Part shown: positions 1 through 33,638 of the stretch, in pieces
Numbering within the stretch: the stretch's first letter is position 1
How the letters are laid out: each line of letters starts with the position of its first letter
Origin: Peptostreptococcaceae bacterium
GTDB lineage: Bacteria > Bacillota > Clostridia > Peptostreptococcales > Acidaminobacteraceae
Reading direction: 5' to 3'
Length of the DNA: 33,638 bases
Assembly: GCA_027064135.1 (NCBI GenBank)
Contig: JAMOQG010000126.1
Span: forward strand, 1-33,638
Notes under the pieces: model-generated
The model's input: only the letters and a program-made list of their open reading frames with translations
What the model was told of the DNA's origin: nothing
Database searches by the model: none
Program-made: the position numbers and the translations under genes

Positions 1-124
1 TGGTCAATCCTTTAAATTATTATCTAAGAAATGTTGGAATATAAATTGTAGAGCCGTATACGAGACCCGTATGTACGGTTCAATGAGAGGGAGGTAATTC
101 TTAGCAATTGCTTCTCTACTCTAT
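1..124 (+). mobile_element. Group II intron, 3' end (domains V and VI), truncated by left edge
   Basis: Domain V is at 51-81: GAGCCGTA pairs with TACGGTTC around an inner TACG/CGTA helix, the catalytic hairpin of bacterial group II introns. Domain VI follows at 85-121: GAG (85-87) pairs with CTC (119-121), A118 is left bulged, and 88-99 pairs with 106-117 around a 6-nt loop. A118 lies about 6-7 nt before the expected 3' end (about 124), as for a branch-point adenosine. The maturase and the rest of the intron would lie left of the window. The intron runs antisense to the next gene, whose stop codon is at 126-128, so it inserted immediately beside that stop. The exact 3' splice site is inferred. 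Confidence 0.88.
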
Positions 125-125
125 T

Positions 126-677
126 TTATTCGATTTCATTCACATTATTTTTCATATCTTCAAAGCCTTTAATAACTAAATCATAAGTTTCATTACATAC
201 TTCTGGTAATTCGCCTCCAAAACATTTCTTAGCTTCTTCGAAACCTTCTTTAAAAGAGTTAAGAAGCAGATTGAATTTTTCGGGGTTATCACCTGAGATT
301 TTTTTTGCAAAATCAAGAATTCTTTGTGATGTTTCTTCTGCACCCCAATATCCAGTAATTTTATTTTCATTATTTTCAGTTTCTTCTACGTTTTCTGTTT
401 TAATTTTTATTTCGATTGTTGAAATAGTTTTTGATGATTTTATTGCGTGATTTCCCTGATAAGAAAAAATCTTATCGATAAATTTTTTAAAAGCTTCAAT
501 ATCATTATTTGACTTTTCTCTGATTTTTTCAAAATCTTCAAATTCAATTTTCCCACTAAATGAAGTTATTTCAGCTGTTTCTTCCAATTTTAGTTTGATG
601 AAATTTTGATTTTTTTTAACGTCTAATTTCTGCGTATAATTATAATTTGAAAGATTTATTTCGTTTATTGATGACAT
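126..677 (-). CDS. DUF5610-like protein, probably motility-associated
   Basis: This is a 183-residue soluble protein without a signal peptide. The C-terminal part (about 107-178) reads GYWGAEETSQRILDFA, then a stretch with FGGELPEV and TYDLV. That resembles the DUF5610 proteins of motile bacteria, sometimes mislabelled hydrogenase-4 component G; the family match is from memory. The N-terminal half is charged and low in complexity. A good RBS (AAGGCGG) lies 7 nt before the ATG. A sigma-D-type promoter at 718-744 reads into the gene, which supports a flagellar or chemotaxis role. The function is unknown. A group II intron in the opposite orientation begins directly after the stop codon, so the native terminator has probably been displaced. 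Confidence 0.75.
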   Translation of the reverse strand: MSSINEINLSNYNYTQKLDVKKNQNFIKLKLEETAEITSFSGKIEFEDFEKIREKSNNDIEAFKKFIDKIFSYQGNHAIKSSKTISTIEIKIKTENVEETENNENKITGYWGAEETSQRILDFAKKISGDNPEKFNLLLNSFKEGFEEAKKCFGGELPEVCNETYDLVIKGFEDMKNNVNEIE

Positions 678-717
678 AATAAACCGCCTTTCATATAGGT
701 ATTACACTGTTACATTA

Positions 718-744
718 ATATCGACAAAATAACTTAAAAGTTTA
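718..744 (-). promoter_or_regulatory. Sigma-D (sigma-28, FliA-type) promoter
   Basis: Read on the minus strand, TAAA (741-744) is followed by exactly 15 nt and GTCGATAT (718-725). The sigma-D consensus is TAAA-N15-GCCGATAT, so there is one mismatch in twelve. The site lies about 40 nt upstream of the start codon at 677. The assignment is by motif only. Confidence 0.7.
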
Positions 745-757
745 GAAAATTAATAAA

Positions 758-785
758 TTGATATTAAAGTTAAAAATGATATAAT
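758..785 (+). promoter_or_regulatory. Sigma-A promoter for the rightward run starting at 810
   Basis: TTGATA (758-763), a 16-nt spacer and TATAAT (780-785) precede the 51-codon gene at 810. The promoter is divergent from the sigma-D promoter at 718-744. It probably drives the two small membrane-protein genes and the decarboxylase-signal peptidase run, since no other clear promoter or terminator was seen before 6376. Confidence 0.6.
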
Positions 786-809
786 ATATGTGATTAAAGG
801 ATGTGATTA

Positions 810-965
810 ATGGATTCTATTGAAAAAGTAATTGGTATTGTATTAGTATTTGCAATTATTATAGTTATTTCTTTTATAATCGGTGATATTTCAAGAATGG
901 TATTTTATCCAGAAGGTGGATTTAAAAAATTTATATTTAATAGTATGAAAAAATTATTTAGTTAG
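810..965 (+). CDS. Small single-pass membrane protein (51 aa)
   Basis: ATG at 810 to TAG at 963-965 encodes 51 residues. An RBS-like AAAGGATG lies just upstream, and a sigma-A promoter ends 25 nt before the start. Residues 7-25 are almost entirely V, I, L, F and A, giving one transmembrane helix near the N-terminus. A short basic tail (KKFIFNSMKKLFS) follows. The next gene starts 8 nt later, so the two are co-transcribed. No family is recognised. The consistent promoter, RBS and tight spacing argue that it is real despite its size. Confidence 0.65.
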   Translation: MDSIEKVIGIVLVFAIIIVISFIIGDISRMVFYPEGGFKKFIFNSMKKLFS

Positions 966-973
966 GAGAAATT

Positions 974-1423
974 ATGTTTACTCAAAGAAATAATTCTAAA
1001 ATGAATTATATTATTGTTTTTATAGTATCAATTATATTTTTTTATATCTCCTATATTTTATTATTGATTCTAAATAACATTTATATGCAAATTTTATTAA
1101 TTTTAATAAGTTCATATTTATTTATAAATGGAATGTATAAATATGTTCCTAATTATATATATAGAATAATTGGTAATGAGATTATTTTTATAAGAGAATT
1201 TAGTGATAGATATTATGATGATTATAAAATAAGATTTGAAGATATTGAATTTTTCAAAAAATCAGAAAGAGTTTCTTTTAAGTTTTGGAATCATTTTTAT
1301 AATATGAATAATAAAAACGAAATATATTCAATAAAAACTAATAAAATTGAAATAAAAATAAATCCAAATGAAAAATTAATAGAATCTATTAATTCAAGAA
1401 TTAAAAGGGAAAATAATGAATGA
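974..1423 (+). CDS. Membrane protein with two TM helices and a basic cytoplasmic domain
   Basis: 149 residues; ATG behind AGGAGAA. Two hydrophobic segments (about 11-32 and 37-54) form a hairpin. A soluble part of about 90 residues, rich in I, K and N, follows; its predicted beta character (YRIIGNEIIFIREF, then KNEIYSIKTNKIEIKI) resembles small membrane-anchored PH-like domains. That resemblance is an inference. The gene overlaps the downstream decarboxylase by 8 nt, so the two are probably translationally coupled. The function is unknown. Confidence 0.7.
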   Translation: MFTQRNNSKMNYIIVFIVSIIFFYISYILLLILNNIYMQILLILISSYLFINGMYKYVPNYIYRIIGNEIIFIREFSDRYYDDYKIRFEDIEFFKKSERVSFKFWNHFYNMNNKNEIYSIKTNKIEIKINPNEKLIESINSRIKRENNE

Positions 1424-2810
1424 TTGTTTAATAAATGGAATAAAAAAAGTGGATGGGGAAAATTTAATATCTTTCCATATGCCAGGGCATAAAAATAATA
1501 AAGAATTTTTTAATAAATATTTAAATGCTATTGATTTAATAGATATGGATTTAACTGAGATTCCAGGTACAGATAATTTACATGATCCAGAAAATATTAT
1601 TAAGCAGAGTCAGATTAAATTAAGCAAGTGTTATAAATCATTAAAAAGCTATTTTTTAGTAAATGGAAGTACAAGTGGAATTTTATCTATGATTTTTGCA
1701 GTGACTAAAAGAAATGATAAAATACTTATTAATAGGAATGCTCATAAATCAGCTATGAATGCAATTATTTTAAATGATTTAGATCCAATTTATATTATTC
1801 CTAAAATTGATAAAGAAAATGGTTTAATTCTTGGAATAGATAATGAAGAATTAGAAGAAATTTTAATAAAAGAGAAAGATATTAAAGTTGTTTTTTTGAC
1901 GTACCCAACTTATGAAGGTTTTTGTTTTGATATTGAAAAAACTATTAAAATAGTAAAAAAATATAATAAGTTATTAGTAATTGATGAAGCCCATGGTTCT
2001 CATTTTATAATGAATGATGAATTTCCAATGTCGTCGATTGATTTTGGTGCCGACGTGGTTGTTCAAAGTGCTCATAAAAACTTGCCTGCATTCACTCAGG
2101 GTGCCTATTTGCATGTTAATAACAACGAGTTAGTTGGAAATGTAGAAAAATATTTAAAAATATTTCAATCATCTTCACCTTCTTATTTAATAATGTCTTC
2201 TTTAGATGCTTCTGTTGATTTTATATTAAAGGAAGGAAAGGAAAAATCTGATATATTGATAAAAAATATAAAATCATTTTATGAAAAAATGAAAAAAAGT
2301 AATTATAAATTGTTAAATATGGGTATATTAGATAATAGAACGGTATATGATTATGATATTTCTAAAATAGTTATTTCACCTTTGAATATAGGCATAACTG
2401 GTCAAGAACTTGAAAAAATATTAAGAAATGAATACAAAATTCAAATAGAATATTCTACATATAATTTTTGTTTATTTATTGCGACGGTATTTAATAATAA
2501 ATCTGATTTTAATAAATTATTTTATTCATTATTGGATATTGAAAAAAAATATAAAAAAGAGAAATTAATTAGTAAAGAAGGTTTAATTTTAAAAAAAATT
2601 ATAACAAAAATTAGAATTGGTGAAATAGATAAATATGATTTTGAATTAATTAATTTAGAAAAATCTTTAAATAGAATTTCTTATGAATCCGTAGTTCCAT
2701 ATCCACCAGGTATTCCGCTTATTAATCCTGGTGAAGTTATTACAAAAGAAGCATTATTAAAAATAAAAGAAATTAGAAATAATATTAAAGTATTGAAGGA
2801 GAAAAAATGA
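1416..2810 (+). CDS. Orn/Lys/Arg decarboxylase family PLP enzyme (YaaO-like)
   Basis: 464 residues, fold-type I PLP enzyme of the Orn/Lys/Arg decarboxylase major domain. Motifs in order: FHMPGHKNN near residue 20, EIPGTDNLHDP near 48, VNGSTSGI (PLP phosphate region), VIDEAHGSH (Asp that contacts the pyridine nitrogen), SAHKNLPAFTQGA with the Schiff-base lysine, and a C-terminal VPYPPGIPLINPGE. The length fits the short YaaO/SpeA-type forms that lack the N-terminal wing domain of the E. coli enzymes. The family decarboxylates basic amino acids to polyamine precursors; the substrate cannot be read from sequence. It overlaps both neighbours (8 nt upstream, 4 nt downstream). In B. subtilis yaaO is followed by tmk; here signal peptidase takes that place. 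Confidence 0.9.
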   Translation: MNDCLINGIKKVDGENLISFHMPGHKNNKEFFNKYLNAIDLIDMDLTEIPGTDNLHDPENIIKQSQIKLSKCYKSLKSYFLVNGSTSGILSMIFAVTKRNDKILINRNAHKSAMNAIILNDLDPIYIIPKIDKENGLILGIDNEELEEILIKEKDIKVVFLTYPTYEGFCFDIEKTIKIVKKYNKLLVIDEAHGSHFIMNDEFPMSSIDFGADVVVQSAHKNLPAFTQGAYLHVNNNELVGNVEKYLKIFQSSSPSYLIMSSLDASVDFILKEGKEKSDILIKNIKSFYEKMKKSNYKLLNMGILDNRTVYDYDISKIVISPLNIGITGQELEKILRNEYKIQIEYSTYNFCLFIATVFNNKSDFNKLFYSLLDIEKKYKKEKLISKEGLILKKIITKIRIGEIDKYDFELINLEKSLNRISYESVVPYPPGIPLINPGEVITKEALLKIKEIRNNIKVLKEKK

Positions 2811-3364
2811 AAAAAGAAATTATTGAATGGATAAAAGCAATAATATTTGCATTAGTAATAGTTGGAGTTTTAAATGTTTTTATTACAACTACAATGGTAT
2901 ATTCTACATCAATGTATCCTACTCTTATTGAAAAAGATTTATTAATTCTTAAAAAGACTAATGATATTGAAAGAGGAGATATTGTCTCATTTGTATCCGA
3001 TTTAAAAATTAATCAGAATGATATTGATGCACTAAATATTATTCAAAAATTAAAATCAAAAGTAGGAGACAAAAAAAGTTTAATAAAAAGAGTAATTGGT
3101 TTACCAGGTGATAGTTTATTGATAAATGATGGAAAAGTATATATTAATGGAGAACTTTATAATGAAGATTACTTGAATTCTATTACAACTGGAAATGTTA
3201 AAATTGATAAAATTCCAGAAAATAAGTATTTTTTAATGGGTGATAATAGAAGGGTAAGTCTTGATAGCAGGAGTGATTTAGTTGGTCTTGTTGATAAAGA
3301 GACTATAATTGGGGATGTTCTAGTAAGAATATTTCCTTTAAATAGAATAGGTGTTGTTGAATAA
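2807..3364 (+). CDS. lepB: Signal peptidase I
   Basis: 185 residues, membrane-bound serine protease that removes signal peptides from exported preproteins. A single TM helix (about 9-28) is followed by the catalytic Ser35 in STSMYPTL (box B). The box D lysine is Lys94 in LIKRVIGLPGDS, and FLMGDNRRVSLDSRS is box E. About 20 extra residues (66-90) lie between the early strands and box D, which is common in clostridial forms. The start overlaps the decarboxylase stop (ATGA-type coupling). It sits in a housekeeping run rather than with secretion genes; other signal peptidases may exist in the genome. Confidence 0.95.
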   Translation: MKKEIIEWIKAIIFALVIVGVLNVFITTTMVYSTSMYPTLIEKDLLILKKTNDIERGDIVSFVSDLKINQNDIDALNIIQKLKSKVGDKKSLIKRVIGLPGDSLLINDGKVYINGELYNEDYLNSITTGNVKIDKIPENKYFLMGDNRRVSLDSRSDLVGLVDKETIIGDVLVRIFPLNRIGVVE

Positions 3365-3376
3365 TGGAGGTGTTTT

Positions 3377-3703
3377 ATGAAATTAATAGTTGCAATTGTG
3401 CATGATGAGGATAGTCATGAATTGATTAAAAAATTAGCTAGTAAGGAATTTAACATTACAAAATTAGCATCAACAGGAGGATTTTTAAAAACAGGAAATA
3501 CTACATTAATAATTGGAGTTGAAAAATCAAAAGTAGATGAAGCATTGAAAATCATAGCAAATACATGTAAAACTAGAAAAGAGTATACTATGGCATCATC
3601 AATGATAGGTGAAACAAGCTCTTTTATTGGTCAGCCGATTGAAGTCTCGGTAGGTGGAGCAACAGTATTTGTTTTGGACGTGGATCAATTTGTTAAATTT
3701 TAG
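3377..3703 (+). CDS. darA: Cyclic-di-AMP receptor, DarA/PstA (YaaQ) family
   Basis: 108 residues, PII-like fold. The stretch STGGFLKTGNTTLIIGVE (from about residue 32) is the family hallmark, and the long loop with ASSMIGETSSF is the segment that closes on the nucleotide in studied homologues. Members are homotrimers that bind c-di-AMP; the downstream target is unknown. RBS GGAGGTG is 5 nt before the ATG. The position directly before holB matches B. subtilis, although yaaR, which lies between them there, is missing. Confidence 0.95.
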   Translation: MKLIVAIVHDEDSHELIKKLASKEFNITKLASTGGFLKTGNTTLIIGVEKSKVDEALKIIANTCKTRKEYTMASSMIGETSSFIGQPIEVSVGGATVFVLDVDQFVKF

Positions 3704-3718
3704 AAAAGGAAGATTTTA

Positions 3719-4696
3719 GTGAGTTTTAATAATATTTATGGACACGATAAAAATAAAGAATATTTTAAAAAAATATTCGAATCAAAAAAAATATCACATA
3801 GTTATATTTTTGATGGTGTAGAAGGAATTGGTAAAAAACTATTTGCAATGAATTTAATTAAAACAATTATGTGTAAAAATGAAGATTTCATTTCTTGTGA
3901 AATATGCAATTCATGTAAAAAAATAAATCATATGAATCATCCTGATGTTATGATTATTGAACCAGATGGAAATTCAATAAAGAATAACCAAGTAAAAGAA
4001 TTTCAAAAATTTTTGAGTTATAAACCTAATGAAAGTAAATATAAAATTGTAATAATAAATGACAGTAATAAAATGACTTTAAGTTCTCAAAATACAATTT
4101 TAAAAATTTTAGAAGAGCCGCCTGAATATGGAATTATTATATTTATTTCAAATAATTCTAATAATTTATTAGAAACAATAAAATCTAGAAGTCAAATAAT
4201 AAAATTTAAAAAATTATTAAATGATGAAGTTCAATCTTTTTTAATAAGTGAATTAAAACTATCTAATGATAAGGCAGTTTCGATTGCCTTGTTTTCTGAC
4301 GGAATAATAAATAAAGCTTATCAAGCTTATGAAAATAGCGAGTTTTTAGAAATTAGGGAGAGAATTATAGATTATTCAAATCAATTAATTTTTAATGATA
4401 AAATTAATGCAATTAAAGGAATAGCATATTTAAATAAAGAAAAAGATAATATTTTATTAATTTTTGATATTATGATTGGTTGGATAAGAGACATTTTAAT
4501 TGTTCAAGCCACTAGTAATTATGATATAGTGTTAAATAAGGATAAAAGCGAATTAATTAAAAAAAATTCATATAAATTAGTTGATAAAAATTTAGTTATC
4601 GTAATTGAAAAAATAAATCAAACAATAAATGATTTAGATAATAATATTAACTATAAATTGGCAATAGATAATTTAATATTAAATATTATCGAGTAG
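3719..4696 (+). CDS. holB: DNA polymerase III subunit delta'
   Basis: 325 residues, AAA+ clamp-loader subunit. It begins at a GTG behind AAAGGAAG. A degenerate P-loop (DGVEGIGKKLF) lies near residue 35. The Cys-rich CEICNSCKK, with the Cys a little upstream, forms the structural zinc site. KILEEPPEYG and SRSQ follow; SRSQ stands where the arginine-finger SRC motif usually lies, with Ser replacing Cys. The C-terminal collar domain is poorly conserved, as usual. It acts with DnaX and HolA to load the beta clamp. It is 10 nt upstream of ricT and 15 nt after darA. Confidence 0.93.
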   Translation: MSFNNIYGHDKNKEYFKKIFESKKISHSYIFDGVEGIGKKLFAMNLIKTIMCKNEDFISCEICNSCKKINHMNHPDVMIIEPDGNSIKNNQVKEFQKFLSYKPNESKYKIVIINDSNKMTLSSQNTILKILEEPPEYGIIIFISNNSNNLLETIKSRSQIIKFKKLLNDEVQSFLISELKLSNDKAVSIALFSDGIINKAYQAYENSEFLEIRERIIDYSNQLIFNDKINAIKGIAYLNKEKDNILLIFDIMIGWIRDILIVQATSNYDIVLNKDKSELIKKNSYKLVDKNLVIVIEKINQTINDLDNNINYKLAIDNLILNIIE

Positions 4697-4706
4697 GAGG
4701 AAAGAA

Positions 4707-5558
4707 ATGGTAGAAATAGTTGGAGTTAGGTTTAAAAAGGCGGGGAAAATATATTATTTTGATCCGAATGGCGTTGATATTGAAAAATATAAAAATGTAA
4801 TAGTTGAAACTGCAAGAGGAATTGAATTCGGAAATGTTGTTATTGGAAATAAACAGGTGGATGAAAGTGAAGTTATTCCTCCATTAAAAAGTGTTTTGAG
4901 AATTGCTACAGAAGAAGATATTGAAAAAAATAAAAGTAATATTTTAGAGGCAGCTGATGCGATAAGTATTTGTGAAGAAAAAGTAAAAAAACATGAACTT
5001 GAGATGAAACTGGTTGATTGTGAATATACTTTTGAAAAAAACAAAATTATTTTTTATTTTACAGCTGAAGGAAGAATAGATTTTAGAATGCTTGTAAGAG
5101 ATCTTGCTTCTGTTTTTAAAACAAGAATTGAATTAAGACAGATTGGTGTAAGAGATGAAGCGAAAATATTAAATGGTATTGGAATTTGTGGAAGAGAACT
5201 TTGTTGTGCTAGTTGGAAGCCTACATTTGATTCGGTTTCAATAAAACAAGCAAAAGACCAATCATTATCATTAAATCCTACGAAAATTTCAGGAGTTTGT
5301 GGTAGACTTATGTGTTGTATTAATTATGAACATGAAGTATATAAAGAACTTTTAAAAAATTTGCCGCAGATAAATAGTAAGGTTATTACTCCTGATGGTA
5401 AGGCATTAGTTATAAAAACAAATACTTTAAAGCAAATTGCAAAAGTTAGATTAATTCTTGATAAAAATAAACTTTCTGAGGATGTTTTTGAATATGACAT
5501 TAAAGATATTAAACCTGTAAAAGTTAAAATAAAGCCTAAAACAAAATCTAAGGAATGA
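4707..5558 (+). CDS. ricT: PSP1-domain protein RicT (YaaT)
   Basis: 283 residues. The N-terminal half starts VEIVGVRFKKAGKIYYFDP. The PSP1 C-terminal domain carries the Cys pattern GICGRELCCASW and GVCGRLMCCINYE. In B. subtilis these cysteines ligate Fe-S clusters in the RicA/RicF/RicT (Y-complex), which stimulates RNase Y-dependent mRNA maturation and affects competence, biofilm and sporulation. RBS GGAGGAAAG is 5 nt before the ATG. It is 10 nt after holB and 4 nt before rsmI. The basic Lys/Pro-rich tail is short compared with some homologues. The partners RicA and RicF are not in this window. Confidence 0.93.
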   Translation: MVEIVGVRFKKAGKIYYFDPNGVDIEKYKNVIVETARGIEFGNVVIGNKQVDESEVIPPLKSVLRIATEEDIEKNKSNILEAADAISICEEKVKKHELEMKLVDCEYTFEKNKIIFYFTAEGRIDFRMLVRDLASVFKTRIELRQIGVRDEAKILNGIGICGRELCCASWKPTFDSVSIKQAKDQSLSLNPTKISGVCGRLMCCINYEHEVYKELLKNLPQINSKVITPDGKALVIKTNTLKQIAKVRLILDKNKLSEDVFEYDIKDIKPVKVKIKPKTKSKE

Positions 5559-5562
5559 TAAA

Positions 5563-6402
5563 ATGGGAAAAGGAAAGTTATATCTTTGTGGAACTCCAAT
5601 TGGAAATTTAGAAGATATTAGTTATAGAGTGTTAAGAATTTTAAAAAGTGTATCTATCATTTATGCTGAGGATACAAGAAATACAATAAAATTATTAAAT
5701 TATTTTGAAATAAAAAATAAACTTAAAAGTTATCATAAATTTAATGAGAAAAAAGCTGGAGAAGAAATAGTTACAAAATTATTAAATGGTGATGAAATAG
5801 CTTTAGTAACAGATGCAGGAATGCCTGGAATATCTGACCCTGGATCGTATTTAGTAAATCTTTTAATTGAAAACGATTTAGATTTTGAAGTGATTTCTGG
5901 ACCAACAGCATTTGTATTAGCTTTGATTCAATCAGGTTTTGATACTGAAAAATTTTCTTTTGAAGGTTTTTTAGATAGAAAAAAAAGTAAATGTGAACAA
6001 AGGTTAGAGAAAATAAAAAATGAAGATAGAACATTGATTTTTTATGAGTCACCTCATAGAATAAAGAAAACATTGGTTTATATGAAAAATGTTCTAGGAA
6101 ACAGAAATGTTTCTATTTCCCGGGAAATAACAAAGAAATTTGAAGAGGTAGTTAGATTTACACTTGAAGAAGGAATAGAATATTTTAATAATAATAATCC
6201 TCGCGGTGAATATGTTATTGTTGTAGAAGGAAACCAATATAGTGAAATTATTAATTATGATATATCTATAAAAGAACATATTATTGAGATAATGAAAAGT
6301 GGTAAAACAAAAAAAGAAGCAGTAAAAGAAGTTGCTAAACTTAGAAAACTTGATAAAAATGATGTGTATAAAGAGAGCTTTGATTTAAATGTTAAAATCT
6401 AA
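5563..6402 (+). CDS. rsmI: 16S rRNA (cytidine1402-2'-O)-methyltransferase
   Basis: 279 residues, tetrapyrrole-methylase fold. It begins YLCGTPIGNLEDISYR (SAM loop), with IYAEDTRNT near residue 40, VTDAGMPGISDPG near 85 and FYESPHRI near 165. It methylates the 2'-OH of C1402 in the decoding centre. It is last in the holB-ricT-rsmI run: an intrinsic terminator overlaps the final codons and the stop. In B. subtilis yabA and yabB lie between ricT and rsmI; here they are absent and the genes are 4 nt apart. Confidence 0.95.
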   Translation: MGKGKLYLCGTPIGNLEDISYRVLRILKSVSIIYAEDTRNTIKLLNYFEIKNKLKSYHKFNEKKAGEEIVTKLLNGDEIALVTDAGMPGISDPGSYLVNLLIENDLDFEVISGPTAFVLALIQSGFDTEKFSFEGFLDRKKSKCEQRLEKIKNEDRTLIFYESPHRIKKTLVYMKNVLGNRNVSISREITKKFEEVVRFTLEEGIEYFNNNNPRGEYVIVVEGNQYSEIINYDISIKEHIIEIMKSGKTKKEAVKEVAKLRKLDKNDVYKESFDLNVKI

Positions 6403-6417
6403 ATTAAAGCTTTTTTT
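6376..6417 (+). terminator. Intrinsic terminator overlapping the 3' end of rsmI
   Basis: AGCTTTGATTTA (6376-6387) pairs with TAAATTAAAGCT (6400-6411), one G-U pair, 12 bp, followed by seven T. The left arm is inside the rsmI coding sequence and the right arm starts at its stop codon. Confidence 0.85.
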
Positions 6418-6440
6418 CTCTAAATATAGGAGTGATTTAA

Positions 6441-6950
6441 ATGAGTTTAAAAAACAAAAAAATACTAATTGAGATTATTAAGGATTTTGATGATTTTGCG
6501 AAGATGCGTGGTATTTTTTATCCACCTATTTATTTGGTTGGTGGATCGGGTTGCATATTAGGTAATTATTTAGATAGAGCAACTTTAGATATTGATTTCA
6601 TAGATATGAATTATTCTGCAAATATAGGGAGATTATTTAAATTATTTGATGAATATGATATGTTAGATTTATATTTAACAACTGTTTCTTTATCATTTAA
6701 AAAAAGGGCGAAAAAAATTCAGAATTTTAGTAATATTTTTGTGTTATCAAAAGAAGATATAATTGTAAGTAAAATAGGAAGATATTCGGAAAAAGATATT
6801 GAAGATATTGTATTGTTAATAGTTGATTCTGATGTTGAACTGATAATATCTTTAATTAATGAGGTAGTTGAAAGAGATAATATTAGTGAGATTGTTTTAA
6901 ATGAATTTAAAAAAAATGTGATTCAATTTAAGGCTGATTTTCATGTATAG
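6441..6950 (+). CDS. DUF6036-like minimal nucleotidyltransferase (candidate toxin)
   Basis: 169 residues. Residues 32-53 contain the nucleotidyltransferase core: VGGSG (GGS at 34-36), then LDRATLDIDFID with DID at 50-52, the metal-binding acidic pair. A helical C-terminal region with LSKEDIIVSKIGRYSEKDIEDI follows, as in DUF6036/AbiEii-like nucleotidyltransferases. Several of these act as toxins that modify tRNA or other targets. RBS AGGAGTG is 7-8 nt before the ATG. The next gene overlaps it by 8 nt, so the two form one unit. The pair follows a strong terminator, breaks an otherwise conserved housekeeping order and is very AT-rich. Toxin function is inferred, not shown. Confidence 0.7.
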   Translation: MSLKNKKILIEIIKDFDDFAKMRGIFYPPIYLVGGSGCILGNYLDRATLDIDFIDMNYSANIGRLFKLFDEYDMLDLYLTTVSLSFKKRAKKIQNFSNIFVLSKEDIIVSKIGRYSEKDIEDIVLLIVDSDVELIISLINEVVERDNISEIVLNEFKKNVIQFKADFHV

Positions 6951-7290
6951 ACAATTTTGTAAAAACTTAATTAATTATAATCAATTAAATAATTCTGATG
7001 ATTATAGATCTTTAATTGGAAAAGAACTTATGGTTTTACTTGATAAGAATAAATTTAATGAAATGAAAAATAACAATGATAGCAAAATTAAAAATGTAGA
7101 TAGATTTTTTAATATACTTTATAAAGAAAGTAATAGGAAATGCAATAAATTTTTGTGGGAATTATATGCTTATGGGTTTGATATATCACTTGAAAAAATA
7201 AAGAAAAATCAAAATGTAATAAATAATAAGAAAGATATTGATAAAATATCATTATTAAAATTATTATTAGGAACAACATATTGGAACTAA
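6943..7290 (+). CDS. Unknown protein partnered with the nucleotidyltransferase
   Basis: 115 residues, overlapping the preceding nucleotidyltransferase gene by 8 nt and therefore likely translationally coupled. It is rich in Lys and Asn (many KNNNDSKIK-like runs), predicted mostly helical, with no TM segment and no helix-turn-helix I can recognise. The conserved-looking stretch is CNKFLWELYAYGFDISLEKI in the middle. No family assigned. Its position suggests an antitoxin, target adaptor or second subunit. Classical nucleotidyltransferase antitoxins lie upstream and carry DNA-binding domains; this one does neither. Confidence 0.6.
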   Translation: MYRQFCKNLINYNQLNNSDDYRSLIGKELMVLLDKNKFNEMKNNNDSKIKNVDRFFNILYKESNRKCNKFLWELYAYGFDISLEKIKKNQNVINNKKDIDKISLLKLLLGTTYWN

Positions 7291-7320
7291 AAAAAACCTC
7301 TAAGTAATTGAAGGTTTTTT
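7291..7320. terminator. Bidirectional terminator between convergent genes
   Basis: AAAAAACCT (7291-7299) pairs with AGGTTTTTT (7312-7320). The A-run and T-run make it usable from both sides: it closes the nucleotidyltransferase pair (+) and the leftward gene ending at 7322 (-). Confidence 0.75.
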
Positions 7321-7321
7321 G

Positions 7322-7963
7322 TTATTTAGAATATTTTTTAAATAATAAGACACTTGTTGATAAAAATAATTCTAATGAAAAGAAAAGAATTATTATTGCT
7401 GTCACAATGCTAATAAAGAAATTAAGTGGTAGCAAATTAATTAGTAAATCTGTTTCCGGATATAAAATCCATAAGTCATTAGTAAAAACTAATTCGTGAA
7501 ATTTTATAAAAACATTATTAAAATTATTACTACTTAAAATAAATGCAAATACAAGTGCAGATATTATGGAGATAACTCCTGAATAATAAATTGAATTGAG
7601 TAAATATTTTTTTCTGATTAAAAAAGCGCAGAATAAAAGTATCACAAGTATATATATTTTCAATTTATTTGCAAATAAAAATATAGTTTTTACATCTACC
7701 ATATGTGAAATTTCTCTTTCGTTAAAAGTTAATCTTTCGTTATTATCATATGTTATTTTAAATTCGAGATTATCTAAATCATCTTTTAAATAATCACTTA
7801 TGTTTGTTACAATAATTTTTAAATCATCATCATTTACAGGCACATTTTTATCTATATGATTATATAAATAATTATTATTAAACGAATAGTATTGAAATGA
7901 CAATATTAGTAAAAATATTGAAATAAGGGTTCCTAAAAATATATTAATTATTACTTTTTTCAT
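7322..7963 (-). CDS. TIGR01906-like integral membrane protein
   Basis: 213 residues from the ATG at 7963, chosen because earlier in-frame codons lie deep inside the upstream gene. An N-terminal TM helix (about 5-26), an extracellular loop of about 70 residues including LTFNEREISHMVDV, and three further TM helices follow. The C-terminal WILYPETDLLINLLPLNFF resembles the signature region of TIGR01906 integral membrane proteins of Firmicutes, whose function is unknown. The start overlaps the upstream gene by 20 nt, so the two are probably translationally coupled. Confidence 0.75.
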   Translation of the reverse strand: MKKVIINIFLGTLISIFLLILSFQYYSFNNNYLYNHIDKNVPVNDDDLKIIVTNISDYLKDDLDNLEFKITYDNNERLTFNEREISHMVDVKTIFLFANKLKIYILVILLFCAFLIRKKYLLNSIYYSGVISIISALVFAFILSSNNFNNVFIKFHELVFTNDLWILYPETDLLINLLPLNFFISIVTAIIILFFSLELFLSTSVLLFKKYSK

Positions 7964-8393
7964 TTTGATTATTTTTCTCTTTCTGTTCAGTTTGATTATT
8001 TTTTTCACCATGCAAAAATTTATCAGCTAATTTTTTTACCATTGAAATTGTATGAAATATTGAAGCTAGTTGTTTGTTTATTGTATTATTTTCATTAATT
8101 GTTTCAGTAACGGATTCTGTAGTTTCTGAAATGTTTGTTACTGTACCTCTAAATTTAGGGAAAGTATCAGCTAGCTCTTTTGATATACTGTTAACACTTT
8201 TAGTAATTCCTGGTGCTTCATTTAATATTTTATCTACGTTCTTTTGATTTTTTTTGATAATTTTATTTACATCTTTTAAAGTTGAATGTAAATTTTTAAG
8301 AATAATAATAATATAATATAATATTATTGCTATTAAACCCCATAATACGAAAAAACCAATATCCTTTAATGTAAAACTTATAATACTTGTCAT
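7944..8393 (-). CDS. DUF948-like membrane-anchored coiled-coil protein
   Basis: 149 residues. ATG at 8393 is preferred because GAGAGGTG lies 8 nt upstream; the in-frame GTG at 8402 overlaps that site. One N-terminal TM helix (about 9-33) is followed by a long amphipathic helix (STLKDVNKIIKKNQKNVDKI, then VNSISKELAD) and a charged Gln/Lys/Asn-rich tail. This layout resembles DUF948 proteins, thought to be cell-envelope or general stress proteins. It is first in a two-gene leftward unit with the TIGR01906-like gene. A weak promoter (TGGACT, then TATAAT) lies just upstream within the terminator of the preceding gene. Confidence 0.65.
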   Translation of the reverse strand: MTSIISFTLKDIGFFVLWGLIAIILYYIIIILKNLHSTLKDVNKIIKKNQKNVDKILNEAPGITKSVNSISKELADTFPKFRGTVTNISETTESVTETINENNTINKQLASIFHTISMVKKLADKFLHGEKNNQTEQKEKNNQNEKSNN

Positions 8394-8422
8394 CTTTATC
8401 ACCTCTCTTTTTTTATTATACT

Positions 8423-8464
8423 AAAAAAAAACAGTTTAGTCCATTATTGATTGTTGACTAAGCT
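8423..8464 (-). terminator. Intrinsic terminator of the gene at 8476-8871
   Basis: On the minus strand AGCTTAGTC (8464-8456) pairs with GACTAAACT (8441-8433), 9 positions with one mismatch, followed by G and a run of nine T (8431-8423). Confidence 0.65.
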
Positions 8465-8475
8465 ATTTTTAATAA

Positions 8476-8871
8476 TTAATTATAATAATTTACTTGATAT
8501 TCTTCGCCGTTTATTTCTATAACATTGGCATCAACATATATTGATGAATCAATTAGATTTATTGCAAAATTTGGAATTGAAGATCTTAGTTCTTCAAATG
8601 TTAAATAATTAATTTCTGAAAAACGTGCAAAACCATTTCTATAATATGAAATGAAATCTAAATTTTGTGAAATTGGTTCCAATTTAATATCATTTAATCC
8701 TTCAAAATTTTGAAACGAATAGCCATTGATTTCTTTAAATCGGATAATTAGTTTTTCATTATTATTGTTTTCAATTGTAATAGTCAATATATCATTATTG
8801 TTTTTAATATCGTAATTTTTTATTGTATTTATTTTTAACTCATTTAGTTGTATTTCAAATTTTTCTATCAT
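8476..8871 (-). CDS. Hypothetical protein, 131 aa
   Basis: 131 residues, ATG behind AAGGAG at good spacing. It is soluble, alternating hydrophobic and polar residues with strong beta character (ILTITIENNNNEKLIIRFKEI; IYVDANVIEINGEEYQVNYYN). No signal peptide or TM segment and no cysteines. It vaguely recalls small YxiG-like immunity or housekeeping proteins, but I cannot assign a family. It is a single leftward gene with its own terminator, divergent from the metG T-box leader. Confidence 0.6.
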   Translation of the reverse strand: MIEKFEIQLNELKINTIKNYDIKNNNDILTITIENNNNEKLIIRFKEINGYSFQNFEGLNDIKLEPISQNLDFISYYRNGFARFSEINYLTFEELRSSIPNFAINLIDSSIYVDANVIEINGEEYQVNYYN

Positions 8872-8939
8872 ATTTACTCCTTAAAATATGTGCATATATA
8901 TTTTTACCATAAATTTAAGAATATTGCAAACAGTAAATC

Positions 8940-8968
8940 TTGAACAATAATTAAATTTATGCTATAAT
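8940..8968 (+). promoter_or_regulatory. Sigma-A promoter of the metG T-box leader
   Basis: TTGAAC (8940-8945), a 17-nt spacer and TATAAT (8963-8968). Transcription would begin near 8975, just before the first helix of the T-box leader. Confidence 0.8.
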
Positions 8969-8975
8969 TTATGAA

Positions 8976-9190
8976 AGTTGTGATAGGGAGAGTATCAAAA
9001 TTATTATTTATTAGAGAGTCAAGGTTGCTGGAAATTGACATTTAATATTTTGAGAATATGGGCCTTGAACTTTTAATCTAAAATGATTTAAGATTAAACG
9101 TAATTATGCGTTAAATAATTGAGTGATGATTATATAATCATAATTAGGGTGGTACCGCGGAATTTCGTCCCTTTGGGAGGAAATTTTTTT
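8976..9190 (+). promoter_or_regulatory. T-box riboswitch, methionine specifier, controlling metG
   Basis: Stem I includes AGAGAGTCAAGG and the returning GGCCTTGAAC. An AUG triplet (9058-9060) sits directly before that returning strand, where the specifier codon is expected, matching methionine. The antiterminator T-box core AGGGTGGTACCGCGG is at 9146-9160 and would pair with an uncharged tRNA 3' end. The terminator hairpin follows at 9161-9190 (AATTTC-g-TCCC pairs with GGGA-g-GAAATT, then T-run). Uncharged tRNA-Met is expected to allow read-through into metG. The leader fills the otherwise non-coding 8976-9190. Confidence 0.92.
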
Positions 9191-9233
9191 GTGTTTGAAA
9201 TAAAATATATTGTTTTGTACGAGGAGGAATAAA

Positions 9234-11192
9234 ATGGAAAAAGAAAAGTATTATATAACGACTGCAATTGCATATTCTTCAAGAATACCTCATATTGGAA
9301 ATACATATGAAGCTGTATTGGCTGATTCATTAGCTAGATATAAAAGATTAGAAGGTTATGATGTATTTTTTTTAACTGGAACTGATGAACATGGTCAAAA
9401 AATTCAACTTCAAGCTGAGGAAGAGGGAATAAACCCTCAAGAACATGTCGATAAAATTGCTGGGGAAATAAGAAGAATTTGGGATTTTATGAATATTTCA
9501 TATGATAAGTTTATAAGAACGACTGATAATGATCATAAAGAAGTCGTACAGAAAATATTTAAAAAATTATATGAACAAGGTGATATTTATAAAGGAAAAT
9601 ATGAAGGACATTATTGTGTACCTTGTGAATCTTTTTTTACTGAATCTCAACTTGAAGATGGAAAATGTCCGGATTGCGGAAGAAAAGTAGAAAAAGCTAG
9701 TGAAGAAGCATATTTCTTTAAATTATCAAATTATGAAGATAGATTATTAAAACATATTAATGAAAATGATGATTTTATTACACCTGTATCAAGAAAAAAT
9801 GAAATGATTAATAATTTTATTAATGAAGGATTAAGAGATTTATGTGTTTCAAGGACTTCGTTTAATTGGGGAATTCCTGTAACAATAGATGAAGGTCATG
9901 TTATATATGTATGGATAGATGCATTATCTAATTATATTTCAGCTCTAGGTTATAATCCTGATGGAGAAAATGGCGAATTATATAATAAATATTGGCCTGC
10001 AGATGTACATGTAATTGGGAAAGATATTGTAAGATTTCATACAATTTATTGGCCAATAATGTTAATGGCTTTAGGTGAAGAACTTCCAAAACAAGTCTAT
10101 GGTCATCCATGGTTAATCCTTGGTGATGGAAAAATGTCTAAATCAAAAGGGAATGTTATTTATGCTGAAGATTTAGTTAAGTTTTTTGGTGTTGAACCTG
10201 TAAGATATTATTTGTTAAATGAAATGCCTTTTGATAATGATGGAGTAATAACTTACGAACTTATGATTAATAAAATAAATTCTGATTTAGCAAATGTATT
10301 AGGTAATTTAGTGAATAGAACTTTAACAATGGTTAATAAATATTTTGATGGAGTTATTCCTGAAATTGGTGAAAAAGAAGAAATTGATAATGAACTTATA
10401 AATATGGCGCTTAGTACAAGAAATACTGTTGAATTAGAAATGAATGGATATAGAACTAGTAAAGCTTTAAGTGCAATATTTACATTATTAAGAAGATCAA
10501 ATAAATATATTGATGAAACAGCACCATGGATTTTAGGTAAAGATGAAAGTAAAAAAGATAGACTTGGCACTGTTCTTTATAATTTACTTGAGTGTATTCG
10601 TATTTCATCAGTACTTTTAACTCCATTTATTCCTGAAACAGCTAAAGAAATTCAAAGACAATTAAATGCTAAAAATATAACTTACAAAAGTTTAAATTCT
10701 TTTGATGGTACTGTTTCAAATGAAAAAATTAATGATCCAAAACCTATTTTTAATAGAATGGATTTCAATGAAAAAATGAAAGAAATTGAAAAAACACTTA
10801 ATATTGGGAAAGATAATAAAAAAATAGAGAAAAAACAAAAGAAAACTGATAATAAGAAAGAAGAAAAAGTTGGAATTATTAGTTTTGAAGATTTTTTAAA
10901 GGTTAAAATGGTAGTTGGTCAAATTATTGAAGTTAATAATCATCCGAATGCTGATAAATTATATCTCTTAAAAGTAGATATTAAAAATGAAGTAAGACAA
11001 GTTGTAGCTGGATTAAAGAAATTTTATTCACCAGAAGAATTAATAAATAAAAAAATTGTTATGGTTAAAAATTTACAACCAGTTAAATTAAGAGGTGAAA
11101 TGTCTGAAGGTATGCTTTTAGCTGCTGAATCAGATAAAGATACTGTAAAACTTTTAACTGTTGATATTGAAAATGGTGCAACTATTAGATAA
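9234..11192 (+). CDS. metG: Methionyl-tRNA synthetase with C-terminal tRNA-binding domain
   Basis: 652 residues; ATG at 9234 is preferred because GAGGAGGAAT lies directly upstream. The class I signature is PHIGN at 19-23, then TGTDEHGQKI. The zinc knuckle has CVPC near 128 and CPDC near 145. KMSKSKGN is near 300. A charged Lys linker (about 520-545) joins a C-terminal EMAP/OB-fold domain (about 551-652: KVKMVVGQIIEVNNHPNADK), which dimerises the enzyme and aids tRNA binding. It charges tRNA-Met. It is controlled by the AUG-specifier T-box and closed by a strong terminator at 11203-11235, so it is monocistronic. Confidence 0.97.
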   Translation: MEKEKYYITTAIAYSSRIPHIGNTYEAVLADSLARYKRLEGYDVFFLTGTDEHGQKIQLQAEEEGINPQEHVDKIAGEIRRIWDFMNISYDKFIRTTDNDHKEVVQKIFKKLYEQGDIYKGKYEGHYCVPCESFFTESQLEDGKCPDCGRKVEKASEEAYFFKLSNYEDRLLKHINENDDFITPVSRKNEMINNFINEGLRDLCVSRTSFNWGIPVTIDEGHVIYVWIDALSNYISALGYNPDGENGELYNKYWPADVHVIGKDIVRFHTIYWPIMLMALGEELPKQVYGHPWLILGDGKMSKSKGNVIYAEDLVKFFGVEPVRYYLLNEMPFDNDGVITYELMINKINSDLANVLGNLVNRTLTMVNKYFDGVIPEIGEKEEIDNELINMALSTRNTVELEMNGYRTSKALSAIFTLLRRSNKYIDETAPWILGKDESKKDRLGTVLYNLLECIRISSVLLTPFIPETAKEIQRQLNAKNITYKSLNSFDGTVSNEKINDPKPIFNRMDFNEKMKEIEKTLNIGKDNKKIEKKQKKTDNKKEEKVGIISFEDFLKVKMVVGQIIEVNNHPNADKLYLLKVDIKNEVRQVVAGLKKFYSPEELINKKIVMVKNLQPVKLRGEMSEGMLLAAESDKDTVKLLTVDIENGATIR

Positions 11193-11202
11193 TTGTATAA
11201 TT

Positions 11203-11235
11203 AAAAAGTGAAACTATAACGGTTTCACTTTTTAA
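11203..11235 (+). terminator. Intrinsic terminator of metG
   Basis: AAAAAGTGAAAC (11203-11214) pairs perfectly with GTTTCACTTTTT (11222-11233) across a 7-nt loop; the 3' arm supplies the T-run. Confidence 0.88.
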
Positions 11236-11238
11236 CTG

Positions 11239-11267
11239 TTGATGAAATTGAAAAGTGAATATATAAT
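11239..11267 (+). promoter_or_regulatory. Sigma-A promoter of the tatD-rsmA operon
   Basis: TTGATG (11239-11244), a 17-nt spacer and TATAAT (11262-11267). The expected start of transcription near 11274 excludes the upstream in-frame ATG at 11274 as the tatD start. Confidence 0.75.
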
Positions 11268-11297
11268 AATAATATGAAAAATAAGAAGAGGTGTTAT

Positions 11298-12065
11298 ATG
11301 TTATTTGATTCTCATGCTCATATAAGTGATGAAAAATTTGATAATGATAGAGAAGAAGTTATTAACCGTGCAAAAGAAAATGGAGTAAAGTTAATAATGA
11401 ATCCTGGTGTTGATTTAGAAAGTTCTAAGAAAGCTGTGGATTTAAGTGAGAAATATGAAATGATATATGCTGCAGTTGGTTTTCATCCACATGAAGCAAA
11501 ATATATGGATGATACTATGCTTTTATTAATAAAAGCATTAGCAAAAAATAAAAAAGTAAAAGCCATTGGTGAAATTGGTCTTGATTATTATTATGATCAC
11601 TCTCCAAGAGATATTCAAAAAGAATGTTTTATTAAACAGATTAGACTTGCTAAAGAATTAAAATTACCAATTATAATTCATGATAGAGATGCTAATCAAG
11701 ATACAATAGATATTCTAAAAGAAGAAAATACATTTGAAACAGGAGTGCTTTTGCATTGTTATTCTGGATCAGTTGAATTGGCTAAAGAATATATTAATTT
11801 AGGAGCTTATATTTCATTAGCTGGACCTGTTACTTTTAAAAATGCTAAAAAACCAAAAGAAGTAGCAAAATACGTACCAATAGATAAAATACTTATTGAA
11901 ACAGATTCACCTTATTTATCACCCGAACCTAAAAGAGGAACTAGAAATGAATCTTCAAATGTAGAATATGTTTGCAATCAGATTGCTATTTTAAAGGATT
12001 TAAGTTTTGATGCAGTTGCAAAAGCTACTTATGATAATGCAAAGCGATTTTTTAAAATTAATTAG
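11298..12065 (+). CDS. tatD: TatD family metal-dependent DNase
   Basis: 255 residues; ATG at 11298 follows GAAGAGGTG and lies downstream of the promoter. The TIM-barrel metal ligands are visible: DSHAHISD (HxH at the start), EIGLDYYYDHSP near 92, IIIHDRDA near 125, LLHCYSGS near 152 and LIETDSPYLSPEP near 202. Members are 3'-5' exonucleases or D-aminoacyl-tRNA deacylases (DayD in B. subtilis), so the exact activity is uncertain. It is the first gene of a tight operon with the yabE-like gene, rnmV and rsmA, the same order as in B. subtilis. Confidence 0.94.
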   Translation: MLFDSHAHISDEKFDNDREEVINRAKENGVKLIMNPGVDLESSKKAVDLSEKYEMIYAAVGFHPHEAKYMDDTMLLLIKALAKNKKVKAIGEIGLDYYYDHSPRDIQKECFIKQIRLAKELKLPIIIHDRDANQDTIDILKEENTFETGVLLHCYSGSVELAKEYINLGAYISLAGPVTFKNAKKPKEVAKYVPIDKILIETDSPYLSPEPKRGTRNESSNVEYVCNQIAILKDLSFDAVAKATYDNAKRFFKIN

Positions 12066-12076
12066 TGGGGGATTTT

Positions 12077-13144
12077 ATGAAAAATGTAAGAATTATTATT
12101 TTAATTACTTTATCTTTAATGGGCGTTTTTTTTAGTATTGATAAATTTATAAAAAAAGATATTACTATTATAGATAAAGAACAAGTTATTAAAATTCGTA
12201 CATTTAAGGCAAATTTGTCTTCAGTTTTGAATGCATATAATTTTAAAATTGGAGAAAATGATAAAATTTCAGTACCACTTGATACAAAGATTAAAGATAA
12301 TATGATGGTTGAAATTAAAAGAGCATTTCCTGTTGAAATTTATATGGAAAATGATGTAAAAAGAGTGTTTACCACTAAAGTGTTAGTTAGGAATCTTATT
12401 AATCGTGAGAATATAATTATTGGTGAATTAGATAGAATTTATCCTGACTTAAATTCAACAATTAGCGAAAATGATGTAATAAGAATTGTAAGAGTTAAAG
12501 AGAATGAAGTTGATGAAGTTGTAGATATACCTTTTGGGACTGTTATTAAATTAAAATCTGATATTGAGCCGGGGAAAATAATAGTTAAATCTGAAGGCGC
12601 TAAAGGACAAAAAAAAGTGAAATATAAAGTAACATTTGAAGATGGAATTGAAATAAATAGAGAAATAATTAGTACTGAAATAATAGAAGATGTTCAAAAT
12701 GAAATTATTTATCAAGGAATGGATAAATTGTTTGTTACTTCAAGAGGAATGCCTTTTAAATATGATGAGATTATTATTATGCAAGCTACGGCATATGATT
12801 TATCTTATCAATCAACAGGTAAATATCCAAATCATCCTGAATATGGTATTACTTATTCAGGGACAAAAGCTCATCCTGGAGTCGTGGCTGTTGATAAATC
12901 AGTAATTCCACTTGGTTCAAAATTATATGTAGAGTCGCTAGATAGTACTGGGGATTATGGGTTTGCATCTGCAGAAGATACAGGAAGTGCTATCAAAGGA
13001 AATAGAATAGATATTTTTATTAGTGATCATTCTAAAGCAATGCAATATGGAAGAAGGAATGTAAGAGTGTATATATTAAATGATGAAGTATCAGAAAATG
13101 ATATTAAAGGTTATTCTGAGAGGCGAATATATGAAAGAAATTAG
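12077..13144 (+). CDS. yabE: YabE-like cell-wall protein: DUF348, G5 and 3D domains
   Basis: 355 residues; ATG at 12077 follows GTGGGGGA. An N-terminal TM or signal anchor (about 4-20) exports the protein. DUF348-like repeats come next (about 35-140), then a G5 domain (about 145-215, with VKYKVTFEDGIEINREII). The C-terminal 3D domain (about 255-345) has the three aspartates in GVVAVDKSVIPLGS, AEDTGSAIKGNRIDIFI. 3D domains have the MltA-like lytic transglycosylase fold; homologues remodel peptidoglycan at resuscitation or spore germination. It overlaps rnmV by 14 nt. Confidence 0.92.
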   Translation: MKNVRIIILITLSLMGVFFSIDKFIKKDITIIDKEQVIKIRTFKANLSSVLNAYNFKIGENDKISVPLDTKIKDNMMVEIKRAFPVEIYMENDVKRVFTTKVLVRNLINRENIIIGELDRIYPDLNSTISENDVIRIVRVKENEVDEVVDIPFGTVIKLKSDIEPGKIIVKSEGAKGQKKVKYKVTFEDGIEINREIISTEIIEDVQNEIIYQGMDKLFVTSRGMPFKYDEIIIMQATAYDLSYQSTGKYPNHPEYGITYSGTKAHPGVVAVDKSVIPLGSKLYVESLDSTGDYGFASAEDTGSAIKGNRIDIFISDHSKAMQYGRRNVRVYILNDEVSENDIKGYSERRIYERN

Positions 13145-13682
13145 TGAAGTTATAGTTGTTGAAGGACGCGATGATGAAATAAATTTGAAACGTTTTTTTA
13201 AATGTGAAGTTATAAGAACTAACGGTTTTGGTGTTTCAAAAGAAACTTATGGAAAAATTAAATTAGCAAATAAAAATAAAGGTGTTATAATATTGACTGA
13301 TCCCGATCATGCAGGGGAAACAATTAGAAAAAGAATATCTGAAGTGGTAAAAGATGCAAAGCATGCTTTTATAAATAGAGAAGATGCAACAAAAGGCAAT
13401 GATATTGGAATTGAAAATGCTTCTAAAGAAGCTTTAGAAAATGCTCTTAATAAAGTAAGAATAATGACTTTTAATACTGTTGATATTTTTGATAAAAGTA
13501 TTTTACATAAATATGGTCTTGTAGGTATGAATGGATCTGCAAATAAAAGAGAAAAGTTAGGAGAACTTTTAGGTATTGGATATTGCAATGGAAAGCAAAT
13601 TTTAAAAAGATTAAATAATTATGGCATAACAAAGGAAGAATTTCTTAAAGCTATTAAGGAGATTGAAAAAAAATATGAGTAG
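13131..13682 (+). CDS. rnmV: Ribonuclease M5 (5S rRNA maturation)
   Basis: 183 residues; ATG at 13131 is preferred, with GAGAGGCG 7 nt upstream. The TOPRIM domain has the glutamate in VVEGRDDEINLKRFF at the N-terminus and the DxD in IILTDPDHAGETIRKRI near 48. KYGLVGMNGSANKREKLGELLGIGYCNGKQ is the conserved C-terminal region (given here for position about 125-155). It cuts the 5S rRNA precursor. The final 8 nt overlap rsmA. Confidence 0.95.
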   Translation: MKEISEVIVVEGRDDEINLKRFFKCEVIRTNGFGVSKETYGKIKLANKNKGVIILTDPDHAGETIRKRISEVVKDAKHAFINREDATKGNDIGIENASKEALENALNKVRIMTFNTVDIFDKSILHKYGLVGMNGSANKREKLGELLGIGYCNGKQILKRLNNYGITKEEFLKAIKEIEKKYE

Positions 13683-14538
13683 ATTAACCTCACCTGGTCA
13701 AATAAAAGGTATAATGAAAAAACATAATGTTAGATTTTCAAAAAGTTTAGGACAAAATTTTCTTATTAATGATAATATTATTGAAGAAATAATTAGTAGA
13801 AGCAATATTACTAAGGATGTTTCAGTTTTAGAAATAGGTCCTGGAGTTGGAGTTTTAACTCAAGCTTTAGCAGAGCATGCTGATAAAGTATTAGCTGTTG
13901 AAATAGATAATAAATTAATTCCTGTTTTAGAGGAAACTTTAAGTGAATATAAGAATGTAAGTGTTATTCATAATGATATTTTAAAAGTTGATATTAACAG
14001 TGAAATTGAAAAAAGATTTGATAATCCGGTTAAAGTAGTTGCAAATTTACCATATTATATTACTACACCGATTATTATGAAATTATTAGAAGAAAAAATA
14101 AATGTTGAAGAAATTGTGGTTATGGTTCAAAAAGAAGTTGCTGAAAGAATGGTTTCAAAATCAGGTGTTAAAGCATATGGCTCTTTATCAGTTGCGGTTC
14201 AATATTATTGTGATGCTTCAATAATTTTAGATGTATCAAGAGATAATTTTTTACCACCGCCAAATGTTGATTCAGCTGTTATCAGATTGAAAGTTAGAGA
14301 GAATCCAAAAGTAAAAGTAATAGATGATGATTATTTCTTTAAAGTAGTAAAAGGTGCATTTGCTTTAAGAAGAAAAACTTTGATTAATTCTTTATCAAAA
14401 TCTGCAATTGCTATAGATAAGGAAATTGTAATAGAAGTATTAACAAAACTTGGTTTTGATTTAAGAATTAGAGGAGAAAAACTTAATATAGAAGAATTTG
14501 CACAACTTGCAAATGAATTATATAAAGCCCAAAATTAA
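13675..14538 (+). CDS. rsmA: 16S rRNA (A1518/A1519-N6)-dimethyltransferase
   Basis: 287 residues; ATG at 13675 is preferred over an in-frame TTG at 13663 that abuts the AAGGAG site. SLGQNFLIN near 26 and the SAM motif VLEIGPGVGVLTQALA near 50 are followed by the catalytic NLPYYITTPI near 125. The C-terminal helical domain carries LPPPNVDSAVIRL and the FALRRKTLINSL motif. It dimethylates two adenosines of helix 45 (KsgA). It is last in the tatD operon and its stop codon lies inside a shared terminator, overlapping the convergent recU by 4 nt. Confidence 0.96.
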   Translation: MSRLTSPGQIKGIMKKHNVRFSKSLGQNFLINDNIIEEIISRSNITKDVSVLEIGPGVGVLTQALAEHADKVLAVEIDNKLIPVLEETLSEYKNVSVIHNDILKVDINSEIEKRFDNPVKVVANLPYYITTPIIMKLLEEKINVEEIVVMVQKEVAERMVSKSGVKAYGSLSVAVQYYCDASIILDVSRDNFLPPPNVDSAVIRLKVRENPKVKVIDDDYFFKVVKGAFALRRKTLINSLSKSAIAIDKEIVIEVLTKLGFDLRIRGEKLNIEEFAQLANELYKAQN

Positions 14539-14552
14539 TTTTGGGCTTTTTT
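14524..14552. terminator. Terminator shared by convergent rsmA and recU
   Basis: AAAGCCCAAAA, TTAA loop, TTTTGGGCTTT is a perfect 11-bp stem (14524-14549). On the plus strand it is followed by more T (to 14552); on the minus strand the T-run is short. Both genes' stop codons lie inside the hairpin. Confidence 0.88.
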
Positions 14553-15074
14553 CCATTTGACATAAGTATTTAATATTGGAAGATAGTTTAATATTCCGTT
14601 TGATTCTATTTCTATTTTAAAAATTTTATTCATTTCTTTATAAGGAATAGATTTTCTTTTCCCATTTTTACTTCCTTCATAGTATCTTAATATTTCTTCA
14701 AAAGGTAATAAGTAATATTCATCAAATGTTTTAAAATGGATAATAATAAATGCTAAACCACCTTGGAAATCAATATCAGACATATATTTAATTTGATGCT
14801 CATGGATATTTTGTATTGGAAGACTTTTTAAGAAAGTTTCTTTTGCATCAAATACGATAGACGTTCCTTGAATAATACCGTGAAAATCTACAGTTGATTT
14901 TTTTTCGAAAAAAGCTTTTGTTATCATTCCATTATCAGTTCTTTTAATAACTTTTATTGGAACATCAACTTTATCTATTCTTCCAAGTTTATTTATGTTG
15001 TAATAATCGTTGCTTATTATTATTAAATTTTCAAGTTCATCACCTCTATGACCTGTTGAATTCCATCTAGTCAT
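14535..15074 (-). CDS. recU: Holliday junction resolvase RecU
   Basis: 179 residues; ATG at 15074 is preferred because AAGGTGG lies 5-6 nt upstream. RecU features in order: GHRGDELENLIIISNDYY, KKSTVDFHGIIQGTSIVFDAKET with the metal-binding Asp/Glu and Lys of the nuclease core (about 77-100), NIHEHQIKYM, GGLAFIIIHF, YYLLPFEEILRYYE and GKRKSIPYKEM. It resolves recombination intermediates and helps chromosome segregation. In B. subtilis recU is next to ponA, not rsmA, so its position here differs. It is monocistronic, facing rsmA. Sequence upstream of it (15084-15396) is non-coding. Confidence 0.92.
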   Translation of the reverse strand: MTRWNSTGHRGDELENLIIISNDYYNINKLGRIDKVDVPIKVIKRTDNGMITKAFFEKKSTVDFHGIIQGTSIVFDAKETFLKSLPIQNIHEHQIKYMSDIDFQGGLAFIIIHFKTFDEYYLLPFEEILRYYEGSKNGKRKSIPYKEMNKIFKIEIESNGILNYLPILNTYVKWKKAQN

Positions 15075-15203
15075 ATATACCACCTTTCTTTATGTAAAAA
15101 ATTATACATTAAATTCAGTTAAAAGTAAATATGCCTCTATGCATAATGTACTCAAAATAAAAGTGTGTAAAATCAACGGAAATAAAAGAAAAAAGTGAAT
15201 TTC

Positions 15204-15357
15204 TGTTGATAACATGTTGATAGTGTGCATAAATTTACTGAATATATGAATAATATGCACATTTTTCAGGAAATAGTATAAAAATAACAAATAATATTTT
15301 AAAAATTAGTTAAAAAGTTCGGAATTTTTATTAATTGTTGATGAAAATTGTGGATTA
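15204..15357. other. Cluster of DnaA-box-like sequences in a 300-nt gene-free stretch
   Basis: Against the minus-strand form TGTGNATAA (or plus form TTATNCACA): TGTGCATAA exact at 15224-15232; TGTTGATAA at 15204-15212, ATATGCACA at 15253-15261 and TGTGGATTA at 15349-15357 each have one mismatch. No ORF or hairpin was seen in 15084-15396. In AT-rich DNA some matches are expected by chance. Confidence 0.4.
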
Positions 15358-15396
15358 AATATGTGTAAGTAGTATATAATAATGTTGAAATAATGT

Positions 15397-15425
15397 TTGA
15401 CAAATTAAATGAGAGTGGTTATCAT
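15397..15425 (+). promoter_or_regulatory. Sigma-A promoter of the selenoprotein-glutaredoxin unit
   Basis: TTGACA (15397-15402), a 17-nt spacer and TATCAT (15420-15425). The start of transcription would fall near 15432, at the edge of the palindrome at 15434-15447. Confidence 0.8.
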
Positions 15426-15433
15426 ATAACTAC

Positions 15434-15447
15434 CCCCTATATAGGGG
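15434..15447. promoter_or_regulatory. CsoR/CstR-type operator palindrome over the start of transcription
   Basis: CCCCTATATAGGGG is a perfect 14-bp palindrome (one further C to the left) in a region almost devoid of G and C. CsoR-family repressors bind C-tract/AT centre/G-tract sites of this kind. It lies 8 nt after the -10 box and 3 nt before the RBS AGGAGG, where a bound repressor would block transcription. A CsoR-family gene lies 660 nt downstream (16106). The link is inferred. Confidence 0.65.
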
Positions 15448-15460
15448 ACAAGGAGGAAAT

Positions 15461-15754
15461 ATGATAAATATTTCAATTGAAGCAATAGATGCGATTAATC
15501 AAAAATACTATCAGGAAAATAAAGAAGTAAATGTAAGAGTTCAAATCAATGGAATAGGTTGAGGTGGGCCCACTTTTGGGATTGCACTTGATAGTGTAAA
15601 TGAAAATGATATTGTAAAAAAATTTGATTTATTTAGTCTTGTTGTTGAAGAAGAGTTAATCAAACTTTTTGGTGGTTTTGATATTGATTACTTAGATAGT
15701 TGGATTGGAAAAAGTATGATTATAACACCAAATAGAGGTGGATCGACTTGTTAA
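15461..15754 (+). CDS. HesB-like selenoprotein (Sec at in-frame TGA, residue 34)
   Basis: Read through TGA at 15560-15562 this is a 97-residue protein starting MINISIEAIDAINQKYY, with the Sec in NGIGUGGPTFGIALD, and ending NRGGSTC before TAA (15752-15754). An AGGAGG RBS precedes the ATG. The family is the HesB-related selenoprotein group (TIGR01911), small relatives of the IscA/HesB A-type Fe-S carriers in which Sec aligns with the first conserved Cys. Sec34 and Cys97 are the only two thiol/selenol residues, so one of the three IscA cysteines is missing. The sequence stays coding-like on both sides of the TGA, which rules against a simple pseudogene. It is followed 14 nt later by a glutaredoxin-like gene. 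The exact biochemical role is unknown for the family. Confidence 0.9.
15560..15588 (+). promoter_or_regulatory. Candidate bacterial SECIS element
   Basis: Directly after the Sec TGA the mRNA can fold: GGTG (15563-15566) with CACT (15085+500, i.e. 15585-15588), an internal loop, and CCCA (15569-15572) with TGGG (15577-15580) closing a CTTT loop. Position and size suit a SelB-binding hairpin. The fold was drawn by eye. Confidence 0.55.
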
Positions 15755-15768
15755 TATAAGGAGGAAAT

Positions 15769-15990
15769 ATGAAAGTAGTAGTTTTTTCATCAAATACATG
15801 TTCATACTGTAGCATGGCAAAAGAATATTTAAAAGAAAAGGGTGTAGAGTTTGAAGAAAAGAATGTTTCTGTAGATGCTGAAGCAAGAAAAGAATTAATT
15901 GCAAATGGATTTATGGGTGTTCCTGTAATATACGTTGGAGATGAAGTAATACAGGGTTTTGACAAAAATAGACTTGATGAATTATTATAA
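15769..15990 (+). CDS. Glutaredoxin-like (NrdH/YruB type) redox protein
   Basis: 73 residues, thioredoxin fold in minimal glutaredoxin form. The redox motif is CSYC at 11-14 (NTCSYCSMAKEYL); the cis-proline strand is GVPVIYVGDEVIQGFD near 50-65, as in NrdH and YruB-like proteins. RBS AAGGAGG is 4-5 nt before the ATG, and the gene is 14 nt after the selenoprotein, so both share the palindrome-controlled promoter. A terminator follows. The pairing suggests it reduces the Sec/Cys protein or handles persulfide on it; that is inference. Confidence 0.9.
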   Translation: MKVVVFSSNTCSYCSMAKEYLKEKGVEFEEKNVSVDAEARKELIANGFMGVPVIYVGDEVIQGFDKNRLDELL

Positions 15991-15998
15991 TTCTTTTT

Positions 15999-16025
15999 AA
16001 AGGAGATATCTTATATCTCCTTTTT
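15999..16025 (+). terminator. Intrinsic terminator after the glutaredoxin gene
   Basis: AAAGGAGATAT (15999-16009) pairs perfectly with ATATCTCCTTT (16013-16023) over a CTT loop, then T. Confidence 0.85.
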
Positions 16026-16049
16026 AATTATTTTAAAATATATTTAACA

Positions 16050-16078
16050 TTGACCATTAAAACTCAATTAGATATAAT
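16050..16078 (+). promoter_or_regulatory. Sigma-A promoter of the CstR-like regulator gene
   Basis: TTGACC (16050-16055), a 17-nt spacer and TATAAT (16073-16078). No C-tract/G-tract palindrome is seen here, so the regulator gene does not appear to be autoregulated through the site at 15434. Confidence 0.78.
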
Positions 16079-16105
16079 TAATTTAAGAATTTCGAGGAGA
16101 AGAAA

Positions 16106-16384
16106 ATGATTACTGATAATAGTAAAATAAAGAAAAATTTAGCAAATAGATTAAAAACTATTCAAGGACATATTTCTGGTGTGCAAAGAATGCTTGAAGA
16201 AGATAAACCTTGCGAAGAAATTTTATTTCAAATTTCTGCAATAAAATCTTCAATACATAAAGTTAATAATATTTTTTTAGAAAATTATGCAAAAGATTGT
16301 ATTTTGGATAAAGCTGAGAATAATAAAATTGAAGAAGCTGATTTAGACAATATTATTAAATCAATTATTAAATATTCAAAATAA
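16106..16384 (+). CDS. CsoR/RcnR/CstR-family repressor with a CstR-like Cys-Cys pattern
   Basis: 92 residues, DUF156 four-helix fold; NRLKTIQGHISGVQRMLEED near the N-terminus is the family signature. The sensing positions that are Cys36-His61-Cys65 in the copper sensor CsoR are here Cys36 (KPCEE), Tyr61 and Cys65 (NYAKDC). Loss of the His with both Cys retained is the pattern of CstR, which senses persulfides through a Cys-Cys polysulfide link, rather than of CsoR (Cu), RcnR (Ni/Co) or FrmR (formaldehyde). Own promoter; 26 nt before the HD-domain gene. The likely target is the palindrome at 15434-15447. Ligand assignment is inferred from residues only. Confidence 0.85.
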   Translation: MITDNSKIKKNLANRLKTIQGHISGVQRMLEEDKPCEEILFQISAIKSSIHKVNNIFLENYAKDCILDKAENNKIEEADLDNIIKSIIKYSK

Positions 16385-16410
16385 TATAAAATTCTAGGGG
16401 GCGTATATTT

Positions 16411-16971
16411 ATGAGAAAAGAAGCATTTGAATTATTAAAGAAGTATACTAAATCGGAAAGTTTATTAAGACATGCATTTGCTGTAGAAGCTGGTATGATT
16501 GCTTATGCAAAAAAATACGGTGAAGACGTTGATGAATGGGCATCGGTAGGGGTTTTACATGATGTTGATTTTGAATTATATCCTGAAACTCATCCTTTAA
16601 AAGGAGTTGAAATTTTAACGGAAGCTGGATATAGTGAAGAATTTATTAATGCTGTTAAAGGTCATTCTGATGCTACAAATACAAAAAGAGAAACGAAAAT
16701 GGCAAAAACTCTTTATGCAGTTGATGAATTTGCAAGTTTTATTGTTACTGTTGCTTTAATGCGACCAACTAAATTAGAAGGTATGAAATACAAATCATTT
16801 AATAAAAAATTTAAGACTAAATCTTTTGCTGAAGCAATTGATAGAGATCATTTAAGAAGAGCTGTTGAGGAATTAGGTGAAGATTTTATGGAACATGTTA
16901 ATTTGTTAATAAGTGAATTGCAGGAGCATGAAAAAACACTTAACGAAGATGGTTATAGTTTGTTTAATTAA
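16411..16971 (+). CDS. HD-domain hydrolase
   Basis: 186 residues. The HD-superfamily metal ligands are visible: LLRHAFAVEAG (His), VGVLHDVDFELYPETH (HD pair and following His) and VKGHSDATN. YAVDEFASFIVTVALMRP follows. Small stand-alone HD proteins of this type are mostly uncharacterised phosphohydrolases. RBS AGGGGGCG. It follows the CstR-like gene by 26 nt with no terminator between, so they are probably co-transcribed. A terminator closes it at 16994. Confidence 0.88.
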   Translation: MRKEAFELLKKYTKSESLLRHAFAVEAGMIAYAKKYGEDVDEWASVGVLHDVDFELYPETHPLKGVEILTEAGYSEEFINAVKGHSDATNTKRETKMAKTLYAVDEFASFIVTVALMRPTKLEGMKYKSFNKKFKTKSFAEAIDRDHLRRAVEELGEDFMEHVNLLISELQEHEKTLNEDGYSLFN

Positions 16972-16993
16972 CTGAAAGTGAATATAACATAGG

Positions 16994-17037
16994 GCTTTAA
17001 ATTAGTAGAATATTTCTATAATTTAAAGCTTTTTTTT
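16994..17037 (+). terminator. Intrinsic terminator after the HD-domain gene
   Basis: GCTTTAAATTA (16994-17004) pairs with TAATTTAAAGC (17019-17029), 11 bp, followed by eight T. Confidence 0.87.
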
Positions 17038-17038
17038 G

Positions 17039-17066
17039 TTGTTAATTTTAAAAATTAAGATATAAT
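17039..17066 (+). promoter_or_regulatory. Sigma-A promoter of the flavoprotein gene
   Basis: TTGTTA (17039-17044), a 16-nt spacer and TATAAT (17061-17066). Confidence 0.65.
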
Positions 17067-17098
17067 GTCAATAGTTGTGAATGGGAAGAGTGATAATA

Positions 17099-18676
17099 AT
17101 GATTAGAGTTAATGAATTAAAATTAGGCATTAATGATAGAAAGACTATTTTAAAAAACAAAATAGCAAAAAAAATGAATGTAGCAATTGATGATATTTTA
17201 GAGTATAAAATTTTTAAAGAATCAATTGATGCAAGAAAAGCAGATATTAAAATGATATATACTGTTGATGTAACTATAAAAGATGAAAAAAGAATCTTAA
17301 AAAAAGGAAAATTTAAAGAAAGTCCAGATTATGATTATAAAAAAGTTAAATCTATATTAAATAAAGAAATAAGACCTATTGTTGTAGGTTCTGGTCCAGC
17401 GGGAATGTTTAACGCATTGATTTTATGTCAAAATGGATATAAACCTATTATAGTTGAACAAGGTGAGAAAGTAGAAAATAGAACTAAATCAATTGAAAAA
17501 TTTTGGAATGAGGGTGTTTTAAATGAAAATTCAAATGTTCAATTTGGTGAAGGTGGAGCAGGTACATTTTCAGATGGAAAATTAACAACTAGAATAAAAG
17601 ATCCGAGATGTAGAAAAGTTTTAGAGGAATTTGTTTCATTAGGAGCTCCTGAAGAAATTATTTATAAAAATAATCCTCATATTGGAACTGATAATTTACG
17701 GAAAGTAATAGTAAATTTGCGTAAAAAAATTGAATCATTAGGCGGAGAATTCAGATTTAATTCAAAAGTTACTGATTTGATATTAAATGAGGATTCAATA
17801 GAAGGTATTGAAATTAACAATGACTATAAACTTATGTCATCTATAGTTATATTAGCAATTGGCCATTCATCTAGAGATATTTTTGAAAAATTATATGAAA
17901 AACATATTAAAATTGAAGCTAAACCTTTTGCAATTGGTGTTAGGATTGAGCATCCTCAAAGAATGATTGATCAAAATCAATATGGGAATGTTAAATTAAG
18001 AGAAAAATTAGGTGCAGCAACTTATAAGCTTACATATAATTCTAAACTACGTGGTGTATATACATTTTGTATGTGCCCTGGTGGAAGTGTTGTAGCAAGT
18101 TCTTCTGAGAAAAATACTGTTGTTACTAATGGAATGAGTGAATATAAAAGAGATAAAGAAAATGCAAATTCAGCAATTCTTGTAACTGTAAGACCAGAAG
18201 ATTATGGTGTAGATTCACCACTTGATGGGATGTATTTTCAAAGAAATTTAGAAAAAAAAGCATTTATATTAGGCGGTGGAAATTACCACGCACCAGCTAC
18301 TTTAGTTGGGAATTATTTAAATGGTGAAAATACTAAAATTGAAAAAAGAGAAATTAAACCTAGTTATAAACCAGGAGTTAAATTTATAGATTTCAACGAA
18401 TTATTACCTAAGTTTATGAATGATTCAATAAAAGAAGCTATAGAATATTTTAATAAACGAATTAACGGCTTTAAAAGAGATGATGCTATCATAACAGGTA
18501 TTGAAACTAGAAGTTCATCACCAATTAGAATAATCAGAGATTCTGATTCATTTGAAAGTGAGAATGTTTGCGGATTGTTTCCATGTGGTGAAGGTGCTGG
18601 TTATGCAGGTGGAATTATGTCTTCAGCAGTAGATGGAATAAAAGTTGCTGAAAAATTAATGGCAATAGAAAAATAA
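17099..18676 (+). CDS. FAD-dependent oxidoreductase, COG2509 family
   Basis: 525 residues; ATG at 17099 is preferred, with GGGAAGAG at 17083-17090 as RBS (an ATG at 17081 would overlap it). An N-terminal ferredoxin-like domain (about 1-85) precedes the FAD-binding GXGXXG in PIVVGSGPAGMFNALI (about 95-110). Next come NSNVQFGEGGAGTFSDGKL, then TFCMCPGGSVVASSSE, and at the C-terminus FPCGEGAGYAGGIMSSAVDGI, which closes the FAD site. This layout is that of the COG2509 uncharacterised dehydrogenases common in clostridia. The substrate is unknown. Confidence 0.9.
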   Translation: MIRVNELKLGINDRKTILKNKIAKKMNVAIDDILEYKIFKESIDARKADIKMIYTVDVTIKDEKRILKKGKFKESPDYDYKKVKSILNKEIRPIVVGSGPAGMFNALILCQNGYKPIIVEQGEKVENRTKSIEKFWNEGVLNENSNVQFGEGGAGTFSDGKLTTRIKDPRCRKVLEEFVSLGAPEEIIYKNNPHIGTDNLRKVIVNLRKKIESLGGEFRFNSKVTDLILNEDSIEGIEINNDYKLMSSIVILAIGHSSRDIFEKLYEKHIKIEAKPFAIGVRIEHPQRMIDQNQYGNVKLREKLGAATYKLTYNSKLRGVYTFCMCPGGSVVASSSEKNTVVTNGMSEYKRDKENANSAILVTVRPEDYGVDSPLDGMYFQRNLEKKAFILGGGNYHAPATLVGNYLNGENTKIEKREIKPSYKPGVKFIDFNELLPKFMNDSIKEAIEYFNKRINGFKRDDAIITGIETRSSSPIRIIRDSDSFESENVCGLFPCGEGAGYAGGIMSSAVDGIKVAEKLMAIEK

Positions 18677-18677
18677 T

Positions 18678-18705
18678 TTGAAGAAATCTTAAAAGAGTGT
18701 ATAAT
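18678..18705 (+). promoter_or_regulatory. Sigma-A promoter of the mrp-like gene
   Basis: TTGAAG (18678-18683), a 16-nt spacer and TATAAT (18700-18705). Confidence 0.7.
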
Positions 18706-18747
18706 GATAATTGTTAACATATGACAAAAATAAAGGATGTGAATTAA

Positions 18748-19548
18748 ATGGAAGTACTTAAAGGAGTAAATCTTGCTTTAAAAGAAAAAACAAATGAAAA
18801 ATCAGAAGTAAAAAAAGTAATTGCTGTAATGAGTGGAAAAGGTGGAGTTGGAAAATCAACTGTGACATCATTATTAGCTGTTTCATTAATGCGACAAGGA
18901 TATAAAGTAGGAATTATGGATGCAGATTTAACCGGACCTTCAATCCCAAAAATGTTTGGTAAAAATGATGAACATGCTGTAGGTGATGGTAAAGGAATTG
19001 AACCTGTTAAAACAGATATGGGTATTAAGTTAATGTCAATTAACTTTTTATTAGAAGATAAAGAAGCACCAGTAATTTGGAGAGGCCCTGCAGTTACAGG
19101 AACTGTAAAACAATTTTTTACAGAAGTTAATTGGGGAGAACTTGATTATTTATTAGTTGATCTTCCTCCAGGAACAGGAGATGTTCCGCTTACTATGATG
19201 CAATCAATTCCATTAGACGGAATTTTAATAGTGACATCACCACAAGATTTAGTAAATCATGTAGTTATAAAATCTATTAATATGGCACATAAGTTGCATG
19301 TTCCGGTAAAAGGTTTAATTGAAAATATGAGTTATTTTGAATGTAAAAATTGTGGAGAAAGAACTTATATTTTTGGTGAAAGTAAATCAAGAGAAGTGGC
19401 AGAGAAAACTAATATTAATTTCATTACTGAAATGCCTATTGATCCAGGAATGGTAAAGCTTGTGAATGAAGGGAAAGTTGAACATTATTTAAGAGATAAT
19501 ACTAAATTTAGTGAAAAATTTGAAAGTGATGTTTTAAAATTTTTATAA
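18748..19548 (+). CDS. Mrp/ApbC-type Fe-S cluster carrier P-loop ATPase
   Basis: 266 residues. The deviant Walker A motif MSGKGGVGKSTVTSLL (about 28-43) carries the signature Lys. DADLTGPSIPKMFG, YLLVDLPPGTGDVPLT and the CxxC in ECKNCGERTYIFGE (about 190-203) follow. The CxxC bridges an Fe-S cluster between two subunits. The N-terminal MIP18/DUF59 domain of many Mrp proteins is absent; only a short polar N-terminus precedes the P-loop, as in many clostridial forms. It probably delivers Fe-S clusters to target proteins. It lies 3 kb from the HesB-like selenoprotein, also an Fe-S-type protein. Closed by a strong bidirectional terminator. Confidence 0.93.
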   Translation: MEVLKGVNLALKEKTNEKSEVKKVIAVMSGKGGVGKSTVTSLLAVSLMRQGYKVGIMDADLTGPSIPKMFGKNDEHAVGDGKGIEPVKTDMGIKLMSINFLLEDKEAPVIWRGPAVTGTVKQFFTEVNWGELDYLLVDLPPGTGDVPLTMMQSIPLDGILIVTSPQDLVNHVVIKSINMAHKLHVPVKGLIENMSYFECKNCGERTYIFGESKSREVAEKTNINFITEMPIDPGMVKLVNEGKVEHYLRDNTKFSEKFESDVLKFL

Positions 19549-19560
19549 ATTTATCAGTAT

Positions 19561-19605
19561 AACATAAAAAAATCATTATTATTAAAATAATGATTTTTTT
19601 ATGTT
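19561..19605. terminator. Bidirectional terminator between mrp-like and ykuS-like genes
   Basis: A perfect 20-bp inverted repeat: 19561-19580 pairs with 19586-19605 across the loop ATTAA; inner arms ATCATTATT/AATAATGAT flanked by A7 and T7. Confidence 0.92.
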
Positions 19606-19615
19606 AAATATTTAA

Positions 19616-19885
19616 TTAATCACAACTACAAACTTTTAATCTAATGTATCTGACTGTTTCTATTGGAGTCATATCAGTTACATCCAATACTAATTTACAT
19701 TTTTCTCCTGATTTTCTACATTCACCAGAATTGATTTCTTCGTACTCCTGATCAATGTCTGAAATAACTGCTACTGTTGCAGCATTTTTGTCATCACCAG
19801 CGTAATATACAGTAAATCCGGCTTTTTCTAAAGCTTCTTTGTATTCATCCAACCCTCTTTGAATTGATATTATTGCATTTTTCAT
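19616..19885 (-). CDS. YkuS-family-like small Cys-rich protein
   Basis: 89 residues; ATG at 19885 is preferred because CGGAGGTG lies directly upstream. It starts KNAIISIQRGLDEYKEALEKAG, with a beta strand FTVYYAGDD, then VAVISD and LVLDVTDMTPIETVRYIRLKV. This matches the fold order of YkuS/UPF0180 proteins, whose function is unknown. Four cysteines (56, 63, and 86, 88 in the terminal CSC) are extra to the usual family and could bind metal or form disulfides. Faces the Mrp-like gene. No neighbour in an operon. Confidence 0.72.
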   Translation of the reverse strand: MKNAIISIQRGLDEYKEALEKAGFTVYYAGDDKNAATVAVISDIDQEYEEINSGECRKSGEKCKLVLDVTDMTPIETVRYIRLKVCSCD

Positions 19886-20003
19886 ATAATAACACCTCCG
19901 TAAAATACACTCTAAATAATAGTATTCTTTAAATAATGATAACATAAAAAGTGAAGTTATAAAAGCAGAAATTGTGAATATTTAAACAATTGCTAAATTA
20001 AGT

Positions 20004-20172
20004 TGTTGATAAGTTGTTTATAATGTTGATAACAGAATAAATGTTCACACTATATATAGATTATTTTAATAATAGTCCACAATTAGTGGGTATAAGTAAC
20101 AAAAAAATGTGTATAACATGTATAATAGTTAAAAAAAACTCTGGAAAACTAAAAGTTATCAACAGTGGATAA
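20004..20172. other. Cluster of DnaA-box-like sequences upstream of the B12 leader
   Basis: TGTGTATAA exact (TGTGNATAA) at 20108-20116. One mismatch: TGTTGATAA at 20004-20012 and 20024-20032, TGTTTATAA at 20015-20023, TTATCAACA at 20156-20164 and AGTGGATAA at 20164-20172. The last two form a convergent pair. The gene-free stretch 19886-20227 holds these and little else. Confidence 0.42.
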
Positions 20173-20224
20173 AATTTAGGTTATAAGTACTGTAATTTCT
20201 TTTCTAGTATAAAATATTATTATG

Positions 20225-20233
20225 TGTTATAAT
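20225..20233 (+). promoter_or_regulatory. Extended -10 promoter of the btu operon
   Basis: TGT directly before TATAAT (20228-20233) is an extended -10. No good -35 is present at the usual distance (TAGTAT). Confidence 0.55.
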
Positions 20234-20249
20234 GAGCGTGCAAATTAAA

Positions 20250-20385
20250 TGGTATTGCTGTTAGGGAAATTAGTGAGAATCTAATACGGTCCCGCCACTG
20301 TAAGAGGGAGTAATTTCAATGTAAGCCACTAGAAATGGGAAGGCTGAAATTATGATGAACTTTAGTCAGGATATCTAACACGATA
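20250..20385 (+). promoter_or_regulatory. Cobalamin riboswitch aptamer
   Basis: The conserved order is present: GGGAA and GAGAATC (20264-20281), ACGGTCCCGCCACTGTAA (20286-20303), AAGCCACT (20323-20330), GGGAAGGCT, then the B12-box AGTCAGGATATCTAAC (20364-20379). It binds adenosyl- or methylcobalamin and controls btuF-btuC-btuD, which fits B12 uptake. Confidence 0.93.
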
Positions 20386-20400
20386 TAGAATTATAGTGAA

Positions 20401-20473
20401 CTCACGAGGATGAGATAATCAATTTAGGTTAGCTTATTGTGCCCTTCGTGAGATATTTTGAGAGGGGTTTTTT
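20401..20473 (+). promoter_or_regulatory. Expression platform: competing antiterminator and terminator/SD-sequestering helices
   Basis: Helix A: CTCACGA (20401-20407) with TCGTGAG (20446-20452). Helix B: CCCTTC (20442-20447) with GAGGGG (20462-20467), followed by six T. They share 20446-20447 and cannot coexist. Helix B occludes the RBS GAGAGGGG and has a U-tract, so it could act as a terminator, a sequestor, or both. Confidence 0.65.
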
Positions 20474-20474
20474 A

Positions 20475-21416
20475 ATGTTGAAAAGAAGTTTATTGTTGAT
20501 TTTAGTGGTTATGTTAGTTTTTAGTTTTGCTGGATGTAATGCTAAAAGTCAGATTACGGAAGAAGAAAAAAATGTTGAAGAAGTTATTGTAGACGAAGGT
20601 CCATATTTAAAGTATATTGATGGTATGGATAGAGAAGTTATTTTTGAAAATGAGCCGATGACAATTGTATCGGTTGCACCAAGTGTAACTGAAACTATTT
20701 TTGCATTAGGCGCTGGAGATAAGTTAGTTGGTAGAACAGATTATTGTGATTATCCATCTGAAGCTTTAGATGTTGAATCTATTGGATCTTTACAAGAAAT
20801 AAATATTGAAAAAATTGTTGAGCTTAATCCGGATGTTGTTCTTGCTTCTACTCACTTTAAAAAAGAGGCACTTGATAAATTAACAGAATTAAATATTAAA
20901 GTTGCTGTTATTATTTCTCAGGAGAATTTTGATGGTGTTTATAAAAATATTGAAGATATAGGTAAAATTGTTAATAAAAATGAAGAAGCAAATAATTTAG
21001 TTAACGATATGAAAAACAAAGTAAATTATGTTAAAGATAGTGTAAAAGAAATAGATAAAAAGTCAGTTTATTATGTTGTTGGTTATGGTGAATATGGTGA
21101 TTTTACTGCTACTGGTGATACTTTTATTAGTGAAATTTTAGAAATAGCTGGTGGAAATAATGTTGCAAAAGATGCAACAGGTTGGAAATATTCTATTGAA
21201 AAATTAGTTGAACAAGATCCTGAAATCATAATATGTGAAAATGATGAAAATACAATGAATGGAATAATTGAAGCAAATGGATATAAGGATTTAACAGCTG
21301 TAAAAAACGGAAATTTATTTGGTGTTGATAAAAACATGATATCAAGAATGGGACCTAGATTAGCAGATGCATTATTAGAAGTTGCAAAAGTAATTAATCC
21401 AGAGATTATAAAATAA
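20475..21416 (+). CDS. btuF: Cobalamin ABC transporter substrate-binding lipoprotein
   Basis: 313 residues; ATG at 20475 is preferred, since upstream in-frame codons lie in the riboswitch platform and the RBS. Signal peptide with lipobox FAGC (Cys21). It contains the type III periplasmic-binding-protein (BtuF/FhuD) region: VSVAPSVTETIFALGAGDKLVGRTDYCDYP, split around residue 70-105, then LNPDVVLASTH and IICENDEN. It captures corrinoids outside the membrane and hands them to BtuC. Riboswitch control supports cobalamin over iron-siderophore as the ligand. Confidence 0.93.
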   Translation: MLKRSLLLILVVMLVFSFAGCNAKSQITEEEKNVEEVIVDEGPYLKYIDGMDREVIFENEPMTIVSVAPSVTETIFALGAGDKLVGRTDYCDYPSEALDVESIGSLQEINIEKIVELNPDVVLASTHFKKEALDKLTELNIKVAVIISQENFDGVYKNIEDIGKIVNKNEEANNLVNDMKNKVNYVKDSVKEIDKKSVYYVVGYGEYGDFTATGDTFISEILEIAGGNNVAKDATGWKYSIEKLVEQDPEIIICENDENTMNGIIEANGYKDLTAVKNGNLFGVDKNMISRMGPRLADALLEVAKVINPEIIK

Positions 21417-21433
21417 AGGAAGAATGGTGTAGC

Positions 21434-22474
21434 ATGAAAAATGATAATAAAAATAAAATGGCGATTATTTATTTTGTTGTTTTATTAATTGTGATAATTT
21501 TTGCATCTACAATAGGTGTTGCAGATATAAAATTTATGGATTCACTAAAAATAATTTCATCTAAAATACCTATTATTAAAAATTTTTCAGATACTACATC
21601 AATTAAAGAAACATCAAAAACAATACTTTTAAATATAAGACTGCCTAGAATAATTTTATCTGTTTTAATAGGAATAGCGCTTTCAACATCAGGTGTAGTT
21701 TTTCAGGCAGTTTTTAAAAATCCTATGGCAGATCCTTATATTCTTGGCATTTCTGCAGGGGCAGCATTTGGAGCTACTGTTGTAATAATTTTAGGAATAA
21801 GTTTTTCTTTTTTTGGACTTACAGCTATTTCAATTGGTGCATTTATTGGAGCAATCATAACAACGGCATTAGTATATACAATTGCAAGTATGAATAGTAG
21901 AGCACCTGTAGTTACATTATTACTTTCAGGTATTGCTATTAGTTTTTTCTTATCTGCAATTATAAATTTACTTATGACATTTAATCATGATCAAGTAGAA
22001 AAAATAGTTTTTTGGACTATGGGAAGTGTTTCAGCTGCAAGTTGGCTTAGTGTAAAAATAACTATTTTACCAGTGTTAATAGGTGTAACAATTTTTATGA
22101 TTTATTCAAAAGAATTAAATGTAGTTTTAATGGGAGAAGAGACTGCACAAAATTTAGGAATCAATGTTGAACGGTTAAAGAAAATTTTATTATTAACAGC
22201 TTCAATTGTTTCGGCTTCTGTGGTTGCAGTTAGTGGTATAATCGGATTTGTTGGATTGATAGTGCCTCATGCAGTGAGAATTATTGTTGGACCAGATCAT
22301 AGAAAGTTATTTCCTTTTACAATTATAACAGGAGCATTATTTATGATTATTGCAGATACAATTTCAAGAGTTGCATTAAATCCAAGTGAGTTGCCAATTG
22401 GTGTAATAACTTCATTAATTGGTGCACCATATTTTATATTTTTATTAATTAGAAATAAGAAAGTAATAGGTTAG
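21434..22474 (+). CDS. btuC: Cobalamin ABC transporter permease (FecCD family)
   Basis: 346 residues, about ten TM helices. Family motifs: IRLPRIILSVLIGIALSTSGVVFQ-type stretch at about 69-95, NPMADPYILGISAGAAFGAT, MGSVSAASW, and SGIIGFVGLIVPHAVRIIVGPDHR, the loop that contacts the ATPase. It forms the transmembrane channel for B12. It begins 18 nt after btuF and ends 8 nt before btuD. Confidence 0.94.
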   Translation: MKNDNKNKMAIIYFVVLLIVIIFASTIGVADIKFMDSLKIISSKIPIIKNFSDTTSIKETSKTILLNIRLPRIILSVLIGIALSTSGVVFQAVFKNPMADPYILGISAGAAFGATVVIILGISFSFFGLTAISIGAFIGAIITTALVYTIASMNSRAPVVTLLLSGIAISFFLSAIINLLMTFNHDQVEKIVFWTMGSVSAASWLSVKITILPVLIGVTIFMIYSKELNVVLMGEETAQNLGINVERLKKILLLTASIVSASVVAVSGIIGFVGLIVPHAVRIIVGPDHRKLFPFTIITGALFMIIADTISRVALNPSELPIGVITSLIGAPYFIFLLIRNKKVIG

Positions 22475-22482
22475 GAGTACTA

Positions 22483-23259
22483 ATGGGAAAGATTAAAGTT
22501 GAAAATTTAAGTCATTCTTATGGTCAGGAAAAAGTTTTAAAAAATATTAGTGTTAATATTGAAAATGATCATTTTATAACTGTTGTAGGACCAAATGGTT
22601 CGGGAAAAACAACATTTATAAAAAAACTACTAAGAAATTTTAAATTAACTAAGAAAACAATATTTCTTGATAATAAAGATGTAATAGAATATAAATCAAG
22701 AGAATTTGCAAAGAAAATTGCTGCAGTTCAACAAAACACTAATATAAATTATGATTTTTCAGTTGAAGATATAGTATTAATGGGAAGAACACCATATATT
22801 GAAAGATTTAAAAGTGAAACTCATGAGGATTATCAAATTGTTGAAAGAGTACTTAAGGAAACCGATTTATTTGAACTTAAAGATAGAAGCTTTTTAGAGT
22901 TAAGTGGTGGAGAAAAACAAAGAGTAATTATTGCAAGAGCTTTAGCTCAAGAACCAGAAGTATTAATATTAGATGAACCTATTAATCATTTGGATATTAA
23001 ACATAAAGTGAAAATAATGAAGCTTATTAAAGAATTAAGTATTAAAAAAGAAATTGTTGTAATAACAATACTCCATGATTTAAATTTTTCACTTAAATAT
23101 AGTGATTATTGTATTTTATTAAAAAATGGAGAAATATATGATGATGGACATCCTAATGATGTATTAACTCGAAAAAATATTAGTGATGTGTATGATGTTG
23201 AGATTGAAGTTTTAGAATATAATGGGAACGAAAAATTAATTGTTTTGCCTATAAATTAA
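22483..23259 (+). CDS. btuD: Cobalamin ABC transporter ATP-binding protein
   Basis: 258 residues. Walker A is GPNGSGKTT at 36-44, the Q-loop is in AAVQQNT, the signature LSGGEKQR lies near 140, Walker B is VLILDEP with the D-loop INHLDI, and the switch His is in TILHDLN. It powers B12 import with BtuC and BtuF. RBS AGGAGTA overlaps the spacer after btuC. A non-coding gap of 96 nt follows. Confidence 0.95.
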   Translation: MGKIKVENLSHSYGQEKVLKNISVNIENDHFITVVGPNGSGKTTFIKKLLRNFKLTKKTIFLDNKDVIEYKSREFAKKIAAVQQNTNINYDFSVEDIVLMGRTPYIERFKSETHEDYQIVERVLKETDLFELKDRSFLELSGGEKQRVIIARALAQEPEVLILDEPINHLDIKHKVKIMKLIKELSIKKEIVVITILHDLNFSLKYSDYCILLKNGEIYDDGHPNDVLTRKNISDVYDVEIEVLEYNGNEKLIVLPIN

Positions 23260-23305
23260 GAATTTGACTAACTTAATATATTTTAAAAAAAGTTTTGTGT
23301 TATAG

Positions 23306-23335
23306 TTGTTTTAACAGAGGACTTTTTTATATAAT
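23306..23335 (+). promoter_or_regulatory. Candidate promoter of the nitroreductase gene
   Basis: TTGTTT (23306-23311), an 18-nt spacer and TATAAT (23330-23335), which suggests that the gene does not depend solely on B12-operon read-through. Confidence 0.5.
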
Positions 23336-23355
23336 AAAAATGAGGAGGTTATAAA

Positions 23356-24105
23356 ATGAATAGTGATAATGAAATTATTAAATTAATTGAATCTCATAGA
23401 TCAGTTCGTAAATTTTCTGATAGAAAAGTTGAGGAAGGAATTTTAAGAGAAATATTAAGTAAATCACAATATGCATCTACTTCTAGTTTTTTACAATTAT
23501 ATTCTGTTATTAGAGTAAAAAATTCTGATAATAGGAAAAAAATAGCATATTTAGCTGGGGAACAAGAATATATTGAATCGGCTTCTGAATTTTTGATATA
23601 TTTAGCAGATTTAAATAGAATAGAAAAAATTGCATTAAATTATGATATAAAAGTTGAAACTGGATATGCAGAATCATTTATAACTGCAACTGTAGATGCT
23701 TCTTTATATGCACAAAATGTTATTTTAGCTGCAGAAAGTTTAGGCATTGGCGGTGTGTTTATAGGTGGTATTAGAAATAATCCAAGTGAAATTTCTAAAT
23801 TACTTAAACTTCCTAAAAGTGTGTATCCAATTTTCGGAATGTGTCTTGGATATCCAGAAAATGATATTAGGCAAGAAAAGAAACTTAGGTTACCTTTAGA
23901 TATTATTTTAAAAGAAGATTATTATAGTAATCATGATCAAGAATTATTGAGTGAATATGATGAAAAAATAAAAAAGTACTATGTAAAAAGAACAAATGGA
24001 AAAGTAGAAGATACGTGGACAGAGCAAGTTTCAAAGAGGATGGATGGCGAGAATAGGCCACATATGAAAGAATATATTGAAAATCAAGGTTTAAATAATA
24101 AATAA
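23356..24105 (+). CDS. NfsA/FRP-type NAD(P)H-dependent nitroreductase
   Basis: 249 residues, FMN-binding nitroreductase fold. HRSVRKFSDRKV near the N-terminus and YASTSSFLQLYSVIRV give the FMN phosphate contacts. AESLGIGGVFIGGIRNNP and VYPIFGMCLGYP carry the hydrophobic core typical of the NfsA branch. The C-terminal part (about 205-249: WTEQVSKRMDGENRPHMKEYI) matches NfsA-type oxygen-insensitive nitroreductases. It reduces nitro compounds or flavins; the substrate is unknown. RBS GAGGAGG. It lies after btuD with its own likely promoter and a strong bidirectional terminator downstream. Confidence 0.9.
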   Translation: MNSDNEIIKLIESHRSVRKFSDRKVEEGILREILSKSQYASTSSFLQLYSVIRVKNSDNRKKIAYLAGEQEYIESASEFLIYLADLNRIEKIALNYDIKVETGYAESFITATVDASLYAQNVILAAESLGIGGVFIGGIRNNPSEISKLLKLPKSVYPIFGMCLGYPENDIRQEKKLRLPLDIILKEDYYSNHDQELLSEYDEKIKKYYVKRTNGKVEDTWTEQVSKRMDGENRPHMKEYIENQGLNNK

Positions 24106-24132
24106 GAGAAAACAAATTATTTTCTCTTATTT
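24100..24132. terminator. Bidirectional terminator between nitroreductase and HAD genes
   Basis: AAATAAGAGAAAA (24100-24112) pairs with TTTTCTCTTATTT (24120-24132) over a 7-nt loop, 13 bp. Confidence 0.87.
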
Positions 24133-24135
24133 TTA

Positions 24136-24957
24136 TTATATAAAGTATTTTTTTAATGCATTTAAAACACCATTATCTGAATTTGAAGTAGTAATAAAAT
24201 CAGCATTTTCTTTTGCGAGTGAAGTTGCATTTCCCATTGCTATTCCAATATTTGCTTCCTTTAACATAGTGGCATCATTATTATTATCACCTATTGCCAT
24301 AGTTTTATTAATTGGTATATTTAAATAATTTGAAATGTTTTTAAGTGCTTGTCCTTTTGTAATACCTTTAACCATAATATCAATAGCACCATTAAATGAT
24401 GAAACAATTTCAATTCCTTCAATTTTATTAAATTTCTTCATTAAATATTCAAATTTTTCAATATCGTTTTCTATTGCAAGAAGTTTAAATATAGGTTCAT
24501 TTATAGAGTTTAACATTTCTGTTGCATTTTCAATAAGTTCAATATTTATTTTGTCTTTTTCGTTTAATGTTTTATTTTCTTTAATCCAGACTTTAAGTAG
24601 AAATCTTATTTCCGTAGAATATATTGTATTAGAGGTATAAAATTGGAAAAATGTATTGTTTTTCTCTAATATTTTAAAGATATTATTTAGAATATCTTTG
24701 TTAATTTCATGTCCTTCAATTATTTTTTCAGTTATTGGATCATAAATGTAGCCGCCATTACATGATATTAAAGGAGTTTCTAATTTTAATTCATTGTAAT
24801 ATTTTTTTGCTGCAGTAAAAGTTCTTCCTGTGGCAATAACTATTTTTATGTTGTTATTTTTTAAAGTATTTAGATATTCTTTTGTTTCATTGTTGATTTT
24901 ATGATTTTCATTTAGAAGTGTACCATCTAAATCAAGCACTATGAGTTCTGTTTTCAT
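24136..24957 (-). CDS. Cof-type HAD-IIB phosphatase
   Basis: 273 residues. Motif I is LDLDGTLLN at the N-terminus (nucleophile Asp10 region), motif II is IATGRTFTA, the cap region has SCNGGYIYD, and motifs III/IV are in KGQALKN and MAIGDNNNDATML, AGIAMGNA-like. Cof/YidA proteins dephosphorylate sugar phosphates or flavin nucleotides. The GGDEF gene ends 2 nt upstream of its ATG, so they form one leftward operon. Confidence 0.93.
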   Translation of the reverse strand: MKTELIVLDLDGTLLNENHKINNETKEYLNTLKNNNIKIVIATGRTFTAAKKYYNELKLETPLISCNGGYIYDPITEKIIEGHEINKDILNNIFKILEKNNTFFQFYTSNTIYSTEIRFLLKVWIKENKTLNEKDKINIELIENATEMLNSINEPIFKLLAIENDIEKFEYLMKKFNKIEGIEIVSSFNGAIDIMVKGITKGQALKNISNYLNIPINKTMAIGDNNNDATMLKEANIGIAMGNATSLAKENADFITTSNSDNGVLNALKKYFI

Positions 24958-24959
24958 TT

Positions 24960-26072
24960 TTAGCCTTTCTGTTTTCTTGGTATTATATCTGGATTATTTA
25001 TTTTAAATAATCTTTTAAATTCATACATTTTCTTATCAGCTAACCTTAAAAGAATATCAAAAACCATTGATTCAGCAGGTGAAGTTGAAATTCCATAACT
25101 AAATGTAATATAAAAAGAATTGCTAATCTCATGATTTTTAATAGTGAATTTTTCATTAAGTAATGAATTTAAAATTTTTTGCATTTTAATTTCACTTTGT
25201 TTATATGTTGAGTCGTGTAATATTAGTATAAATTCGTCACCGCCTAATCTTGCAAAAATATCAGTTTCTCGAATATTTTCATTTATTTTACTTGTAAAGA
25301 AAGATAGTGCTTTATCACCAATAATGTGCCCAAAATTATCATTAATTTGTTTTAAGTAATTTAAATCAATTAAAATAAAGGAATATTTTAAATTATATCG
25401 TACACATCGTTTTGAATATTTGTCGAAAATTTCTTCAAAATAGCTTCTATTGTAAATATTAGTAAGCTTATCATATTTTGACAGGTGTAAAGTTTTTTTA
25501 ATTATATTGTTTTTATTTATAATATCGGTAATTATTTTAGAATATGATTCAGCAGATTCTATTTCTTTTTTTGAAAAATTTCTATCTAAATCAAGATTTA
25601 AGAAACCAAAAATTTCACCATCTATTTTTATTGGAATAGATATAGTTTCTTTAATTGTATTAGGTGTATTATCATTAATTATTGCTGCATTTTGTGAATT
25701 GGTATATTTCAAATTATGATTTTTAATATTATTTACAATAACAGAATCATTAAATTCATTATTTGAATTTCTATAAATGAAAGATTCGTTTAATTTAATT
25801 TTAATTGAGTTAAAAATTTTATAGTCATATCCTGCAACAGCTTTGTATTTAAAAAGATAATTTTTTGAATCATATACTAGTAATGATCCATATTTACAAT
25901 TATCAATTAATAAAAGTGCATTATCAAGTAATAATTGATAAATGTTTTTATTATTCATATTAACAATTGAATTATTCATATCAGAAGAAATTTGTAGTAA
26001 TTTGTTTTTTAATTTTAAATCTTCAATAGTTGATTTTAACTCTTTGATTTCTGATTCAAATTTTTTATACAT
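24960..26072 (-). CDS. Diguanylate cyclase with GAF-like sensor domain
   Basis: 370 residues; ATG at 26072 is preferred because GAGGAGG lies 6 nt upstream. An N-terminal coiled coil (about 5-30) leads into a GAF domain (about 45-190: YGSLLVYDSKN, ISIPIKIDGEIFGFLNLD). The GGDEF domain (about 205-360) has the active-site GGDEF in FARLGGDEFILIL and, five residues earlier, RETD, the RxxD inhibitory I-site. It should make c-di-GMP and be product-inhibited. There is no TM segment, so it senses a cytoplasmic signal. It is the first gene in an operon with the HAD phosphatase. Confidence 0.93.
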   Translation of the reverse strand: MYKKFESEIKELKSTIEDLKLKNKLLQISSDMNNSIVNMNNKNIYQLLLDNALLLIDNCKYGSLLVYDSKNYLFKYKAVAGYDYKIFNSIKIKLNESFIYRNSNNEFNDSVIVNNIKNHNLKYTNSQNAAIINDNTPNTIKETISIPIKIDGEIFGFLNLDLDRNFSKKEIESAESYSKIITDIINKNNIIKKTLHLSKYDKLTNIYNRSYFEEIFDKYSKRCVRYNLKYSFILIDLNYLKQINDNFGHIIGDKALSFFTSKINENIRETDIFARLGGDEFILILHDSTYKQSEIKMQKILNSLLNEKFTIKNHEISNSFYITFSYGISTSPAESMVFDILLRLADKKMYEFKRLFKINNPDIIPRKQKG

Positions 26073-26135
26073 AGTTATCCTCCTCGATAGCACATAACTA
26101 TTATATCAGATGATTCAAATTTTAGAAATAAATTA

Positions 26136-26163
26136 TTACAGTTATTAAAACTTAGTGTATAAT
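26136..26163 (+). promoter_or_regulatory. Sigma-A promoter of the nfeD-SPFH operon
   Basis: TTACAG (26136-26141), a 16-nt spacer and TATAAT (26158-26163). Confidence 0.65.
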
Positions 26164-26187
26164 ATTATATATATGAAAGGAGTAACT

Positions 26188-26625
26188 ATGATTGATATAA
26201 GTATGTCGATAATATGGACTGTTTTAATAATTGTGTTTGTACTTGTTGAAGGATTTACAATGGGGTTAACTGCAATATGGTTTGCTATAGGTTCTATATT
26301 TGCATTATTATCTTCAATTTTAAAATTCAGAACAATAAGTCAGTTTGTAGTTTTTGTAGTTTTTTCTGGTTTAATGTTATTTTTAACAAAACCGTTTGTG
26401 AAAAAACATCTAAAAGTTGGGGAACATAAAACTAATATTGATAGTATTATTGGAAAGAAAGGGAAAATTGAAAAAAAGATTACCAAATTTGATATAGGGC
26501 AAGTTAATATTGAAGGACAGATATGGAGTGCTATTTCATATGATGAAGAAAATATTGATTTAGATGAAGAAGTTGAAGTTATTTCTGTTGAAGGTGTGAA
26601 ATTAATAGTACAAAGGAGTGAGTAA
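26188..26625 (+). CDS. NfeD-like membrane protein
   Basis: 145 residues; ATG at 26188 is preferred with AAAGGAG upstream. Two to three TM helices (about 5-24, 29-45, 50-70) precede an OB-fold C-terminal domain (about 80-143: IIGKKGKIEKKI, GQVNIEGQIWSAIS, EVEVISVEGVKLIVQ). This is the short NfeD type without the protease domain, which pairs with SPFH proteins in membrane microdomains. The SPFH gene starts 1 nt after its stop codon. Confidence 0.9.
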   Translation: MIDISMSIIWTVLIIVFVLVEGFTMGLTAIWFAIGSIFALLSSILKFRTISQFVVFVVFSGLMLFLTKPFVKKHLKVGEHKTNIDSIIGKKGKIEKKITKFDIGQVNIEGQIWSAISYDEENIDLDEEVEVISVEGVKLIVQRSE

Positions 26626-26626
26626 A

Positions 26627-27526
26627 ATGTTAGGAACGATATTATTTATTATTTTAGGTATTGCACTTATTGTTTTAGTTGTGTCAAATGTTAGAATTGT
26701 ACCACAATCAGAAGCATATGTTATTGAAAGACTTGGAGGGTATTTAACAACTTGGGGAGTAGGTTTAAAGCTTAAAATTCCGTTGATTGATAGAATATCA
26801 GGAAAAGTTTCTTTAAAAGAAAGAGTTGTTGATTTTCCACCACAACCTGTTATTACAAAAGATAATGTAACTATGCAAATTGATACTGTTGTTTATTATC
26901 AAATAACAGATCCAAAATTATTTACTTATGGAGTTTCAAGACCAATTGTTGCGATTGAAAATTTAACTGCTACAACTTTAAGAAATATTATTGGACAATT
27001 GGAACTTGATGAAACTTTATCATCAAGAGATTTAATTAATACGAAAATGAGAAGTATTTTAGATGTTGCAACTGATCCTTGGGGTATTAAAGTAAATAGA
27101 GTTGAAGTTAAAAATATTATGCCTCCAGCGGATATTCAAGAAGCAATGGAAAAACAGATGAGAGCTGAAAGAGAAAGAAGAGAATCTATACTAAGAGCTG
27201 AAGGTCAGAAACGTTCTACAGTATTAGTTGCAGAAGGAGAAAAAGAATCTGCAATTAGAAGAGCTGAGGGAGAGAAAGAAGCAACTATTAGAAGAGCTGA
27301 GGGTGAAGCGGAAGCAATTATAATGGTTAAAAAGGCTGCTGCTGAAGGTATTAGAGTAATTAAAGAAGCACAAGCTGATGAAACTGTTATAGCGCTTAGA
27401 AGTTTGGAAACATTAGCAAAAGTTGCGGATGGAAATGCAACAAAATTAATAATTCCATCTGATATTCAAAATATTTCAGGATTAATTTCTTCACTTACGG
27501 CAGTAAATGATTTTTCAAAAGAATAA
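26627..27526 (+). CDS. SPFH/band 7 (stomatin/QmcA-like) protein
   Basis: 299 residues; ATG at 26627 is preferred over a GTG at 26618 that overlaps the AAGGAG site. One N-terminal TM helix (about 2-20) is followed by the band 7 domain (IVPQSEAYVIERLGGYLTTW, then VTKDNVTMQIDTVVYYQI). The coiled-coil stretch (about 180-235) has tandem AEGEKE/RRAEG repeats. It scaffolds membrane microdomains with NfeD. A terminator follows at 27537. Confidence 0.94.
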   Translation: MLGTILFIILGIALIVLVVSNVRIVPQSEAYVIERLGGYLTTWGVGLKLKIPLIDRISGKVSLKERVVDFPPQPVITKDNVTMQIDTVVYYQITDPKLFTYGVSRPIVAIENLTATTLRNIIGQLELDETLSSRDLINTKMRSILDVATDPWGIKVNRVEVKNIMPPADIQEAMEKQMRAERERRESILRAEGQKRSTVLVAEGEKESAIRRAEGEKEATIRRAEGEAEAIIMVKKAAAEGIRVIKEAQADETVIALRSLETLAKVADGNATKLIIPSDIQNISGLISSLTAVNDFSKE

Positions 27527-27536
27527 AAGCAAAATT

Positions 27537-27560
27537 AGACTAGCAAAAGCTAGTCTTTTT
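27537..27560 (+). terminator. Intrinsic terminator after the SPFH gene
   Basis: AGACTAGC (27537-27544), AAAA loop, GCTAGTCT (27549-27556), then T. Confidence 0.85.
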
Positions 27561-27628
27561 ATCTTTATCTATGTTATAATGCAATAGACTAAGTAGTATT
27601 AAAAAAAAATAATTGGAAGGCGATTTTT

Positions 27629-28864
27629 TTGAAAAAAATATCAGATTATTTTATATATGTTGTGCTTATTGCTTTATTTGGACAAGTTTATTTTTATCCG
27701 TTTAATTCAGAATTTAGATTTTCATTATCTGTAATATTTTTAATTGTTGTCTTATTTTATTCAAATGATATTGATGAGATAATATTATCTGTTGCATCTG
27801 GTTTTTTTGTTGTTGCTATGCGAGCATTACCAAGTATGTTTGGACCCAATGCGGTTTCATTTTCAACTATTGTATCAGCACAAGGCCCGGCATTTGTATA
27901 TTATGTTTCATTTGGTATTTTATTTAAATTTTTTAATATTAGAAAAAGAGTGGAGAAAAATTATTTTAATATTGCTTTTATTATTGTAGTAGATGCTCTT
28001 TCAAATATTATTGAAATATTTTTTAGAAGTGATGTTGAAAAATCAGAATTTAGCGTAATGTTTTTAGCAGTTGTTCTAGTTGCACTTTTAAGAACTATAT
28101 TAATAGCAGTGATAGTATATTCTCTTGAAATTAATAAAATAAAACAACAAAAGGAAAAATTTAGAGAATTATTATTTATTAATGCAGGATTTAATAGTGA
28201 AATGTTTTATTTAAAAAAATCTACATATGATATTGAAAATGCTATGAAAATAAGTTATAGACTTTATGAAAAAATTGAGGATGAATTAATAAAAGATGAT
28301 GCATTGGAATTATCTAAAAATATTCATGAAATTAAAAAAGACTATAAAAGGGTAATTGATGGAATAAATTATAATATAAATAAAAGTCTGAAATATCAAA
28401 TGAACTTTGAAGAATTAATGGATATAGTGAAATTAAATTCAAAAAAACAAATATATGCTTCTAATAAAAAAATTAAAATAACTTTTAAAAATCAAAATAA
28501 TTTTAATATATATAATTATTATTCTATAATAACTATTATTAATAATTTAATAATTAATGCAATTGATGCAATTGAAAATAAAGGTGAAATCTGTTGCTCC
28601 GAATTTTCAGATGAGAAAAATGTCTATATTAAAGTTGAAGACAATGGAACTGGTATTACAGAAGAAGATATAAAAGTTATTTTTGAACCAGGTTTTACAA
28701 CAAAGTATAATAAGAAAACAGGTGAACTTTCATCTGGAATTGGATTGATTCATGTAAAAAATATTGTAGAAAATGTATTTAAAGGGGAAATAGAAGTGTT
28801 TTCAGAATATGGTAAATATACTAAATTTGTTGTAAAGCTTGATAAAGAAAGGATTAGTGTATAA
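27629..28864 (+). CDS. GlnK-like (YcbA) membrane sensor histidine kinase
   Basis: 411 residues, TTG start behind GGAAGG; no ATG lies near. Five or six TM helices (about 8-165) include SMFGPNAVSFSTIVSAQGPAF-like loops. A dimerisation helix carries His233 in NIHEIKKDYKRVIDGI, the phospho-acceptor form seen in GlnK/YcbA kinases. The ATPase domain has NNLIINAIDAIEN (N box, about 305-317), VEDNGTGIT (G1, 337-344) and SSGIGLIHVKN (G2). A TATAAT at 27575-27580 may be its -10. The regulator starts 2 nt after its stop. The ligand is unknown; in B. subtilis the system senses glutamine. Confidence 0.88.
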   Translation: MKKISDYFIYVVLIALFGQVYFYPFNSEFRFSLSVIFLIVVLFYSNDIDEIILSVASGFFVVAMRALPSMFGPNAVSFSTIVSAQGPAFVYYVSFGILFKFFNIRKRVEKNYFNIAFIIVVDALSNIIEIFFRSDVEKSEFSVMFLAVVLVALLRTILIAVIVYSLEINKIKQQKEKFRELLFINAGFNSEMFYLKKSTYDIENAMKISYRLYEKIEDELIKDDALELSKNIHEIKKDYKRVIDGINYNINKSLKYQMNFEELMDIVKLNSKKQIYASNKKIKITFKNQNNFNIYNYYSIITIINNLIINAIDAIENKGEICCSEFSDEKNVYIKVEDNGTGITEEDIKVIFEPGFTTKYNKKTGELSSGIGLIHVKNIVENVFKGEIEVFSEYGKYTKFVVKLDKERISV

Positions 28865-28866
28865 TT

Positions 28867-29742
28867 TTGGAATTTTATATAATAGATGATGATGCAAGTA
28901 TTATTAGAATTTTGGAGAATCTAATTGAAAAAAATGATTTAGGGATTGTTCTTGGTAAAAGTAAAAGTGCAAAAAAAGCAATGAAAGAAGTAATTGAAGC
29001 GAGACCTGATATTGTTTTAATTGATCTTTTAATTCCTAAAATTGACGGAATAAATATTGTAAAAGAAATTCGTCAGATTGATGAATCAATTAGTTTTATA
29101 ATGATTAGTGAAGTTAATGATAAAGAAATGATTTCAAAAGCATATTCAGCAGGCGTTGAATATTATATTAATAAACCAATTAATGTAATTGAATCAATTG
29201 AAATAATTAATAGAGTTAAACAGAAAAGAGATAATATTGATCTAATAAGTTCATATGAAAGAATAAGAAGAAATAATAATGATTCTAATAATATAAAAAA
29301 AACAGATAATAAAAATAAAATAGATTTAATTATTTCAACACTTAATAAAGTTGGAGCAACTGGCAAAGGTAAAATAGATTTAGCCAATATTATTAACGAT
29401 ATTATTGAGAGTGATAGTAAAATGGAATTATATAATAAAAATATGGTTTATTTTTATGAAAAATTATCCAATTATTATTTAGAAGTTAATAATAGTAAAA
29501 TTAAAGAAAAAACAATTAAGCAGAGAATTAGAAGATCAAGTATAGATTCGTTAGAAACTATTGCAAGTTTAGGGCTTGAAGATTATCTTAACCCGACATT
29601 TGAAAAATATGCTAGTACAATTTTTAATTTTTCTGAAGTAAGAAAAGAAATGGATTATCAAAAAGGAGTTTCAATTAGAAGAGGTAAAGTTGATATTAAA
29701 AGATTTATTGGAGGAATAATTAATGAAATAATTAAATTTTAA
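28867..29742 (+). CDS. GlnL-like (YcbB) response regulator
   Basis: 291 residues, TTG start with AAAGGA 13 nt upstream, an unusually long gap, so translation probably depends on the kinase gene. The receiver domain has Asp7-9, the phospho-acceptor Asp53 in VLIDLLIPKIDG, Ser81 and Lys103 (INKPIN). After a polar linker (about 125-148) the C-terminal domain (about 149-291) reads KTIKQRIRRSSIDSLETIAS, then EKYASTIFNFSEVRKEMDY. That resembles the YcbB output domain of GlnL, which binds TTTTGT repeats. The three such repeats just downstream (29871-29896) support this. Confidence 0.87.
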   Translation: MEFYIIDDDASIIRILENLIEKNDLGIVLGKSKSAKKAMKEVIEARPDIVLIDLLIPKIDGINIVKEIRQIDESISFIMISEVNDKEMISKAYSAGVEYYINKPINVIESIEIINRVKQKRDNIDLISSYERIRRNNNDSNNIKKTDNKNKIDLIISTLNKVGATGKGKIDLANIINDIIESDSKMELYNKNMVYFYEKLSNYYLEVNNSKIKEKTIKQRIRRSSIDSLETIASLGLEDYLNPTFEKYASTIFNFSEVRKEMDYQKGVSIRRGKVDIKRFIGGIINEIIKF

Positions 29743-29850
29743 TTCTTTTGTTACTACTTTTTTGTATTTATGGAATATAATTTAAATATAAGGTGATTAT
29801 GAGTATTTAATACTACTTATCACAATAAATTCCTCATAAGATAAATTTTT

Positions 29851-29874
29851 GAATCGAAAGATTCTTTTTTTTTT
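29851..29874 (+). terminator. Intrinsic terminator after the response regulator
   Basis: GAATC (29851-29855), GAAA tetraloop, GATTC (29860-29864), then ten T. The stem is only 5 bp but the tail is long; the T-run merges into the first TTTTGT repeat. Confidence 0.6.
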
Positions 29875-29896
29875 GTAACTTTTTGTAGTTTTTTGT
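29871..29896 (+). promoter_or_regulatory. Triple TTTTGT-N4 direct repeat, predicted GlnL-like activator site
   Basis: TTTTGT occurs at 29871, 29881 and 29891, an exact 10-bp spacing with AACT and AGTT between. The site described for B. subtilis GlnL is TTTTGT-N4-TTTTGT. It lies 70-95 nt before the transporter gene. The region between shows no good -35, and only a weak -10 (such as TAACAT, 29934-29939), which suits an activator-dependent promoter. Confidence 0.75.
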
Positions 29897-29964
29897 AATT
29901 TATCGAAATATAAATTGTAATATTAACATAATGTAACATTGTAGATTAATAGGGAGGGAAACAA

Positions 29965-30960
29965 ATGAAAAGAAATTTAGCATTATTATTAGTTTTAGTT
30001 ATGGTTTTCGCATTCGCTTTAGTAGGATGTTCAGCTAAAACAGAAGAACCAGCAAAAACTGAGGAGCCAGCAAAAACTGAAACTTTAGAATTATCATTTG
30101 CAACTGGTGGAACATCAGGAACTTATTATCCACTAGGTGGAGCAATCGCAAGTGTATGGAATAATCATATTGATGGAATTAACGTAACAATACAACCTGC
30201 AGGCGCATCTGTTGAAAATATTAACAGAGTATCTTCTGGTGAAGTTGATATCGTAATGGCAATGAACAATATTGCCGATCAGGCAATGAACGGTGTTGGA
30301 GAAAGTTTCCCAAAACCATTAGACGGATTTAAAGCTGTTGGTGTTGTATATCCAGAGGTTATGCATGTAATAACTACTCAAAAAACTGGAATTAAAACAA
30401 TTGCTGATTTAAAAGGTAAAACAATTAATCCAGGACCTCCAGGATCTGGTACTTATGTAACTGCTATGGCTATATTAGAAGCTTATGGAATTGGACCAGA
30501 TGATTTTAAATCTAGACCAGGTAGTTTCTCTGATGCTGTTGCAGGATTAAAAGATGGAAACTTAGATGCAGGTTTTGCTGTAGTATCATTCCCAGCTTCT
30601 GCTGTAACTCAAATTGCTACTACTAACCCAGTTAAAATTTTAGAAATAACTGGCGACGGATTTGACAAATTATTAGAAACTGTTCCATTTGCTGCTCAAT
30701 TCCCAATTACTGGTGGAGTATACAAAGGACAAGACGAAGATGCAACAACTGTAGCTTTACAAGCTGTATTATATGTTAGATCAGATTTAAGTGATGAATT
30801 AGTTTATAACTTAGCAAAAGTTATGTATGAAAATACTCCTGAAATTGAAATGGGACATGCTAGAGGTGGACAGATTTCTATAGACTCTGCTATTAATGGT
30901 ATAACTACTCCATTCCATCCAGGTGCTATTAAATATTTAAAAGAACAAGGTAAATTATAA
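29965..30960 (+). CDS. TAXI family TRAP transporter solute-binding lipoprotein
   Basis: 331 residues, ATG behind GGGAGGG. Signal peptide with lipobox LVGC (Cys22), then two EEPAKT repeats as a flexible tether (27-38). The TAXI domain reads LSFATGGTSGTYYPLGGAIA (about 43-62), NRVSSGEVDIVMAMNN, and LKGKTINPGPPGSGT. C-terminal: MGHARGGQISIDSAINGITTPFHPGA-type region, from about 295. It binds a small organic acid or amino acid for the TRAP permease. Codon choice is richer in C-ending codons than neighbours, as in highly expressed genes. A terminator separates it from the permease genes, so it is probably made in excess. Confidence 0.94.
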   Translation: MKRNLALLLVLVMVFAFALVGCSAKTEEPAKTEEPAKTETLELSFATGGTSGTYYPLGGAIASVWNNHIDGINVTIQPAGASVENINRVSSGEVDIVMAMNNIADQAMNGVGESFPKPLDGFKAVGVVYPEVMHVITTQKTGIKTIADLKGKTINPGPPGSGTYVTAMAILEAYGIGPDDFKSRPGSFSDAVAGLKDGNLDAGFAVVSFPASAVTQIATTNPVKILEITGDGFDKLLETVPFAAQFPITGGVYKGQDEDATTVALQAVLYVRSDLSDELVYNLAKVMYENTPEIEMGHARGGQISIDSAINGITTPFHPGAIKYLKEQGKL

Positions 30961-30980
30961 TAATTAGTAAAAGTATAAAT

Positions 30981-31008
30981 AAGCCGAGATTTATTCTCGG
31001 CTTTTTTT
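30981..31008 (+). terminator. Intercistronic terminator after the TAXI binding-protein gene
   Basis: AAGCCGAG (30981-30988) pairs with CTCGGCTT (30996-31003), then T to 31008. Partial read-through would give lower expression of the permease genes. Confidence 0.85.
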
Positions 31009-31031
31009 AAAGATTTTTAAGAGAGGGAGCT

Positions 31032-31544
31032 ATGAATAATTTAAGAAAATTAATTTTGCTATTATTAATAATATTAACAGTGCTTTTTTTCTTTCCAGTT
31101 AAAATTTTACAAGTTTATATTTTTGATAAAGGAGATAGATTTAATGAAGTAATTTACCAGGTACCAGTGCATGTTAATGATGATGTGTCTGTATTATGGA
31201 CTCATTCAGTTAGTAGGCGCCCAATCGTTGAAACATATACAGTAAATGATCAGTTGAAATTTGATATTAAAGAAATGAGATTTGATACATATAGTGCTAA
31301 TTTACCATCAAAACCGGAATGCGGTACTAAATGGGAATTTCACGATGATTATATAAGAGTTTATAATTATGATGTTGAATTTGATGAAATACCTATTGTT
31401 ATCGGAAAAGTAGTTGCAAATCATATTTTGCAATATAATGATAAAGAAGTGGTTTTAAAAGATATTTATAAACCAGGTGGTTACGTGAAAGTAAGGGTTG
31501 TTAAGGAATCTTTGATTTCTTATTTAAAGGAGGGGGTTTTTTAA
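31032..31544 (+). CDS. DUF1850 protein of the TAXI-TRAP system
   Basis: 170 residues. One N-terminal TM helix (about 7-25) anchors an extracytoplasmic domain with WTHSVSRRPIVETYTV near 57 and KEMRFDTYSANLP near 83, the DUF1850 pattern. These proteins are encoded between the TAXI binding protein and the fused permease in many Firmicutes and are thought to belong to the transporter; their job is unknown. RBS GAGAGGGAG. Its stop codon touches the permease start. Confidence 0.88.
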   Translation: MNNLRKLILLLLIILTVLFFFPVKILQVYIFDKGDRFNEVIYQVPVHVNDDVSVLWTHSVSRRPIVETYTVNDQLKFDIKEMRFDTYSANLPSKPECGTKWEFHDDYIRVYNYDVEFDEIPIVIGKVVANHILQYNDKEVVLKDIYKPGGYVKVRVVKESLISYLKEGVF

Positions 31545-33518
31545 ATGGAAGATAATAATTTAGAAAACATGTCAGCAGAGGAACGAAGTGAAGCAATATT
31601 AAAGAAATATGATAGAGAATTTGCATATCGTAGATTACAAGGTCCTTTATTAAAAATAGTATCAGCATTGGCTATAGTATGGAGTTTATTTCAACTTTAT
31701 ACAGCAGGATTTGGTTTACAACCACCAACAATACAAAGAGGTTTACATGTAGGATTCGCTTTAGTACTTATATTTTTACTTTATCCTATGAGAAAAGACG
31801 ATGAAACAAATAGAGTTCATTGGTATGATTATGTAATGGTAATATTATCAATGATAGTAGTAGGTTATTTATTAATGAATTTTAGAGCACTTTTATTTAG
31901 AGCAGGGGCATATACTACTGTTGATACAATTATTGCAGCAATGGCAGTAGTAATTGTAATTGAAGCAACAAGAAGAGTTGCAGGGCCAATATTAATTACG
32001 GTTTCATCAACGTTTTTATTATATGCAGTGTTTGGGAATCATATACCAGGATTTTTTGCACACTCAGGTTATAGTATAAAAAGAATTGTAACTTATGCCT
32101 GGTTAAGTTCTGAATCGATTTTAGGAATTCCTATTATGGTATCAGCAACTTTTATATTTCTATTTCTATTATTTGCAACATATTTAAAGAAAACTGGAAT
32201 TGGCGATTGGTTAACTGATATAGCATTATCACTTGCTGGACATAAAGTTGGAGGACCTGCAAAAGCTGCAATTGTAGCTAGTGCAACTCAAGGTACAATT
32301 TCTGGAAGTTCTGTTGCAAATACTGTAGGAACTGGTTCAGTTACAATTCCACTAATGAAAAGTATTGGATATAGACCGGAATTTGCTGGCGCAGTTGAAG
32401 CAGCAGCATCTACAGGAGGACAATTAATGCCACCGGTAATGGGAGCAGCAGCTTTTATTATGACTGAATTTACAGATTTACCATATATAACTATTGCACT
32501 TGGTGCAACTATACCAGCTTTTTTATATTTTGCAGGTATTTTTATAATGGTACATTTAGAAGCTAAAAAGCATGGACTTCTAGGAATTCCTAAATCAGAT
32601 TTACCTAAAACTGGAAAACTTCTTAAAGAAAAATGGTTCTTAGGAATACCTATTATATTTATAGTAACTTTATTAGTTAAAGGTTATACTCCAATGTTTT
32701 CAGCATTATATGGTACCATGTCAGCTATAGCAATTGGTATAATTAATGGTTTTATTGATAAAGATATTAAATTTGGATTCAAAGAAATTGTTGAAGGATT
32801 AGAAGAAGGTGCAAAATCAGCATTACCAGTTGTAATGGCTTGTGCTAGTGCGGGAATAATTGTAGGTGTTGTAACTTTAACAGGACTTGGAATTAAATTA
32901 TCTCATGGTATTGTAGCACTTGCTGGCGGAAATCTTTATTTAACAATGATTTTAACAATGATAGCATCAATTATTTTAGGAATGGGAATGCCAACTACAG
33001 CAAATTATATAGTTCAAGCAACTGTAGCTGCACCAGCTTTAATTAGTATTGGTGTGCCTATTTTAGCAGCTCATTTATTTGTATTCTATTTTGGTATTAT
33101 TGCAGATATTACACCGCCAGTAGCGTTAGCAGCATTTGCTGGATCAGGAATTGCAAAATCAAATCCATTTAAAACTGGTGTTGAGGCAGCACGGCTTGCC
33201 TTTGCAGCATATTTAGTACCATTTTTATTTGTAACTTCACCAGTCCTTGTACTTGTTGATGCAACAATTCCTAAAGTAGTAATAGCGTTAGCTACAGCAT
33301 TAATTGGTATGTATTCTTTAGCTGGAGCGGTAAGTGGATACTTTAGAACACCTGCAAGAGTTTGGGAAAGATTAGTATTAGCATTTTCCGGATTATTATT
33401 AGTTAATCCTTCATATGTTACTAGTATTGCTGGAGTAGGAATATTTGCTGTAATGTATTTTATTAAGCATAGAGAAGAAGTAAAATTAGAAAAAATAGAA
33501 GGTGAAAAAGTTGAGTAA
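31545..33518 (+). CDS. TRAP transporter fused permease (DctQ-DctM), TAXI type
   Basis: 657 residues, RBS AGGAGGGGG. The N-terminal DctQ-like part (about 30-150, four TM helices) is fused to a large DctM-like part (about 155-640, about 12 TM) carrying AIVASATQGTISGSSVANTV and AAASTGGQLMPPVMGAAAFIM. These glycine- and serine-rich loops are the ion and substrate region of the fused permeases. It imports substrate with the TAXI protein using a cation gradient. The final 8 nt overlap the aminotransferase gene. Confidence 0.95.
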   Translation: MEDNNLENMSAEERSEAILKKYDREFAYRRLQGPLLKIVSALAIVWSLFQLYTAGFGLQPPTIQRGLHVGFALVLIFLLYPMRKDDETNRVHWYDYVMVILSMIVVGYLLMNFRALLFRAGAYTTVDTIIAAMAVVIVIEATRRVAGPILITVSSTFLLYAVFGNHIPGFFAHSGYSIKRIVTYAWLSSESILGIPIMVSATFIFLFLLFATYLKKTGIGDWLTDIALSLAGHKVGGPAKAAIVASATQGTISGSSVANTVGTGSVTIPLMKSIGYRPEFAGAVEAAASTGGQLMPPVMGAAAFIMTEFTDLPYITIALGATIPAFLYFAGIFIMVHLEAKKHGLLGIPKSDLPKTGKLLKEKWFLGIPIIFIVTLLVKGYTPMFSALYGTMSAIAIGIINGFIDKDIKFGFKEIVEGLEEGAKSALPVVMACASAGIIVGVVTLTGLGIKLSHGIVALAGGNLYLTMILTMIASIILGMGMPTTANYIVQATVAAPALISIGVPILAAHLFVFYFGIIADITPPVALAAFAGSGIAKSNPFKTGVEAARLAFAAYLVPFLFVTSPVLVLVDATIPKVVIALATALIGMYSLAGAVSGYFRTPARVWERLVLAFSGLLLVNPSYVTSIAGVGIFAVMYFIKHREEVKLEKIEGEKVE

Positions 33519-33638
33519 AAACAACGCACCAGATAATAATGTGTTTTATAGAAACCAGAATTGGAGATATCCAAAGATAGTAAAAGCAGAAGGGATATAT
33601 CTATATGATGACAAAGGAAACACATATATTGACGGATG
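33511..33638 (+). CDS. Class III aminotransferase, N-terminal fragment (truncated by right edge)
   Basis: Starts at TTG 33511 with AAGGTG at 33499-33504 as RBS and overlaps the permease stop, so it is translationally coupled. The 42 codons visible give MSKNNAPDNNVFYRNQNWRY, then PKIVKAEGIYLYDDKGNTYIDG. The last stretch (GxYLYDxxGxxYIDG) is the N-terminal signature of class III PLP aminotransferases acting on amino groups of omega-amino acids or diamines. The rest, including the PLP lysine, is beyond the window. Its coupling to the transporter suggests that the imported compound is transaminated. Confidence 0.85.
   Translation, partial: MSKNNAPDNNVFYRNQNWRYPKIVKAEGIYLYDDKGNTYIDG

Follow-up and report, generated by a model that had tools for sequence, protein, structure and literature searches.

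A CstR-like repressor with two conserved thiols probably controls a regulon for persulfide and thiol reduction that includes a HesB-like selenoprotein; its DNA binding and its signal remain untested. The genes involved, the sites in front of them, the conservation of these sites, and the linkage to a gene for a CoA-disulfide reductase-rhodanese-TusA-DsrE2 polydomain protein (CDR) are shown by sequence comparison. Persulfide-responsive regulators of the CsoR family are already known, and the new part is the predicted control of a selenoprotein by one of them. The initial annotation, made from the sequence alone, had described the residues of the repressor, the palindrome, and the selenoprotein-glutaredoxin pair, all of which were confirmed. 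It had also proposed a sulfur-stress circuit with a HesB-like selenoprotein as an output, which is supported by the comparison, with binding and signal remaining inferred.

Organization of the locus

The window (the whole stretch of DNA that was analysed, 33,638 nucleotides with a G+C content of about 26%) is contig C126 of a draft genome of 2.68 Mb and 97.9% completeness. The features of the locus are listed in Table 1. The −35 (TTGACA, 15397-15402) and −10 (TATCAT, 15420-15425) boxes of the selenoprotein-glutaredoxin unit are separated by a spacer of 17 bp and are followed by the palindrome CCCCTATATAGGGG, which spans 15434-15447 (the C5 run is counted from 15433) and whose core begins 8 bp downstream of the −10 box. 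A terminator-like hairpin stands between the glutaredoxin (Grx) gene and the repressor gene, and no CCCC-N(3-9)-GGGG palindrome was found near the promoter-like site of the latter. A scan of the whole window revealed no second CCCC-N(3-9)-GGGG, making the palindrome at 15433-15447 the sole occurrence. The claim that this is the only C4-TATATA-G4 palindrome and that it lies at the transcription start of the selenoprotein-glutaredoxin unit thus held, with the start position being a prediction. The recU gene is found near HesB in 10 of 29 HesB loci of relatives (L007-L035), in addition to the window itself, and is considered to be outside the proposed regulon despite recurring beside HesB.

Table 1. 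Features of the HesB-Grx-repressor locus and its flanking genes (positions within the window)
Feature	Position	Strand	Remarks
recU, Holliday-junction resolvase	14535-15074	−	Pfam RecU E 2.1e-50; divergent neighbour
Sigma-70-type promoter TTGACA-17-TATCAT of the selenoprotein-Grx unit	15397-15425	+	Matches the consensus at 11/12 positions
Predicted repressor operator, C5-TATATA-G4	15433-15447	.	At the expected transcription start; kept in relatives
HesB/IscA-like selenoprotein, 97 aa, Sec34 (UGA 15560-15562), C-terminal Cys97	15461-15754	+	
Glutaredoxin-like protein (Grx), 73 aa, CSYC site	15769-15990	+	PF00462 E 1.4e-19
Intrinsic-terminator-like hairpin	15999-16023	+	End of the selenoprotein-Grx unit
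Separate promoter-like site of the repressor gene, TTGACC-17-TATAAT	16050-16078	+	No operator nearby
CsoR/DUF156-family repressor, 92 aa, Cys36/Tyr61/Cys65	16106-16384	+	PF02583 E 5.4e-24
HDIG-domain protein	16411-16971	+	Directly 3' of the repressor; no link to the circuit shown

The HesB-like selenoprotein

The HesB-like open reading frame contains a single in-frame TGA at codon 34, within a GxGUGGP motif, and 29 of the 30 best-matching HesB loci, the window's own included, share this UGA position. The best tRNA-Sec match and a SelB gene, both scoring over the cut-off, are separated by about 3 kb on contig C11. The presence of both in the genome, together with the conservation of the UGA, backs its reading as selenocysteine (Sec). 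A search for a SECIS element after the UGA returned two small hairpins (z −0.8 and −1.3) and was not clearly resolved.

The closest described family is that of the HesB-like selenoproteins (TIGR01911 and NF038090), which are the top matches and share the Sec in GxGUGGP; the scores of 47.2 and 52.1 bits, however, are below the curated cut-offs of 66.35 and 85, respectively. The IscA/ErpA Fe-S carriers have three cysteines, the last two as CxC. This set is not met in the HesB-like protein, where only Sec34 and a single C-terminal cysteine are invariant (19/19 aligned HesB-like sequences). A Sec/Cys pair adjoining a glutaredoxin is compatible with redox chemistry on sulfane sulfur, although this is an inference. 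HesB-like selenoproteins were already catalogued as a family in 2006 (PMC1794560), and the function of the Methanococcus HesB-like selenoprotein was stated in 2024 to be not clear (PMC11097638).

Conservation of the palindrome upstream of HesB genes

Taken by itself, the lone palindrome is only modest evidence, since, from the base composition of the window, a sequence of genome size would be expected to contain 1.1 CCCC-N(3-9)-GGGG places if the bases are independent and 3.9 under a first-order Markov model. Its significance stems from its conservation upstream of Sec-form HesB genes in relatives. In 61 genomes, including the one under study, a HesB-like match was present in 50, and 30 loci were examined, again including the window's own. 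A strict form of the site was counted within 150 bp upstream, with expectations obtained from shuffles. It was found at 13/17 HesB loci with an adjacent Grx gene (0.36 expected) and at 4/13 loci where no adjacent Grx gene was found (0.11 expected). Five more genomes, first represented by a different HesB copy as their best match, all carry the site at their Grx-linked copy (5/5, L077-L081), so that a Grx-linked HesB gene is preceded by the site in 18 of 22 genomes examined. Second Sec copies in four of these five genomes (L019, L028, L033, and L034) are without it.

Counted by the form of the protein, Sec-form HesB genes carry the strict site in 17/29 cases (the window's own and 28 from relatives) vs. 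0.36 expected. A class-wide search of 391 genomes gave 41 genomes matching at E 1e-15; 30 of the 49 match places were examined, and as three of these came from genomes included before, 27 loci (23 Sec, 4 Cys) remained. Of the further Sec-form loci obtained in this way, 8/23 have the strict site (0.16 expected). Most of the Cys-form loci (16/21) come from a scan of named organisms, e.g. Desulfosporosinus, Clostridioides difficile, and Clostridium pascui, in which the pattern had Cys in place of Sec, and were used for comparison. The site was found at none of the 21 Cys-form loci, a set that holds near-copies (four from C. difficile and three from Clostridium). As the shuffle expectation here is just 0.01, this zero is informative only through the contrast with the Sec forms (25/52 vs. 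0/21, Fisher p 2e-5), and the significance is overstated because related genomes were treated as independent. The loci were moreover taken as best matches and are not a random sample. Control windows farther upstream or downstream contained no more than one strict match per group. The C and G runs are conserved, while the spacers vary among loci.

The strict site is absent from 12/29 Sec-HesB loci. By eye, a weaker form can be recognized in four of them (L007, L008, L018, and L030); another four are the above second copies, the site being present at the Grx-linked copy of the same genomes, and one (L012) belongs to a genome without a PF02583 match (G004). The remaining three (L020, L026, and L035) are without explanation, and 15/23 of the class-wide Sec forms also lack the strict site. 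A relaxed motif, ACC-N(4-10)-GGG, was found at 18/29 (4.7 expected) and 14/23 (2.7 expected) Sec-form loci and at 5/21 Cys-form loci (1.0 expected). Because the relaxed motif is also enriched at Cys forms, our conclusions rest on the strict counts only.

Sites elsewhere in the genome and in relatives

The genome contains 16 distinct CCCC-N(3-9)-GGGG places and none of the reversed pattern. A reading of all these places as operators was rejected, as nine belong to a dispersed repeat, two are terminator-like by eye, and one, on contig C54, is unclear. Four lie at gene starts, and all four precede genes of thiol or sulfur redox metabolism. One is the window's own site before HesB-Grx. The second (C98:34913) precedes the gene for an 837-aa protein with Pyr_redox, rhodanese, TusA, and DsrE2 domains (the CDR protein), whose top NCBIfam match is CoA-disulfide reductase with a score under the model cut-off. 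The third (C52:2521) is a perfect CCCCCTATATATAGGGG downstream of TTGACA/TATATT, in front of an operon encoding a 42-aa CD1871A-type CxxC protein, a NapH-like 4Fe-4S membrane protein, and a ResA/TlpA-like thioredoxin. The fourth (C153:12599) precedes the gene for a 485-aa flavoprotein resembling dihydrolipoyl dehydrogenase or mercury reductase. The genome scan proposed in the initial annotation was thus favourable, with gene-start sites at three further units, and the output that it had named, the selenoprotein-glutaredoxin pair, proved too narrow, as the predicted regulon is wider than this pair. No site was found in the locus surrounding the second HesB-like selenoprotein gene of the genome (C125:6880, L128).

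In a genome of the same genus (G001, 86% complete), the site recurs, with changed spacers, upstream of the genes for CDR and the flavoprotein. A third site also stands before a gene start, that of a CxxC-protein homologue in which the second cysteine is missing and whose downstream neighbour differs. The HesB-Grx-repressor locus was not found in this genome, and in a DNA search with positions 13.0-20.0 kb of the window, matches of more than 60 bp were obtained only from 19.8 kb onwards. Since the surrounding stretch, ksgA and recU included, is also missing, this absence probably reflects an assembly gap. A genome of another genus (G013) has sites at the genes for HesB, CDR, a CDR paralogue, and a 4Fe-4S protein. 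In two more genomes (G011 and G012), a backward control pattern is as frequent as the site pattern, and single sites there therefore carry little weight. The other sites of these three genomes were read in part (13 loci), and several are located inside genes and appear chance-like.

Linkage of CsoR-family, HesB, and CDR genes

The initial annotation had proposed to check whether the neighbourhood recurs, and the outcome was favourable: HesB-like and CsoR-family genes are found within 10 kb of each other on the same strand in 17 of the 61 genomes, our own included. A PF02583 match is present in 50 of the 61 genomes, and 27 of these 50 have a CsoR-family gene at most 3.5 kb away from a CDR-type match, with a distance of no more than 100 bp in 20 of the 27. 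The genome under study is unusual in this respect, with the repressor gene right behind HesB-Grx and the CDR gene elsewhere; the repressor gene neither adjoins the CDR gene nor carries a site upstream.

Thirty CDR loci from a larger match list were examined. Fifteen have their own strict site within 150 bp upstream, eight are located behind a Grx gene, and seven are behind an ArsR-type gene, with none left over. The eight CDR genes downstream of Grx are oriented in the same direction and could possibly be read from the HesB promoter; one of these loci (L069) has an extra C5-N8-G4 in the gap. The Pfam domain of the ArsR-type genes was confirmed in 4/7, with the other three being alike by eye, and the site is absent from all seven CDR genes behind an ArsR-type gene. 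An ArsR-type regulator thus apparently substitutes for the CsoR-type regulator at the CDR gene in other lineages. Control of sulfurtransferase and CoA-persulfide-reductase genes, as expected of a CstR, is met here only by linkage and a common operator, without expression data.

It could be argued that the repressor lies beside the palindrome by coincidence, the palindrome being the target of a different protein or working as a hairpin in the mRNA. In favour of this, the site precedes the HesB gene of one genome (G047) in which no PF02583 match was detected despite 100% completeness, and the palindrome could fold as a hairpin near the mRNA 5' end. Against it, gene and site tend to co-occur, with G004 having neither a CsoR-family match nor the site; the CDR genes behind ArsR-type genes lack the site without exception; in 17 genomes, at most 10 kb separate the CsoR-family gene from HesB; and palindromes of C and G runs are the typical operators of the CsoR family, usually holding runs of at least four G or C (PMC10318464). 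We therefore regard a coincidence as very unlikely.

The repressor and the copper alternative

The repressor is the sole PF02583 match in the genome (profile search, 97.9% complete) and meets membership of the CsoR/RcnR (DUF156) family with 84.8 bits vs. a curated cut-off of 22.8. The product of the gene at 16106-16384 is therefore the only candidate if a CsoR-family protein encoded in the assembly binds the palindrome. CstR is a dithiol repressor of this family, in which the cysteines bridge subunits by a di- or trisulfide and whose targets include a CoA-persulfide reductase (PMC9405070, PMC5480029). In the clade holding the window's repressor (n = 27; support 85/87, moderate), Cys36 and Cys65 are invariant, and position 61 is His (n = 16), Asn (n = 5), Tyr (n = 3), Gln (n = 2), or Ser (n = 1). 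The other 39 family sequences have His (n = 36) or Tyr (n = 3) at this position and mostly keep Cys36 (39/39) and Cys65 (37/39), so the two cysteines alone do not distinguish CstR. The residues read earlier, with both cysteines kept and Tyr instead of His61, were correct. The argument that Tyr61 marks a CstR rather than a CsoR is weak, with His in 16 of the 27 clade members, and Tyr61 was rejected as a diagnostic feature given the related repressors with His, Asn, Gln, Ser, or Tyr. Nevertheless, several syntenic relatives have lost the His while both thiols are fixed, a pattern more in line with a dithiol sensor than with a copper sensor.

The only presumed CstR chain in our comparison is PDB 7mq1, which we take to be the CstR of S. 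pneumoniae although its PDB name is copper repressor; the S. aureus and E. faecalis proteins were not included. It has Asn at the position equivalent to 61. In the tree, it falls outside the clade of the repressor on a long and unsure branch (1.79 changes per column) inferred from few columns. Our claim is thus limited to a protein that works like CstR and does not extend to membership of a CstR clade.

Alternatively, the repressor may be a Cu(I)-sensing CsoR and the regulon a copper-damage response, in which the HesB-like protein and Grx protect or repair Fe-S clusters and thiols. This would agree with the family assignment of the repressor and with the His61 retained in 16/27 clade members, which leaves copper binding not excluded for the family; in addition, operators with C/G runs are typical throughout the family, also for copper CsoR (PMC10318464). 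However, the Cys-His-Cys ligand set of Cu(I)-sensing CsoR is not met by the repressor, with its Tyr61, and syntenic relatives have Asn, Gln, or Ser at this position. None of the four gene-start sites is at a copper gene, and the recurring partner is a CoA-disulfide reductase/sulfurtransferase gene. The only copper-ATPase match over the cut-off (C83:5538) is located behind a different HTH gene, encoding an HTH_17-domain protein with a Cys/Ser-rich tail, and neither a strict nor a relaxed site was found in the surrounding 5.5 kb. Likewise, no site was found in the 4 kb around a second, weaker copper-ATPase match behind an ArsR-like gene. With the copper ATPase gene lacking a site, the copper circuit was set aside as unlikely and is retained as a rival of low weight.

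Predicted mechanism and its implications

The binding of the repressor, its signal, the direction of control, and the chemistry of the selenoprotein are inferred, as no binding or expression data are available. In the proposed CstR-like mechanism, the reduced repressor would occupy the C4-5/G4-5 palindromes at the transcription starts and thereby block transcription. When low-molecular-weight persulfides or polysulfides rise, Cys36 would be joined to Cys65 of a neighbouring subunit by a di- or trisulfide, the DNA affinity of the linked repressor would fall, and four units would be derepressed: the HesB-like selenoprotein with Grx; the CDR polydomain protein; the CD1871A-type CxxC protein with the NapH-like Fe-S membrane protein and the ResA/TlpA-like thioredoxin; and the dihydrolipoyl-dehydrogenase-like flavoprotein. 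Sec34 and Cys97 of the selenoprotein may then take up or reduce persulfide sulfur, with Grx restoring the selenoprotein.

The repressor could also sense another electrophile or oxidant, such as disulfide stress, hypothiocyanous or chlorine species, nitroxyl, quinones, or formaldehyde. Although less likely, this remains possible, as the predicted regulon contains disulfide-reductase-like and thioredoxin-like proteins and nitroxyl also induces the S. aureus cst genes via a C31-C60' disulfide in CstR (PMC5480029). On the other hand, the most constant partner has rhodanese, TusA, and DsrE2 domains, which are sulfur-transfer modules and speak for a persulfide signal.

Under the persulfide reading, the circuit illustrates how a CsoR-family sensor may lose its copper ligand while keeping both thiols, and it is apparently present in many anaerobic clostridia-like bacteria. 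If true, it would tie selenium biochemistry to reactive-sulfur defence in anaerobes. The conserved CsoR-type operator common to HesB and CDR-type genes also provides a specific and cheaply testable hypothesis for HesB-like selenoproteins. In a bolder reading, which we lean slightly against, HesB-like proteins of the Sec form in Clostridia would serve specifically as a persulfide reductase or carrier coupled to glutaredoxin, a new selenoenzyme in the defence against reactive sulfur, and many families of the class would have it under CsoR/CstR-type control. This would give the HesB-like Sec protein a role other than Fe-S assembly, with Sec preferred because a selenol would attack and release sulfane sulfur faster than a thiol.

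Relation to known systems

The initial annotation knew of no description of a link between CstR and a selenoprotein, and we did not find one either. In the literature searched, which lacked most subscription papers, there was no description of a selenoprotein under a persulfide-responsive CsoR-family regulator, and no paper paired "selenoprotein" with "CstR" or combined "HesB", "selenocysteine", and "persulfide".

Among characterized regulators, E. faecalis CstR is also a dithiol CsoR-family repressor, which controls a CoAPR gene where the repressor described here is predicted to control a CoA-disulfide-reductase/rhodanese gene (PMC9405070). S. aureus CstR is reported to have, in all likelihood, one operon under direct control (PMC5480029), whereas the regulon predicted here adds the selenoprotein-Grx unit, the NapH/ResA-like operon, and the dihydrolipoyl-dehydrogenase-like flavoprotein. 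A further parallel is YrkD of Bacillus licheniformis, a CstR-like sulfane-sulfur repressor with two conserved cysteines and a sulfur cluster containing DsrE and TusA homologues. In contrast to the present repressor, YrkD governs a cluster for sulfide oxidation with SQR/PDO, and no selenoprotein is mentioned in the relevant sections (PMC9918477). TTHA1953 of Thermus thermophilus differs in recognizing TAC/GTA repeats without C/G runs and in controlling Sox sulfur-oxidation genes, but it likewise exerts a thiol-based CsoR-family control of sulfur genes that are distant from the regulator gene (PMC10318464).

Additional loci and sequence elements

Directly downstream of the repressor gene lies a gene for an HDIG-domain protein, whose functional link to the repressor is not established. 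The genome encodes one more HesB-like selenoprotein, whose gene lacks the operator. Upstream of the Cys-form HesB genes of Clostridioides difficile (L179, L183, L184 and L185), the sequence TACC-TTATAT-GGGTA overlaps the likely -10 region; it is a weak CsoR-like palindrome, recognised on visual inspection and also matched by the relaxed motif (ACC-N(4-10)-GGG).

At loci L148, L149, L151 and L153–L156, the CoA-disulfide reductase/rhodanese/TusA/DsrE2 polydomain gene follows an ArsR-type gene and has no C/G palindrome, and this gene order together with the missing palindrome suggests that the sulfur sensor was swapped there. Because the gene for a CD1871A-type protein is clustered with NapH-like and ResA/TlpA-like genes behind a perfect CCCCCTATATATAGGGG, this family might have a role in sulfur or thiol stress. 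At the copper ATPase locus, the HTH_17-domain protein encoded ahead of the ATPase has a Cys/Ser-rich tail and could be the organism's true copper regulator.

A dispersed intergenic repeat, often close to contig ends, carries the CCCCTATAAGGGG and CCCCTGAAGGGG hairpins.

Positions of the additional features
Feature	Position
HDIG-domain protein gene	window 16411-16971
Second HesB-like selenoprotein gene (L128)	G000:C125:6880-7134
CD1871A-type CxxC small protein, NapH-like Fe-S membrane protein, ResA/TlpA-like thioredoxin	L119:2521-4070
HTH_17-domain protein gene, copper ATPase gene	L263:1932-5066
Hairpin repeat copies	L002:30-130, L003:170-270, L123:1266, L125:1257, L126:1029, L127:1032, L264:494-594
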